Source: a virus. Taken from it: DNA of 51,450 bases. The stretch covers positions 1 through 51,450 of IMG/VR virus record IMGVR_UViG_3300046522_000347. The stretch is one strand, 5' to 3'. Below are positions 1 to 51,450 of this stretch, one piece after another. The notes below the pieces were generated by a model, which was given only the letters and a program-made list of their open reading frames with translations, did no database searches and was not told the DNA's origin. How positions within the stretch are numbered: position 1 is the first letter of the stretch; every line of letters starts with the position of its first letter. The position numbers and the translations under genes are program-made.

Positions 1-127
1 GCTGCCGGTGCTGCCGGTGCTGCCGGTGCTGCCGGTGCTGCCGGTGCTGCCGGTGCTGCCGGTGCTGCCGGTGCTGCCGGTGCTGCCGGTGCTGCCGGTG
101 CTGCCAACGGCTGGAAGGTCTGCGCGG
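1..127. repeat. Terminal overlap, left copy
   Basis: This stretch is identical to 51324-51450. It holds eleven full copies of a 9-bp unit (gctgccggt), a partial copy, and 23 bp of unique sequence. A 127-bp overlap is what a de Bruijn assembler leaves on a circular contig at k=127, so I read it as an assembly artefact showing circularity or terminal redundancy, not as a defined phage terminal repeat. The unit length of the closed molecule is 51,323 bp. Confidence 0.85.
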
Positions 128-830
128 CGGCGGGTTGCTGCTGGCGCAGTTCCGCGACGACTTGATTCATGTAGACTTCGCCGACGCCCTTTTTCTTCTT
201 CCACGAGCCGTCCGCGTTCATGGCGCGGGAACCCGAGTGGATGCGGGCGTCCCACGGCAGACCGGTCTTGTCAGTTGCCGGGGGCGTCGCACCGCCAGTT
301 TGCGCCGGCGCATCCGTACCGACAGGCGCGGCTGGCGCTGCAGGCGGAATAGATGCGGTTGGCGGGGCGGAAATGGCCGGGGACGAACCAGACGCACCGG
401 CCGGCGGGACGTTTGGGGAGTTGTCCAGTACCGGATATTCGACGGTCATCATGCCGTTTTCGATCAGCAGATCGTCGGTCCAGCCCTGGGCGTGGTATTC
501 CTCGCGGGTGAAGCCCTGCGCGGCGTCGGTCATCGTGTAGACCGGGTCGGCTTTGATCGGCGCGGGCGTCGGGGTCGGCGCGGGTTGCGGCTGAACTTTG
601 TATTCGGTCGCGGTGATGGACACGACGTTTTCGCCGAACACCTGGGCGGCGGTGTTGGTCGTCACGATCGGCGTGTCCTTGCCGACGTCCGGTGCATCGT
701 TGCCGATCAGGTTCAGATATTCGCGGCCGTTCATTTCGAGACGGTCGGCGCTTTCTTCGGTCATGTTGGCCAGTTCCAGGAACGCGTTTGCGAGAACGCG
801 GAAGACGGTGCGGATTTGTTTGGAGTACAT
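1..830 (-). CDS. Unknown phage protein with Ala/Pro-rich repeat, N-terminal part (gene split by contig ends)
   Basis: The reading frame is open from ATG 830 to base 1 and continues in frame at 51323 down to a stop at 51134, giving a 339-aa protein. ATG 833 is also possible, but AGAAGGA at 843-837 is better spaced for 830. Visible parts in order: an N-terminal alpha-helical segment; a Pro-rich linker; a module reading FTREEYHAQGWTDDLLIENG, also present in the ssDNA-binding protein encoded downstream; a second Ala/Pro linker; a PWDARIH...GSWKKKKGVGEVY segment that I have seen in phage proteins next to DUF2815 genes; a run of about 12 Ala-Pro-Ala triplets; and a helical C-terminus. It heads the operon with the DUF2800 nuclease and the ssDNA-binding protein, so a replication or recombination role is likely but unproven. 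Confidence 0.8.
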   Translation of the reverse strand, partial: MYSKQIRTVFRVLANAFLELANMTEESADRLEMNGREYLNLIGNDAPDVGKDTPIVTTNTAAQVFGENVVSITATEYKVQPQPAPTPTPAPIKADPVYTMTDAAQGFTREEYHAQGWTDDLLIENGMMTVEYPVLDNSPNVPPAGASGSSPAISAPPTASIPPAAPAAPVGTDAPAQTGGATPPATDKTGLPWDARIHSGSRAMNADGSWKKKKGVGEVYMNQVVAELRQQQPAAAQTFQPLAAPAAPAAPAAPAAPAAPAAPAAPAAPAAPAAPA

Positions 831-864
831 CATTTATCCTTCTGTTTGGGTTGCGGAGATTGAA

Positions 865-893
865 CAATAGCGGCATACTAACAGGACTGTCAA
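865..893 (-). promoter_or_regulatory. Promoter for the DUF2800/ssDNA-binding operon
   Basis: On the minus strand TTGACA (893-888) is followed by N5 and GTTAGTA. After a 17-bp spacer comes a weak -10 (CTATTG, or TATTGT one base downstream). The TTGACA-N5-GTTAGTA arrangement recurs at 2588, 3274 and, with one change, at 46491, each time just ahead of an early gene. Confidence 0.55.
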
Positions 894-910
894 CAAGAAT
901 TTTTCCTCAG

Positions 911-2578
911 ATGAACATTAAACCGATGACCGTTGAACTGCGACCGTATCAGCGGCAACTTAAAGGCGACATCGTCAACGAATGGTTGAAGGGATACCGA
1001 TTCGTGCTCGCAGTGTCGGCCACGGGTTCAGGCAAGACGGTCCTTTTCTCGTCGATCATCGCGGATGAATCCGGCCCCGTGTGCGCCGTCGCTCACCGGC
1101 ACGAACTTGTTGCGCAGATGTCGATGGCGTTGGCGCGCAATGGTATCAGACATCGCGTGATCGGTTCGGAAGCCCTGACGAGTGAATGTCGCGCGTCCCA
1201 TCTCGACGAACTGGGCGTCAGCTACATCGACCCGAACAGCCGTGTTGCCGTGGCGAGCGTCGACACGCTGATCTTGCGCGACGATCCGCAGTTCCACGCG
1301 TGGCGCATGAGCGTCAAATTGTGGGTCATCGACGAAGCACACCATATCCTGAAGCACAATAAGTGGGGCAAGGCGGTCCAGTTGTTCCCGAATGCTCGCG
1401 GCCTGGGCGTGACCGCCGAGACCGAGCGCGCGGACGGATACGGCCTGGGCGATCAGAATGACGGCGTGTTCCATTCGATCGTCATCGCGCCGACCATGCG
1501 CGACATCATCAACATGGGCTTCCTGACGGACTACCGCGTGTTCGCGCCGCCATCCGACCTGAACCTAAAGGACATCCCGATAAGTGCGGACGGCGACTTC
1601 AGCCCCAAGAAACTCGCCAAAGCGACGAAGGCGTCGCACATCACAGGGGACGTGGTCAAACACTATCTCAAGCTGGCGAAAGGCAAGCTAGGGATTACGT
1701 TCGCCGTCGACATCGAAGCAGCCGAAGAGATCGCAGCAGGGTATCGCGCGGCCGGCGTGCCCGCCGAGATCGTGACCGGCAAGACGAATTCCGCCGTGCG
1801 TCGCAACATCCTCAAACGGTTCCGCAACCGCGAGATCCTGCAACTGGTCAACGTGGACCTGTTCGGCGAAGGCTTCGACCTTCCCGCAATCGAAGTCGTA
1901 TCGATGGCACGCGCGACGAACTCTTTCAACCTGTTCAAACAGCAGGCCGGCCGCGCGCTGCGCCTGATGCCTGGGAAGGACTGGGCGATCATCATCGACC
2001 ACGTTGGTAACTTCCTGCGCCACGGCCCCCCGGATCAACCGCGCGACTTCACGCTCGGACGCCCTGTGCCGAAGTCCAAACGCGAGCCCGACGAAAACAT
2101 CATCCCGCAGCGCGTGTGCATCGACTGTACCGTGCCATATGAGCGTATCTATTCCGCGTGCCCGGCATGCGGTCACACGCCTGTACCGCCCCAGCGCAGC
2201 GCGCCGGAATTCGTCGACGGCGACCTCGTCGAACTGACGCAGGAAGTCTTGCGCAAGATGCGCGGCGAAGCTGCAGCAGCGGTCAACACGGGGTTCGTCC
2301 CAACGCCGATGAACGCGAGCCCTATGGTCGTGAACTCGATCCGCAAAAATCATTTCGCCCGCGCCGCTGCACAAGGTCCGCTGCGCGACACGCTGGCCCT
2401 TTGGGCAGGCTGGCAAAAGAATTTGAAGAACCGCACCGACAGCGAAATCTACAGGCTATTTTTCCTCACGTACGGCATGGACATGTTGACGGCGCAGACC
2501 CTGGGCGCGGCGGAAGCTGATGCCCTACGCATGAAGATACAGGCAAAACTCGATAGGCATGGGATTGTGCCCCATTGA
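911..2578 (+). CDS. SF2 DNA helicase (DEAH type)
   Basis: A 555-aa ATP-dependent helicase of superfamily 2, expected to unwind DNA in phage replication or recombination. Seen in the protein: motif I SATGSGKT (residues 36-43), motif II DEAH (141-144), a motif III-like GVTAE (166-170), and motif VI QQAGRALR (344-351). A four-cysteine zinc site (C403, C406, C417, C420) follows the second RecA-like domain, and a helical tail ends the protein. ATG 911 puts the conserved YQR (Q-motif-like) region near residue 13. No strong Shine-Dalgarno is visible, and ATG 926 is an alternative. It is divergent from the DUF2800/ssDNA-binding operon across an 80-bp gap. Confidence 0.9.
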   Translation: MNIKPMTVELRPYQRQLKGDIVNEWLKGYRFVLAVSATGSGKTVLFSSIIADESGPVCAVAHRHELVAQMSMALARNGIRHRVIGSEALTSECRASHLDELGVSYIDPNSRVAVASVDTLILRDDPQFHAWRMSVKLWVIDEAHHILKHNKWGKAVQLFPNARGLGVTAETERADGYGLGDQNDGVFHSIVIAPTMRDIINMGFLTDYRVFAPPSDLNLKDIPISADGDFSPKKLAKATKASHITGDVVKHYLKLAKGKLGITFAVDIEAAEEIAAGYRAAGVPAEIVTGKTNSAVRRNILKRFRNREILQLVNVDLFGEGFDLPAIEVVSMARATNSFNLFKQQAGRALRLMPGKDWAIIIDHVGNFLRHGPPDQPRDFTLGRPVPKSKREPDENIIPQRVCIDCTVPYERIYSACPACGHTPVPPQRSAPEFVDGDLVELTQEVLRKMRGEAAAAVNTGFVPTPMNASPMVVNSIRKNHFARAAAQGPLRDTLALWAGWQKNLKNRTDSEIYRLFFLTYGMDMLTAQTLGAAEADALRMKIQAKLDRHGIVPH

Positions 2579-2587
2579 CATTCGTTA

Positions 2588-2616
2588 TTGACAATTCAGT
2601 TAGTAGCATGCACAAT
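2588..2616 (+). promoter_or_regulatory. Early-type promoter, TTGACA-N5-GTTAGTA class
   Basis: TTGACA at 2588-2593, GTTAGTA five bases later and a -10 candidate CACAAT at 2611-2616 (17-bp spacer). It lies directly upstream of the 212-aa gene, which has its own Shine-Dalgarno (AAGGAG near 2633). Confidence 0.5.
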
Positions 2617-2646
2617 GGCTCCAATCTCACACAAGGAGCCTAAAAA

Positions 2647-3285
2647 ATGCACCTCACGCTCGATACATGCACGTCTGCCCTGACCGCCGCCGCGATCAAC
2701 CACAAAGCGGCGATTCAACTCGAATTGGCGGTGGGGCTGGCAGTCTTCCACCTTTACAAAGGTACGAACAAGGACGCCCGCAAGATGCTCGTCCAGGCGT
2801 ACGCGCTCGCCGGCTGGCAGTGCCAGAAGTTCGCGGATCCCGACTACAAGACGGTGAACCGCCGCATCAACGCCACGGCGTCCCTGTACGAAAAGGTTCC
2901 CGTGGCGAAGTGGGTCGGCCACCTGCAGGAAATGGACATCATCCAGGCGATCTGCGACGGTCTCGAACCGTTCCAGCTTTACACGATTCAGGACGTTCTA
3001 CGGTACGCCGCACCGCACCGAATCCAAGACAAAAAACTCGCCGTCGCCCCCGCGCACGACCTGTTGTCCGGCCCGGCCGTCAGCAATCACACGGGGCAAG
3101 AGCGCATCATGCAGCAGTTCCGCCGAGCGTCCGACCACGTTGACGAGGGCGCCCGCGTGCTCGCAACCGATCATATTTCGGTCGTCATTCCGAAGGAAAC
3201 GTCGCGCGCCGAAGTGCTGGAACTCGCCCGTCAACTTCTGCTGTTGGCTGAAGAGAACAAAGAAAAAGAGTTGTTGACAGTCTAG
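2647..3285 (+). CDS. Hypothetical protein, 212 aa
   Basis: I do not recognise this protein. It is mostly helical. Its first 100 residues contain AYALAGWQCQKFADPDYKTV and several aromatic/charged helices, and the C-terminal 30 residues form a Glu/Lys-rich helix ending in a leucine run. The start is supported by an AAGGAG Shine-Dalgarno 8 bases upstream. It has its own promoter and is followed by a second promoter of the same class that overlaps its stop codon, so it may be expressed early and independently. Confidence 0.75.
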   Translation: MHLTLDTCTSALTAAAINHKAAIQLELAVGLAVFHLYKGTNKDARKMLVQAYALAGWQCQKFADPDYKTVNRRINATASLYEKVPVAKWVGHLQEMDIIQAICDGLEPFQLYTIQDVLRYAAPHRIQDKKLAVAPAHDLLSGPAVSNHTGQERIMQQFRRASDHVDEGARVLATDHISVVIPKETSRAEVLELARQLLLLAEENKEKELLTV

Positions 3286-3302
3286 TTAGTAAGACATATC
3301 CT
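3274..3302 (+). promoter_or_regulatory. Early-type promoter, TTGACA-N5-GTTAGTA class
   Basis: TTGACA at 3274-3279, GTTAGTA at a spacing of five, 17-bp spacer and TATCCT at 3297-3302. It overlaps the stop codon of the 212-aa gene and drives the operon beginning at 3337. Confidence 0.6.
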
Positions 3303-3336
3303 ACACGAACCCTCTTTTCCTGTGGGATATTAAAAA

Positions 3337-3669
3337 ATGTCAACAACTCTGATTGAGGCAAGGACAGCGTTGCACAAGCTGTCCAGCCAATTCCCCGCAC
3401 CCTCCTCGTATGCCGATCTGCTGGCGACCATTTCGGACTACCTCGACAACCAAGTCCCCTTGAACGTTGAAAACCGCAATCTGACGCAGCGCGTCGCGGT
3501 CCTTGAAGCCACCGTCGAACATATTCGCAAATCTCTTCCCGGGGACCCCTCGCTCACGGTTCCACCCAAGGCGTCGAAGAACGGCGTTCGCAAGGGGATC
3601 GACTGTACGGCATGGATGGGTGCTGGGCGTTGCGTGTGCCCATCGTGCGCGGCGGTGGCACATGCATAG
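3337..3669 (+). CDS. Hypothetical protein, 110 aa
   Basis: Not recognised. An N-terminal helical region of about 70 residues includes a short coiled-coil-like stretch (NLTQRVAVLEATVEHIRKSL). A basic, Cys-containing tail (DCTAWMGAGRCVCPSCAA) could bind a metal. It is the first gene of the operon after the 3274 promoter, and its end overlaps the start of the nuclease gene by 8 bases. Confidence 0.65.
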   Translation: MSTTLIEARTALHKLSSQFPAPSSYADLLATISDYLDNQVPLNVENRNLTQRVAVLEATVEHIRKSLPGDPSLTVPPKASKNGVRKGIDCTAWMGAGRCVCPSCAAVAHA

Positions 3670-4141
3670 CATCGTCCACCAATGGGCGACCGACTGGGGC
3701 GTCCCCCAGCACGCGGCCGTCGACCTGATGTGCCGTCTCGGCCTGGGCTTCGAACCCACGAAGTTTGTCGAGTTGGAGGGATGGTCCGAAAGCGCCGTCC
3801 AATCCAAGGTCCGACTCGACGCCGCCAAAGCGGGCATTCTCCCGTGGCGAAACAACGTCGGCGCGCTCCAGGACGAAACCGGGCGCGTGGTCCGCTACGG
3901 TCTGTGCAACGACACGAAGCAACTCAACGAGAGCGTCAAGTCATCGGACCTCATCGGCATCAACCCCGTGTTCATCACGCCCGCCCACGTGGGGACGGTC
4001 ATCGGCCAGTTCTGGGCGCGTGAGGTCAAGGAATACGGCTGGAAGTACACCGGCACCGCGCACGAGGTTGCGCAAGCGAAGTTCGGTCAAATCGTGCTGT
4101 CCAAGGGCGGCGACTTCAAATTTACGACAGGGGAAATTTAA
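3662..4141 (+). CDS. VRR-NUC-like PD-(D/E)XK nuclease
   Basis: A 159-aa protein with the layout of small phage VRR-NUC/PD-(D/E)XK nucleases: GILPWRNNVGAL, then VVRYGLCN, an acidic SSDLIGI strand (catalytic Asp candidate), and the AREVKEYGWK strand carrying the E-x-K pair, followed by a helix with Q (AQAKF). An N-terminal helical extension of about 55 residues precedes the nuclease fold. Members are proposed to cleave branched or specific DNA; the substrate here is unknown. ATG 3662 lies inside the end of the previous gene and the stop overlaps the next ATG (TAATG), indicating an operon. Confidence 0.75.
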   Translation: MHSIVHQWATDWGVPQHAAVDLMCRLGLGFEPTKFVELEGWSESAVQSKVRLDAAKAGILPWRNNVGALQDETGRVVRYGLCNDTKQLNESVKSSDLIGINPVFITPAHVGTVIGQFWAREVKEYGWKYTGTAHEVAQAKFGQIVLSKGGDFKFTTGEI

Positions 4142-4728
4142 TGGAAGCACCGAAAATCAATTTCATGGCTGCGGAACCGGAAGCACCGCATACGGTCGGT
4201 CCGCTCGGGCTGGAAGTCGGGCAAACGTGGCGCATGCACAGTGGCGACGTCGTGACCATCACGCATTACAAGAATGGCGACGGACGCTTCTATCTCGCGT
4301 TTGCGAACAATGGCGGCCTCCCGTTCCGCGCCAGCGTGGACGAATACGGTCGGACCAAGTTGACGTCTTGCCGCGACTTCGACCTCGCCGAACGTTTGCA
4401 GCGCCTGTACATCGCCGGCCCGATGACCGGGCACCCCGACCTGAACTTCCCAGCGTTCCACGCTGCGGCGGTCGAGTACCGTCGACGCGGTGCGTTCGTG
4501 ATCAACCCTGCCGAGATGAACGGTGGCGACGCGGAGATCGCGGCGACTGCCAAGCTGACCGCCGAGCAGTATCACGCGCATTGGGTCAAGTGCATGAAGA
4601 AGGATATCAACGCGCTGATGACGTGCGACGGTATCGTCATGCTATCCGGCTGGCAGAAGTCGCGCGGCGCGAAGCTGGAACACCATATTGCTCGCAACCT
4701 GGGCTTGACCATCACCTATAAGGATTGA
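4141..4728 (+). CDS. DUF4406 (nucleoside deoxyribosyltransferase-like) protein
   Basis: A 195-aa protein. The C-terminal 110 residues match the DUF4406/nucleoside 2-deoxyribosyltransferase-like fold: LYIAGPMTGHPDLNFPAF, then FVINPAEM, a CDGIVMLSGWQKSRGAKLE strand-loop with the typical S...GA..E ending, and a Rossmann-like order. The N-terminal 85 residues form a separate small beta domain (GQTWRMHSGDVVTITHY), so this looks like a fusion. A nucleotide-handling or base-exchange role is possible but not shown. It overlaps its upstream neighbour by one base. Confidence 0.75.
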   Translation: MEAPKINFMAAEPEAPHTVGPLGLEVGQTWRMHSGDVVTITHYKNGDGRFYLAFANNGGLPFRASVDEYGRTKLTSCRDFDLAERLQRLYIAGPMTGHPDLNFPAFHAAAVEYRRRGAFVINPAEMNGGDAEIAATAKLTAEQYHAHWVKCMKKDINALMTCDGIVMLSGWQKSRGAKLEHHIARNLGLTITYKD

Positions 4729-4730
4729 AC

Positions 4731-6005
4731 ATGAGCGGACTCATCGAATTGGCAGACGAACTCGTCAAACTGAAAAAGCACCCCCTTTATCCGTCGATCA
4801 AAGCTGCGGCCGAAGACAAGGCCAACGACGCCGTCAGCAAGTCGACGCCGACGTTCCTGATCGACCCGCGCGCGGTCAAGGTCCAGGACGGTTTCAACGC
4901 CCGCCCGATCGACCTCGATCACGTGGCGTATCTCAAGCGCCTGAAAAAATCCGGCGTCGATACCGGCGAGTACACCGTGCAGATGATCGACGGTGATATC
5001 TATTTGCGCGACGGCCATCACCGCCACGCTGCCGACATGGAACTCATCGCGGAGGGTGTGGAAATCCTGCGCGTCAAGGCGAAAGAGTTCAAGGGCGACG
5101 AAAAGGCCGCGATCCTTTACATGCTCGGCACGCAGTCGGGCAAGGGATACACGCCGCTGCAGGTGGGTGAGCAATACGTCAAATTGGTGAACCTCTTCGG
5201 CATGTCATACGACGAGATCGCCGAAAAACGCGGCATGAGCGCGCAGCACGTCAAGGACGCTATTCGCCTGACCGAGCAGCCGGTCGAACTCAAGGCGGCG
5301 ATCAGTACGGGTGCGATCACTTCGTCGACGGCGCTCAAGCTGGTCAAGAAGGTCGGCGCAACCGAAGCCATCAAGACGATCAAACAGGCCGCCACGCAAC
5401 CGGGCGTAAAGGTCGGAAAGCCGATCACGCAGAAGGTTATAGACAAGCTGGGAGAAAGCTACATCAACGAGTCCGCGAAGAAGAAATCCGAATGCTCGTT
5501 GCACCTGTCCGCGATGCTGGAGTCGCCCGCGTACGACGCTTACACCAAGGCGACCATTCGCCGCGTGCTGGACCTAGTCGACGGGAAGACGCTCGCAATT
5601 CCGCGCGACAAGGCGGCGGACAAGGCGGCCGTCGTCGCATTCCTCGCCGACCAGAAGGACAGCAAGAACACGAACGTCAAAGAGGCTGCGCATCTGCTGG
5701 GCGACGTGCTGGAAAAACGCCCCGTGCCGGACGCTGGAAGCCCCGGCGCGCGTGCGTACGGTCATCACGTGTGGCTGCAGGACATGGCCGCCAGCAGCCC
5801 GAAACCGACCTTCCGCGCGGCCGCACACTGGTTCCTTGCCGTGCTGAACGCCGATCGCACCGGGTCCGAGGTTGCACCCGCGCCGTCCGTGCTGGAACCC
5901 GTCGCAGCGCTGGAAGCCGAGCGGGAAAGCGGCGGTCACGTGCTGGCCGAAGCCCTGTGCCCTGAGCACGCACCGCTGATCGCCTGGGCGCGGGGTCGGG
6001 CGTGA
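4731..6005 (+). CDS. ParB/Spo0J-like nuclease or DNA-binding protein
   Basis: A 424-aa protein. Residues 40-110 carry a ParB N-terminal-like domain: an IDPRAVKVQDGFNARP entry strand, and YLRDGHHRHAADMELI containing the GxxRxxA-type box (here GHHRHAA). A helix-turn-helix segment follows (MSYDEIAEKRGMSAQHVKDA) with downstream helices typical of KorB/ParB central domains. The C-terminal third is Ala/Lys-rich. In phages such proteins act in DNA transactions or regulation; no parA partner is present, so plasmid-type partition is unlikely. ATG 4731 has AAGGA upstream. The gene overlaps the methyltransferase start (GTGA). Confidence 0.8.
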   Translation: MSGLIELADELVKLKKHPLYPSIKAAAEDKANDAVSKSTPTFLIDPRAVKVQDGFNARPIDLDHVAYLKRLKKSGVDTGEYTVQMIDGDIYLRDGHHRHAADMELIAEGVEILRVKAKEFKGDEKAAILYMLGTQSGKGYTPLQVGEQYVKLVNLFGMSYDEIAEKRGMSAQHVKDAIRLTEQPVELKAAISTGAITSSTALKLVKKVGATEAIKTIKQAATQPGVKVGKPITQKVIDKLGESYINESAKKKSECSLHLSAMLESPAYDAYTKATIRRVLDLVDGKTLAIPRDKAADKAAVVAFLADQKDSKNTNVKEAAHLLGDVLEKRPVPDAGSPGARAYGHHVWLQDMAASSPKPTFRAAAHWFLAVLNADRTGSEVAPAPSVLEPVAALEAERESGGHVLAEALCPEHAPLIAWARGRA

Positions 6006-7039
6006 CCGCGTACTATAACGAGTTTGACCCGTACGCCGCCGCGTGGATACGCAACCTGATCAACGCCGGATTGATCGCGCCCGGCATCGTAGACGAAAGG
6101 AGTATCGAAGATGTTCGCCCCGATGACCTCGACGGCTTTACACAATGCCATTTCTTTGCAGGGCTCGGCGGATGGTCTTATGCTCTTCGCCTTGCCGGAT
6201 GGCCAGATCATCGATCAGTTTGGACAGCTTCATGCCCGTGCCAGCCTTACAGCGCGGCAGGTGAAGGCGGCGGGTTTGCTGATGAGCGGCACCTCTGGCC
6301 CCATTTCGAACACCTCGTCCGCGAGCAAAAGCGCCGCCCTAAATCAATCTTTGGTGAACAGGTTGCAAGCAAATTTGCGGAACCTTGGGTCGACCTTGTA
6401 CACGCTGACGTGGAAGCCCTGGGCTACGCCTTCGGGTGTATCCCGTTCCCGTCTGCGAGCATCGGCGCCCCGCACATCCGCGACCGCCTGTATTGGATGG
6501 CCCACGCCGCAGACGTCGGACAGCACGGGTGGGGGTCAGGCGTCGCGGGCGATGGGCGCGACGCGACACGGTTCGAACTTGAACGACTTCGCGATGTTGG
6601 CCGGGTGGGTCACGCCAACGACACGCGATTGGAAAGACTCGGGATCGGACATCAAACCTCGCGAGGATGGAACGGCGCGGCACGATCAGTTGCCGCGCCA
6701 AGCGAATTTAGCGGGTTGGCCTACGACGGCAGCGTCGGACGAGAAGTGGCGCTACAGCACGGTGCAGGCGGCGGAACGCCGGATCGACTCGGGGAAGCAA
6801 GTGTCGTTGGAATGCGCAGCGATGCTGTCGATGAACTGCCCGGCCCGACTAACGGCTTCTGGCGTGCTGCTGACTGGCTCGCATGCCGGGATGGAAAGTG
6901 GCGGCCAGTTGAGCCCGGCACATTCCCGTTGGTTAATGGGGCTTCCGGCCGCATGGGACGACTGCGCGCCTACGGCAACGCCATCAACGTTGAGCAAGCG
7001 TCGATCTTCATCCAAACCGCGATGAGCGTGCTAGACTAA
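6002..7039 (+). CDS. C5 cytosine DNA methyltransferase
   Basis: A 345-aa Dcm-family enzyme that would transfer a methyl group from AdoMet to cytosine C5, probably protecting phage DNA or altering regulation. Motif I is FAGLGG (52-57), motif IV is CPCQ with catalytic Cys80, motif VI appears as FGEQV in place of the usual ENV, motif VIII is APHIRDRLY, and motif X is LRAYGNAI near the C-terminus. The region between VIII and X (target recognition) is low in identifiable motifs and rich in Asp/Gly/Arg. GTG 6002 overlaps the ParB-like stop (GTGA). A second long open frame lies wholly inside this gene. Confidence 0.88.
6111..7025 (+). CDS. Possible overlapping-frame protein inside the methyltransferase gene
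   Basis: An uninterrupted 304-codon frame, offset +1 from the methyltransferase, starts with ATG 6111; ACGAAAGGAG lies 8 bases upstream. It contains [46 protein letters not shown] and [20 protein letters not shown]. From memory, very similar peptides are annotated in many phages and proteobacteria overlapping dcm-type genes. Conservation could merely reflect constraint on the methyltransferase frame, so I list it as possible dual coding rather than an established gene. Confidence 0.35.
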
Positions 7040-7067
7040 CCGGATAGTTACTAAAGGAAATACCCAA

Positions 7068-7373
7068 ATGGCACGAATGACCCCCACCGACCGCAAGGCG
7101 GCAATCCTCGTTGCAGCCGTGACCGCTGCCAAGAAGCACGGCTTCGCGCGTCTGCGCCTCGTGCACATCGCGGAGCAGGCAGAGTGCAGTAACGCCCTGG
7201 TCGTGTCTCATTACGGCACCATGGCGCAGATGCGCCGGGCGGTGATGCGCGCCGCCATCAAGCAAGAAATCCTGCCCATCATCGCCGAGGGGATCGCCAC
7301 GCGCGACCCTGTGGCGTGCAAGGCGTCCGCCGACCTGCAGCGTAAAGCCCTCGCCACGCTCGCGGCGGGGTGA
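7068..7373 (+). CDS. TetR-type helix-turn-helix protein, DNA-binding domain only
   Basis: A 101-aa protein whose residues 10-60 resemble a TetR N-terminal domain (RKAAILVAAVTAAKKHGFAR..RLVHIAEQAECSNALVVSHYGTM): a three-helix bundle with an HTH and the typical SxxxVxxHYGT motif. The ligand-binding domain of true TetR repressors is missing; only about 35 residues follow. It is preceded by a short AT-rich gap (7040-7067) with AAAGGA upstream of the ATG and sits before the primase-helicase, suggesting a regulatory protein of the early operon. Confidence 0.75.
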   Translation: MARMTPTDRKAAILVAAVTAAKKHGFARLRLVHIAEQAECSNALVVSHYGTMAQMRRAVMRAAIKQEILPIIAEGIATRDPVACKASADLQRKALATLAAG

Positions 7374-7376
7374 AGC

Positions 7377-9863
7377 ATGTACATCCTTCCTGGGGCGCTC
7401 GCACCCCTTGGACAGTATCGCCAGTTCATCATCGTTCGCCTTAAACCGGCGACGGACGAACGCGGCGCACTGATTCCGGGGAAGCTCGCCAAATATCCAG
7501 CATGGCCGCACGACCAGCCTACGACGCACACCAAAGGCGACGGCACCGTCGTACAGGTCGGCAAATGGGGCATGGTCAGCGCGCACCGGCCCGATGCGTG
7601 GCTGGACTGGCAGACGGCCGCCACGCTCGCCGCAAACGGCCCTATCGGCGGCGATACCGTCGGATGGACTGTCGGCTTCGTGCTGACCGAGAATGATCCC
7701 ATCGGCGTCTATGACCTGGACGCGTGCGCGACGCTCGCGGGCACGTGGAATGACAACGCTCAAGAGATCATGCGGCGCATGCCGGCGGCGATCGAGCTAT
7801 CGCTATCGGGTCAAGGTCTGCACGGTTGGTTCACGTATCAGGGCAAGGCGCCGTCGCACGGCAAGCGCAACACGCATCTCAATATTGAGATGTACACCGA
7901 GGGTCGGTTCATCGCCCTGGGAACCGCTGCGTCCGGCCAGATGCACGACCTCACCGCGTACCTGCCGCAGTTCATCGCCGATTACTTCCCGTACGTGGAA
8001 AGGGACGAAAGCGCCGAGACCTGGACGACCGAGCCCGATCCCGAACACACGGTTCTGTCCGACGAGGACTTGCTTCGCATGGCGATGGCGAGCCAACGCA
8101 AACAGGACGCGAGCGCGGTATTCGGCGACGGGCATCTCGCCCCGAATTTCTCCGACCTGTGGACGCGCAACGTCCCCGTGCTGGCGCGCGCGTTCCCGCC
8201 ACAGTCGCCGGGTAAGGACTTCGACTACAGCAAGGCCGACATGGCGCTCGCGAAAGAGTTGGCCTATTGGACCGGCAAGGACTGCGAGCGCATCGCAAAC
8301 CTGATGATGCAGTCAGGGCTGGTCCGCGACAAATGGTCGCGATCGGTTCACAAGTCGTATTTCCGCGACACGGTGTCGACCGGCGCGGCGTTCTGTTCGG
8401 CCGTCTACAAGGCGCGACCCGTGATGCCGAACGTCCCGCCCGCACCGCCGAGCGGCGGCAAGCTGGAACCTGTGGCGATCACGCATGGGACATTCATCGG
8501 TCGCGAAAACCTCGCAGCCATCTTTAAGGACTGCGTCTACATTCAGGACGACAACGAAATCCTGTTGCCGAACGGCGATATGGTCGACCAGCCGCGATTC
8601 AACGCGAAGTATGCGGGCTACACGTTCATCCTCGACAGCGAGGGGCAGAAGACGACTAAATCCGCCTGGGAAGCGTTTCTTGGCAACCAGTTGATCATGT
8701 TCCCCCGCGTGGAAGGGACCGAGTTTAATCCGCGCCTGGACTTCCAATACGTGGTCGAGCGTGCCGGCCGGCGGTGGGTCAACATCTACAAGGCGCCAAA
8801 GATCGAGCGCGGCCCGGGCGACGTCAAGCCGTTCATGGACCTGTTGCATAAGCTGCTGCCCAACGGCGACGACGCGCTGATCCTGCTGTCCTACATGGCC
8901 GCCGTCGTGCAGTACCCCGGCGTGAAATTCCGTTGGGCGCCGTTCATCCAGGGCACGCAGGGCAACGGCAAATCGACGCTCGTCGAATGCCTGCGGCACG
9001 CGCTCGGGCACAAGTATGTCTTTGCGATCAAAACCGGCATGATCGAAAATGGTTTTAACGCGTGGCTTGAAAAGAACCTTTTGTACATCGCGGACGACAT
9101 CTACAGCGCGAAGGACCGCACCGACATGATGGAATCGCTCAAGAGCCTGATCACCGAGCGCGACCACGCAATCACGCTCAAGGGTATCGACTCGATTCAA
9201 AAGCGCATCTGCGGCAACTTCATGTTCACGGACAACCACAAGGACGCCATGAAGAAACAGGACGATACGCGCCGCATCTGTACCCTGTATTGCGCGCAAC
9301 AGTCGAAATGGGATCGCCAGCGCGACGGGCTCACGAAGGAATACTTCGGCGGCTTCCTGTATCCGTGGCTGGAGAACGGCGGTTACGCCCACGTTGCCGA
9401 CCTGCTGGCGACGATGCCGATCGACGCGCGGTACAACCCCGCCGGCGAGTGTCAAGAAGCGCCCGAGACGAGCGTCACGCGCGAAGCTGTCATCGACGGC
9501 CGCGACGCCCTGGAACACGAGATTTGGGAATGGATCGTCCTGCGTGAACCCGGCTTTGCCGGCGACTTCGTGTCGCACCATATGCTGAAGGCGCGCATGG
9601 CGCAGAACCCACAGTTTGCCAAGATGACGAACCCGCTCAAGATCAAAGAGAAAATGCTGCGCCTGGGCTATGAGCCGCACCGCGCTATGCCCGAGGGCCG
9701 GACACCCGTGTTCGTCCAACCCGACAACACGATGGCCATCCTTTACGTCAAGCGGGACAGCGCAGCGGCCGAGATGAAAGACCCGCACGCGGTTGCGGCG
9801 TTGTACCAGCAGTTGCAGCAGGACGCACAGACCGAACAGACCGCAAGGACATGGGCAGCATGA
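7377..9863 (+). CDS. Primase-polymerase / SF3 helicase fusion
   Basis: An 828-aa replication protein. The N-terminal PrimPol-like (AEP) domain shows DLD (D113, D115) in PIGVYDLDAC, the SGQGLHGW motif (S144-H149) and EMYTEGRFIALGT (residues 171-183). A linker with a second all-helical segment follows (about 260-345). The C-terminal SF3/D5-like helicase has Walker A GTQGNGKST (526-534), Walker B LLYIADDI (568-575), and an arginine-finger-like KQDDTRRI region. It would prime and unwind phage DNA together with the family B polymerase and the ssDNA-binding protein. It starts 4 bp after the TetR-like gene and overlaps the next gene by ATGA. Confidence 0.88.
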   Translation: MYILPGALAPLGQYRQFIIVRLKPATDERGALIPGKLAKYPAWPHDQPTTHTKGDGTVVQVGKWGMVSAHRPDAWLDWQTAATLAANGPIGGDTVGWTVGFVLTENDPIGVYDLDACATLAGTWNDNAQEIMRRMPAAIELSLSGQGLHGWFTYQGKAPSHGKRNTHLNIEMYTEGRFIALGTAASGQMHDLTAYLPQFIADYFPYVERDESAETWTTEPDPEHTVLSDEDLLRMAMASQRKQDASAVFGDGHLAPNFSDLWTRNVPVLARAFPPQSPGKDFDYSKADMALAKELAYWTGKDCERIANLMMQSGLVRDKWSRSVHKSYFRDTVSTGAAFCSAVYKARPVMPNVPPAPPSGGKLEPVAITHGTFIGRENLAAIFKDCVYIQDDNEILLPNGDMVDQPRFNAKYAGYTFILDSEGQKTTKSAWEAFLGNQLIMFPRVEGTEFNPRLDFQYVVERAGRRWVNIYKAPKIERGPGDVKPFMDLLHKLLPNGDDALILLSYMAAVVQYPGVKFRWAPFIQGTQGNGKSTLVECLRHALGHKYVFAIKTGMIENGFNAWLEKNLLYIADDIYSAKDRTDMMESLKSLITERDHAITLKGIDSIQKRICGNFMFTDNHKDAMKKQDDTRRICTLYCAQQSKWDRQRDGLTKEYFGGFLYPWLENGGYAHVADLLATMPIDARYNPAGECQEAPETSVTREAVIDGRDALEHEIWEWIVLREPGFAGDFVSHHMLKARMAQNPQFAKMTNPLKIKEKMLRLGYEPHRAMPEGRTPVFVQPDNTMAILYVKRDSAAAEMKDPHAVAALYQQLQQDAQTEQTARTWAA

Positions 9864-10612
9864 GCATCGTAAAAATCCTAGTCCCGATCAGCGGCGGGAA
9901 AGACAGTCAAGCGGCGCTCAAGTTGGCGGTGCTAACCCACGGCGCGGAGAACGTCCGGGGGCTGTTCAACGACACCAACTTCGAACATTACCTAACGTAT
10001 CTCCACGTGGTGAAGCTGGCGACCCTGTACGGCGACATACAGATCGATTACGTGTGCGGCGGGTCGGTTCTGGAGCAAGTCCGACGCTTTAAGCGCTTTC
10101 CAGGCGGCGGGGCGCGGCATTGCACCGACTACCTGAAGATTCGCCAAACGCGTGAGTACCTAAAGCGACTAGCGACGGAACAGGGCTCGGGGTTTGAGGT
10201 CTGGTACGGCATGCGCAGCAGCGAAAGCAACGAACGCAAACAGCGCTACGCGGGGAAGGTCTGCGAAGAGTTGTATCCAGCGCACGAGATCATGCCGTCC
10301 AAATACCCCAAGTATTTGCAGAAGATGGGGGTCATGTTCCGTCTGTGCATCCTGAATTGGTCGAAGGAAGACGTTATCGAGTTCGTCGGTAAAGAGGACT
10401 TGAACCCGCTATACGACACCTTCGACCGTGTCGGATGCTTCCCGTGCCTCGCGGCCGGGGACGCGCACAAGGAGAAAGCGTTTGCCTACGACGACTTCGG
10501 TCGATCCCAGTATCAACAGGTGATCACCGTTTCGAAAGAGATCGGAAAATCCGTTTGGACGTCGAAGGGCGGCAAAGAGCGCAACGAAGGTTGCATGATC
10601 TGCCAAATTTAA
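9860..10612 (+). CDS. PAPS reductase-like ATP-pyrophosphatase
   Basis: A 250-aa protein of the PAPS reductase/adenine-nucleotide alpha hydrolase family. The PP-loop SGGKDS is at residues 11-16 and a YGMRSSES motif lies in the centre. Cysteine pairs follow at GCFPC and at the very C-terminus (EGCMIC), which could hold an Fe-S cluster or zinc. Phage members lack a clear sulfate-assimilation context and are suspected in nucleic-acid modification or thiolation; no dnd partners are visible here. ATG 9860 overlaps the primase stop (ATGA) and has AAGGA ten bases upstream. Confidence 0.85.
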   Translation: MSIVKILVPISGGKDSQAALKLAVLTHGAENVRGLFNDTNFEHYLTYLHVVKLATLYGDIQIDYVCGGSVLEQVRRFKRFPGGGARHCTDYLKIRQTREYLKRLATEQGSGFEVWYGMRSSESNERKQRYAGKVCEELYPAHEIMPSKYPKYLQKMGVMFRLCILNWSKEDVIEFVGKEDLNPLYDTFDRVGCFPCLAAGDAHKEKAFAYDDFGRSQYQQVITVSKEIGKSVWTSKGGKERNEGCMICQI

Positions 10613-10621
10613 AGGGTGAGC

Positions 10622-10834
10622 ATGAGCACGAAGAGCAAAGAACTACGAGAGGGTATCGGCGCATGGCTGGCGTGGCGTACCACTGGCGACGAGGACAAAT
10701 ACGAGGCGTATAGCCGCCATTTGGACGGTTTGAGCGCTCGATATGGCCGCGACCGCGTGCGCGCCACCTACCGCCGGTATCGGGGCGCAGTGACGATCCT
10801 TATCAAAGACGGCGTTATCTATCGGAGGCTGTAA
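10622..10834 (+). CDS. Hypothetical protein, 70 aa
   Basis: A small basic protein (REGIGAWLAWRTTGDEDKYEAY...RATYRRYRG). An AAAGGGTG Shine-Dalgarno favours ATG 10622 over the in-frame GTG 10616. Its stop overlaps the next ATG (TAATG). No family recognised. Confidence 0.65.
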   Translation: MSTKSKELREGIGAWLAWRTTGDEDKYEAYSRHLDGLSARYGRDRVRATYRRYRGAVTILIKDGVIYRRL

Positions 10835-11034
10835 TGAGCGGCGACATCTACACGGTTGGGGACGGCAAACTAACGCAGCTTGCGCAGCGTGAGGACGGCG
10901 TATGGTTCATCCGTCGTAGGTGGCGCGGCGTATGGGGGAAGTGGCAGGAATCGGGCCGCAAGTGCCCGTATGAGTTCGGCAAGTATCGTGCGCCTGGGGC
11001 GGGCAAAGCGAGGCTTCCCGATGTCGCAATTTAA
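10834..11034 (+). CDS. Hypothetical protein, 66 aa
   Basis: A short, Trp/Arg-rich protein with a beta-rich centre (DGVWFIRRRWRGVWGKWQES). It is translationally coupled to the preceding gene by a one-base overlap. No family recognised. Confidence 0.6.
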   Translation: MSGDIYTVGDGKLTQLAQREDGVWFIRRRWRGVWGKWQESGRKCPYEFGKYRAPGAGKARLPDVAI

Positions 11035-11060
11035 TCTTAACCGATCATGGATATTCGAAC

Positions 11061-11276
11061 ATGAAAGTAACTATCAAGTATTGCACCCCGGCGATGCTGT
11101 CCGCGTTGACCGAACTCAAGAAGGGCGCACCGTGTCCGGCACCGCTGCGCGAAACGTTGCGGGCGCGAGGATGGATGCACAAGGACGGGACCATTGCCGC
11201 AAAGGGTCTTGCGTATCTAAACGGTCGTGATATGATGGCCGCTCAATCAACCAATCAAGGAGGTCATCATGCGTAA
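11061..11276 (+). CDS. Hypothetical protein, 71 aa
   Basis: A small protein with a winged-helix-like flavour: alternating helix (MLSALTELKKG), then LRETLRARGWMHKDGTIAAKGLAYLNG, which resembles the recognition helix and wing of small restriction or phage regulators. This is only a weak resemblance. Its last codons overlap the next gene by 8 bases. Confidence 0.55.
   Translation: MKVTIKYCTPAMLSALTELKKGAPCPAPLRETLRARGWMHKDGTIAAKGLAYLNGRDMMAAQSTNQGGHHA
11209..11236 (+). promoter_or_regulatory. Possible promoter for the 54-aa gene
   Basis: TTGCGT (11209-11214) and TATGAT (11231-11236) are separated by 16 bp, lying inside the end of the 71-aa gene. They are followed by a perfect Shine-Dalgarno (AAGGAGGT, 11257-11264) for ATG 11269. 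Confidence 0.35.
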
Positions 11277-11433
11277 AGGTGCAAAAGTAACGGTCCGTAT
11301 GCCGAAGGGTCCGAACCGCGAGGGCAAGTTCGTGGGCGAGGAAACCAATCGCGGTTTGTGGTACATCATCCAGCCGCCCGAGAAGGGCGCGCAACCGTTC
11401 AAGGTCCGACCCGCAACCGTGACCGTGCTGTAA
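11269..11433 (+). CDS. Hypothetical KOW-like small protein, 54 aa
   Basis: It begins with RKGAKVTVRMPKGPNREGKF and ends with KVRPATVTVL, a small beta-barrel-like pattern reminiscent of KOW/SH3 folds. It has the strongest ribosome-binding site in the region (AAGGAGGT with 4-base spacing to ATG 11269), suggesting high expression. It is the last gene before the terminator. Confidence 0.65.
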   Translation: MRKGAKVTVRMPKGPNREGKFVGEETNRGLWYIIQPPEKGAQPFKVRPATVTVL

Positions 11434-11440
11434 AAGAAAA

Positions 11441-11462
11441 CCCCGCCGAAGCGGGGATTTTT
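11441..11462. terminator. Rho-independent terminator, bidirectional
   Basis: CCCCGC-CGAA-GCGGGG is a 6-bp GC stem with a tetraloop, followed by ATTTTTA on the plus strand and preceded by AAAA (TTTT on the minus strand). It separates the convergent early plus operon from the accessory minus operon. The same hairpin sequence is reused at 48677-48692. Confidence 0.85.
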
Positions 11463-11859
11463 ATTTCTGGAACATCCAACTTAGCAACTCGTCCGGCATG
11501 GGCGGCTTTCTACGCAGCACCCTCTGACCCATCAAATAGCGTTCGTACCGTTCCGGGTCTTTCTTCAATCTGGCGTAACTGTCGGCCTTACGGTGGGCGC
11601 CCGTCTTCGCCGCAGGCTTCGGAACGCTCTTGCCTGGGCCGCTGCGCAATACCGGGATGTAGGGGCCGTCATTGCCGCCGCGCGTCCAGTCGACCACGTG
11701 GGCGAGATCGTTGTTCAGGAAATACGTGATGTAGCCGCGCACGCTGTTACGCTGCAGGGCGATATGGTCGGCAATTTCCCATTGGTTCATATCGCGACCC
11801 TTCAGTGCGACCGTTATTTTCTTGACGCGTTCCCGCGTGCGGACGTCTGCGACCTTCAT
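11461..11859 (-). CDS. Winged-helix DNA-binding protein
   Basis: A 132-aa protein. The N-terminal 55 residues form a winged helix (MNQWEIADHIALQRNSVRGY, then ITYFLNNDLAHVVDW) followed by a GPYIPVLRSGPG wing and a basic C-terminal tail. ATG 11859 overlaps the upstream gene's stop (ATGA); longer in-frame starts would intrude into that gene. It is probably a regulator and resembles its upstream neighbour in fold, so the two may be a diverged tandem pair. Confidence 0.7.
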   Translation of the reverse strand: MKVADVRTRERVKKITVALKGRDMNQWEIADHIALQRNSVRGYITYFLNNDLAHVVDWTRGGNDGPYIPVLRSGPGKSVPKPAAKTGAHRKADSYARLKKDPERYERYLMGQRVLRRKPPMPDELLSWMFQK

Positions 11860-12158
11860 TGGTTGCGTCTCCGGTAGTCGCGCATGACCTGCGCGTGTGT
11901 CTTGATTGGCGGTTGCGGGGCGTTCTTGCCGTATCCCCATCGATATATGGCCCAACGTACGCCGTTCGCCGCTGGGGGCGTCCAGGCGCGTATATGCAGC
12001 TTGCGCGCCCATTTGAGATGGTCAAGGTAGGCGCACAAGGATTGCTGCCGCGTGACGTGCATCTTTGCTGCCAGTTGTTGGCGCGTCAAATCCTCGTCTA
12101 GCAAAAGGTCGAGAATCTGACGCATACGGTACACGCTGCGCGAGTCGGTCGGCTTCAT
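11856..12158 (-). CDS. Winged-helix DNA-binding protein
   Basis: A 100-aa protein with a MarR/MerR-like winged-helix pattern: MRQILDLLLDEDLTRQQLAA, then KMHVTRQQSLCAYLDHLKWA and a WAIYRWGYG wing. ATG 12158 overlaps the previous stop (TGATG), and GTG 12161 is also possible. It is the second regulator-like gene at the end of the accessory operon. Confidence 0.7.
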   Translation of the reverse strand: MKPTDSRSVYRMRQILDLLLDEDLTRQQLAAKMHVTRQQSLCAYLDHLKWARKLHIRAWTPPAANGVRWAIYRWGYGKNAPQPPIKTHAQVMRDYRRRNQ

Positions 12159-12415
12159 CACTTAAGCGAACATTCCGCGATGATTCCCGTCCGGCCTGCA
12201 AAAGCTGCGTCGACCTCTGCGGGTCTGAAGTCGGGCTCAGGGCGCCCGGCGTGGCCCCAGTTCACCCACGCTCGGACAACCTTGCCGTGCTCGCGGTATT
12301 TCCCTGCTACCTGGGCAGCGTTACTCCCGCTCAGGCGCACCAACCACACGCGCTGACCCTCGTTGAAGTGTCGAGTGCGGAACGGCATCGTTGCCGCAAG
12401 TGCTGTAACGTTCAT
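12158..12415 (-). CDS. Hypothetical protein, 85 aa
   Basis: Not recognised. The central part (RHFNEGQRVWLVRLSGSNAA...GKVVRAWVNWG) looks like a small beta barrel. AAGGAAG eight bases upstream supports ATG 12415; the in-frame ATG 12448 would add 11 residues but has no Shine-Dalgarno. Confidence 0.6.
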   Translation of the reverse strand: MNVTALAATMPFRTRHFNEGQRVWLVRLSGSNAAQVAGKYREHGKVVRAWVNWGHAGRPEPDFRPAEVDAAFAGRTGIIAECSLK

Positions 12416-12524
12416 GGCAGTGTCTTCCTTGATTGCAGTTGTGCTCATCGCACGTGCTGGCCGGCATGCTGCGCTGGACCGTGTACCACACGATGAGCAC
12501 CCCGACCAGCACGAGGGTGATCAT
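12321..12524 (-). CDS. Possible small membrane protein
   Basis: ATG 12524 overlaps the stop of the upstream gene (ATGA). The first 17 residues (MITLVLVGVLIVWYTVQ) form one clear transmembrane helix. The frame then runs for about 50 Cys/His-rich residues overlapping the next gene out of frame, so only the N-terminal part looks like real coding sequence. Either it is a genuine overlapping gene, or an indel has destroyed its natural stop. Confidence 0.4.
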   Translation of the reverse strand: MITLVLVGVLIVWYTVQRSMPASTCDEHNCNQGRHCHERYSTCGNDAVPHSTLQRGSARVVGAPERE

Positions 12525-12691
12525 TTCGTGCACTGCTGGACGTTGAAGTCCAAGCGCACCATTCCCCCGCGCGCGTTGCATTCGCGGGCAAACGCGTTGT
12601 TCTCTTTGCGAATCTCGTCCTGATGCTTCACCGTGAAGACCACGGCAGCGGCGAGACACCAGCATGCGAACATTCCGGCGACGTATTTCAT
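12521..12691 (-). CDS. Small membrane or secreted protein, 56 aa
   Basis: The N-terminal hydrophobic segment (MKYVAGMFACWCLAAAVVFT) is a transmembrane helix or signal peptide. A charged helix and a two-Cys C-terminus (ECNARGG...VQQC) follow. It overlaps both neighbours by ATGA junctions. Confidence 0.6.
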   Translation of the reverse strand: MKYVAGMFACWCLAAAVVFTVKHQDEIRKENNAFARECNARGGMVRLDFNVQQCTK

Positions 12692-13083
12692 TTGCGGGCC
12701 TCGCGCACGGTTACGACGTCGCGGTGATTGCCCATTGCCGGCGGATAGTCCGATACCTGCTCGATCGTGATGACGATGCCCATGCGGCGCGCTTCTGCGC
12801 ACCAACGTTCGATAGTCTGCCGATACGCTTCCATAGTCTCGGCGGTGTATTCCGGCTTGAACTGTTCGTTGCGTACCGCGTAACCGTGTTCGACCATTTG
12901 ATCATCTTCCCAACCCTGGGCGCGGAATGCCGAGTACGTGCCGTAGGACCGCCCGAGATCGGTCATCTCCAGGTCGTCGGGTTGGTTGAACGTAAGCGGT
13001 CCAGGCGGGGTGAACGATGCGAGCGCACGCCCGACGCGTTGACCCAAGACGCCGAACGTTTTAGTGGGTTTGTGGTTGCTCAT
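12688..13083 (-). CDS. Hypothetical protein with GWxDD module, 131 aa
   Basis: The middle contains YSAFRAQGWEDDQMVEHGYA, the same peptide pattern seen in the ssDNA-binding protein (twice) and in the junction gene. A helical C-terminus follows (MEAYRQTIERWCAEARRMGI). The function is unknown, but the shared module suggests it meets the same partner as the replication proteins. It is coupled to neighbours by ATGA overlaps. Confidence 0.65.
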   Translation of the reverse strand: MSNHKPTKTFGVLGQRVGRALASFTPPGPLTFNQPDDLEMTDLGRSYGTYSAFRAQGWEDDQMVEHGYAVRNEQFKPEYTAETMEAYRQTIERWCAEARRMGIVITIEQVSDYPPAMGNHRDVVTVREARK

Positions 13084-13370
13084 AGTCGAATCTCCTTGGT
13101 GAAAATGGTCCGGCCGCCGTTCCATACGGTGACTTGCGGGCCGTTGAATGTCACGTCGCCGGGCGGCAGTGTGCCGAGTTGCTGCACGAGGATGGCCGCT
13201 ATTTCCATCGCGCCGGCAACGACCGCGTAATCGTCGCTCGTCTCGCAAGCTGTCAGGGCAAGCGGGCCGTTGCGGTGGATCGTGTGCCACGCGCTGCGGG
13301 CGTTGTCGTCGCACACGTTGGCGCGATACCAGTTCAGCAGGGCGCGGGCGAGGGGCGAAGCTTGGGTCAT
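13080..13370 (-). CDS. Hypothetical protein, 96 aa
   Basis: A helical protein (PLARALLNWYRANVCDDNAR, then YAVVAGAMEIAAILVQQLG) with a short beta end. ATG 13370 overlaps the stop of the 37-aa gene. No family recognised. Confidence 0.6.
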   Translation of the reverse strand: MTQASPLARALLNWYRANVCDDNARSAWHTIHRNGPLALTACETSDDYAVVAGAMEIAAILVQQLGTLPPGDVTFNGPQVTVWNGGRTIFTKEIRL

Positions 13371-13480
13371 TTGGTGAACTTGCGAACCCAACCGACATTG
13401 ATGACGTAGACCAGATCGCCGCGTTCGCTTTGGCGATTCCAGATGTAACCGTACTTCAGGTCGTAACCGATACGCTCCAT
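13367..13480 (-). CDS. Small protein, 37 aa
   Basis: It reads MERIGYDLKYGYIWN... and ends VGWVRKFTK. AAGGGG six bases upstream of ATG 13480 and the ATGA overlap with the next gene support it. It is the first gene after the 13533-13561 promoter. Confidence 0.6.
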   Translation of the reverse strand: MERIGYDLKYGYIWNRQSERGDLVYVINVGWVRKFTK

Positions 13481-13521
13481 GATCAACCCCTTCTATCTAC
13501 CGGCCCCGCACCGTGCGTCGC

Positions 13522-13564
13522 CCATGTGTTGAACTATACGCCCATTATTCGTATTGGTCAACAA
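13522..13564. repeat. 43-bp direct repeat, copy 1 (promoter)
   Basis: Identical over 43 bp to 15645-15687. Each copy carries a complete promoter for the minus strand, so two sub-operons of small genes are driven by the same control element. Confidence 0.9.
13533..13561 (-). promoter_or_regulatory. Sigma70-like promoter of the downstream accessory sub-operon
   Basis: Minus strand: TTGACC (13561-13556), 17-bp spacer, TATAGT (13538-13533). It overlaps the end of the 65-aa gene and precedes the 37-aa gene. Confidence 0.75.
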
Positions 13565-13742
13565 CCTGTTGCGCATCGTTGAGCGCTTCATCGAATGCAA
13601 ATACGGTGGCGTCATCTCGCATTCGATGGGCAAGGGCGCGCAACGCATTGAACACGCGTTCGAACTCTTCGTATTGCACGAACTGTCCGTCCTTGCGCTG
13701 TTCCATGTACGCGCCGTAAGGGTCGTATCGTTCGACGGTCAT
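13545..13742 (-). CDS. Hypothetical protein, 65 aa
   Basis: An acidic helical protein (YDPYGAYMEQRKDGQFVQYE...FERVFNALRALAHRMRDDAT). ATG 13742 overlaps the upstream stop and has GAGG eight bases upstream. Its end runs into the 43-bp promoter repeat. Confidence 0.6.
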   Translation of the reverse strand: MTVERYDPYGAYMEQRKDGQFVQYEEFERVFNALRALAHRMRDDATVFAFDEALNDAQQVVDQYE

Positions 13743-13855
13743 AACGACCTCGCAATCTCGACTGGCGGGGACATGCCGTCCAGCCACCCGAACGACTGTG
13801 CCAGCAGCAACGCGGCGATCAGGGCGAGATACATCGTCACGGTGCGGCGGATCAT
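13739..13855 (-). CDS. Small membrane protein, 38 aa
   Basis: One transmembrane helix (MYLALIAALLLAQSFGWL) after a short basic N-terminus. It overlaps both neighbours through ATGA junctions. Function unknown. Confidence 0.55.
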   Translation of the reverse strand: MIRRTVTMYLALIAALLLAQSFGWLDGMSPPVEIARSL

Positions 13856-14046
13856 AATGCCTCCTTGGTGACGCGCTCGGCTTCGAACTGGTACATCGTG
13901 CCCCCGTTGGAACCTGCTACATAATAGCCCCGGAAGCGGACCTCTACGCCGCGTCGCCCCAGTTCAGCAACGATGGGGTTGATCTGATCCATCAGCATGC
14001 GGCCGGCGTCGGCGAGTTCTTTGTCGGATTGGTCGCGGATGCTCAT
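13852..14046 (-). CDS. Hypothetical protein, 64 aa
   Basis: An N-terminal helix (KELADAGRMLMDQINPIVAE) followed by a beta part (VEVRFRGYYVAGSNGGTMYQ). It is coupled by ATGA to both neighbours. No family recognised. Confidence 0.6.
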   Translation of the reverse strand: MSIRDQSDKELADAGRMLMDQINPIVAELGRRGVEVRFRGYYVAGSNGGTMYQFEAERVTKEAL

Positions 14047-14228
14047 TTGCGTTCCTTTTTGATCTTGAGGTTAAAGAGTTCCCAATACGCGGCGTCCATC
14101 TTGGAGTCGCCGCCTTCCCATTTCTGCCACGTGCGCAGGTTCTTATGCAGCAGTTCGGCCGCCTGGGTTTGCGTGAGCCCGGCGTCGTTGCGGACGCGGG
14201 CGATCTGTTGTGGGGTTGGCGTGGTCAT
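14043..14228 (-). CDS. XRE-type helix-turn-helix regulator, 61 aa
   Basis: A compact HTH domain: PQQIARVRNDAGLTQTQAAE, then LLHKNLRTWQKWEGGDSKMD. This is the pattern of small phage XRE/Cro-like regulators (helix 2 LTQTQAAELL, recognition helix LRTWQKWE). AAGGAG precedes ATG 14228. It is the best candidate for a regulator of the accessory or early promoters, although no operator is proven. Confidence 0.75.
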   Translation of the reverse strand: MTTPTPQQIARVRNDAGLTQTQAAELLHKNLRTWQKWEGGDSKMDAAYWELFNLKIKKERK

Positions 14229-14404
14229 AATCCGCTCCTTGCCGCCCCGTGGCGGGAGAGACCGCAGGCGCAGAGATAACGCCCGTGTCGCTTGATGCTG
14301 ACCATCGTCCCGTTGCTGTTCACCTTGATCGACTTGAGAGTCACGTCCGACAACCATTCCCACTTGTGCCGGGCGTACTGCGTGCATGGTGGCTGCTTGG
14401 TCAT
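14225..14404 (-). CDS. Hypothetical protein, 59 aa
   Basis: It begins TKQPPCTQYARHKWEWLSDV and ends with a CAC pair near GRYLCACGLSRHG, so a small zinc site is possible. It is coupled by ATGA overlaps on both sides. Confidence 0.55.
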   Translation of the reverse strand: MTKQPPCTQYARHKWEWLSDVTLKSIKVNSNGTMVSIKRHGRYLCACGLSRHGAARSGL

Positions 14405-14874
14405 AGCAGCCCCGCTTTGCGTGCGCGATCGACGAGCGCCAAACCTTTGGTGAAGTTATTGGGGTGGCCATCAATGGTGGCGCGCGGCGGGTCGGTAAAG
14501 TCTTTCACCGCTGCGAGCAACTCTTCGTACGTGGGTGGGTTGGGCGGCGACAACGTGTCGACGAGGCGTCCGATCAAGTCGCGTTCGGTGATGGTCGGCA
14601 CGCTTCCGCCCAACCATGCGCGGGCCGCTTTGATCAGGTCGGCGAGGTTTTCGTCGGATACTTTCGGGTCCGGAACTTCGACGTCGAACGTGTAACCCGA
14701 AGCGTGGTTGGTTGCGATAATGTTCGGCAGTTCAACGTGCAATGCCGCCGTGACCAGATTGATAGTCTTATCGATCGCTGCGATAGCATTCAGAACTGCG
14801 CGAGGGGCCGAATTGATTCCGGCGAAGATGACATCGCCCGGTTTGAGTTCGTCGGCGCGTTTAGTGATGATCAT
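14401..14874 (-). CDS. Hypothetical protein, 157 aa
   Basis: The N-terminal 55 residues look like a small beta barrel (ADELKPGDVIFAGINSAPRA...), and the second half is helical (SDENLADLIKAARAWLGG and PTYEELLAAVKDFTDP). AAGGAG lies upstream of ATG 14874, inside the 29-aa gene. Function not recognised. Confidence 0.65.
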   Translation of the reverse strand: MIITKRADELKPGDVIFAGINSAPRAVLNAIAAIDKTINLVTAALHVELPNIIATNHASGYTFDVEVPDPKVSDENLADLIKAARAWLGGSVPTITERDLIGRLVDTLSPPNPPTYEELLAAVKDFTDPPRATIDGHPNNFTKGLALVDRARKAGLL

Positions 14875-14950
14875 TTTGTTCCATCTCCTTGAGTTTGGCT
14901 TCGAATTCGGCGTCGTGACGGCGCTCGATATAGAGGGCTGCGACGATCAT
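14861..14950 (-). CDS. Very small protein, 29 aa
   Basis: It reads MIVAALYIERRHDAEFEAKL and ends QNDHH. ATG 14950 overlaps the upstream stop (ATGA), and its 3' end carries the ribosome-binding site of the 157-aa gene, so it may act mainly as a translational coupler. Confidence 0.45.
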   Translation of the reverse strand: MIVAALYIERRHDAEFEAKLKEMEQNDHH

Positions 14951-15180
14951 TTGATGGTTACCTCACGCGTGTTCGTTACGGCCGAGTCGCCAGACACCCA
15001 ACGACCGTCCATCTTGACGAGGCAGCCTGTCGACAGCGTGACATACGTCTCAACGCCCATGAGGTTATGCAGGTTGCGGCACTGCTGAACGTTCCCACCG
15101 TAGACAACAGCGACGCCAATTGCTACAGGGACGCAGATCGATAGGGCTGCGACAAGGATCGCGAGTTTAAGTTCGCTCAT
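14947..15180 (-). CDS. Small membrane or secreted protein, 77 aa
   Basis: A long N-terminal hydrophobic stretch (LAILVAALSICVPVAIGVAV) serves as a transmembrane anchor or signal. A periplasmic-looking segment with two Cys residues follows (QQCRNL... TGCLVKMDGRWVSG). Function unknown. Confidence 0.6.
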   Translation of the reverse strand: MSELKLAILVAALSICVPVAIGVAVVYGGNVQQCRNLHNLMGVETYVTLSTGCLVKMDGRWVSGDSAVTNTREVTIK

Positions 15181-15182
15181 TG

Positions 15183-15410
15183 CTAACCTTCCCTGGCGGC
15201 GGTGAGTGCGTCGGCCGCGATGACCCCCGCAATGGATTGGTTGCGCAGGACCGCGCGCAGCGCTTCGACGAGGGTGTCATAGTTGTTGACGCGGCGCGCG
15301 ACTTCCATCGCGGTTGGCAACTCGTCGTGGATACCAATTGCGAACGCGTCGGGGCTGTTGTTTGCGCGCATTTCAAAACTGTGCGTGGTGGAGCGGACGG
15401 TGATCTTCAT
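15183..15410 (-). CDS. Hypothetical protein, 75 aa
   Basis: It starts MKITVRSTTHSFEMRANNSP and ends with an Ala-rich helix. ATG 15410 overlaps the previous stop (ATGA); a TTG two codons upstream is less likely. No family recognised. Confidence 0.6.
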   Translation of the reverse strand: MKITVRSTTHSFEMRANNSPDAFAIGIHDELPTAMEVARRVNNYDTLVEALRAVLRNQSIAGVIAADALTAAREG

Positions 15411-15601
15411 TCCCAATTCCCGCCTAACGCTGCGTCAATGGTGCGAATGGCGGTGTCGAACACGTTGGCGTCGCCGCTATCGTTGAACAGCGCTGCGTGC
15501 GCCAGCTTCAGCGCCTCGCGCAACTGCGTGTAGGTCGGCAGACCGAACGCCTGCGCGTCGCGGTCCATGTGGTCAATCAGTTTTTGCTTGTGCTTATCCA
15601 T
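15407..15601 (-). CDS. Hypothetical protein, 64 aa
   Basis: A helical protein (MDKHKQKLIDHMDRDAQAFG... REALKLAHAALFND). It is the first gene of the sub-operon driven by the second copy of the 43-bp promoter repeat. Confidence 0.6.
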   Translation of the reverse strand: MDKHKQKLIDHMDRDAQAFGLPTYTQLREALKLAHAALFNDSGDANVFDTAIRTIDAALGGNWE

Positions 15602-15644
15602 GACGATAATCCCATCAGTTCTCGCCGCGCCCCATGCGCTGCGT

Positions 15645-15687
15645 CCATGTGTTGAACTATACGCCCATTATTCGTATTGGTCAACAA
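15645..15687. repeat. 43-bp direct repeat, copy 2 (promoter)
   Basis: Identical to 13522-13564. It lies between a terminator and the first gene of the upstream accessory sub-operon. Confidence 0.9.
15656..15684 (-). promoter_or_regulatory. Sigma70-like promoter of the upstream accessory sub-operon
   Basis: Minus strand: TTGACC (15684-15679), 17-bp spacer, TATAGT (15661-15656). Same elements and spacing as at 13533-13561. Confidence 0.75.
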
Positions 15688-15711
15688 TAAAACGCCCCGC
15701 ATGACGGGACG
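15688..15711 (-). terminator. Rho-independent terminator
   Basis: On the minus strand CGTCCCG-TCATG-CGGGGCG (one G-T pair) is followed by TTTTATT. It ends the two-gene unit coming from 16476 and is immediately followed by the next promoter. Confidence 0.75.
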
Positions 15712-15716
15712 TGTGA

Positions 15717-15914
15717 TTACGGCGCTTCCTCATACGTTGGACAGTTTTCGCCGTAATCGGGCCAGATGGCGAGGCGATGCCAATACGGCTGCGCGATGCA
15801 GGCTGGAAGTGGTGGCGGGACGAAGTTCGCCTTGCATTTGCCTGGGGCGTTGCGCTTGATGCGGCCGGTAGGCGTGCGCGGGAACTCGGCGTATTTACAG
15901 GTTTTGCAGGTCAT
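15717..15914 (-). CDS. Cys-rich putative zinc-binding protein, 65 aa
   Basis: It begins MTCKTCKYAEFPRTPTGRIK, with further cysteines in GKCKAN, PACI and GENCPTYE; this is the layout of small phage zinc-ribbon-like proteins. It lies 4 bp after the 185-aa gene and just before a terminator, so the two form a short operon. Confidence 0.65.
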   Translation of the reverse strand: MTCKTCKYAEFPRTPTGRIKRNAPGKCKANFVPPPLPACIAQPYWHRLAIWPDYGENCPTYEEAP

Positions 15915-15918
15915 GGCG

Positions 15919-16476
15919 TTAAAACATTGGGGTTCGGGGGATGACGACGATGCGCTGATCGCGCAGGACTTCCATGAGTTCATTGGCGCGATAGAACAGC
16001 CCGTTGCGCACGACGTACGTGTTCGGGTCGTTGCCGCCCTCCGTGGGATAGATGACCTGGAGTTCGACGAGGTTCTGGACTTTCTCACCGTCGAACCGGA
16101 TGAACTTCAAGAGGTCATCTTTGCTCAAGGCGCGCGGATGCGGACACGTGTCGTAAATCCTGCTGACGTGGCCTTCTAGTTCTTCCAGCAGACCGGACGT
16201 CCCGTACTGCAGGATGTCGCACACACGTTGGACAAGGCCATCGTGCCCGTCGCGAACCATGAAGGTTTTTTCCTTCAAGTTGTTCACCCTGGCGTTGATG
16301 TATCTCTGGCGGCTGACGGATTTGGCTTCACGACGAGCTTCGTCCCTCATTTTCACGCACGCGGTGCACATTCCGTTGCTGGTGTAGCGGGGGGAGTCGT
16401 GGCCGCGTCGACATGGCTTTCCGCTGTTGTACGTGAGTTCGCCGGCCTCAAGTGCTCGTTCAATCGGGCTTTTCAT
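15919..16476 (-). CDS. Zinc-ribbon protein, putative DNA-binding, 185 aa
   Basis: The N-terminal 45 residues hold GKPCRRGHDSPRYTSNGMCT followed by ACVK, a C..GH...C..C zinc-finger pattern seen in phage HNH-associated and regulatory proteins. A basic helix (KSVSRQRYINARVNNLKEK) and a C-terminal globular domain of unknown fold follow. It is divergent from the terminase operon; its promoter and start are surrounded by the 19-bp elements, so it may be controlled by them or bind them. AGAAGG nine bases upstream of ATG 16476 is part of one such element. Confidence 0.65.
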   Translation of the reverse strand: MKSPIERALEAGELTYNSGKPCRRGHDSPRYTSNGMCTACVKMRDEARREAKSVSRQRYINARVNNLKEKTFMVRDGHDGLVQRVCDILQYGTSGLLEELEGHVSRIYDTCPHPRALSKDDLLKFIRFDGEKVQNLVELQVIYPTEGGNDPNTYVVRNGLFYRANELMEVLRDQRIVVIPRTPMF

Positions 16477-16480
16477 GTGT

Positions 16481-16662
16481 CTATACCTTCTGTACTGTAC
16501 CGTCGAGATTTTACCTAAATGCTCTTTCCTGTCAACTATACCTTCTGTACTATATTTAATGTACGGGAACTGTAGTCACTGGTGTATAAGTATAGTATAG
16601 AAGGTATAGAGGGCTGGAAATACAGATTTGCAAAAACTGGAAACATAGTACAGAAGGTATAG
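16481..16662. promoter_or_regulatory. Four copies of a 19-bp element in the divergent control region
   Basis: Copies at 16481-16499 and 16536-16554 read CTATACCTTCTGTACTATA (or a close variant). Copies at 16591-16609 and 16644-16662 are its reverse complement (TATAGTACAGAAGGTATAG with small changes). Two copies thus face each way around an AT-rich gap of about 230 bp between the 185-aa gene and terS. They could be operators for a regulator, terminase small-subunit binding (pac) sites, or both. The rest of 16477-16706 holds no gene that I can see. Confidence 0.7.
16508..16535 (-). promoter_or_regulatory. Promoter of the 185-aa zinc-ribbon gene
   Basis: Minus strand: TTGACA (16535-16530), 16-bp spacer, TAAAAT (16513-16508). 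It is flanked by element copy 2 just upstream of the -35 and copy 1 between the -10 and the start codon. Confidence 0.7.
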
Positions 16663-16706
16663 TTGAGGTAAAATCCGATTACCGCAACTGACATACGCGT
16701 GACGAC

Positions 16707-17411
16707 ATGAGAAATGATGAACCAACACTGAACGATTGGCTGTTTATCGGAGAGTACGTAAAGGATTGGAAAGCCGGGGACGCGATGCGCCGCGCCGGGT
16801 TCTACGTTGGGGACTTTTACAGTCAGGAAGCGTACCGCCGTTTAAAGAAGCCGGCGGTGATGCGAGAGATCGCAAAAATACGTGACGCAGCAAAGACAAA
16901 AGTACAGTTAAGTACAGGCGTCATCGTTGACGACATCTTGAACGTAATCACCGCTGATCCCCGCGACCTCATCGAAACCGTGACCGAATCGTGCCGCTAC
17001 TGTCATGGCGCGGATCACATGTACCAATTCACGTTGAACGAATGGCGACGCAAGGAATTCGAAGCTGACGCCAAAGCGGAACGGCCGCCGCATCCCCTGG
17101 GCGGGATCGGGTTCAATCCCCATCGCGATCCGCACCCCGACTGCCCCGAATGTTTCGGGAAGGGCATCGTGATTGAACGCCTCAAGGACGTGCGCGATCT
17201 GTCCCCGGCCGCCGCTGCTCTATATATGGGCGTCGAGCGCACGAAGTCGGGCTTGAAGATCAACATGCGTAGCAAGGACAGCGCACGTGACGCCGCCGCG
17301 CGCTTCCTGGGCATGAACAAGGAAACACACATCCTCAAGGATGGCGGCAAATCGCTGGCCGACATGAGCGATGCGGAATTGGAAGCGCTGGCGAGGGGTG
17401 AGGGGCAATGA
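16707..17411 (+). CDS. terS: Terminase small subunit
   Basis: A 234-aa protein expected to recognise phage DNA and load the large subunit. The N-terminal 60 residues are an HTH region (WLFIGEYVKDWKAGDAMRRA... AYRRLKKPAVMREIAKIRDA), then VDDILNVITADPRDLIE, typical of the Terminase_2-like family. A CRYCHG...CPECFGKG zinc finger is inserted in the middle, separated by an aromatic/basic loop. The C-terminal KDSARDAAARFLGMNKETH motif is also typical. It overlaps the large subunit by ATGA. Confidence 0.85.
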   Translation: MRNDEPTLNDWLFIGEYVKDWKAGDAMRRAGFYVGDFYSQEAYRRLKKPAVMREIAKIRDAAKTKVQLSTGVIVDDILNVITADPRDLIETVTESCRYCHGADHMYQFTLNEWRRKEFEADAKAERPPHPLGGIGFNPHRDPHPDCPECFGKGIVIERLKDVRDLSPAAAALYMGVERTKSGLKINMRSKDSARDAAARFLGMNKETHILKDGGKSLADMSDAELEALARGEGQ

Positions 17412-19720
17412 CCGCCGGTATCTTCCAACGGCAGGCCGCCGCCGAGTTGCTGCGCAGGCGCCGCGCCCGTGTCGACCCGGTGCATTACGCCGAGTACGTC
17501 GACGTCCCCGGACGCCCTGTTGAGGACGAGGCGGAAGACGGCGAGGTCGTCATTGACGCGCCCGAAACGCTGCTCGCTCAACATCACAAAATGATTTTGC
17601 GCGAGGTCGAAGAATGCTTCCTGAAGGACACGGGGCGTCTGATGATCTTCATGCCCCCTGGCTCGGCGAAGTCGACGTATGGGTCGGTCGTCGCGCCGTC
17701 GTACCTCATGGGCAAGTACAAGAAGACGCGCATCGGTCTCGCCAGCTACGCCGATTCCCTGGCGCTCAAGATGGGCCGGCGCACCCGCTCGATCATCAAC
17801 CAGAAGCGCTACAAACAGACGTTTGACGTCGAGTTGTCCACCGAGTCGGCCGCCGCGAACAACTTCAAGCTGACGAACGATAGCGAATACATGGCAACGG
17901 GCATCCTGGGCGCGTTCACCGGCAATCGCTTCGAACTCTTGATGATCGATGACCCGGTGAAGGGCCGCGAGCAGGCCGACTCCGAGACGATCCGGAATAA
18001 GACGTGGGACGCGTTTCACGACGACCTGTTGACGCGTCTCGTTCCAGGCGGATCGATCGTGATCATTCAATGCATGGTCGGCGATACGCAAGTTCTCATG
18101 GCTGACGGAACAGAGCGGGCGTTGCGCGATGTGCGACCTGGGGATCGTATCGCCACGTACGACAACGGGCGCATGTCCGCATCCACCGTACGCAACTGGG
18201 CGAATCAAGGTTCTGATCAAGTGTTCACAATTAGGATGAGTTCCGGTAAAATTGCCACCGCGAATGAGAGGCATCCGTTTCTTGTTGCGCGCAATGGGGA
18301 ATTGAAATGGGTTCGACTAAAGGAACTGACGGTCGGGGATATGATCGTTCGGGCCAGCAAAAGCACGGAGGGTGGCGCGGCGTCCAGTGTGCATACGACG
18401 GCTGCGACAAGCATGCAAAGTGTAAGGGGATGTGCATGTCCCATTACAACAAAACGAGATGGGCAAACGGCCATCGACCCCCATCCGTCAACGCCGACAG
18501 CAGACGCGACGCCCATCTCAAACATCGATACGGGATCACGCTGGCCGAATACAAATCACTTTTCGATTTGCAGGACGGGCGCTGCGGAGTGTGCAGGCAA
18601 CCCCCCGGCGACAACGTGCACGCGCATTGGGGCGGAAAGCTGTGCGTCGACCATTGCCACGAAACAGGCAAAGTTCGAGGCTTGCTCTGCAACGACTGCA
18701 ATCTCGCAGTTGGATACGGGAAGACTGCCGACATCCTGCAACGGGCCGCTGAGTACCTACAGTTTCACGCTGGATGAAATCAGCGAGATTGTCGACGCTG
18801 GATACGAAGACGTTTTCGATATCCAAGTTGATCGAACAGAGAACTTCATTGCCAACGGCGTGGTGAGCCATAACACCAGATGGCACGAAGACGACCTCTC
18901 GGGCCGCATCCTGCCGGTTGACTGGAACGGCGAATCGGGCGACATCATGTGCCGCGATGGCAACGTGTGGCGCGTGTTGTGTCTCCAGGCTGAGTGCGAT
19001 TCGGATACCGACCCGCTCGGGCGCAAGCGTGGCGAGATGCTGTGGCGCGAATGGTTCACGGAGAAGCATTGGGCGCAGTTCCGGGGCGAAGCGCGCACCT
19101 GGGGCGCACTCTTCCAGCAGATACCGAAGCCAAAAGACGGCCTGATGTTCAAGCCGGACAAGATCGAGATCGTCGACACGCTGCCGGCCGGGCGCATCAC
19201 ATGGGTGCGTGGCTGGGACTTGGCAGCGACGGAAGGTGGCGGCGCGTTCACGGTGGGCGGTCTGCTGGGCATCCATCAACCGACGCAACGCCCCATCATT
19301 GCGGACATCGCGCGGTTCCAGAAGGCGCCGGGCTCGCGGGACGACTCGATACGCAACGTCGCGGTGATGGACGGGCGTCTCGTCAAACAGGACATTCCGG
19401 ACGATCCGGGCGCGGGCGGCACGGCGCAGACGGAATACCTTGTCAAGAAGTTGAAAGGCTGCTCTGTGGTATGGGGGCCGGAAAGCGGCGACAAGGAAAC
19501 GCGCGCCATCCCGTTGGCGTCGGAAGTCAACATCGGCAACGTGATGATGCTCCGTGGCGAATGGAACCGGCCGCTATTGGAAGAGATGCGCGCGTTCCCG
19601 AACGGGACGTACAAGGATCAGGTTGACGCGCTGTCGCGGGCATACTCTCGCCTCGTTCCCCTTCCCGGTAGAATGCAGATCAATAAAACCCTTCTCAACA
19701 AAGTCAAGGCGCAACGATGA
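17408..19720 (+). CDS. terL: Terminase large subunit precursor containing an intein
   Basis: The DNA-packaging ATPase/nuclease, 770 codons as encoded and 502 aa after predicted splicing. N-extein: Walker A-like MPPGSAKST, Walker B FELLMIDDP. The intein occupies residues 222-489. The C-extein resumes with TRWHEDDLSGRIL, the conserved post-Walker B motif, then the RNase H-like nuclease (RGWDLAATEGGG; DQVDALSRAYS). Joining residues 221 and 490 gives ...VIIQ-TRWHEDDL, the expected family sequence. The product acts at the portal with TerS. The gene overlaps terS (ATGA) and the following small gene (ATGA). Confidence 0.92.
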   Translation: MTAGIFQRQAAAELLRRRRARVDPVHYAEYVDVPGRPVEDEAEDGEVVIDAPETLLAQHHKMILREVEECFLKDTGRLMIFMPPGSAKSTYGSVVAPSYLMGKYKKTRIGLASYADSLALKMGRRTRSIINQKRYKQTFDVELSTESAAANNFKLTNDSEYMATGILGAFTGNRFELLMIDDPVKGREQADSETIRNKTWDAFHDDLLTRLVPGGSIVIIQCMVGDTQVLMADGTERALRDVRPGDRIATYDNGRMSASTVRNWANQGSDQVFTIRMSSGKIATANERHPFLVARNGELKWVRLKELTVGDMIVRASKSTEGGAASSVHTTAATSMQSVRGCACPITTKRDGQTAIDPHPSTPTADATPISNIDTGSRWPNTNHFSICRTGAAECAGNPPATTCTRIGAESCASTIATKQAKFEACSATTAISQLDTGRLPTSCNGPLSTYSFTLDEISEIVDAGYEDVFDIQVDRTENFIANGVVSHNTRWHEDDLSGRILPVDWNGESGDIMCRDGNVWRVLCLQAECDSDTDPLGRKRGEMLWREWFTEKHWAQFRGEARTWGALFQQIPKPKDGLMFKPDKIEIVDTLPAGRITWVRGWDLAATEGGGAFTVGGLLGIHQPTQRPIIADIARFQKAPGSRDDSIRNVAVMDGRLVKQDIPDDPGAGGTAQTEYLVKKLKGCSVVWGPESGDKETRAIPLASEVNIGNVMMLRGEWNRPLLEEMRAFPNGTYKDQVDALSRAYSRLVPLPGRMQINKTLLNKVKAQR
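18071..18874 (+). mobile_element. Intein in the terminase large subunit (268 residues)
   Basis: Block A starts at Cys222 (CMVGDTQVLMADGTERALRD). A block B-like NERHPFLV ends in the conserved His289, with Asn at the usual Thr position. WVRLKELTVGDMIV is the next Hint strand. Blocks F/G are DVFDIQVDRTENFIANGVVS followed by His488-Asn489, and Thr490 is the +1 nucleophile. All residues needed for class 1 splicing (Cys1, block B His, terminal His-Asn, Thr+1) are present; the block F His-Asn pair is Glu-Asn. Residues about 318-452 in this frame have no Hint or endonuclease motif, being Ser/Thr/Cys/Ala-rich, because that DNA encodes an HNH protein in another frame. Confidence 0.9.
18307..18777 (+). 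CDS. HNH / endonuclease VII-like putative homing endonuclease, out of frame inside the intein
   Basis: A 156-aa protein read in the -1 frame relative to terL. Residues 28-46 form a Cys-rich knuckle (CAYDGCDKHAKCKGMCMSHY). The typical phage Endo VII domain follows: RYGITLAEYKSLFDLQDGRC with C93 and C96, the catalytic VDHCHETGKVRGLLC (D115, H116, H118), and CNDCNLAVG (C128, C131, N132). The domain is full length with an ATG just before it and GGGGA six bases upstream of that ATG. It ends where the C-terminal splicing blocks begin. It is most likely the homing nuclease that spreads the intein into intein-less terL alleles. Confidence 0.85.
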   Translation: MGSTKGTDGRGYDRSGQQKHGGWRGVQCAYDGCDKHAKCKGMCMSHYNKTRWANGHRPPSVNADSRRDAHLKHRYGITLAEYKSLFDLQDGRCGVCRQPPGDNVHAHWGGKLCVDHCHETGKVRGLLCNDCNLAVGYGKTADILQRAAEYLQFHAG

Positions 19721-19923
19721 CTATCCACGCATACACCGAAACGGACAACTACCGGACGTATCCGGCCTATATCAACGTGAGCGAAAACCGCTTCGTGCCG
19801 GGTCAAGTGCTCGTCACCGTCCGCAACCGCGAGTTCTCGACGCCGAGCGTCATCGGCCTGGACCGCGAACAACTGCAGGCGCTGCGCGATGATCTCGACG
19901 CATGCCTGAAGGGTCAGCCATGA
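19717..19923 (+). CDS. Hypothetical protein, 68 aa
   Basis: A small mixed alpha/beta protein (YINVSENRFVPGQVLVTVRN, then LDREQLQALRDDLDACLKG). It is coupled by ATGA to terL and to the portal gene. Small proteins at this position are common in phage head operons; the function is unknown. Confidence 0.65.
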   Translation: MTIHAYTETDNYRTYPAYINVSENRFVPGQVLVTVRNREFSTPSVIGLDREQLQALRDDLDACLKGQP

Positions 19924-21338
19924 AGAACTTCCGCATCGGCGAACGGCTGCGCGCCTGGGCTCGCGGGCTGAAAGAGTCGGACGTCGGACCCGCGCCGCCC
20001 GCGTTCGGGCCGCCGAAGATGCTGCCGGGCGTCGTGCCCGATGGCGTGAAACTGGCGATGGACAACGACATGGCGGACGTCTACACGTACGCGTCGCAGA
20101 TGTATGGTGCGGCCTGCCAGCAGTTCCCCGGATATCCCGTACTGTCCCAACTGACGCAGATCGCCGAATATCGAATGCTGTCGGAGAAGACCGCGCATGC
20201 GATGACCCGCAAATGGATCAAGCTGCATTCGAAGGGCGACGACGACAAGTCCGAACTCATCTCGAAGATCGAAGACGCGCTGACCCGCTTCAAGGTGCGC
20301 GAACTGTTCACGGAAGCGGCGATCCACGATGGGTTCTTCGGCCGCGCGCAACTGTTCGTCGACCTGGGCGAGCAAGACGGCGACGGGCTGGCAATCCCGC
20401 TGTTCGAAGACTCGACGATCATGAAAGGCAAGCTGCGCAAGTTCAAGCTGGTCGAAGCGATGTTCACCTATCCGAACTCGTACAGCGCGTCGAACCCGTT
20501 GCGTGACGATTACTTCAACCCGTCGTCGTGGTTCGTGATGGGGCAGAAGGTGCACTCGACACGGTTGCTGACGTTCGTCGGCCGCCCGCTGCCGGACATC
20601 CTCAAGCCGGCGTACAATTTCGGCGGAATGAGCATGTCGCAACTGGCCATGCCGTACGTGAACAACTGGCAGAAGACCCGCGACAGCGTCAACCGCCTGA
20701 TCTCCAACTATTCGACGTCGGGCGTAAAAACTGATTTGTCGGGCATTCTGGCCGGCGACAGCGGCGAAGACTTGATGATGCGCGCACAGTTGTACACGGA
20801 GATGCGCGATAACCAAGGGTTGATGTTGCTCGACATGACCAACGAAGACTTTTTCCAGCACAACGTGCCGCTATCCACGCTCGACCAACTCCAGGCGCAG
20901 GCACAAGAGCACATGGCGTCCGTCGCGTCGATGCCGCTGCCAATCCTGCTGGGCATCACCCCGTCCGGCCTGAACGCCAGCGCTGATGGTGACATTGAGA
21001 TTTTCTACGACCATGTGCGCGACATGCAAGAACGGCTGTTCCGCGACAACTTGACGAAGGTGATCAAACTCATTCAACTGTCCGAGTTTGGCAGCGTCGA
21101 CGAGGACGTCGTATTCGACTTCGTGTCCCTGTGGCAGCAGACCGAAGCGGAACTCGCGGCGAACCGCAAGAGCGATGCGGAAGCGGCTGCGATTTACGTT
21201 GAGTTGGGCGCGATCACGCCCGAAGAGGTCCGCCAACGGCTGGCCGACGACGAGTACAGCGGGTTCAACGGCCTGGACATGGGCGTGACGATCGAACCGC
21301 AGGCTGAAGAGGAACCGGACGACGAGGCGCCTGAATGA
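19920..21338 (+). CDS. Portal protein (DUF1073 family)
   Basis: A 472-aa protein forming the dodecameric DNA gateway at the capsid vertex. It matches the DUF1073 portal layout: DVYTYASQMYGAACQQFPGY, EKTAHAMTRKWIK, then HDGFFGRAQLFVDL, MGQKVHSTRLLTFVGRPLPD, and MPLPILLGITPSGLNASADG, followed by an acidic C-terminus. GAAGGGT upstream supports ATG 19920, which overlaps the previous stop. It lies directly after terL, as usual. Confidence 0.88.
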   Translation: MKNFRIGERLRAWARGLKESDVGPAPPAFGPPKMLPGVVPDGVKLAMDNDMADVYTYASQMYGAACQQFPGYPVLSQLTQIAEYRMLSEKTAHAMTRKWIKLHSKGDDDKSELISKIEDALTRFKVRELFTEAAIHDGFFGRAQLFVDLGEQDGDGLAIPLFEDSTIMKGKLRKFKLVEAMFTYPNSYSASNPLRDDYFNPSSWFVMGQKVHSTRLLTFVGRPLPDILKPAYNFGGMSMSQLAMPYVNNWQKTRDSVNRLISNYSTSGVKTDLSGILAGDSGEDLMMRAQLYTEMRDNQGLMLLDMTNEDFFQHNVPLSTLDQLQAQAQEHMASVASMPLPILLGITPSGLNASADGDIEIFYDHVRDMQERLFRDNLTKVIKLIQLSEFGSVDEDVVFDFVSLWQQTEAELAANRKSDAEAAAIYVELGAITPEEVRQRLADDEYSGFNGLDMGVTIEPQAEEEPDDEAPE

Positions 21339-22135
21339 CCGAACTGCGCGCACCTGGGAAGGCCGTCACGCTCAAGCCGGTGCGGCCGAACGTCGGCGTC
21401 GAGATGGCCTATCAGCGTGCATTGACGGACCTCGTCGACGACATGAACAAATCGATTTTGTATTGGATCGGCGCGGCGTATCGAGCCAACCCGCCAGCAA
21501 TGGCGATGGACGCGACACCGTCCGAAGAACTGCGAAAGGTCATGAAGAAGTTGGCGCGACGCTGGATCAAGGCGTTCGGCGAGGCGGCAACGAAGATCGC
21601 GGGCGCTTTCGCCACGCAGGCGCAGGCGCAGGCCGAACGGACCATGTCGAAGGTGCTCAAGGATGCGGGATTCTCCGTACCGTTCAAGCCAACTGCTGCG
21701 ATGAAAGATGCGTTCGATTCCGTGCTCGTCGAGAACGTTGCGTTGATCAAATCGATTCCGTCGCAGCAGTTCACCGCGATTGAAGGTGCGGTCATGCGCA
21801 GCGTGCAGGCGGGGCGCGATCTCAAGACGCTGCGCGAAGAACTGCTCGCCTTGGGCGCGAAGTCGAAGAACCGCGCGGCGCTGATCGCACGGGACCAGAA
21901 CAACAAAGCGACAGCCGTCATCACGAAGGCGCGACGCTTGTCGCTGGGACTGACCAAGGCCAAATGGCGACACAGTCGCGGCGGCGTGCACCCCCGAAAA
22001 TCTCACGTCGAAGCGGACGGAACGATATATGATGTCACCGTTGGATGTTTGATCAATGGCGAGTACATCATGCCCGGCGAGAAGATCAATTGCCGGTGCA
22101 CGTCGTCGGTCGTCATTCCCGGTATCGATGACTAA
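21335..22135 (+). CDS. Mu gpF-like head morphogenesis protein
   Basis: A 266-aa minor head protein. The C-terminal 80 residues carry the signature ALIARDQNNKATAVITKARR, KWRHSRGGVHPRKSHVEADG and PGEKINCRCTSSVVIP (Phage_Mu_F/SPP1 gp7-like). The N-terminal part is helical. Such proteins associate with the portal and are ejected or needed for head assembly. It overlaps the portal by ATGA. Confidence 0.88.
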   Translation: MTELRAPGKAVTLKPVRPNVGVEMAYQRALTDLVDDMNKSILYWIGAAYRANPPAMAMDATPSEELRKVMKKLARRWIKAFGEAATKIAGAFATQAQAQAERTMSKVLKDAGFSVPFKPTAAMKDAFDSVLVENVALIKSIPSQQFTAIEGAVMRSVQAGRDLKTLREELLALGAKSKNRAALIARDQNNKATAVITKARRLSLGLTKAKWRHSRGGVHPRKSHVEADGTIYDVTVGCLINGEYIMPGEKINCRCTSSVVIPGIDD

Positions 22136-22151
22136 CCACATGGAGAATAAA

Positions 22152-22253
22152 ATGATGGCACTCCCAGTAATCATCTATCTGTTCGTCTGCGCTGGCCTGG
22201 GCGGTATCGCTGGTGCAGCTACCGGAAAACCTCTCAAAGTTGAGAAGAAATGA
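22152..22253 (+). CDS. Very small membrane protein, 33 aa
   Basis: It starts MMALPVIIYLFVCAGLGGIA, a single transmembrane helix with a Gly/Ala-rich face, then a short Lys-rich end (KPLKVEKK). GGAG lies six bases upstream of ATG 22152. Its stop overlaps the next ATG (ATGA). Confidence 0.55.
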   Translation: MMALPVIIYLFVCAGLGGIAGAATGKPLKVEKK

Positions 22254-22372
22254 GCGCCGAAGGTCTGTTGATAGCGCTCGTGCTGCTGCTGGCCGGCACC
22301 GTGTGCGCGTCGGCGTTCCTCGCGTACCGGGAAGTCAAACGACATAACGAATATATGAAAGAGATCAAATGA
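22250..22372 (+). CDS. Very small membrane protein, 40 aa
   Basis: It reads MSAEGLLIALVLLLAGTVCA, then [20 protein letters not shown]: one transmembrane helix followed by a charged amphipathic helix. It is coupled by ATGA on both sides to the 33-aa gene and the DUF2213 gene. Its role in a head operon is unclear; it may be an extra lysis or superinfection factor, but nothing proves it. Confidence 0.55.
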   Translation: MSAEGLLIALVLLLAGTVCASAFLAYREVKRHNEYMKEIK

Positions 22373-23622
22373 CAGGGCTCATCCTCGCAATGGACAAGAG
22401 CGCGCGTACGGTCGACAAGTTCGGCCGACTGTTCATCGCCATGTCCAACATTTCAAAGGCGACCGTCAACCCCTATCGCGGGTCGGAGATTCCCGGTTGC
22501 GCGGCGCTGGGCCTAGACCCGGACCGCGTCTATATGCTGCTGCGCGACCCCGAGGAACTGAAGAAGGCGGCCGATACGTTCAACAATATCCCGCTGCTGG
22601 ACCGTCACATCCCGGTCACGGCTGAAGCACCGTCGCAGCAATTCGTCGTCGGCAGCACGGGCACGGATGCGCGCTTCGACGAACCATTCCTGCGCAATTC
22701 CATGGTCGTGTGGACGGCGACGGCGATCGCTGGTATCAACACGAATCAGCAGCGCGAACTGTCCTGCGCGTACAGCTACGATGCCGACATGACGCCCGGC
22801 GTGTACGAAGGGAAAGCATACGATGGTATTATGCGCAATATCAAGGGCAATCACGTTGCTCTTGTTGAAGTAGGTCGCGCCGGCCCCGATGTCGTGGTCG
22901 GTGATTCTAAACTTTCGGAGAAACCGAGAATGAAACGAAACCTGTCGACGAACGCCCGCGTCGCCGTCGCTGCCCTGATGGGTGCGATCCGGCCGGTGCT
23001 GGCTCAAGACGCGCAACTCGGGGACTTGACCGCCATCGTCGGCAGTGTCAAGACCTTGAAGGACGCGAAAACCCGCAACCGTATCGGCGAAGCCGTGAGC
23101 AAGGCGTACGGCGACAAGCTGGCGCAAGACGCCACGCTCGATCACGTCGCGCCGCTGCTGGAACAACTGGCGCAGGACGAGGAAGACGACGCGCCGCCGA
23201 AGCCGAAGTGCGTCACCGACGCCAACGACGAAGATGACGACGAGGACGACGACGAGAAGGACAAGCCCGTCGCCATGGACGCCGCGATCAACGCCGCCGT
23301 TGCCAACGCCGAGCAACGCACCGTCGCCCGCATGCAGGCCATCCATCAGGCTGAGCGCGACGTCGAACCGTACGTCGGCCGCCTCGCCGTGGCGATGGAC
23401 AGCGCAGAGTCGGTGTACAAGGTCGCCCTGGACGCAGCGAAAGTGGACCTGACCGACGTGCACCCGTCCGCCTACAAAGCGATGGTGCGCATGCTGCCGA
23501 AGCCGGGCACCGAAGCTGCGCCGGTTCAAACCCGCGTCAATCTGGCGCAAGATGCAGCCCTGGGCGCCGCGTCGTTTAACGCGCTGTTCCCGAGCGCATC
23601 GAAAATGAAAGGTGGTGTGTGA
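22369..23622 (+). CDS. DUF2213 head protein (protease-scaffold type)
   Basis: A 417-aa protein. The first 180 residues match DUF2213: [71 protein letters not shown], and [20 protein letters not shown] with the conserved His, as in a capsid maturation protease. The second half is a helical, very acidic scaffold-like segment ([13 protein letters not shown]). An in-frame ATG at 22930 with GGAG nine bases upstream could give a separate scaffold of 230 aa, as in other nested protease/scaffold genes. Confidence 0.82.
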
Positions 23623-24347
23623 TGCCGTTCCAACGTCAAGTCAATATCCAGCCGGCACCGGGCATCGAAGGCGCCATCGCCAGCGGCAACCCGCCCGCAA
23701 CCTACGTGACCGGCCCTGGCGGCCTGATCAGTGGCGCTAACGGCGTCCTCGTCGGCCGCTTCGGTTACGCGTCGTACCAAGCTGACGGCAGCGAACGCGT
23801 CGACAACTCGTCGTACCTCGTCGCGAACGGCGTCGACCGCGTGTCCGCCCTGGGTTTCATCGCCAACATGCAGCAGGCGCTCAACACGGTGTACCTGTCC
23901 GAAGCCGGCATGTCGATGCTCGCGTGGCAGTCCATGGAAATGTTCACCCGTGGCGACTTCTGGGCAAAGATGGGTTCGTCCGCGACCCGTGGTCAAAAGG
24001 TCTTCGCGTCGCTGATCGACGGTAGCATCCAGGCCGCAGCACCGGGCGCAACGGTCGCCGCGTTCGTGGGCTCGGCATCGTTCGCAACGAACGTCATGAC
24101 CGTGACCGCCGTGACGTCGGGTACTGTCAAGGTCGGCCAGCAGGTGACGGGCTCGGGCATCCCTGCCAACACCTACGTTACCGCCCTGGGCACCGGCACC
24201 GGTGGCGCGGGCACGTACACGCTGTCGATCTCGCCGGGCACCATCTCGGCGCAGGCGACCACGACGGCCGAGTACGTCGAAACCAAGTTCCGCGTCTTGT
24301 CGACTGCGGCATCCGGCGAGATCGCCAAAATCGGCTTCGGAGACTAA
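23622..24347 (+). CDS. Capsid decoration/cement protein
   Basis: A 241-aa protein with the pattern of phage structural cement proteins: [20 protein letters not shown], then [20 protein letters not shown], and a C-terminal Thr/Gly-rich beta domain ([32 protein letters not shown]). It lies directly before the major capsid protein. ATG 23622 overlaps the previous stop (TGATG). Confidence 0.75.
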
Positions 24348-24350
24348 GAC

Positions 24351-25427
24351 ATGGCCATCGATATCGAAAAACTCAACAAGCTGAGCGCGCCGGAACAATT
24401 GGCCGTTATCGGTCAAGCCGCCCGTACCTACGGCATTCACTTCCACCAAGCGGGCGCCGTTCAGGGCTTCATCCCGTCGCATCTGGCGATGGACGCCACG
24501 CTCGCGCAAGACGCCCTGCCGCAACTGGTCACGACCACGTCGAGCGGCGTTCCGGCGTTCCTGACGAACTACGTCGACCCGAAGCTGATCGAAGTTCTGG
24601 TCACGAAGAACAAGGCCGCCGAGATCTTCGGCGAGAACCAAAAAGGTGACTGGACGACCCCGACCGCGTTCTTCCCGGTCGTCGAATCGGCCGGTGAAGT
24701 CTCGTCGTACGGCGACTACAGCACGAACGGCGAAGTGACCGCAAACACCAACTGGCCGCAACGCCAGTCGTACCACTATCAGACCGTCACGCAGTGGGGC
24801 GAACGCGAACTGGATCAGATGGGCAAGGGTCGCATCGACTGGGCGTCGCGCCTCAACATCGCGTCCGCGATGGTCATGGGCAAGTTCCAGAACAAGACCT
24901 ACTTCTACGGCGTGGCCGGCCTGCAGAATTACGGCCTGCTGAACGACCCGTCGCTGATTACCCCGATCAGCCCCGGCGCGAAGACGGCCGGCGGTTTCAC
25001 CTGGGTGAACGCCACGGCGGACGAGGTCTACACGGACATCAAAAATCTGGTCAAACAACTGGTCATCCAGTCCAACGGCCTGATCGAGATGGACACGCCC
25101 ATGAAAATGTGCCTGTCGCCGACGCGCATGACCGAACTGACGAAGACGAATCAGTACAACGTCAACGTGTTCGACCAAGTCAAGAAGAATTTCCCGAACC
25201 TTACCTTCCAGTCGGCCCCGGAATATTCGACCGCCTCGGGCGAACTGGTGCAACTGATCGTCGAAACGCTGGAAGGTCAGGAAACCGGCTACTGCGCGTT
25301 CACCGAGAAGATGCGTGCACACGCTGTCGAGCGTAAGACGTCGTCGTTCCTGCAGAAGAAATCGGGCGGCACCTGGGGCGCAATCATCCTGCAACCGTTC
25401 GCAATCGCCCAAATGCTGGGCGTGTAA
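24351..25427 (+). CDS. Major capsid protein (DUF2184 family)
   Basis: A 358-aa HK97-fold capsid protein of the DUF2184 type: [20 protein letters not shown], the [13 protein letters not shown] loop, [20 protein letters not shown], then [17 protein letters not shown] and a C-terminal [17 protein letters not shown]. Codon use is strongly GC-ending and the gene is followed at once by a terminator, consistent with high, separately capped expression. Confidence 0.9.
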
Positions 25428-25435
25428 GCGACGAC

Positions 25436-25463
25436 CGCCCCGGCTCGCACAGCGGGGCGTTTT
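25436..25463 (+). terminator. Rho-independent terminator after the capsid gene
   Basis: CGCCCCG (25436-25442) pairs with CGGGGCG (25453-25459) around a 10-base loop, followed by TTTT. Probably a partial terminator that sets capsid protein above the downstream connector and tail genes. Confidence 0.8.
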
Positions 25464-25485
25464 CACCCTCCTATAAGGAAAAATC

Positions 25486-25911
25486 ATGGCAACTGTTCTG
25501 ATTGGCTGCAAACTCCCGCACGGTATCGTCCTGAAGGGCTCGGCCGGACAAGACATCAAACTGAACGGCGTCAATACGTCGCTCATCGGTGGCGGTTTCG
25601 GCCTCACCCACGTGGACGCATCCGAATGGGCGTACATCTCGGCCATCTACGAAGACTTCGCGCCGTTCAAGTCGGACGCGATCTTCACCCACGGGACCGC
25701 GAAAGTGGCCGATGTGAAAGCCATCGCCGCCGAACTGTCCGACGTGAAGACCGGCTTCGAAGGTATCGACCCGACCTCGCCGGCCGCAGGTCTGAAGCCC
25801 GACGAAAGCGTCAGCAAGCAACTGGAAGCCGCCGAGCGCGCGCCGCGTCCGACCAAGGCTCCGGCAGCACCCGCCGACAAGGCCGCCGCAAACGAACTGG
25901 CAGGCGCGTAA
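25486..25911 (+). CDS. Head/connector-region hypothetical protein, 141 aa
   Basis: The first 75 residues read as a small beta domain (TVLIGCKLPHGIVLKGSAGQ, WAYISAIYEDFAPFKSDAIF), a pattern I have seen in proteins encoded just after phage major capsid genes. The C-terminal third is an Ala/Lys/Pro-rich tail. AAGGA lies nine bases upstream of ATG 25486. It overlaps the next gene (TAATG). Confidence 0.65.
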   Translation: MATVLIGCKLPHGIVLKGSAGQDIKLNGVNTSLIGGGFGLTHVDASEWAYISAIYEDFAPFKSDAIFTHGTAKVADVKAIAAELSDVKTGFEGIDPTSPAAGLKPDESVSKQLEAAERAPRPTKAPAAPADKAAANELAGA

Positions 25912-26330
25912 TGAGCGCGGGCGCCGTCGTTTTCGATCCCGCTGCGTTCATCGCGCGGTTTCCCCAGTTCGCCAATGTGGACGCGGCATTGCTGCAGGCG
26001 TTCTTTGACGAAGCGGCGGCGCTCTACCTGAACAACAGCGCGCGCAGCATCGTGCGCGATCTGGCCGAACGGTCTATCCTGCTGAACTACATCGTTGCCC
26101 ACCTGGGCACGTTATCGGGCGTCCTCACGCCTGCAGGACAGGGCTCGACGGCGACCCAAGTCGGCCGCGTGTCGAGCGCGTCGGAAGGCAGCGTATCCGC
26201 GTCCATGGACATGGGCCAGCAATCGAAGGGTGCTGCGTTCTGGCTGCAGACTCAATACGGCGCGGCCTACTGGCAGGCAACCGCAGCCTATCGGACCCTG
26301 CGGTACGTTCTCCCGCGCCGCAGGTGCTGA
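25911..26330 (+). CDS. Head-tail connector protein (DUF4054-like)
   Basis: A 139-aa helical protein with the DUF4054 layout: FDPAAFIARFPQFANVDAAL, then a long helix (LAERSILLNYIVAHLGTL), a variable loop (GRVSSASEGSVSASMDMG) and the WLQTQYGAAYWQATAAYRTL C-terminus. Such proteins form an adaptor ring beneath the portal. Confidence 0.8.
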   Translation: MSAGAVVFDPAAFIARFPQFANVDAALLQAFFDEAAALYLNNSARSIVRDLAERSILLNYIVAHLGTLSGVLTPAGQGSTATQVGRVSSASEGSVSASMDMGQQSKGAAFWLQTQYGAAYWQATAAYRTLRYVLPRRRC

Positions 26331-26331
26331 C

Positions 26332-26874
26332 GTGGCGGCCGGCCTGAGTGGGGGCGACAAGCTGCGCGCCAAACTGGCCGAGATCGCGAAACAGATCGAA
26401 GGCAAACACGAGTTGCGCGTCGGGTTCCTTGAGGGCGCGACGTATCCGGACGAAGCCGGAACGCCCGTTGCGACCGTCGCATGGTGGCTGAACTACGGCA
26501 CCAAGACCGCCCCGCCCCGCCCGTTCTTTACGAACATGGTCAAGACCAAGTCGGACAAATGGGGCGACGAACTGGCGGTAATCCTTCAGCAAACTGATTT
26601 TGACGTCGACCGTTCGTTGCGGATCATGGGCGAGCGCATCGGCGGGCAACTGCGCGACGCCATCGTCGAACTTGATGCTCCGGCGCTATCCCCCATCACC
26701 CTCATGCTGCGCAAGATGCGCCACGACGACCCGCATTTGATCGTCACGGGTGCGACGGTGGGCGAGGCAGCGCGCCGCGTGGCGGCCGGTGAAAGCACGT
26801 CCCCGGCGTCGACAAAGGTCGGTGTGTTCACCGGCCATATGCTCAACAGCATTGATTACGAGGTCAAACCGTGA
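26332..26874 (+). CDS. Tail completion/neck protein (HK97 gp10-like)
   Basis: A 180-aa protein starting at GTG 26332, one base after the previous stop. It contains LRVGFLEGATYPDEAGTPVA, WWLNYGTKTAPPRPFFTNMV and a C-terminal GVFTGHMLNSIDYEV, the pattern of phage head-closure/tail-completion proteins. It overlaps the next gene by GTGA. Confidence 0.75.
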   Translation: MAAGLSGGDKLRAKLAEIAKQIEGKHELRVGFLEGATYPDEAGTPVATVAWWLNYGTKTAPPRPFFTNMVKTKSDKWGDELAVILQQTDFDVDRSLRIMGERIGGQLRDAIVELDAPALSPITLMLRKMRHDDPHLIVTGATVGEAARRVAAGESTSPASTKVGVFTGHMLNSIDYEVKP

Positions 26875-27242
26875 ACTTACATCAAATGGTCCGGGGCGTC
26901 GTTGGCGCGGTCAATCCGGATATTCCCGTGACGATCAAACCGAGCGCCGGGGCGACGGAAGACGCGTCCGGGCGCACGATTCCAGCATACGGCGCGGACA
27001 TCTCGGCGTACGGTCAGAAACAACCCGTGAGCGGCCGTGATATCGCGCGGTTCCAGCAGCAAAATATCCAAGGCGTGACGTGTAAAATGCACCTGAACGG
27101 CAATTATGAAGGGCTGTTCCGCACGCTGGGAAAAGGCGGTGATCTGCTGCAGTTTGGCGGTCAAACGTACCTCGTCGCAAGCGTCATGGAACGTTGGCCG
27201 GACTGGTGCTGCGTCGCCCTCACTATGCAACTTGACCAATAG
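26871..27242 (+). CDS. Connector-region protein, 123 aa
   Basis: It uses GTG 26871 overlapping the previous stop. Visible parts: VRGVVGAVNPDIPVTIKPSA, then DIARFQQQNIQGVTCKMHLN and a WPDWCCVALTMQLDQ end. Its position and composition suit a head-tail joining protein; no family named with confidence. Confidence 0.65.
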   Translation: MNLHQMVRGVVGAVNPDIPVTIKPSAGATEDASGRTIPAYGADISAYGQKQPVSGRDIARFQQQNIQGVTCKMHLNGNYEGLFRTLGKGGDLLQFGGQTYLVASVMERWPDWCCVALTMQLDQ

Positions 27243-27250
27243 GATCAAAA

Positions 27251-27649
27251 ATGTCCATCACCCAAGCATTCCCGAACGCGTCCAAGCTGGAAGCCCTGCA
27301 AGCCCTGTGCCCGCCCGGCAGCACTTACAAACTCGCCCTGCTCGCGTCGACCGCCACGTACGACAAGGCATCGACGACCTTTTCCGGTGCGGGCGAAGTG
27401 ACCGGAACCGGCTATACCGCAGGTGGCGCGACGTTGGCCGGATACAGCGCTGCCATGAGCGGCGACGCGGCGCAACTGACGTTCAACGCGCCGACCTGGG
27501 CGAACTCGACGATCACGGCGGCCGGCGCGGTCATCTATGACACGAGCAACAACAAAATTCGCGGCGTGTTCAACTTCGGCGGCAACATCACGTCGACGAA
27601 CGGCACGTTCACCGCGACCATCCCGTCCAACCTCATCGCCATTAACTAA
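27251..27649 (+). CDS. Virion structural protein, 132 aa
   Basis: A beta-rich small protein (TYKLALLASTATYDKASTTF, TGTGYTAGGATLAGYSAAMS, WANSTITAAGAVIYDTSNNK, NFGGNITSTNGTFTATIPS) with the layout of a family often encoded next to phage fibres and decoration proteins. It probably forms a virion surface or attachment module and lies 9 bp before the esterase gene. Confidence 0.7.
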   Translation: MSITQAFPNASKLEALQALCPPGSTYKLALLASTATYDKASTTFSGAGEVTGTGYTAGGATLAGYSAAMSGDAAQLTFNAPTWANSTITAAGAVIYDTSNNKIRGVFNFGGNITSTNGTFTATIPSNLIAIN

Positions 27650-27658
27650 GGAGGTTGC

Positions 27659-30337
27659 ATGAAATTTGCAAACGGTCTGAAGTTCATGGCCACGGGTACG
27701 AGCGCCGCGGCGATCACGGTCGGCGCCCCCGTGTCCGGATGCCGTACGCTGGCACAGGTAATCGCCGACAGCACGTATGATCCGAAAGGTATCCGTGTCG
27801 GCGATTTGTATGTTCCGTTCACGGTGCGAGACACCCAAGGCAACACGCAAACGAGCTTGTACACGATCACGAGCGCGACGCAAATCGATCTGATCGCGAT
27901 TTTGTCCAGTTCGAACGGCGGCAACGCGGTGACGTTCTCGGGTCCGCTGACGGTCTATAACAGCGATGTTGCGTGGGCGTTTAACCACGGGCTGACGGAC
28001 CCTCACGACCCCGGCTTCGACATCGTCCTGTTGTTGGGGCAGTCGAACATGGTCGGCATGGACGTTCCGATTTCGGCGTTGGACGTCGTGGACGCTCGCA
28101 TTTTCACGTACGGGTGTTTCGCCAATGAGGCGTCCACGTACCGCAAGATTACGCAAGCCGTCGACCCGCTGCGACACAACTACAACCCCGCGAACTACCC
28201 CAGCATGCCAACCGTTGGTAACGGTTCGGGGCTCGGGCCGGGCTCGTGGCTGGCGCGCACGTACGCCGGCATGATCCCGTCGAACCGCAAAGTCCTGCTT
28301 GTACCCTGTGCCCGCAGCGCGACGAAGTTGTTCGCGGACACCCGTGAATGGTTCCCCGGCGACGGTACGATCGGCAGCGGTGTTGCGCTCGGCGCGACCG
28401 GCAGTACGCTGCTTGACAACGCGATTGACCAAGCTACGCGCGCCGTTGCGGCTGCACAGGCGTTGTATCCGAAAAGTCGTCTTGTTGGCGTCGCGTGGCA
28501 TCAGGGCGAAGGTGACGCAGATTGGTACGGCCTGAACCTGCAACTCAATTACACGGGCGCACTCAAGACCTTGATCCAGGCGATTCGCACCCGCGTGCCA
28601 ACCGCTGCTAACGCGTGGTTCGTCATCGGCGGTCTTATGGGTGAGAACGTCGCCGATACGTCCGGCCATCCAGGTTACATCGCCGTCGACACGGCGCAAC
28701 GCACCGTTGCTGCCGAGTTCCCGCGATGCGCGTACACCCCCGGTTTGACTGGCTATAACATGGGCGACAACTTGCACTACAGCGCTGCCGGACAACGCGT
28801 ATTAGGTTGCAACATGGCGTCCGTAATCCCCCTGGCAATGCTGTCCCCCGGTGTCGATACGACCGCCCCTGTCACCCGCGCCGCGATCGTCTACGCTGCC
28901 GACGCATACACGGTCGCGTGGTCCGTCTCTGAACCGGTGGACCCGAACTTCGTGCCGGCAACATCGGCATTCACCATTGCCGGTCACACCGTGTCGAGCG
29001 TGCGCGTACAGGGCAACTACATCTATGTCACCTGCTCTAATGCGTTCGTCAACGGTGAAGCCGCGCGCACGCTCGTCTATACCGCGCCCGGCGTGAACGG
29101 TCTGCGCGACCTGTACGGTAACCAGATGGCAAACGCTTCGCAATCGATCGGCAACAACGTTCCTGCCGTCGATAGCACGCCGCCGGCATATACGACCAAT
29201 AGCGCTACCATCGCAGCAGGCACGCCGGCCGACATTACCTTCAGCGTGGGCGAAGCGCTGGCCAACAGCATCCCCGGCACTAGCGCATTCACGGTCACCG
29301 AGAACGGCACGAGTAAGCCTCTGTCTACCATCTTGGTCAGCGGCACGACCGTTACGGTGCGCGCTACGACGTCCTTCAGCAACGGGACGACGGTGCAGAT
29401 GTCCTACACCCAACCGGGCAGCAATCCACGCCTGCAAGATGCTGCAGGCAATGCAACGATCAACTTCGGTCCGGTTGCAGTTACCAACAACGTCCCGGCA
29501 AGCGATACCATCGCACCGACCGTGAGCGGCACGCCGACTATCGCCAACGCCGCCCCGACCGACATCGTAATTACCATGAGCGAAGCGCTGGCCAACAGCA
29601 TCCCCGGCACTAGCGCATTCACGGTTACCGAGGGCGGATCGGCCAAAGCCCTGTCTACCATCTTGGTCAGCGGCACGACCGTTACGGTGCGCGCCACGGC
29701 CGCATTCAGCAATGGTACGGCGGTCCAGGTCAGCTACACCCAACCGGGCAGCAATCCACGCCTGCAAGATGCTGCAGGCAATGCAACGATCAACTTCGGT
29801 CCGCTCACGGTTACGAACAACGTCGCGGCGGCGGGCGGAACAGGCGATATCCGCTTTGACAGCCTCGTCAACATGAACGAGACATCCGCCGTCGTCCCGT
29901 ACTCGTACGCGGTCGTCAATTATGCCGCCATCAGCACGACTGTTGAGGGTGGCGTTTCGATGCTCGGCATGGCAGGTGACGGCACGTTCACCGTCAAGAT
30001 TAACTACACGAGTTCGACTCGGAACATGGTCGGTTTCCGCACCACGCGGACGGTCGGTGCATACAACACCAACCAATTTAACATTCAGGCCGGCACGAAC
30101 TACGGCATCTTTATCGGCACGGGTAACCTGACTGTAACTCGCGCCCCGGTTGATGGCGACTTGATCAAACTGGAGCGCACCGGAACGACTGTGCAGGTCT
30201 ACATTTCCAGCGATAACGGCACGTCGTACCAGCAGATCGCACAGCTTACCGGCGTGGCAACCGGCACCCTGTACGTTCAAATCATGGGCCAGACCGGCGC
30301 TACGTTCACCGCGCCGCAGGGCACGGGCTTTGCATAA
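27659..30337 (+). CDS. SASA-type esterase with Ig-like repeats (putative tailspike/surface hydrolase)
   Basis: An 892-aa protein. Residues 1-110: a virion-attachment-like beta domain (MKFANGLKFMATGTSAAAIT). Residues 120-400: an SGNH/SASA esterase fold with LLLGQSNMVG (Ser129), GVAWHQGEGDADW and GDNLHYSAAGQ (catalytic Asp/His), as in sialic acid or polysaccharide O-acetylesterases. Residues 400-720: three Ig-like (SwmB-type) repeats, the last two nearly identical in DNA. Residues 730-892: a beta-sandwich C-terminus (GTFTVKINYTSSTRNMVGFR) suited to sugar binding. It would deacetylate a host surface glycan. Its position among connector genes, away from the fibres, is unusual. AAGGAGG precedes the ATG. 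Confidence 0.82.
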   Translation: MKFANGLKFMATGTSAAAITVGAPVSGCRTLAQVIADSTYDPKGIRVGDLYVPFTVRDTQGNTQTSLYTITSATQIDLIAILSSSNGGNAVTFSGPLTVYNSDVAWAFNHGLTDPHDPGFDIVLLLGQSNMVGMDVPISALDVVDARIFTYGCFANEASTYRKITQAVDPLRHNYNPANYPSMPTVGNGSGLGPGSWLARTYAGMIPSNRKVLLVPCARSATKLFADTREWFPGDGTIGSGVALGATGSTLLDNAIDQATRAVAAAQALYPKSRLVGVAWHQGEGDADWYGLNLQLNYTGALKTLIQAIRTRVPTAANAWFVIGGLMGENVADTSGHPGYIAVDTAQRTVAAEFPRCAYTPGLTGYNMGDNLHYSAAGQRVLGCNMASVIPLAMLSPGVDTTAPVTRAAIVYAADAYTVAWSVSEPVDPNFVPATSAFTIAGHTVSSVRVQGNYIYVTCSNAFVNGEAARTLVYTAPGVNGLRDLYGNQMANASQSIGNNVPAVDSTPPAYTTNSATIAAGTPADITFSVGEALANSIPGTSAFTVTENGTSKPLSTILVSGTTVTVRATTSFSNGTTVQMSYTQPGSNPRLQDAAGNATINFGPVAVTNNVPASDTIAPTVSGTPTIANAAPTDIVITMSEALANSIPGTSAFTVTEGGSAKALSTILVSGTTVTVRATAAFSNGTAVQVSYTQPGSNPRLQDAAGNATINFGPLTVTNNVAAAGGTGDIRFDSLVNMNETSAVVPYSYAVVNYAAISTTVEGGVSMLGMAGDGTFTVKINYTSSTRNMVGFRTTRTVGAYNTNQFNIQAGTNYGIFIGTGNLTVTRAPVDGDLIKLERTGTTVQVYISSDNGTSYQQIAQLTGVATGTLYVQIMGQTGATFTAPQGTGFA
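29161..29820 (+). repeat. 330-bp tandem duplication in the esterase gene
   Basis: Two in-frame units of 330 bp (110 codons) start at about 29161 and 29491. Blocks near 29248/29578, 29322/29652 and 29404/29734 are identical over 40-70 bases, including GEALANSIPGTSAFTVTE and YTQPGSNPRLQDAAGNATIN. The identity at synonymous sites points to recent duplication or gene conversion. Confidence 0.85.
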
Positions 30338-30346
30338 GGGGCCGAC

Positions 30347-30919
30347 ATGCCAGCATTTGACGCAATAGCAGCGGACGCCATCGGCGAGCAAACCGTCGAC
30401 ACTAGCGGGAATGGTTTCGCGTCGATGGCTGGCGTTGCCGCGACGGTGAGCGTCGGCACGATTGCGGCGACCGGCAACGTCAGCGTCAACGGGGCGACGA
30501 CTCTATCCGGGGTTGCCGCTTCGTCAGGCGTCGGCGTGGCCGGCGCGTCAGGGTCGGCGGTCGTAACGCTTGGTCAGGTTGCAGCGGCGGCAGCAGTCAA
30601 CACCGTGTCGGCAAATGGCGGCGTGACCCTTGCCAGCACGGCGAGCGTGAGCATCGTCGATGGTGCAGGGGCGCCGCGTTCGGGCCTTACCGGCTTGAAA
30701 TGGGCGTTCTTCGACCAAGTCACCTTGGACGCCCTACACGCGCCTGTTGCGCGCGGCGTGGGCGCGTTGACGGACGGCAACGGCGTCTTGACCGTGAACG
30801 TTACGGGGACGTCGTTGCAGCCTGGGCAAATCGGCCTGCTGATGTTCAGTGACGGCGACGGCACGACGGGTCAAGTGCCGCCCGCGCGCGCGTTCGTCGG
30901 CCCCGTACAGGTGGCGTGA
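30347..30919 (+). CDS. Virion protein with GVxATxSVG repeats, 190 aa
   Basis: The N-terminal 110 residues are a low-complexity beta-like repeat (MAGVAATVSVGTIAATGNVS; LSGVAASSGVGVAGASGSAV). The C-terminal 75 residues form a small beta domain (GLKWAFFDQVTLDALHAPVA ... LQPGQIGLLMFSDGDG). The same repeat type appears at the start of the next gene product. Probably a virion surface or linker protein. Confidence 0.65.
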   Translation: MPAFDAIAADAIGEQTVDTSGNGFASMAGVAATVSVGTIAATGNVSVNGATTLSGVAASSGVGVAGASGSAVVTLGQVAAAAAVNTVSANGGVTLASTASVSIVDGAGAPRSGLTGLKWAFFDQVTLDALHAPVARGVGALTDGNGVLTVNVTGTSLQPGQIGLLMFSDGDGTTGQVPPARAFVGPVQVA

Positions 30920-31590
30920 TGGATGCCCTCTTTCAACCGCAATTTGGCGCGGGGGGCGCGCTTTTCGAGCTGCAGTTCTACGCGCAGGGGGACGCAGTCG
31001 CGACGATCATCGGGGTTTCCGCGACGGCGAGCGTTGCGACGATCATCGCAGCCGGAGCGCTAAATGCCGTGTCGTTGCTGCTGCCGGACACCATCGTGTG
31101 CAAGGTCGTGCGCGATTACATCATGAGCATCGTTCCGACGCAGCGCGTTATCCGGACCCCCGTAAACCGCGCGTCGATGCCGAAAGGGCCGTACGTGTCG
31201 TTCACGCCTGGGCTGCGTCGACCGCTCGCGACCAACGTTTCGGCACCGATGATCGGCGGGCGCATCGTCACGCGGTCGGAGCAAATGTCCTTCCAGATCG
31301 ATTGCTATGGCGAGGGCGCGGGCGATACCGCCGAGACCCTGAACGTCTTGTACCGCGATCCGTACGCGGCAGAACTGTTTCAGGAATCCGGATACGACGT
31401 CGCGCCGCTGTACGCCACTGACATCCAGCAAGCGCCGTTTGTTAGTGGCGAAGACCAATACGAGGATCGATATACGTTCGAAATCGAATTACAGATAAAC
31501 TCCCGTGTAACCGTACCGCTCCAATCCTGTAATATCTTGGGCATCGACCTGATATCGGTTGACGCAAACTTCCCACCAACAGAGGAATAA
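30919..31590 (+). CDS. Neck/tail terminator protein
   Basis: A 223-aa protein. Residues 55-223 match the phage neck terminator family (TIVCKVVRDYIMSIVPTQRV, NRASMPKGPYVSFTPGLRRP, QMSFQIDCYGEGAGDTAETL, YEDRYTFEIELQINSRVTVP). The N-terminal 50 residues carry a GVSATASVATIIAAG repeat like that of the preceding protein, an unusual extension. ATG 30919 overlaps the previous stop. Confidence 0.78.
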   Translation: MDALFQPQFGAGGALFELQFYAQGDAVATIIGVSATASVATIIAAGALNAVSLLLPDTIVCKVVRDYIMSIVPTQRVIRTPVNRASMPKGPYVSFTPGLRRPLATNVSAPMIGGRIVTRSEQMSFQIDCYGEGAGDTAETLNVLYRDPYAAELFQESGYDVAPLYATDIQQAPFVSGEDQYEDRYTFEIELQINSRVTVPLQSCNILGIDLISVDANFPPTEE

Positions 31591-31593
31591 ACC

Positions 31594-33117
31594 ATGTCCA
31601 TTCCGGCAAAAAAACTTGTCAACGTTATCCCCGGCGTCATCGGGGCGGGCGGTGCGGCGCTGGCCCTGTCAGGTCTGATCCTGACCGCAAACACCGCCGT
31701 TCCGATCGGCGCGGTACAGCAGTTCTCCACCGCCGACGCCGTGTCGAACTTCTTCGGCCCGACCAGCACCGAAGCGAAACTCGGCGCGATATACTTCGCA
31801 GGCTTCGACAACTCGACCGCCAAACCGGCAAACCTGCTGTTCTGGCAGTATCCGACTGCCCCCGTGTCCGCATACCTGCGCGGCGGTTCCGTGGCGTCGA
31901 TGACCCTCGCGCAACTGCAGGCGATCGCAGCCGGCACGATGAGCGTGACCGTTGACGGCGTCGTCAAGACCTCGTCGTCGATCAACCTCGCAGGTGCTAC
32001 CAGCTTCAGCAACGCGGCGACGATCATCACTGCGGCGTTCACTGGCGGCCCGACCGTCACCTATGACGCGCAGCGCGCCGCGTTCGTCGCAACCTCGGGC
32101 ACGACCGGCGCGACGTCGACGATCGGGTTCGGTTCCGGTGCGATGGCAACCGCCCTGAACATGACGCAGGCGCTCGGCGCGGTCACGTCGCAAGGTGCAG
32201 CCGCCAGCACGCCGGCAGGCGCAATGACGGCTATCGTCGCAAAGGCGCTCAACTGGGCCGCGTTCATGACCACGTTCGAACCGCTCATCGCCGACAAGAT
32301 CGCCTTCGCGACCTGGGCGTCGCAACAGGGCGACCGCTTCGCGTATGCGTGCTGGGACACCGACATCAACGCGACCGCACAGGGCAACACGACCAGCTTC
32401 GGCGCGCAGGCTAAAGCACTGAGCCTGTCGGGCAGTATCCCCCTGACGGCCGACGCCAACGCTGCCGCAGCCCTAGGCGTGACCGTCACCGATCTGGCGC
32501 AACCGCTCGCCGCGTTCATGCTCGGCTATCTGGCATCGATCGACTTCGCGCGCACGAACGGTCGCACGACGGCGGCGTATCGCAGTCAAGGCGGCGTCGT
32601 GCCCGGTGTGACCGACGCAACGGTCGGCGATACGCTGATCGCGAACGGCTACAACTTCTACGGCAATTACGCCACGTCGCAACAGGCGTTCACCTTCCTG
32701 CAGCCGGGTCAAATCTCGGGCCGCTTCAAGTGGATCGACAGCTTCGCGAACGAAGTGTGGATGAACGCCAATTTCCAACAAGTCCTCATGGCGTTCATGG
32801 CGTCGGCCGGTTCGATCCCGTACAACAACGTCGGCTATGCGGACATCGAAACCGTGTTGCAAGACCCGATCAATCAGGCGCTCGACTTCGGCGCGATCCG
32901 TGGCGGCGTGTCGCTGTCGGGCTCGCAGATCGTGGCGGTAAATTCGTACGCCGGCCAGAGCATCGACACGGTGTTGGCGACGCGCGGTTGGTATCTGAGC
33001 ATCAAAGACCCCGGCGCGGCGGTGCGCGCGGCCCGTGGCACGCCGCAAATGACGTTCTTTTACTGCGACGGCGGTTCGGTCCAGCAAATGAGCCTCGCGT
33101 CCCTGCTGGTCCAATAA
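31594..33117 (+). CDS. Tail sheath protein (DUF3383 family)
   Basis: A 507-aa contractile-tail sheath protein: VIPGVIGAGGAALALSGLIL, VQQFSTADAVSNFFGPTSTE, ANLLFWQYPTAPVSAYLRGG, then RFAYACWDTDINATAQ and a C-terminal ATRGWYLSIKDPGAAVRAAR. This is the order found in DUF3383 sheath proteins and it identifies the phage as a myovirus type. It is followed directly by the tube gene. Confidence 0.88.
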   Translation: MSIPAKKLVNVIPGVIGAGGAALALSGLILTANTAVPIGAVQQFSTADAVSNFFGPTSTEAKLGAIYFAGFDNSTAKPANLLFWQYPTAPVSAYLRGGSVASMTLAQLQAIAAGTMSVTVDGVVKTSSSINLAGATSFSNAATIITAAFTGGPTVTYDAQRAAFVATSGTTGATSTIGFGSGAMATALNMTQALGAVTSQGAAASTPAGAMTAIVAKALNWAAFMTTFEPLIADKIAFATWASQQGDRFAYACWDTDINATAQGNTTSFGAQAKALSLSGSIPLTADANAAAALGVTVTDLAQPLAAFMLGYLASIDFARTNGRTTAAYRSQGGVVPGVTDATVGDTLIANGYNFYGNYATSQQAFTFLQPGQISGRFKWIDSFANEVWMNANFQQVLMAFMASAGSIPYNNVGYADIETVLQDPINQALDFGAIRGGVSLSGSQIVAVNSYAGQSIDTVLATRGWYLSIKDPGAAVRAARGTPQMTFFYCDGGSVQQMSLASLLVQ

Positions 33118-33131
33118 AGGAGAAATAAACG

Positions 33132-33563
33132 ATGGCTACCCTTACCACTGCAAACAGCGCCGTATCCCTCGTCGTGCGCGGCCTGTTCCCTGTCCCGCAA
33201 CGCCTGCAGGGATACGCTACTGACGATTCGTTCGCGGCCGAAGACGTCAACCCGATGGAAGTTCAAATGGGCGTCGACGGGCAACTGTCGGGCGGTTACG
33301 TGCCGTACTCGACCGCGATCACGTTCACCTTCCAGGCTGACAGCCCGAGCGTCGCCATGTTCGACACCGTGTTGGAAGCACAGAAGGCGAACAAGGAAGG
33401 TTTCATCTTCGACGGTACGATCATTATCCAAGGTACGGGCGACAAGTACGCCTGCACCAAGGGTTATCTCACGACCGCGACGCCGATGTCGACGGCAAAG
33501 AAGATGCTCCAACCGCGTAAGTTCACCCTCACGTTCCAAGACGTGACGAAAGCCCCGGTGTAA
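33132..33563 (+). CDS. Tail tube protein (DUF3277 family)
   Basis: A 143-aa protein: YATDDSFAAEDVNPMEVQMG, STAITFTFQADSPSVAMFDT, and a KMLQPRKFTLTFQDV ending, which is the DUF3277 tail tube pattern. An AAGGAG site precedes the ATG. It sits between sheath and tail assembly chaperone, as expected. Confidence 0.88.
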   Translation: MATLTTANSAVSLVVRGLFPVPQRLQGYATDDSFAAEDVNPMEVQMGVDGQLSGGYVPYSTAITFTFQADSPSVAMFDTVLEAQKANKEGFIFDGTIIIQGTGDKYACTKGYLTTATPMSTAKKMLQPRKFTLTFQDVTKAPV

Positions 33564-33565
33564 TC

Positions 33566-33994
33566 ATGGCGCGCAAAGAGATCATCTGGACTGCATCTGT
33601 CGGCCGCGACAAGGGCAAGAAGTTCCAAATCACGGAGATGTCCGCGCGCGCCGGCCACGCCTGGGCAACCCGGCTGTTGCTGGCACTCATGGGCTCGGGC
33701 GTGGAGATCGACGAGGACATCGCCGCGCGCGGGCTGGCGGGACTGGCAACGGTCGCCCTGACCGCTGTCGGCAAGGTCAACTCGTCGGTTGCGCTGCCGC
33801 TCATGGACGAACTGCTCGATTGCGTGATGTCGGTCCAGGAACGCGCAACCCGCAAATGGATCGATGACGACTTCGAAGAGGTCGCGACCATCTTCCAGTT
33901 GCAGAAGGCTGTCTTCGATCTGCATGTCGAGCCTTTTACTTCCGGCGGCCTGTTGACTTCGGCGTCCACGAAGGAAGCGGCAACCGCCGATTAA
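33566..33994 (+). CDS. Tail assembly chaperone, short form
   Basis: A 142-aa protein between tube and tape measure, the position of phage tail assembly chaperones (gpG-like). Mid part: MSARAGHAWATRLLLALMGS, then ATVALTAVGKVNSSVALPLM and KWIDDDFEEVATIFQLQKAV. Its last 18 residues after EPF (TSGGLLTSAST...) look unlike a fold end. A longer form is probably made by a -1 shift near 33934-33937. Confidence 0.78.
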   Translation: MARKEIIWTASVGRDKGKKFQITEMSARAGHAWATRLLLALMGSGVEIDEDIAARGLAGLATVALTAVGKVNSSVALPLMDELLDCVMSVQERATRKWIDDDFEEVATIFQLQKAVFDLHVEPFTSGGLLTSASTKEAATAD

Positions 33995-34167
33995 TCGAGT
34001 ACGCTAACGTGCCGGCGACAATCGGCACGGTTGTATCTAAAGGTCTTGCGACCCTTCACGAATTGGACACCGTGTATGGGACGCAAGACCTTTACGATAT
34101 GTTGGAAATCATCGCCGTCGATTCTCATAACGAGCGAATCATGCGGCAGGCACAGGGCGCAAAATGA
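33937..34167 (+). CDS. Tail assembly chaperone C-terminal extension (gpGT-like, -1 frame)
   Basis: In the -1 frame the DNA reads on as RRLIEYANVPATIGTVVSKG, then LATLHELDTVYGTQDLYDML and EIIAVDSHNERIMRQAQGAK, a sequence typical of the long tail chaperone form. At 33934-33937 TTTT lets tRNA-Phe slip from TTT to TTT (zero frame cct ttt act; -1 frame gcc ttt tac). The fusion would be about 200 aa. The stop overlaps the tape measure ATG. The extension has no convincing start codon of its own. Confidence 0.7.
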   Translation, partial: YFRRPVDFGVHEGSGNRRLIEYANVPATIGTVVSKGLATLHELDTVYGTQDLYDMLEIIAVDSHNERIMRQAQGAK

Positions 34168-36122
34168 GCACAACCGTTATCGACGCATTCGTGACGACTC
34201 TCGGCCTAGACGGTACGCTGTTCCGTAAGGGCATGAAGGACGCGGAGACCGCACAAGAAAAGCTCGACAAGAAAACCAAACAGATCAACCGCGACCGCGA
34301 GAAGGGCGAGCAGGACGCCGCGAAGGCGCGCGAGAAGCGACAAAAGCAACTCGACGATCAGGGTAAAAAGACCCTCGACAACTACAAGAAGATCCGCAAC
34401 GAACTGTTGTCGATCACCGCCCTATTTACGGCCGGCGTGGGGATCAAAGAATTCCTCACCAACACGATCAACACCGCCGCGAACCTGGGCTATCTGTCGC
34501 AGAATCTGCGCATGTCGACCGAGGACTTAACGTCGTGGCAGCGCGCCAGCGAACGTGCGGGCGGCAGCGCTGAAGGCATCATCGGCCAGTTGAAGGAGTC
34601 GGCCGAAACGCTCGCGCAATTGAAGTCCGGCTTCGGTCCGAACGAAGGTCTTCAAAACTTCTTCCGCTTCGGTGGCAACGCTGACGACCTGAAGGACGGC
34701 AACACGTACCTGCTCGCCCGGTCGCGCATCATCGCGGATCTGTTCAAGCGTGATCCGGCGCAAGCGGCGCTCATCGCTAAACAGATGGGCATCGCAGAAG
34801 ATCAATTCAACTTCCTGAAGCAAGGTCCGGCCGCCGTTATGGCGATGGTCCAGGCGCAGGAAAAGAACGCTGCCATCACCGCGAAGGACGCGGCTGAAGC
34901 GCTCAAGTTGAAGAATCGCCTACTCGACCTGCGTGACAGCCTGACGAGCACGGGGACGCGCATCGCCGTCCAGTTGATCCCGCTCATCGACATGCTCGTC
35001 CTGAAGCTGAGCAAGCTGTCGCAATGGGCCGTCGATCATAAAGACGATATCGCGCGCTGGGTCGACAATATGACCGTGTGGATAAAGGATTTCACGAAGA
35101 CGGCGAACGGCGCGGCGGAAGCGGTCGGGGGCTGGAAAAACGTCCTGATCGGCCTCGCCGCGATCAAAGCCGTATCGATGGCCGCGAGCCTGCTATCCCT
35201 CGCGGGGTCGCTCGTCCAGGTGGCAAGCGGCCTATCCGCCGTGGCTGCCGGCGGCGGCGCCCTGGGCGTGTTGTCGGGCCTTGCGGGCGTCGGGCTGGCA
35301 GGTGCTGCGGGGTACGGCGTCGGCAGCGTCATCAGTAACAACCTGGGCGACGACACCAACAACAGTATCGGGCGCGGTATCGCCCGCGTGCTCGCGAAGA
35401 TGGGCGTAAAGAGTGCACAGGAAGCGCTCGACAACGAAGCTGCCGCCAGCACTGCGCAGCGTTCGGCATCCGGCAAGATCACGTCGGGGCGTAAGTCCTC
35501 CGACCCGAAACAGATCGTCGACAAGCTGATCGCGATGGGCTGGACGCCCGAGCAGGCCGCCGGCATCGCCGCAAGCTTCATGCAGGAAAGCGGGCTAGAC
35601 CCGGCCGCGCGCAATTCGACGTCCGGCGCGTACGGTATCGGGCAATGGCTCGGCTCGCGCGTGGGCGACTTCAAGGCGTTCATCGGGCGCGATCTCGCAG
35701 GATCTTCCCTGGACGACCAATTGAAGTTCTTCCAACACGAGGTCACGAACGGCAAGGAAAAGCGTGCGGGCGACCTGCTGCGCGTGGCGCAGACGGCAGA
35801 AGAGGCGGCGCGCATCCATTCGGAGGCGTACGAGCGTCCCGGATCGGCCGAAGCCAACGTCGCGCGCCGTCAGCGTCTCGCGGCACAACTGGCGGCAGGT
35901 GGGCGCGCTGCCAACGTGGCCGCCGTGGGCGCAATCCCGACTGGTGCACCTGCAGCGGCCCCCGTGATCGGCGGCACGACCAGCACGAGTACGACGGAGG
36001 TTAAAATCGACAACATCACGGTCAACACGAAGGCGACCGACGCGCAGGGCATCGCGACATCGATTCGTCCGGCTATCGAGAAATACACCTTCGCAACGCA
36101 AGCCAACACGGGGATTCGATAA
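34164..36122 (+). CDS. Tape measure protein with tail lysozyme domain
   Basis: A 652-aa protein. The N-terminal 110 residues form a long Lys/Glu/Gln-rich coiled coil (KDAETAQEKLDKKTKQINRD). Helical regions follow, and hydrophobic/Gly-rich membrane-active segments lie at 325-395 (VSMAASLLSLAGSLVQVASG; GVGLAGAAGYGVGSVISNNL). Residues 450-570 form a phage tail lysozyme-like domain (MGWTPEQAAGIAASFMQESG, GAYGIGQWLG), with the catalytic Glu candidate in QESG. It sets tail length and probably cuts peptidoglycan during entry. Confidence 0.87.
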   Translation: MSTTVIDAFVTTLGLDGTLFRKGMKDAETAQEKLDKKTKQINRDREKGEQDAAKAREKRQKQLDDQGKKTLDNYKKIRNELLSITALFTAGVGIKEFLTNTINTAANLGYLSQNLRMSTEDLTSWQRASERAGGSAEGIIGQLKESAETLAQLKSGFGPNEGLQNFFRFGGNADDLKDGNTYLLARSRIIADLFKRDPAQAALIAKQMGIAEDQFNFLKQGPAAVMAMVQAQEKNAAITAKDAAEALKLKNRLLDLRDSLTSTGTRIAVQLIPLIDMLVLKLSKLSQWAVDHKDDIARWVDNMTVWIKDFTKTANGAAEAVGGWKNVLIGLAAIKAVSMAASLLSLAGSLVQVASGLSAVAAGGGALGVLSGLAGVGLAGAAGYGVGSVISNNLGDDTNNSIGRGIARVLAKMGVKSAQEALDNEAAASTAQRSASGKITSGRKSSDPKQIVDKLIAMGWTPEQAAGIAASFMQESGLDPAARNSTSGAYGIGQWLGSRVGDFKAFIGRDLAGSSLDDQLKFFQHEVTNGKEKRAGDLLRVAQTAEEAARIHSEAYERPGSAEANVARRQRLAAQLAAGGRAANVAAVGAIPTGAPAAAPVIGGTTSTSTTEVKIDNITVNTKATDAQGIATSIRPAIEKYTFATQANTGIR

Positions 36123-36763
36123 TGGCACTCGACCTCATTCCAAAATCACTTTACCCCCTCGTGCCGCAGGCGCCCGGCGTGCCGCCGCTGCTGCGCGGGG
36201 TGGCGCAGATCATCGATAGTGCAACGCTCGGATACCTGGGAGTGAGCGACGCGCTCAACGGCATCATCGGCGCGCCCGTCGTGCGGTGGACCGTGTTCGA
36301 CGACGCCGGCAAGTCAATCGCGGATTATGACTCCGTTCTCGCGTTCGGATACCAGAACGAAGCGCGCATCTCGGACTATCCGATCGAGCAAGGCCAGTTC
36401 GCCTCCTACAACAAGACGGATGCGCCCTACGACGTCATGGTGACGTTCACGTGCGGTGGCAGCGAAGAACGTCGCACGGCGTTCCTGTCGGCACTGGAAG
36501 ACGCGCGCGAGTCCCTGCAGACCTATACCGTGACCACGCCGGAATACTCGTACCGGAACGTCAATTTCGTCGGCATGCGCGTTCAGCGCAGCGTGCGCGA
36601 AGGCGCAACCCTGCTGACGGTTGAGATGGTCGGTAGGGAAATCCGCAACACGTCGTCGACGACATACTCGCCACCCAAGAGTGACGCGGGTTACAGCCTG
36701 ATCGAACAAGGTTTGATCCAGACCGTCGACGATCCGACCTTTGACGTTACGGGGGTTGTATGA
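36122..36763 (+). CDS. Baseplate/tail-tip protein, 213 aa
   Basis: Located after the tape measure. Visible parts: IGAPVVRWTVFDDAGKSIAD, FGYQNEARISDYPIEQGQFA, SYNKTDAPYDVMVTFTCGGS, then ERRTAFLSALEDARESLQTY and a mid-C-terminal VGMRVQRSVREGATLLTVEM. This pattern is shared by phage baseplate proteins that follow the tape measure. It overlaps the next gene by ATGA. Confidence 0.72.
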   Translation: MALDLIPKSLYPLVPQAPGVPPLLRGVAQIIDSATLGYLGVSDALNGIIGAPVVRWTVFDDAGKSIADYDSVLAFGYQNEARISDYPIEQGQFASYNKTDAPYDVMVTFTCGGSEERRTAFLSALEDARESLQTYTVTTPEYSYRNVNFVGMRVQRSVREGATLLTVEMVGREIRNTSSTTYSPPKSDAGYSLIEQGLIQTVDDPTFDVTGVV

Positions 36764-37053
36764 CGCAATATATTCCTCTCGCCGCGACGCCGTCGCAACG
36801 CTGCACCGTCAATCTCGGCGGGCAACAATGCGTCGTCCAGGTCGATCAAAAGTACCCTGGCGGCGTGTTCCTGACGCTGACGGCAAACGGCAAACCCGTC
36901 GTCACTTCGCGCATCTGTCGCGACCGTGTCGGATTGGTGCGCTCGCGCTACCTGCCGTTCTTCGGCAATCTGGCATTCGTCGACACGCAGGGCACCGATG
37001 ATCCGGATTGGTCCGGCTTCGGAACCCGGTACAAGCTGGCGTACATCCCATGA
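36760..37053 (+). CDS. Baseplate plug-like protein, 97 aa
   Basis: A small beta-rich protein: YIPLAATPSQRCTVNLGGQQ, FLTLTANGKPVV, then YLPFFGNLAFVDTQGTDDPD and RYKLAYI. This matches the small plug/hub cofactor commonly encoded before the gp44-like hub. It is coupled to both neighbours by ATGA. Confidence 0.75.
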   Translation: MTQYIPLAATPSQRCTVNLGGQQCVVQVDQKYPGGVFLTLTANGKPVVTSRICRDRVGLVRSRYLPFFGNLAFVDTQGTDDPDWSGFGTRYKLAYIP

Positions 37054-37907
37054 CCACGCGTAAGGTTCTGGAACTCACCGTCACGTTGGGCAGCGGCACA
37101 TTCGGCGAGGACGTCGGCGATACGGTCACGCTGTCGGGTTTCCGCATGGCGGCCGACATCACCGCGCCGGGCGGCGACGCAATGGGGTGCTGTCAACTGC
37201 GCGTGTACGGCCTGCGCAATGACCTCATGAACAAGCTGACGACCATCGGCCCCGTGAACGCAGCAATCCGCGCAAAGAACGCCATCGTGCTGTCTGCCGG
37301 CGAGGACGGCGGCGCGATCAATACGGCGTTCCAAGGGACCATTCTCGACGCCTGGGCGGACTACAACGCCGCACCTGACGTCGCCTTCAACATCATCGCG
37401 TATGCTGGCCTGAGCGCCGCAGTAAAGCCCGTCACGCCGACAAGCTATAAGGGCTCGGCCGACGTCGCCTCGATCGTGTCCGAGATCGCAACCGGGGAAA
37501 TGGGGCTCGCGTTCGAAAACAACGGCGTCGACGTCAAGATTGCAAGCCCGTACCTGAGCGGGACGGCGATGACGAAGATTCGATCCATCGCGCAGGCGGC
37601 GGACATCCTGTGGTCTATTGATCGCGGCACGCTCGCCATCTGGCCGCGCGACGGCTCGCGGCAAGGCCCGACGCCCACGATATCCCCGGATACCGGCATG
37701 GTGGGCTATCCGTCGCTGTCGAGCAAGGGGCTCACTGTTAGAATGCTGTTCAACCCCACGATTCGACTCGGCGCGGACGTGGAGATTCAAAGCGCCGTGC
37801 AGATGGCGTGCGGGACGTGGCGCGTTTTCAACTTTACCCACAACCTTTCGTGCGAGATGCCGGACGGGCCGTGGTTCACTACCGTGGAAGCATACAATGC
37901 AGGATGA
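37050..37907 (+). CDS. Baseplate hub protein (Mu gpP/gp44-like)
   Basis: A 285-aa protein: SGFRMAADITAPGGDAMGCC, LRVYGLRNDLMNKLTTIGPV, then a domain with ILWSIDRGTLAIWPRDGSRQ, GMVGYPSLSSKGLTVRMLFN and FNFTHNLSCEMPDGPWFTTV, the hub family order. ATG 37050 overlaps the plug gene stop; an earlier in-frame ATG would run into that gene. Confidence 0.82.
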   Translation: MTTRKVLELTVTLGSGTFGEDVGDTVTLSGFRMAADITAPGGDAMGCCQLRVYGLRNDLMNKLTTIGPVNAAIRAKNAIVLSAGEDGGAINTAFQGTILDAWADYNAAPDVAFNIIAYAGLSAAVKPVTPTSYKGSADVASIVSEIATGEMGLAFENNGVDVKIASPYLSGTAMTKIRSIAQAADILWSIDRGTLAIWPRDGSRQGPTPTISPDTGMVGYPSLSSKGLTVRMLFNPTIRLGADVEIQSAVQMACGTWRVFNFTHNLSCEMPDGPWFTTVEAYNAG

Positions 37908-38682
37908 CGCAGGATATTACGGGACGCAGCGGCCGGACGACGCGAGCGGCGAATATAACGCGCTCGCCTTCGTCGTAAAGCAAATCCTCAACGGGCGCAA
38001 CTTCTGCGCCTGGGTCAAGGTCGTCAACGTGGATGCGCCGGGCGGGCTCGCGCTGGCGGGCACGGTGGACGTGCAACCGCTCGTGAACCAGCTTGACGGA
38101 CAAGGGCAACCGGTTCCGCACGGGGTCGTGAACGACATCCCGTATTTCCGCGCGCAGGGCGGCACGAACGCGATCATCATCGACCCGCAAGTCGGCGACA
38201 TCGGCCTATGCGTGTTCGCCGATCGGGATAGCTCGGGTGTGCAGTCGGCACGTGGCGCCGCGAACCCCGGCAGCTTCCGGCGCAACGACATGGCGGACGG
38301 CTTCTACTTCGGCGGCATGCTCAACGCCGTGCCGGACCAATATGTGATGTTCACCGAAGACGGCATCGAAATTGTGTCGCCGACGAAGATCACCATGCAA
38401 GCGCCTGAGATCGACCTTATCGCCCCCGTGATCAGCATGCAGGCCGACACGTCGATCACCGCCACGACACCCACGTTCACCATCAACGGCGACCTGCACA
38501 CGACGGGTGCGTCCTCGCTCGACGGCGACATCACTGCCGGCGCGAACGTCAACGCGAGCGGCACCGTGACCGCACCGAACATCGTCGGCACCACCAACGT
38601 ATCTTTCGGCGGCAAATCCGGCATCGCCCACCATCACGACGGCGGCACGCTCGGGTCCGGACAAACGGGGGCGCCTGTATGA
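37897..38682 (+). CDS. Baseplate spike protein (gp138-like)
   Basis: A 261-aa protein. The N-terminal half is an OB-like spike domain (AFVVKQILNGRNFCAWVKVV, PYFRAQGGTNAIIIDPQVGD, CVFADRDSSG). The C-terminal half is a repetitive triangular beta-helix (ITMQAPEIDLIAPVISMQAD; TFTINGDLHTTGASSLDGDI) ending with a His-rich AHHHDGG apex that could hold a metal ion. It starts inside the end of the hub gene (11-bp overlap). Confidence 0.85.
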   Translation: MQDDAGYYGTQRPDDASGEYNALAFVVKQILNGRNFCAWVKVVNVDAPGGLALAGTVDVQPLVNQLDGQGQPVPHGVVNDIPYFRAQGGTNAIIIDPQVGDIGLCVFADRDSSGVQSARGAANPGSFRRNDMADGFYFGGMLNAVPDQYVMFTEDGIEIVSPTKITMQAPEIDLIAPVISMQADTSITATTPTFTINGDLHTTGASSLDGDITAGANVNASGTVTAPNIVGTTNVSFGGKSGIAHHHDGGTLGSGQTGAPV

Positions 38683-39029
38683 ACACTCTTCTGCTCGATC
38701 AATCCGAATGGGACTTGGTGCTCGACGCGTCCGGCAACATCGCGGTTGCTGCGGAACCGTACGCCGTGGCGCAGGACGTCGCTAGCGCTGTCCGCGTGTT
38801 TGCTGGCGAACTTTGGTACGACACATCGCAGGGCGTCCCGTATCCGTCCGACGTGCTGGGGGAAACCCCGTCCCTGCAATACCTCAAGTCGAAGATCGAA
38901 GCCGCAGCGCTCACCGTGCCGAAAGTCGTCAAGGCACGCTGCCTGTTCGCTTCGCTGGACGGCCGCGTGTTGACGGGTCAAATCCAAGTGATCGATGTCG
39001 ACGGCGTCGAAAACAACGTTTCGTTTTAA
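38679..39029 (+). CDS. Baseplate wedge protein (gp25/GPW-like)
   Basis: A 116-aa protein: LDASGNIAVAAEPYAVAQDV, ASAVRVFAGELWYDTSQGVP and LQYLKSKIEAAALTVPKVVK, the pattern of small wedge proteins that precede baseplate J. It would link the hub to the wedge. It overlaps the spike gene by ATGA. Confidence 0.82.
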   Translation: MNTLLLDQSEWDLVLDASGNIAVAAEPYAVAQDVASAVRVFAGELWYDTSQGVPYPSDVLGETPSLQYLKSKIEAAALTVPKVVKARCLFASLDGRVLTGQIQVIDVDGVENNVSF

Positions 39030-39038
39030 GGACCAATC

Positions 39039-40259
39039 ATGGCAGGTACAACTAGCGTCCCACCGATCATATTCACCCCGACCGGCCTGACTCTGCCGTC
39101 CGACGCCGAGATCCTGAGCGGCGTACAGGCCGACATGAACGCCGCGTTCGGGGGCAACCTCAACCCGTCGCTGTCCACGCCGCAGGGCCAGCTTGCAACG
39201 TCGCAGGCGGCGTGCATCTCGGACAAGAATGCCAAGTTCGCGCAGTTCGTCGGGCAGATCGACCCGGACACGGCTGACGGCGCGATGCAAGACGCGATCG
39301 CCCGCATTTACTTCTTGACGCGCCGCCCCGCAACGTCGACTGTCGTGAGCGTTGATTGCCTGGGAAAGGCCGGCGTGACGATCCCAGTCGGCGCACTCGT
39401 CCAGGACGGCAACGGCAACACGTACGCGTGCACCGCTGCGGGCACGATCCCCACGGGGGGTACGATCGCGCTGCCTTTCGCTGCGACCGTCACCGGCCCG
39501 ACGCCGTGCCCTATCGGTGCGATCTCGGGCGCCCCGTACCGTGCGATTCCCGGATGGGACCGCGCGTCGAACAGCACGGCCGGCGTGATGGGTACGCTTG
39601 TTGAAAGCCGCGCGGAGTTCGAATACCGCCGCCGCCAGTCCGTCGCCATCAACGGCAAAGGTACGCTGCAGTCGATTTACGCCAACGTGTTCGACGTGGA
39701 CGGAGTGCTCGACGTGTACGCGGTAGAGAACGTGCAGGACACCGCCGCCGCTACGGGGGCGACCGGTTACATGCTCGCGCCGCATTCGCTGTATGTCGCG
39801 GTCGTCGGTGGCGCGGCGGCGGACGTCGCCAAAGCGATTTGGACGCACAAAGACGTGGGCGCGAACTACAACGGCAACACGTCGGTTGATGTCGTCGACG
39901 ACAGCGGGTATCAATACCCCTACCCTACGTACACGGTTAAATTCCAGGCCCCGACTGCGACGCCCGTAAAATTCGCCGTTCAAATCGCCAACAATCCGAC
40001 CCTGCCGGCCGACATCGTCGCGCAGGTCAAGGCCGCCATCGTGAACGCATTTGCTGGCGGCGACGGCGGTCAACGCGCGCGAATCGGTGCGACAATCTAC
40101 GCAAGCCGGTTCTACGCCCCGATTGCCTCGTTATCATCGGCGGTATCGATTCTGTCCGTCCAAATCGGAACCGTGACGGCAAATCAAATTTCGCTGACGA
40201 TGGGGATCGATCAGGCACCCGCCGTGACCACTAACGACATTACTGTGACCCTCGTATGA
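39039..40259 (+). CDS. Baseplate J-like protein
   Basis: A 406-aa wedge protein: PSDAEILSGVQADMNAAFGG, STPQGQLATSQAACISDKNA, VDCLGKAGVTIPVGALVQDG, then SRAEFEYRRRQSVAINGKGT and VVGGAAADVAKAIWTHKDVG, the Baseplate_J family order. AAGGA lies upstream of ATG 39039. The next gene overlaps by ATGA. Confidence 0.88.
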   Translation: MAGTTSVPPIIFTPTGLTLPSDAEILSGVQADMNAAFGGNLNPSLSTPQGQLATSQAACISDKNAKFAQFVGQIDPDTADGAMQDAIARIYFLTRRPATSTVVSVDCLGKAGVTIPVGALVQDGNGNTYACTAAGTIPTGGTIALPFAATVTGPTPCPIGAISGAPYRAIPGWDRASNSTAGVMGTLVESRAEFEYRRRQSVAINGKGTLQSIYANVFDVDGVLDVYAVENVQDTAAATGATGYMLAPHSLYVAVVGGAAADVAKAIWTHKDVGANYNGNTSVDVVDDSGYQYPYPTYTVKFQAPTATPVKFAVQIANNPTLPADIVAQVKAAIVNAFAGGDGGQRARIGATIYASRFYAPIASLSSAVSILSVQIGTVTANQISLTMGIDQAPAVTTNDITVTLV

Positions 40260-42145
40260 CTGACATCCTAACTCGTGCTCAAGCCGGCCGCGCGCTGACG
40301 TTCGCGGAAGTCGACGCCAACTTTACGAACCTGAATACAGGCAAGGCGGAAGCGTCAACCGTCAATTCCCTGACGTCGCAAGTCGGGACGGTGGCGTCCA
40401 ACGTTGCGACCCTGATCGCGCAAGTAAATCAACTGGAAAGCGACAGCATCAGCGTATCGCTGTACGGTCTGAAAGGTGACAGCACTACGGGTAACAGCGC
40501 GGCGATGCTGGCGATGTTCGCAACGATGTCCGGCCCCACGGAATTTCTACTGCCGAAAGGCGACTACCTCGTCGACACGAGTATCACGATTCCCGCGAAC
40601 GCCGCCCTGCGCTTCCGTGCTGGGGCTCGACTGCTGATCCCGAACAGCGTGACCGTCACGCTGGCGCAACCGGAATTGCTCGCGGGCCTGCAGCAGATTT
40701 TCTATTGCACCGGAACGGGTAAAGTTATCGGTACGGTAAAGAACGCGCTCATCTTCCCTGAATGGTGGGGCGCGAAGGCGGACGGCCTGTGGCCCCCCTC
40801 GGGCACCGACTTTTCCCAGCGCGCGGCGGCAGCGACCCGTAACGGTGCGGCAATCCAGGCGGCGCTAAATTTCGCCGGCTATTCGTACCCCATCAACGGC
40901 CTGACGGGAACCGTGTCGCTCGCGTACGGTTACTACGTGTACGCCCCGACCCTGTCCGTCCCGCTGTCCGTGAACGTCGTCGGGTACGGCATCGGCTCGG
41001 GTCTCTTCTACTACGGCAAAAACGGCAACGGCGTCGAGTCCATCAACACGAACAACACGATGCTGAAGGACTTCTTTATCGCCCCCATCGCAGGTCCGGA
41101 CTGGAACACGTCGGATGGTTACGGCCTGTACATGAAGGGCGTAAGCACCCCCATCGTGGACAACGTGTGGTCGTCCAGCTTCGGCGGCGCATCGGCCGGC
41201 GGCGGCGGAACGTTCTATTTCGAAAGCGTCATTGAGGGTCGTTTGCGCGGCCTGATCTCCGACAACGCACGCGGCCCCGCGTTCACGATTCGCGGCGTCG
41301 GCCGGGGAACCGTGCTCGAAAACGCCGTGACGGCAAACTCTCAATATGGTGCGTGCTTCGACATCGCAGGCTATGACTGGCATCTGATGGGTTGCACCGC
41401 GAAAGACGGCCTAGGTGGCGCGCAGGGCTTCTATTTCGGAGTCTGCGAGAATATCAACGCGACTAACTGCGGATCGTTCCAAAGCGCAAAAGAAGCGTTC
41501 CTCATCACGTCTACCGCGTTGAATTGCAACCTCGTGAGTTGCTTTGCCAACGACGCCAGCACGATCACTGGCGGGTCCGGCGTGTACGCGGCATTCAACG
41601 TGTCCGGCAACCGCATCAAGCTCACCGCGCCGAAGGTCACGTCCAGCCAGGGCGGGGGCGTCACGTACAGCTACCCGATGATCCTGGGCGGCGCGGCCGT
41701 CGATTGCACCGTGACCGACGAGAACTTCACGGACGGCACGTTGGGCGGCGTACTGGACGCGCAGCCGACCGGCGCAAACACGTGGAAGATTCGCAAGAAG
41801 ACGACCACTGATGCGACCGTTACAACCCTGTGGACGAAGAACCTCAACAACAGCGCGGCATGCACGATTGAGGCGACCGTCAACATGAAGCAACGCGGGT
41901 CCACGGGCGAAAGCGCAAGTTTCCGGGTCAGGGCTCGTGCGGTCACGGGGTCGGGCGGGACGACATTGTCGACGGCCGCCATTTACACGGACAAGTCGAA
42001 CGGCAGTTCCACGGTCAACGCTACGTTCAACCTGACCAACTCGGCCGCGAATGCTGGCGTCGTATCGCTCCAGGTGACGGGGCTCGCGACGGGCAACGCG
42101 ATCGACTGGGAAGCAACCGTAGCTTGCGTCTCCGTGACGGGGTAA
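40256..42145 (+). CDS. Tailspike/tail fibre with beta-helix
   Basis: A 629-aa protein. Residues 1-60 are a short helical/coiled head-binding segment (FAEVDANFTNLNTGKAEAST). Residues 65-500 look like a pectate-lyase-type right-handed beta-helix, with FLLPKGDYLVDTSITIPANA near the start and repeated turns (IVDNVWSSSFGGASAGGGGT; LENAVTANSQYGACFDIAGY). A beta-sandwich C-terminus follows (WTKNLNNSAACTIEATVNMK). It probably binds or cuts a surface polysaccharide. It is inserted between baseplate J and the DUF2612 gene, which are usually adjacent. Confidence 0.8.
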   Translation: MTDILTRAQAGRALTFAEVDANFTNLNTGKAEASTVNSLTSQVGTVASNVATLIAQVNQLESDSISVSLYGLKGDSTTGNSAAMLAMFATMSGPTEFLLPKGDYLVDTSITIPANAALRFRAGARLLIPNSVTVTLAQPELLAGLQQIFYCTGTGKVIGTVKNALIFPEWWGAKADGLWPPSGTDFSQRAAAATRNGAAIQAALNFAGYSYPINGLTGTVSLAYGYYVYAPTLSVPLSVNVVGYGIGSGLFYYGKNGNGVESINTNNTMLKDFFIAPIAGPDWNTSDGYGLYMKGVSTPIVDNVWSSSFGGASAGGGGTFYFESVIEGRLRGLISDNARGPAFTIRGVGRGTVLENAVTANSQYGACFDIAGYDWHLMGCTAKDGLGGAQGFYFGVCENINATNCGSFQSAKEAFLITSTALNCNLVSCFANDASTITGGSGVYAAFNVSGNRIKLTAPKVTSSQGGGVTYSYPMILGGAAVDCTVTDENFTDGTLGGVLDAQPTGANTWKIRKKTTTDATVTTLWTKNLNNSAACTIEATVNMKQRGSTGESASFRVRARAVTGSGGTTLSTAAIYTDKSNGSSTVNATFNLTNSAANAGVVSLQVTGLATGNAIDWEATVACVSVTG

Positions 42146-42148
42146 AAC

Positions 42149-42892
42149 ATGGCAATCCGCGATTATGTCGAACCAGGGTACGTGGCGAAAGGGTACGTTA
42201 CGGAACCCCCTGTCGTCGTGGCGGCGTTCGATCCGACCGTCACCGTTGCGTCTCAATACGCGAACTCGCCGACGCTGCACCAACTCATCGACAGCATGGC
42301 GCAATACTTCGACCCATCGACCGACTTCGGGAAATTCTACGATGCGGTCTGGAACATCGATACGGCGGTCGGCTTCGGCCTGGACGTGTGGGGAAAGATC
42401 GTCAACGTTCAGCGCGTGCTGACGATCCCCGGCGACCTGACGTACTTCGGATTCGCCGAGCAGGGTCCGACCGTTCAACCGTTCAACCAAGCCCCGCTGT
42501 ACGAAGGTATCAAGGTAACGCAAAGCTACGCGCTTACCGACGCGGCGTATCGAAACCTTATCCTGATGAAGGCGTTGTCGAACATCTCGGGCGGGTCGGC
42601 GTCGAGCATCAACACCCTGTTGCGCGGCCTGTTCGCTGGGCGCGGCCGGTGCTACGTGATCGACCAAGGCAACATGCGGATGATGTACACGTTCGAATTC
42701 GATTTACAGCCGTATGAAATCGCGATCATGACGCAATCCGGCGTGATTCCGAAACCTGCCGGGGTGCGCATCGCGATCACGCAGATGGACGCGGCAACAA
42801 CGTTTGGTTTCGGCGAAGCTATCGGCGCGCAACCGTTCAATCAAGGTGTATTCTTTAACCCTGATGTCGGGGTTATCCCCGTCACCCAATAG
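42149..42892 (+). CDS. DUF2612 baseplate/fibre connector protein
   Basis: A 247-aa protein matching DUF2612: LIDSMAQYFDPSTDFGKFYD, VWNIDTAVGFGLDVWGKIVN, VLTIPGDLTYFGFAEQGP, YRNLILMKALSNISGGSASS, MMYTFEFDLQPYEIAIMTQS, and a FGFGEAIGAQPFNQGVF repeat near the end. It is thought to attach fibres to the baseplate. Confidence 0.82.
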   Translation: MAIRDYVEPGYVAKGYVTEPPVVVAAFDPTVTVASQYANSPTLHQLIDSMAQYFDPSTDFGKFYDAVWNIDTAVGFGLDVWGKIVNVQRVLTIPGDLTYFGFAEQGPTVQPFNQAPLYEGIKVTQSYALTDAAYRNLILMKALSNISGGSASSINTLLRGLFAGRGRCYVIDQGNMRMMYTFEFDLQPYEIAIMTQSGVIPKPAGVRIAITQMDAATTFGFGEAIGAQPFNQGVFFNPDVGVIPVTQ

Positions 42893-42903
42893 GAGAAAAA
42901 TTA

Positions 42904-43923
42904 ATGCAATCAACGCAAATCCCCAGCCGCATTCAATTGCCGTTTGCGAATGCTGGGGCTAAAAATACGATCCCGGTCGCGTCGCAGATTGCGAACGACC
43001 CGGCGTTGGCTTCGTTCACGGATGGCTTTCCGCCCGCCACGCGCACGCCGCTTGCGGCCGGTGGCAAACCGCCGTACGGACAAGATTTCAACGGCGTCCT
43101 GAACCAGATCACCGCGATCCAGCAGTTCCAATGTGCTGGCGGCGTGTTCACCTACGACGCGATCTTTTCGGCAGCGATTGGCGGTTATCCTGCCGGTGCG
43201 ATCGTGCAGAGCAGCGCAGGCGCAAAGCGATGGATGAGCACTGCCGACAACAACACGACCGACCCGGACAGCGGCACCGCCGCCAACTGGATTGCGGTTT
43301 CGGGCCTGTACGCCGGCACCGTAGCCAATTCGGCGGGCGGCACAGTGACGCTTACTGCCGCCGACGCCGGCAAAGAAGTCGCATTGTCGGGCACGACGAC
43401 CGGCACGCTGCGATTGCCCTCCCTGGCGACCGTTCCCGATGGCGCGGCGTTCCTAGTCAAGAACGAAGGCACCGCCGCGTGGACGGTTTCGTGTAACGCT
43501 GCCGACAGCCTGCAGATGATCTACGCGAACAGCGCCGCATCGTCGATCCCGATCAAGTACGACGACTACGTCCTGTTCGTCAAGGGCGCGGGTTCGTGGC
43601 GACTGTACGGTACTGGCCTTGCGAAATACTCGGCATCGTTCGCCGCCCTGTTCGCGCTGCCTGGATACCAGACGCTGCCGTCCGGCCTGCTGCTGCAGTG
43701 GGGTACGGCTTCGTCCAACGCTACCGGCAGCGGCGCTGCAATCACCTTCCCGTATTCGTTCCCTACCGCCACGCTGCAGGTTATCGCGAGCGGCGCGGGC
43801 CCGACTCTAGCCGCCTTCAGCACGGACACGTATACGCGATTCGGATTCAACCTGTACGGCGGCAACCCCAACGGGCAGACGTACGCGACCGTCTCCGCCC
43901 GCTATCTCGCAATCGGATATTAA
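42904..43923 (+). CDS. Tail fibre protein
   Basis: A 339-aa protein. Its N-terminus (RIQLPFANAGAKNTIPVASQ, FPPATRTPLAAGGKPPYGQD, FNGVLNQITAIQQFQCAGGV) is the widespread phage tail fibre attachment domain. The C-terminus (LLLQWGTASSNATGSGAAIT, TDTYTRFGFNLYGGNPNGQT, YLAIGY) is the receptor-binding tip of the LLxQWG...YLAIGY type. GGAG lies nine bases upstream of the ATG. It is followed by its likely chaperone. Confidence 0.88.
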   Translation: MQSTQIPSRIQLPFANAGAKNTIPVASQIANDPALASFTDGFPPATRTPLAAGGKPPYGQDFNGVLNQITAIQQFQCAGGVFTYDAIFSAAIGGYPAGAIVQSSAGAKRWMSTADNNTTDPDSGTAANWIAVSGLYAGTVANSAGGTVTLTAADAGKEVALSGTTTGTLRLPSLATVPDGAAFLVKNEGTAAWTVSCNAADSLQMIYANSAASSIPIKYDDYVLFVKGAGSWRLYGTGLAKYSASFAALFALPGYQTLPSGLLLQWGTASSNATGSGAAITFPYSFPTATLQVIASGAGPTLAAFSTDTYTRFGFNLYGGNPNGQTYATVSARYLAIGY

Positions 43924-43932
43924 GAGGACAAC

Positions 43933-44460
43933 ATGCGCTATTCCCCGAGCATCAAGAGTTTTTTCCCTGAAGAGTGGTCGTACCCGGAAATGCCGGACGA
44001 CATCGTGACCGTGTCGGACGAGCAGCACGCAAGCGTGATCAACCGCGCACCCGGCGCAACGTTCGAATACGTCAACGGTCAGTTCGTCATCTCGGCACCG
44101 TCCCCGATGAGCCTGGGCGACCTCAAGGCCGTCAAGCTGGCCGGCATCGCGCGCGAATTCTCCGAACGTATGTCGACCCTCAAGTCGTCTTATCCGGAAG
44201 AGGAAATCCAAAGCTGGTTTAAGCAGGAATCCGAAGCGCGCGCACACATCAATGACGCGAACGCGGACACGCCTCTGCTGTCGGCAATGGCGGCGGCGCG
44301 CGGCATCACCGTCGAAGACCTCGCCTTGCGCGTGGTGACGAATGCCGACGCGTGGTCGACCGTCAGCGGCGAGTTGATCGGTAAGCGGCAGAAGTATGAA
44401 GACCAGATCGCCGCCGCAAACGACGCTGTGAGTGTGTCCGCCGTGGTTTGGATCGACTAG
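43933..44460 (+). CDS. Tail fibre assembly chaperone
   Basis: A 175-aa protein. MRYSPSIKSFFPEEWSYPEM, then PDDIVTVSDEQHASVINRAP and a C-terminal helical part (YPEEEIQSWFKQESEARAHI) match the layout of phage tail fibre assembly proteins. It lies 9 bp after the fibre gene and probably helps its folding or attachment. Confidence 0.8.
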   Translation: MRYSPSIKSFFPEEWSYPEMPDDIVTVSDEQHASVINRAPGATFEYVNGQFVISAPSPMSLGDLKAVKLAGIAREFSERMSTLKSSYPEEEIQSWFKQESEARAHINDANADTPLLSAMAAARGITVEDLALRVVTNADAWSTVSGELIGKRQKYEDQIAAANDAVSVSAVVWID

Positions 44461-44519
44461 CTGTGCGGTATCATTGGCGACACGCAATGACGCGTTAACC
44501 CCCTTTTAAGGCCAAAGCC

Positions 44520-44696
44520 ATGCCGACCAACATCGATCCCGAAATCCAGAAAAAAGCCATCAAAGAAGCAATCAACGAATGGCTGAATGACAAGTTCGCC
44601 GAACTCGGGCGGTGGACGTTTTACGGCATGGCTGCGGCAGCGTTCGCGGGCGCGGTCTATCTCGCGCTGCGCGGGCAGGGCTGGAGCAAAACATGA
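44520..44696 (+). CDS. Putative holin, 58 aa
   Basis: It starts MPTNIDPEIQKKAIKEAINE, a charged amphipathic N-terminal helix, followed by one transmembrane segment (FYGMAAAAFAGAVYLALRG) and a short basic end. It lies immediately before the endolysin with an ATGA overlap. By size, topology and position it is the best holin candidate, but single-helix holins cannot be proven from sequence. The gap 44461-44519 holds no gene that I can see. Confidence 0.65.
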   Translation: MPTNIDPEIQKKAIKEAINEWLNDKFAELGRWTFYGMAAAAFAGAVYLALRGQGWSKT

Positions 44697-45163
44697 CACC
44701 GCAAGCGTTCCTCGACGCGCTGTTGCCGGGCGCGCTCGCAGTACAGCAGAAATACGGCATCCCCGCATCGTTCACGTTGGCGCAGGCCGCCAGCGAATCC
44801 AGGTGGGGCGACTCCGATCTCGCGAAAAAAGCGTGCAACCTGTTCGGTATCAAAGCAGATAAATCGTGGAAAGGTCCGACGTTCAACCTGCAGACGGGCG
44901 AAGTCCTGAACGGGAAAGAGGTCGTTGTCCCGGCATCGTGGCGTAAATACGGGTCGTGGGCTGAATGCCTGGAAGATCGCGTCAAGTTCTTCAAGGACAA
45001 CCATCGTTACTCCTCGTGCTGGCAGCAGACTACGGGGGAAGGGTGGGCGCGCGCCGCAGCCGCTGCAGGCTATGCGACAGACCCGGACTACGCAAAAAAA
45101 CTCATCGCGGTCATGAACGGTCGCAATCTCCAACGCTTCGATACGAAAGGGATCACGAAATGA
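44693..45163 (+). CDS. Endolysin, glucosaminidase/FlgJ-like
   Basis: A 156-aa peptidoglycan hydrolase: YGIPASFTLAQAASESRWGD with the catalytic Glu in ASES, then ACNLFGIKADKSWKG, ASWRKYGSWAECLEDRVKFF and AGYATDPDYAKKLIAVM, the order of the glucosaminidase family. There is no signal peptide, so it depends on a holin. It is coupled by ATGA to the holin candidate and the next gene. Confidence 0.85.
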   Translation: MTPQAFLDALLPGALAVQQKYGIPASFTLAQAASESRWGDSDLAKKACNLFGIKADKSWKGPTFNLQTGEVLNGKEVVVPASWRKYGSWAECLEDRVKFFKDNHRYSSCWQQTTGEGWARAAAAAGYATDPDYAKKLIAVMNGRNLQRFDTKGITK

Positions 45164-45669
45164 AATTCATTTTGATCAAACTCTTTATCGGCCTCGTGCT
45201 GTTTGGCACGTTGGTTGCGCTCACGTTCAACGACGTGCCGAACTCGGGTCGTCTGCTGGACTTCTGTTACTGCGCGCTGATGGGCCTGGGCGTGATGCAC
45301 CTGGGCAGTGGTCCGCAAGAGGGTATAGGGGTTGCGTCACCCGACAAACAAGGCGGATTCGCGTCACCCTTCATGCTGGCGTTCATGGGGGCATTGGCGT
45401 TGTCCATGGCGGCCTGTACGAGCGTGTCGGTGCAAAACGCACAGGTGACGTACACGCAATCGTGCGCGGCATACGGCGGGGCGTTCGACGTGATGGTCGC
45501 GTTGCGCAAGGCCGGCAAGCTGAACCAATCGCAAATCGATCAAGTCACCATCATCGACAGCCAGATCACGCCGTTATGCACCGGGCCATTGCCGCAAGAT
45601 CTGGACGCCGCGGCGGCACAGGTTACGGCCGCCGTGACCGCCCTCACCATCCTGGAGACCGTCAAATGA
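45160..45669 (+). CDS. Membrane/lipoprotein-like lysis-cassette protein, 169 aa
   Basis: Two N-terminal hydrophobic helices (FILIKLFIGLVLFGTLVAL; LDFCYCALMGLGVMHLGSG) are followed by a polar loop. A third hydrophobic stretch ends in a lipobox-like LALSMAAC at about residue 86, and a soluble helical domain of 84 residues comes last. An in-frame ATG at 45373 would make a normal lipoprotein (98 aa) beginning MLAFMGALALSMAAC, although no Shine-Dalgarno precedes it. A spanin-like role is possible from position only. Confidence 0.6.
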   Translation: MKFILIKLFIGLVLFGTLVALTFNDVPNSGRLLDFCYCALMGLGVMHLGSGPQEGIGVASPDKQGGFASPFMLAFMGALALSMAACTSVSVQNAQVTYTQSCAAYGGAFDVMVALRKAGKLNQSQIDQVTIIDSQITPLCTGPLPQDLDAAAAQVTAAVTALTILETVK

Positions 45670-45890
45670 ACGTCATTCTGACCACGGCAGCGCAGACCGC
45701 CGCAGCGCTCGCGGCAACCGACCCGAAAGCGGCGGCCGCCGTCGCACTCGCACCGATCATCGTCCAACTGCTGCAGACCGTCGAGCAAATGCAGGCGGCC
45801 GGATCGCTGACGCCCGAGAAGCTGCAGGCGCTGTACGACACCGTGTCGGCCAACGTCCAGCGCGCGCACGATGAATGGGCGGCAATGTGA
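45666..45890 (+). CDS. Hypothetical lysis-region protein, 74 aa
   Basis: An Ala-rich helical protein (ATDPKAAAAVALAPIIVQLL, then QTVEQMQAAGSLTPEKLQAL). It lies between the lipoprotein-like gene (ATGA overlap) and the DUF1353 gene (GTGA overlap). No clear membrane segment; function unknown. Confidence 0.6.
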   Translation: MNVILTTAAQTAAALAATDPKAAAAVALAPIIVQLLQTVEQMQAAGSLTPEKLQALYDTVSANVQRAHDEWAAM

Positions 45891-46261
45891 CCGCGCGATT
45901 CCTCGGCGACTTGGAACTGTGCGAAGCGGACGAGGACGCCGACGACGGGATGTGGCGCCTCGGGAAGCCGCTGTCGTACTCGTCGGGGGTCGCAAATCGC
46001 GTGATAACGGTTCCGGCGGGGTTCAGGACTGATCTCGCCAGCGTGCCGCGCCTGCCGGTCATTTACTGGCTGTGCGGCGGCCGGGCGAACAAACCCGCTG
46101 TCGTGCATGACTTCCTGTACACGGAGGGTCTCGTTGCCCGCAGAATCGCCGACGCGGTATTTCTTGAAGCGATGGCAGTCGTCAGCGTGCCGATCATTTA
46201 TCGCGTGCTCATGTGGCTGGGCGTGCGCCTGGGCGGCGCGTCGCATTACCTTAAACGGTAG
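45887..46261 (+). CDS. DUF1353 protein
   Basis: A 124-aa protein of the DUF1353 type: YSSGVANRVITVPAGFRTDL, ASVPRLPVIYWLCGGRANKP, AVVHDFLYTEGLVARRIADA, with the conserved DxASVP and VxHDxLY motifs. It is common at the end of phage lysis or late regions; its role is not established. GTG 45887 overlaps the previous stop; ATG 45875 would add four residues. Confidence 0.82.
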   Translation: MTARFLGDLELCEADEDADDGMWRLGKPLSYSSGVANRVITVPAGFRTDLASVPRLPVIYWLCGGRANKPAVVHDFLYTEGLVARRIADAVFLEAMAVVSVPIIYRVLMWLGVRLGGASHYLKR

Positions 46262-46439
46262 CGACGGACCCGCGAATGATCTCTTTCAGATTAGCGGGTC
46301 CGTTTTCCTTCAGATTCAAAACCTCGACAGTCTTTTCCATAGCTTCCAACCGTTCCGCAAATGTCGCAAGCCGGCCGTACGGCAATTTCGATTCGTACAC
46401 GACAAGAATCCTCGTCGCCACTTTGTATGCATCATCCAT
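46251..46439 (-). CDS. Small helical protein, 62 aa
   Basis: Mostly one coiled-coil-like helix (RLATFAERLEAMEKTVEVLN) with a C-terminal LKEIIRGSVATV. GGGGGA four bases upstream supports ATG 46439; ATG 46451 is in frame and gives 66 aa. It has its own promoter and converges with the DUF1353 gene, overlapping it by 11 bp. The late terminator stem is part of its codons. Confidence 0.6.
   Translation of the reverse strand: MDDAYKVATRILVVYESKLPYGRLATFAERLEAMEKTVEVLNLKENGPANLKEIIRGSVATV
46264..46306 (+). terminator. Late-operon terminator
   Basis: ACGGACCCGC (46264-46273) pairs perfectly with GCGGGTCCGT (46294-46303) around a 20-base loop, followed by TTTT. It starts 3 bp after the last late gene and lies inside the coding sequence of the convergent small minus-strand gene. 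Confidence 0.8.
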
Positions 46440-46462
46440 AGCATCCCCCATTTGATTAGAGG

Positions 46463-46491
46463 ATGCTATGCGTTACTGACAACCTTGTCAA
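46463..46491 (-). promoter_or_regulatory. Promoter of the 62-aa gene
   Basis: Minus strand: TTGACA (46491-46486), 17-bp spacer containing GTCAGTA at the N5 position, TAGCAT (46468-46463). It overlaps the polymerase stop codon. TGACAA-CC-TTGTCA (plus strand, 46477-46490) is a short inverted repeat over the -35. Confidence 0.6.
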
Positions 46492-48638
46492 CAACTTATT
46501 CCTAGATCAGCAAGCATTGATCGGGCCTCGTCGACGTACCATTTGTAATTGATGTCGGGCGGAAGAACGTCCGGAAGGTCCATGCACGGTTTGCACCCTT
46601 CCGACTTCGACACGAGGTTGCCATTACCCTCGTACGCGATGTGCCCTGTCTGCCCGACCGCGTAATACCAGCGCACAGCCTTGCCGAGATATTCGCGCGG
46701 GATGGCATTGCGCTCCCACTTCATCGCGGCGTCGGTCGAGCATCCAGAAACCTCGTCGTGATACCAAGTTTTGCCCTTCGCGTTCCCTTCGTAGGCATTC
46801 CAGCCGCGAGCGACCAACGCTTCGCGCTTCTGCGCCATCGTGTCCGCCACGATCGTATCCTTGACCCATTCGCCGCCGCCCTGGACAGCGCGCACGGTGA
46901 CGAATTTGCGGAAGTCATCGCACCGTCGAATGGTCGTTTCAAGCGGCGTGCCGTTGAGGATGTAAGCTTTGACCGCGTCGACACAAATTTGATTGGTCGG
47001 GTTCTTCGCCAAACGGCTAATAGGGTCGTCCGCGTACCATCCCTTCGCCTTGACTTCGATCGGATGATGAACGCCTTTCTTGTCCGTATAAGCTGGCTTG
47101 AACGCAAGGTAATTGTTGACGTTCGCCGAGAACAAACCGATGTATTCGTTCGCTTCGGTTTCGAACCCCGTGACCGATTCCCATTGCTTGACGATGCTGT
47201 CACGCAGGGCGACTTGCTCGTCGCGGCATTTGATCACGACGCCGTCTGTATTGGCGGACACGACGGAGATACCCTGCAGGTGCAACATTTCGATCAGCAT
47301 CAGCAACGAGAATTGCCCGGTGAGCGTCGTTCGTAGCATAAGGTCGGGCGCGAACAGAACGCTATACCTGCTGCCGGTCTTGCCGTAAGTACCGTTAATC
47401 TTAATTTTGAACGTTGCCGCTTTCTTCTTGTTGCCGGCGGTCTTGTGCGAGATACGCACTTCGATCCAGCCGTCGAAAATCTTGAGGAATACCGGGCCGA
47501 GTTGGCGGGGAAACATTCTCAATATTGAGATGATTTTCGGATAGTAGGACACGACGTCGACGTCGACGAGATTCCAGCCGTTGCCAGCGCGGTGCGTTGC
47601 GCTTTTCTCCGTCGAGTGCAACCCGCCGATGCCGAGCGTGTACGCGCCGTCCCCGATGCGGATTTTCAAGTCCTTGAACGATTCCGGCATTTGCGGGTTG
47701 CCGCCCTTGTCGAGAATGTACGCGGTGTCCTGCGCCATCCTGTAAGCCGCCTGCAATTCGGGCGTCTGGAACGATAGAAACGGGGCGGGCGTGTAGCGGA
47801 TTGCGAACCCTGGCGGAAGTTGGGCTTGATCAATGATCGCGCGCGCCGCACGTCCGTCCAGGCCGAGCAACTTACGAAACGCCGCCTCTGCGATCTGCGC
47901 GTCGGACTTGGACCGCACGTCAATCCCGTATTGCTCGCCGAGTTCGACACGGGTTGCAAGGTCTTCCGTGACCGCGAAATAAAGATCGGCCGTCGTGATC
48001 AGGTCGTTTCCGCAGTATCGCTCAACAGCAATCATTTCTTCCCGCGTGAGGATGCGGTCGGGCTTGTACGGCAAGTCCTGCATCTTCTTGCAATGCAGAC
48101 GACCGCCGTAAATCTTCAAGCTGGCTTGACCCGGCGCGACGTTGATAAGGTCGATGTGATCGAGATCAAGCAAGTCGAAACCCCAATCACGCGCGGCCAT
48201 CCACGGTTGAGGCGACGGCTTCGGCGTAATGATGTAGTCGCTCAAATTCTTGAGCATGTCGTTCGTGAATCGGCCCGTCGCTGCGGCCGAGATCATGACC
48301 ATATCGTAATTGATACCGTTGAACGTAACGTTCGTACCGGATCGCAAGAACGTCAGCATCGCCGCGACGTTCAACGGCTTGCCGTCGTAGAACTCCAACG
48401 AGAAGAATTGCTTCGTGTGGACGTCGTAGAACTTGACGAGGAAGTAATTGCGGTAGGTCTCGACGTCGACGACGCGGATCGGCTTTGCGGCCGCCGGCGG
48501 GGGTGCTACTGCCGGAAGGGTCAAGGGTTCGCGCGCGACTACGTCATATAGACCGTTCGGCACGGTGATGTATTGCGCGCCTGGGGGCGGTGCGGGGACG
48601 AACCCCGGCGGCGTTGTAGGCCATCCATCGTGAGACAT
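46488..48638 (-). CDS. Family B DNA polymerase with proofreading domain
   Basis: A 716-aa replicative polymerase. Residues 1-52 are a Pro/Ala-rich leader. The 3'-5' exonuclease has Exo I VVDVET (D58, E60), Exo II FNGINYD (D112) and Exo III YCGND (Y208, D212). The polymerase domain has motif A DVDVVSYYP (D359), motif B KIKINGTYG (K411-G419) and motif C SANTDGVV (D465), in which the usual first Asp is Asn463. A GIGGLHS motif lies before motif A, as in a phage subgroup. AAAGGA lies upstream of ATG 48638. It works with the primase-helicase, SF2 helicase and ssDNA-binding protein. Confidence 0.9.
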   Translation of the reverse strand: MSHDGWPTTPPGFVPAPPPGAQYITVPNGLYDVVAREPLTLPAVAPPPAAAKPIRVVDVETYRNYFLVKFYDVHTKQFFSLEFYDGKPLNVAAMLTFLRSGTNVTFNGINYDMVMISAAATGRFTNDMLKNLSDYIITPKPSPQPWMAARDWGFDLLDLDHIDLINVAPGQASLKIYGGRLHCKKMQDLPYKPDRILTREEMIAVERYCGNDLITTADLYFAVTEDLATRVELGEQYGIDVRSKSDAQIAEAAFRKLLGLDGRAARAIIDQAQLPPGFAIRYTPAPFLSFQTPELQAAYRMAQDTAYILDKGGNPQMPESFKDLKIRIGDGAYTLGIGGLHSTEKSATHRAGNGWNLVDVDVVSYYPKIISILRMFPRQLGPVFLKIFDGWIEVRISHKTAGNKKKAATFKIKINGTYGKTGSRYSVLFAPDLMLRTTLTGQFSLLMLIEMLHLQGISVVSANTDGVVIKCRDEQVALRDSIVKQWESVTGFETEANEYIGLFSANVNNYLAFKPAYTDKKGVHHPIEVKAKGWYADDPISRLAKNPTNQICVDAVKAYILNGTPLETTIRRCDDFRKFVTVRAVQGGGEWVKDTIVADTMAQKREALVARGWNAYEGNAKGKTWYHDEVSGCSTDAAMKWERNAIPREYLGKAVRWYYAVGQTGHIAYEGNGNLVSKSEGCKPCMDLPDVLPPDINYKWYVDEARSMLADLGISC

Positions 48639-48672
48639 TTATTGATCCTTTATCGCAAGGTAAGCGGATATG

Positions 48673-48692
48673 AAAACCCCGCCGAAGCGGGG
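48673..48692 (-). terminator. Rho-independent terminator upstream of the polymerase
   Basis: Minus strand: CCCCGC-TTCG-GCGGGG then TTTT. It caps the DUF2800/ssDNA-binding operon, so the polymerase gene 35 bp downstream would be read through at lower level or has its own weak promoter. Same hairpin as at 11441-11456. Confidence 0.8.
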
Positions 48693-48703
48693 CGAACTGC
48701 AGG

Positions 48704-48868
48704 TCAGCGTCCGAGCGCCGCAACGGCTTCGTGCAACCTGTCGTCGATGGTTTCGTGGCGATGCCAGTCGGGCGAACCAACAGTCGCTTTACGCTGCAAC
48801 GCGTCGTTCTCGCGCATCGCCCATTCGATTTTGCGGACGACTTCTTCGATACTCGTCACGATGCTCAT
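48704..48868 (-). CDS. Small protein downstream of the ssDNA-binding protein, 54 aa
   Basis: It reads MSIVTSIEEVVRKIEWAMRE, then NDALQRKATVGSPDWHRHET and an acidic helical end (AVAALGR). ATG 48868 overlaps the stop of the ssDNA-binding protein (TAATG). A small helical protein of unknown function. Confidence 0.6.
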   Translation of the reverse strand: MSIVTSIEEVVRKIEWAMRENDALQRKATVGSPDWHRHETIDDRLHEAVAALGR

Positions 48869-50004
48869 TATGCCGGAACCATGTGACCGTTTTGGATCAG
48901 CGCCGCGTCGGTCCAGCCCTGGGCGATGTACGCCGCGTACGTCGGGCCGACCGGGTTAGTCATCTTGAAACCGGGCGCGGCAGCAGCAATCGGGGCAGGG
49001 GCGACAGGCGCTGGCGCAGAACCAGCGGGGACCAAAGGGGCCGGTGCGGGCGCGAGGATACCCGGATGCGGCGCGACCGCCTGGGGGGCCGGTGCGGGCG
49101 CGAGGATACCCGGATGCGGCGCGACCGCCTGGGGGGCCGGTGCGGGGGCCGGTGCGGGGGCCGGTGCGGGGGCCGGTGCGGGGGCCGGTGCGGGGGCCGG
49201 TGCGGGGGCCGGTGCGGGGGTCGCAGGCTGCGTGACCGTCATCATGGCGGCTTGGACGAGCGCGTCGTCGGTCCAACCCTGGGCGTGATACTGCTCACGG
49301 GTGAACCCCTGCGCGGCGGCCGTCATCGTGTAGACGGGGCCGGCCTGGGGCGCTGCGTGCGGCATCGGGGCGGGTGCTGCTGCCGGGGCAGGTGCGCCGC
49401 CGCCGAACACTGCCGCCGCGTCCGGACCGCTCGTGATGACGTCGCCCACGTGGTTCCATTCGACCATGCCGAGGTTGGCATACAGGCCCGGCTTGTTCGA
49501 CGGGATGTTGTCGGTGATCGTGCCCGACACGCGGACGAAGTGGCCACGCGGGAAGACCTTCGGATCGGCGATTTGATCCGTGGCCGCGTTGTACTTGCCG
49601 CGCACCCAGCAACGCGGCGCATAGCTGGAAGCGAAGCGGAACACCCAGTGTCCGGCGAAACCTTCCTTGGTGTTGTTCGGCGCGCCGTTCTGGTCGAAGC
49701 CGTCGCCGTCGACGATCTTCCACGAGAAGTTCGGGTTCGTGCACGCGCCGCCGTTCGGGAAGAACTGAGGGAACGCCTCGCGCGCCACCTCTTCATACAG
49801 GCGCTTGAACGCTTCGACTTCCGGGTCGCCCTTCTTGCCAGCGACGGCGATGAAATATTTCTGCGTTTCCTGACCGGCGTTCGGTCCGGTCTTGATCGTC
49901 AGCGGTTGCCCCGTGGTGAGATCCTTCGTTTGCGGTTCCAGGGGCGAGCCCTGGACGAGACGCATAACCGGAGTGAGGAAGTCGCGGGATGATTTGTTTG
50001 CCAT
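48868..50004 (-). CDS. DUF2815-like ssDNA-binding protein
   Basis: A 378-aa protein. Residues 1-200 match the DUF2815/T7 gp2.5-like OB fold: LTPVMRLVQGSPLEPQTKDL, EVEAFKRLYEEVAREAFPQF, NFSWKIVDGDGFDQNGAPNN, FASSYAPRCWVRGKYNAATD, FPRGHFVRVSGTITDNIPSN and KPGLYANLGMVEWNHVGDVI. The C-terminal 175 residues are a long Pro/Ala linker with two peptide modules, FTREQYHAQGWTDDALVQAA and YAAYIAQGWTDAALIQNGHM. T7-type ssDNA-binding proteins use their C-terminus to contact replication partners, so these modules may be docking peptides. It lies 2 bp after the DUF2800 gene. Confidence 0.85.
   Translation of the reverse strand: MANKSSRDFLTPVMRLVQGSPLEPQTKDLTTGQPLTIKTGPNAGQETQKYFIAVAGKKGDPEVEAFKRLYEEVAREAFPQFFPNGGACTNPNFSWKIVDGDGFDQNGAPNNTKEGFAGHWVFRFASSYAPRCWVRGKYNAATDQIADPKVFPRGHFVRVSGTITDNIPSNKPGLYANLGMVEWNHVGDVITSGPDAAAVFGGGAPAPAAAPAPMPHAAPQAGPVYTMTAAAQGFTREQYHAQGWTDDALVQAAMMTVTQPATPAPAPAPAPAPAPAPAPAPAPAPAPAPAPQAVAPHPGILAPAPAPQAVAPHPGILAPAPAPLVPAGSAPAPVAPAPIAAAAPGFKMTNPVGPTYAAYIAQGWTDAALIQNGHMVPA
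49036..49224. repeat. Pro/Ala-coding tandem repeats in the ssDNA-binding protein gene
   Basis: A 48-bp unit coding a 16-residue block (AVAPHPGILAPAPAPQ) occurs twice, starting near 49041 and 49089. About seven copies of a 12-bp unit (ggggccggtgcg) coding Ala-Pro-Ala-Pro follow. These form the flexible linker between the OB fold and the C-terminal modules and may vary in copy number. Confidence 0.85.
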
Positions 50005-50006
50005 TT

Positions 50007-51131
50007 TCAGTCCTTGTTAAAAATTTGTTCGGCGGCGGCGCCGTCGTCTTCTACTAATTCAGCCGCGCCGCCTGGGGCGTGACTGTACATGTTTACCACT
50101 TCTTCCGGTATCCCGGCTTTGATCGCCTGCAGCGGCGTGAGCGACAATTTCGGGGTCGAGATCGTCACGTTGTACGCGCTGGCGATGCCCTGCATATCGC
50201 TTACCGCGTCATCCTTCCAGACGGTGCGGCCCTTCTTGTGCGCGATGCTGAAATACGGCACGATCCCGCCCCGCTGAATGGTCGACATCAAACTCTGTTC
50301 GATACCTTCCCTGCGCAACTTGATCACCTTTTCAGCATCGCGCAGGCGGCGCAGTTCCGCACGCTGCGCGGCCGGCGACAGCACGAGCGGGGCGGAACTG
50401 TACGCAAGGTCAATCGCCGGACCTTCCGCCATAATCGCCGCCTCGCATTCGTGCCGACCCTTACAGTCCTTGCACGCGTCCGGATCGCGCGCCATCACGG
50501 GTGCATCCGGGTCCGACGCCATACGGTACGCAAGCGACAACTCCGAGATCGGGTGACGCAACTCACCGAGCGTCGTCGTCCATGACCGCGTCGGGCCGCG
50601 TCGATGGTAATTACGCGGCTGGTGAATGGTCATCGTAACTTTCAGCGAATCGTCGTGGTAATACCCCAACGCCGCCGCAGCCAACGCCACGTAGTTGATC
50701 TTCTGGTAGTTGCCAATCTCGCTCACGAATCCATGCCCGAATTTGAAGTCATCAACGCTCAGATGATGCGTGCGTGGACAGTACGACCAATAGTCCGGTG
50801 TACCGTAGTTCTCGGGATGAATCGGTCCAGGCGGCAACGGTTCTTCGATCCAATGGTCGATGCCGAAGATGATATCCCGCTTGATGATGTGATCCGCGTA
50901 CATGTCTGCCGCTTCGATCATCTCAACATTGAGAACAACGCCGTTCGGTGCAACGTCGCCCACCTGCGGGTGAATCCCCCGCAACTTTTCCGACCCAACC
51001 CAATGCGCCGCTTCGCCCTGCTGCGTGTCGATGCTGTCTTCGTCCGGATAGCGCGCTTCGACGTTCGCCGAGCCCCAGCACGCGACTATGCGGGCGGCAG
51101 ACGATGGCGCGAATTTAGCGTGCGTGGACAT
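50007..51131 (-). CDS. DUF2800-like PD-(D/E)XK nuclease
   Basis: A 374-aa RecB/Cas4-like nuclease of the DUF2800 type. It has an N-terminal FAPSSAARIVACWGSANVEA, GEAAHW (E40, H43), the GTPD strand (D113), VDDFKFG (D128, K130: the D...DxK core), and a Cys cluster CKDCKGRHEC (C220, C223, C229). In phages these genes sit with the DUF2815 ssDNA-binding protein and are presumed to make a recombination or end-processing exonuclease. It is translated between the junction gene (2-bp gap) and the ssDNA-binding gene (2-bp gap). Confidence 0.82.
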   Translation of the reverse strand: MSTHAKFAPSSAARIVACWGSANVEARYPDEDSIDTQQGEAAHWVGSEKLRGIHPQVGDVAPNGVVLNVEMIEAADMYADHIIKRDIIFGIDHWIEEPLPPGPIHPENYGTPDYWSYCPRTHHLSVDDFKFGHGFVSEIGNYQKINYVALAAAALGYYHDDSLKVTMTIHQPRNYHRRGPTRSWTTTLGELRHPISELSLAYRMASDPDAPVMARDPDACKDCKGRHECEAAIMAEGPAIDLAYSSAPLVLSPAAQRAELRRLRDAEKVIKLRREGIEQSLMSTIQRGGIVPYFSIAHKKGRTVWKDDAVSDMQGIASAYNVTISTPKLSLTPLQAIKAGIPEEVVNMYSHAPGGAAELVEDDGAAAEQIFNKD

Positions 51132-51133
51132 GG

Positions 51134-51450
51134 TTAGGCCGCCAGTGCTTCCGACATCTTCTTGTACACCATCGGGATGAACTCGGCGTTGCCCGGCTGT
51201 GCGAGTTGGCCGGCCGCTTCGATACCGAATTCCTTCGCGAACACGAGCATGTCGGCCATCGTCTTACCTTGCGCCGTGACCCACTTGCACAGGTCAGCGA
51301 ACGTGGCGGGGGCCGCTGCCGGTGCTGCCGGTGCTGCCGGTGCTGCCGGTGCTGCCGGTGCTGCCGGTGCTGCCGGTGCTGCCGGTGCTGCCGGTGCTGC
51401 CGGTGCTGCCGGTGCTGCCGGTGCTGCCAACGGCTGGAAGGTCTGCGCGG
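51134..51450 (-). CDS. Unknown phage protein with Ala/Pro-rich repeat, C-terminal part (gene split by contig ends)
   Basis: This is the continuation of the gene that starts at 830. Bases 51324-51450 duplicate 1-127, so the non-redundant part is 51134-51323. It encodes the end of the (Ala-Pro-Ala)n repeat and then a globular helical tail of about 55 residues (ATFADLCKWVTAQGKTMADM onwards) ending in SEALAA. The frame matches across the junction: position 2 corresponds to 51325, which is a codon start in this frame. It stops 2 bp before the ATG of the DUF2800-like nuclease (51131), consistent with coupled translation. Confidence 0.8.
   Translation of the reverse strand, partial: AQTFQPLAAPAAPAAPAAPAAPAAPAAPAAPAAPAAPAAPAAPAAAPATFADLCKWVTAQGKTMADMLVFAKEFGIEAAGQLAQPGNAEFIPMVYKKMSEALAA
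51315..51428. repeat. 9-bp tandem repeat coding Ala-Pro-Ala
   Basis: About 12.7 copies of gctgccggt sit within the minus-strand gene and read as (GCA CCG GCA)n, a flexible Ala/Pro linker. The copies are identical at the base level, so the copy number can change by slippage and may differ between virions or in the assembly. Confidence 0.9.
51324..51450. repeat. Terminal overlap, right copy
   Basis: Identical to 1-127. Removing it closes the contig in frame through the Ala/Pro-repeat gene. Confidence 0.85.

Follow-up and report, generated by a model that had tools for sequence, protein, structure and literature searches.

The textbook intein carries its endonuclease as an in-frame domain, and splicing and homing are therefore tied together in one polypeptide. 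The terminase gene terL in the phage DNA analysed here (51,450 nt, hereafter the window) raises the question of whether both activities can instead come from two reading frames of the same DNA. A preliminary description of this sequence had proposed that a Hint splicing domain (Cys1 to His-Asn, Thr at +1) interrupts terL before TRWHEDDL, and that a complete Endonuclease VII/HNH protein with its own ATG and a plausible Shine-Dalgarno sequence is encoded within it in the -1 frame. Both proposals were borne out, and the locus is organised as follows.

17408-19720, + strand: terL open reading frame including the intein, 770 codons without an internal stop
17408-18070, + strand: terL N-extein, 221 aa, ATPase part (Terminase_6N PF03237; phrog_4758, phrog_38)
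18071-18874, + strand: whole intein, 268 aa (Cys1, N65xxH68, C-terminal His-Asn, +1 Thr)
18071-18367, + strand: N-terminal splicing region of the intein, aa 1-99, with Cys1, N65-x-x-H68 and the invariant Trp80 (AF2 pLDDT 83-97)
18296-18301, + strand: GGGGAA resembling a Shine-Dalgarno sequence, separated by 5 nt from the nested ATG; in 128 loci, anti-SD duplex energy has its peak at this place
18307-18309, + strand: nested ATG, made up of the wobble A of the Lys79 codon and of TG from the invariant codon of Trp80 (TGG 18308-18310); its place is conserved in the family
18307-18777, + strand: nested Endonuclease VII/HNH gene, 156 aa, from ATG 18307 to a TGA stop, in the -1 frame relative to terL (PF02945 match, dN/dS)
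18368-18739, + strand: terL-frame filler, intein aa 100-223, an open unconstrained linker made of nuclease codons read out of frame (AF2 pLDDT ~35, dN/dS, stop counts)
18740-18874, + strand: C-terminal splicing region of the intein, aa 224-268, with the His-Asn end (profile matches; AF2 pLDDT ~95)
18875-19720, + strand: terL C-extein, 281 aa from Thr+1, RNase H-like nuclease, plus the stop codon (Terminase_6C PF17289)

The window belongs to a tailed phage, encoding a small terminase, portal, head protease, major head protein, tape measure, primase and DNA polymerase. The exteins of its TerL are of the terminase_6 type, and the intein is inserted in the C-motif, in agreement with the TerL6-f site of Kelley et al. 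2016 (PMC5050341). The intein matches Pfam PF14890 Intein_splicing (E=3e-18) as well as the NCBIfam N- and C-terminal intein models TIGR01443 and TIGR01445 (E=3.5e-07 and 7.9e-06), and it possesses the class 1 residues C1, N65xxH68, H267 N268 and T+1, which are conserved across the family. In the AF2 model, which agrees with solved mini-inteins, the Hint halves 1-99 and 224-268 are predicted with confidence, while the 124-aa filler between them is disordered; its characterisation in the preliminary description as Ser/Thr/Cys-rich was fair. A group I intron with an endonuclease ORF was also considered and ruled out, as no Rfam match to a group I or II catalytic RNA core was found between 16000 and 20000 at E<=0.1.

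The 156-aa nested protein matches PF02945 Endonuclease_7 with E=2.7e-19. It contains an N-terminal CCCH zinc-finger-like module (C28, C33, C43, H46), a Cys4 zinc site (C93, C96, C128, C131) and the catalytic-type residues D115, H116, H118 and N132. In a 37-member nuclease alignment, D115-H116-x-H118, N132 and the Cys4 residues are invariant. The AF2 model of the protein has a mean pLDDT of 86, and a profile search retrieved T4 Endonuclease VII (2.6e-8) and Hpy99I. T4 Endonuclease VII also ranked at the top in Foldseek, with weak TM-scores of 0.30-0.36. The nested nuclease thus has its best PDB matches there and shares with T4 Endonuclease VII (PF02945) its sequence, the catalytic motif DHxH...RGLLCN.CN and the Cys4 zinc site. 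In contrast to the T4 enzyme, which is itself a resolvase, it lies inside an intein and carries the finger-like module, which is duplicated in some members (L018-L026) and plausibly, by inference, serves site recognition. No second copy of the nuclease was detected elsewhere in the window genome.

The same arrangement recurs in many relatives. In tblastn searches against annotated phages, the best relatives of the nuclease sit in terminase genes of Gordonia and Mycobacterium phages, one frame off. The nested gene is unannotated in the records L001-L006, where the terminase alone is listed and the intein noted once. Viral contigs contributed 19 further loci with intein and nuclease, the offset being identical in all, and the layout is shared by all 26 of the first loci. 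Retrieval set out from nested-type sequences and took in the best 80 matches of each scan (for the intein, the best 80 of 466); because only these were sampled, other arrangements may exist further out among the intein matches. Profile scans and HMM classification identified an N-intein in at least 191 loci among the matches listed; 184 of the 191 continue into an in-frame C-intein and encode the nuclease in the -1 frame. Made non-redundant at 90% nt, the TerL inteins of phages and prophages form at least 129 clusters. Among the matches listed, none of the 129 clusters has a stop in the terL frame, Cys1 is kept in 127 and the His-Asn end in 123, and the +1 residue is Thr in every cluster where the contig continues. 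Since the loci are related, these counts are not independent tests. The contigs with genome matches are assigned, among others, to Mycolicibacterium, Nonomuraea, Bradyrhizobium, Gallionellaceae, Geobacteraceae and Anaerolineae.

No HNH domain was found in frame within an intact precursor among the matches listed (191 intein loci), so that homologues with an always in-frame HNH, which would have refuted the preliminary description, did not appear. In the locus L173, a single indel joins the nuclease to the N-intein frame and at the same time shifts the C-intein out of it, reflecting either a sequencing error or a fresh inactivation; L173, the single apparent case of an in-frame HNH homologue, was therefore dismissed as such. 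Outside the family, the Acinetobacter ME3 terminase intein (L085) is a plain mini-intein without an out-of-frame nuclease. The Gordonia portal intein (L086) and the Mesorhizobium terminase intein (L087) have no nuclease in another frame and, by eye, look like ordinary in-frame LAGLIDADG-type inteins. Judged by these three, the nested layout appears restricted to the TerL C-motif intein family.

The start of the nested gene lies at one place in 128 of the at least 129 clusters (90% nt), as ATG in 105 and GTG in 23. Its position is intein nt 236 (+/-6); the shifts, of one or two codons, are limited to inteins with an indel. The start codon is built of a wobble base and the TG of the Trp80 codon (A/G|TGG), where the background frequency of wobble purines is 47.5%. 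Across 128 loci, anti-SD pairing 5' of the start averages -6.6 kcal/mol, compared with -2.4 for control windows of the same phase; of the windows in nuclease phase along the N-intein, the one exactly at the nested start has the minimum. The Shine-Dalgarno-like signal partly owes its strength to a purine-rich Asp/Glu-Gly stretch in the intein.

The openness of the terL frame is far beyond chance, as synonymous codon shuffling of the nuclease in 123 loci showed. No terL-frame stop was seen over the nested gene versus 182.2 expected, while the unused third frame contained 1423 stops versus 1389 expected. The frame equivalent to terL is open in only 2 of 46 freestanding EndoVII homologues versus all 22 nested ones, although the freestanding set is more AT-rich. 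Within the nested region, dN/dS is 0.06-0.22 in the nuclease frame and ~0.9-3.2 in the terL frame. At the three terL codon positions, the N-intein has substitution rates of 0.18/0.14/0.43, the nested region 0.13/0.45/0.19 and the C-intein 0.14/0.05/0.51. Judged from these alignments, the protected frame changes to that of the nuclease at the nested gene and then reverts. Together with the disordered filler in the AF2 model, this frame-specific substitution indicates that the terL frame needs nothing but the absence of stops: it is selected in the overlap merely against stops, and only the nuclease sequence is conserved. The overlapping-frame selection anticipated in the preliminary description therefore exists, but it is asymmetric.

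Closely related phages reveal the mobility of the element. Over 1761 nt, the terL genes of the Mycobacterium phages Philly and Phlyer are 99.4% identical, and in Philly the intein is precisely missing; those of the Gordonia phages Paries and Affeca are 97.2% identical with a clean empty site in one. Between Philly (L260, near 1051) and Phlyer (L001, 2779/3542), there are differences +4 and +15 nt away from the site of insertion, such as a co-conversion tract would leave. Intein identity exceeds extein identity in 95% of locus pairs, and the identity of the intein correlates with that of the nuclease (rho 0.58) more than with that of the exteins (0.25). In the pair L114/L175, the exteins are 30% identical, the intein 84% and the nuclease (HNH) 82%. 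Conversely, the Gordonia phages Nordenberg and Angelicage (L004/L006, 514-2907) have exteins of ~100% identity, while the intein at the same site is 62% and the nested HNH 46% identical, which suggests allele replacement. In a further pair (L003, 787-1560; L005, 2606-3505), the exteins are 90%, the inteins 74% and the nucleases 45% identical, the L005 nuclease having an extra zinc-finger-like module; it is possible that the nuclease alone was swapped between these types. Precise presence/absence combined with horizontal spread is one mark of a mobile intein, and the TerL element shows it; the other mark, cleavage of the intein-less allele by the endonuclease, is inferred.

The nuclease can also be lost. 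It has been removed by in-frame deletion in L095, L131, L134 and L162 and broken by stops in L187 and L245, and the terL frame is still open in all of these. At the same TerL site, an AT-rich contig (L104, 1823-2269) carries a 149-aa mini-intein without nuclease and with an open terL frame. Such degenerate copies fit the homing cycle that would be expected where the phage needs splicing but can spare the nuclease. The layout, its conservation, the frame-specific selection, presence/absence, horizontal spread and nuclease decay with an open terL frame are hence demonstrated by comparison.

We consider it very probable that the TerL C-motif harbours a mobile intein of class 1 type, with its homing nuclease encoded by a separate nested gene in the -1 frame. 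That the nested ORF is translated, that empty sites are cut and that homing is the driver are inferred parts of this reading, as there are no peptide, ribosome-profiling or cleavage data. In the proposed mechanism, initiation at the terL ATG would yield a 770-aa precursor, whose Hint halves (aa 1-99 and 224-268) would fold around the disordered 124-aa filler and excise to leave a 502-aa TerL. Internal initiation on the same mRNA at ATG 18307 via GGGGAA would give a free 156-aa zinc-binding HNH nuclease. This nuclease may then cut intein-less terL alleles in a mixed infection, and recombinational repair of the cut terL would copy the whole element into the break. The initial proposal that one stretch of DNA produces a splicing intein and a separately initiated out-of-frame nuclease is accordingly supported by comparative evidence, short of direct proof. 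Its alternative idea that the nuclease had 'drifted into' a mini-intein needs correction: this is no local event but an ancient architecture, conserved together with a single fixed position of the start. As to origin, we infer that a freestanding EndoVII gene most likely entered a mini-intein and took its start from the Trp codon; a frame slip of a formerly in-frame domain is less likely. This rests on the nuclease's own start and stop codons, on its freestanding relatives and on the absence of an in-frame version among the matches listed.

Several other readings must be weighed against this one. The nested product might be translated but serve the phage, as a packaging-linked HNH nuclease or a Holliday-junction resolvase, instead of homing. 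Freestanding EndoVII-family proteins are indeed common in phages, the family also has non-homing roles, and HNH proteins adjoining terminases aid packaging (PMC11855218). However, near-identical phages do without intein and nuclease altogether, degenerate copies persist, and intein and nuclease move jointly across unrelated TerLs, which leaves a phage service unlikely. Still less likely is a programmed -1 frameshift from the terL frame that would produce an N-extein-IntN-HNH fusion without internal initiation. Programmed shifts commonly go to -1, the frame in which the nuclease invariably lies, but a nuclease-frame stop lies at most 15 nt upstream of the nested start in 55 of 128 loci and abuts it in 8, which is evidence against entry by frameshifting; moreover, the exact position of the start codon and the Shine-Dalgarno peak would be superfluous.

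The degenerate copies could also suggest that the nested ORF has no function, being a relic or a chance overlap. For the family this is refuted by the strong purifying selection in the nuclease frame and by the conservation of the metal-binding and catalytic residues and of the start, and the window copy is intact; we give this reading hardly any weight. Finally, sequencing or assembly indels might have broken up a normal in-frame intein endonuclease, and L173 proves that single indels do arise in such contigs. The preliminary description had itself named two indels restoring one frame as a possible refutation. This reading, to which we assign practically no credence, is refuted by the conserved frame offset, which is identical in at least 129 clusters with many completed phage genomes among them. 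Since the layout is kept in at least 129 distinct relatives, the nested-nuclease TerL intein is a real, widespread mobile element and no sequencing accident.

In comparison with known systems, canonical mobile inteins, whose LAGLIDADG or HNH endonuclease domains are in frame, likewise have their Hint domain interrupted between blocks B and F by a homing-type nuclease, and a homing life cycle including degenerate forms is common to them and the TerL family. Their definition, an endonuclease that is an in-frame domain of the precursor, is not met here. The window nuclease has start and stop codons of its own in a different frame and is for this reason outside the spliced-out intein protein. Dassa et al. 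are said to have described, in 2009, fractured genes in which split inteins flank a freestanding endonuclease. In such genes (UvsX-type; L084, L088), the nuclease is made apart from the splicing domains, as in the window, but the host gene and intein are split into two ORFs, while terL is one continuous ORF (17408-19720) that codes through the nuclease; the fractured-gene criterion of a split host gene is thus not met. In L084 and L088, from the T4-like phages HY03 and S16, intein N-parts end pieces of uvsX or uvsW and other ORFs lie next to them, which corresponds to the fractured-gene split intein type.

A closer parallel is the ShiLan domain/Pacc40 insertion, an HNH nuclease out of frame in a phage methylase insertion without splicing domain (Arsenault, Gosselin, Gogarten 2025, PMC11855218). 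Both elements combine an out-of-frame HNH, a phage host gene that stays open and a disjunct, homing-like distribution (PMC11855218). However, the ShiLan insertion is thought to remain in the methylase, whereas the window's nested gene is enclosed by a complete Hint domain and, unlike ShiLan, has a Shine-Dalgarno signal and one conserved start. The absence of a splicing domain around the HNH, which marks the ShiLan type, does therefore not apply.

The TerL6-f inteins of mycobacteriophages have the same insertion as the window's, in the terminase_6 C-motif. Their representative, from Chandler gp6, was cloned and splices efficiently in a reporter (Kelley et al. 2016, PMC5050341). By analogy with this homologous intein (PMC5050341), the window intein would splice as well. 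The endonuclease assays in that study (Kelley et al. 2016, PMC5050341) covered only two inteins with in-frame LAGLIDADG domains, and no mention of an out-of-frame nuclease of TerL6-f was found in its main text. The Chandler intein is identical to that of Phlyer at 761 of 762 nt and contains the nested -1 HNH ORF with a GTG start. A preprint by Gosselin et al. (2025) on non-canonical actinophage inteins is cited for overlapping frames in actinobacteriophages by PMC11855218 and, judging from this citation and from its title, may already describe such nested nucleases. No literature closer than PMC5050341, PMC11855218 or this preprint was found. The odds are roughly even that work on actinophages has already noted the nested-intein class; the TerL family extends beyond these, being also present in contigs assigned to non-actinobacterial hosts. 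Whether we are dealing with an undescribed, widespread class of mobile inteins, with a homing nuclease gene that is entirely separate, lies out of frame in one continuous host gene and takes its start from an invariant Trp codon of the splicing domain, is in our judgement evenly balanced.

In the TerL element as read here, splicing and homing would fall to two proteins from one DNA stretch inside an indispensable phage gene. If the separate-gene class holds true, the two functions could be regulated and lost independently. A selfish nuclease can evidently inhabit an essential gene while demanding only a stop-free host frame, and seeming mini-inteins may conceal active nucleases. The element also offers a natural system for overlapping-gene evolution, in which frame-specific selection is measurable to the codon. 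Apart from the intein, four copies of a 16-19-nt motif, CTATACCTTCTGTACT(A/G)TA, were observed at window positions 16481-16662, just 5' of the small terminase gene, with direct as well as inverted copies; they possibly represent an operator or control site.
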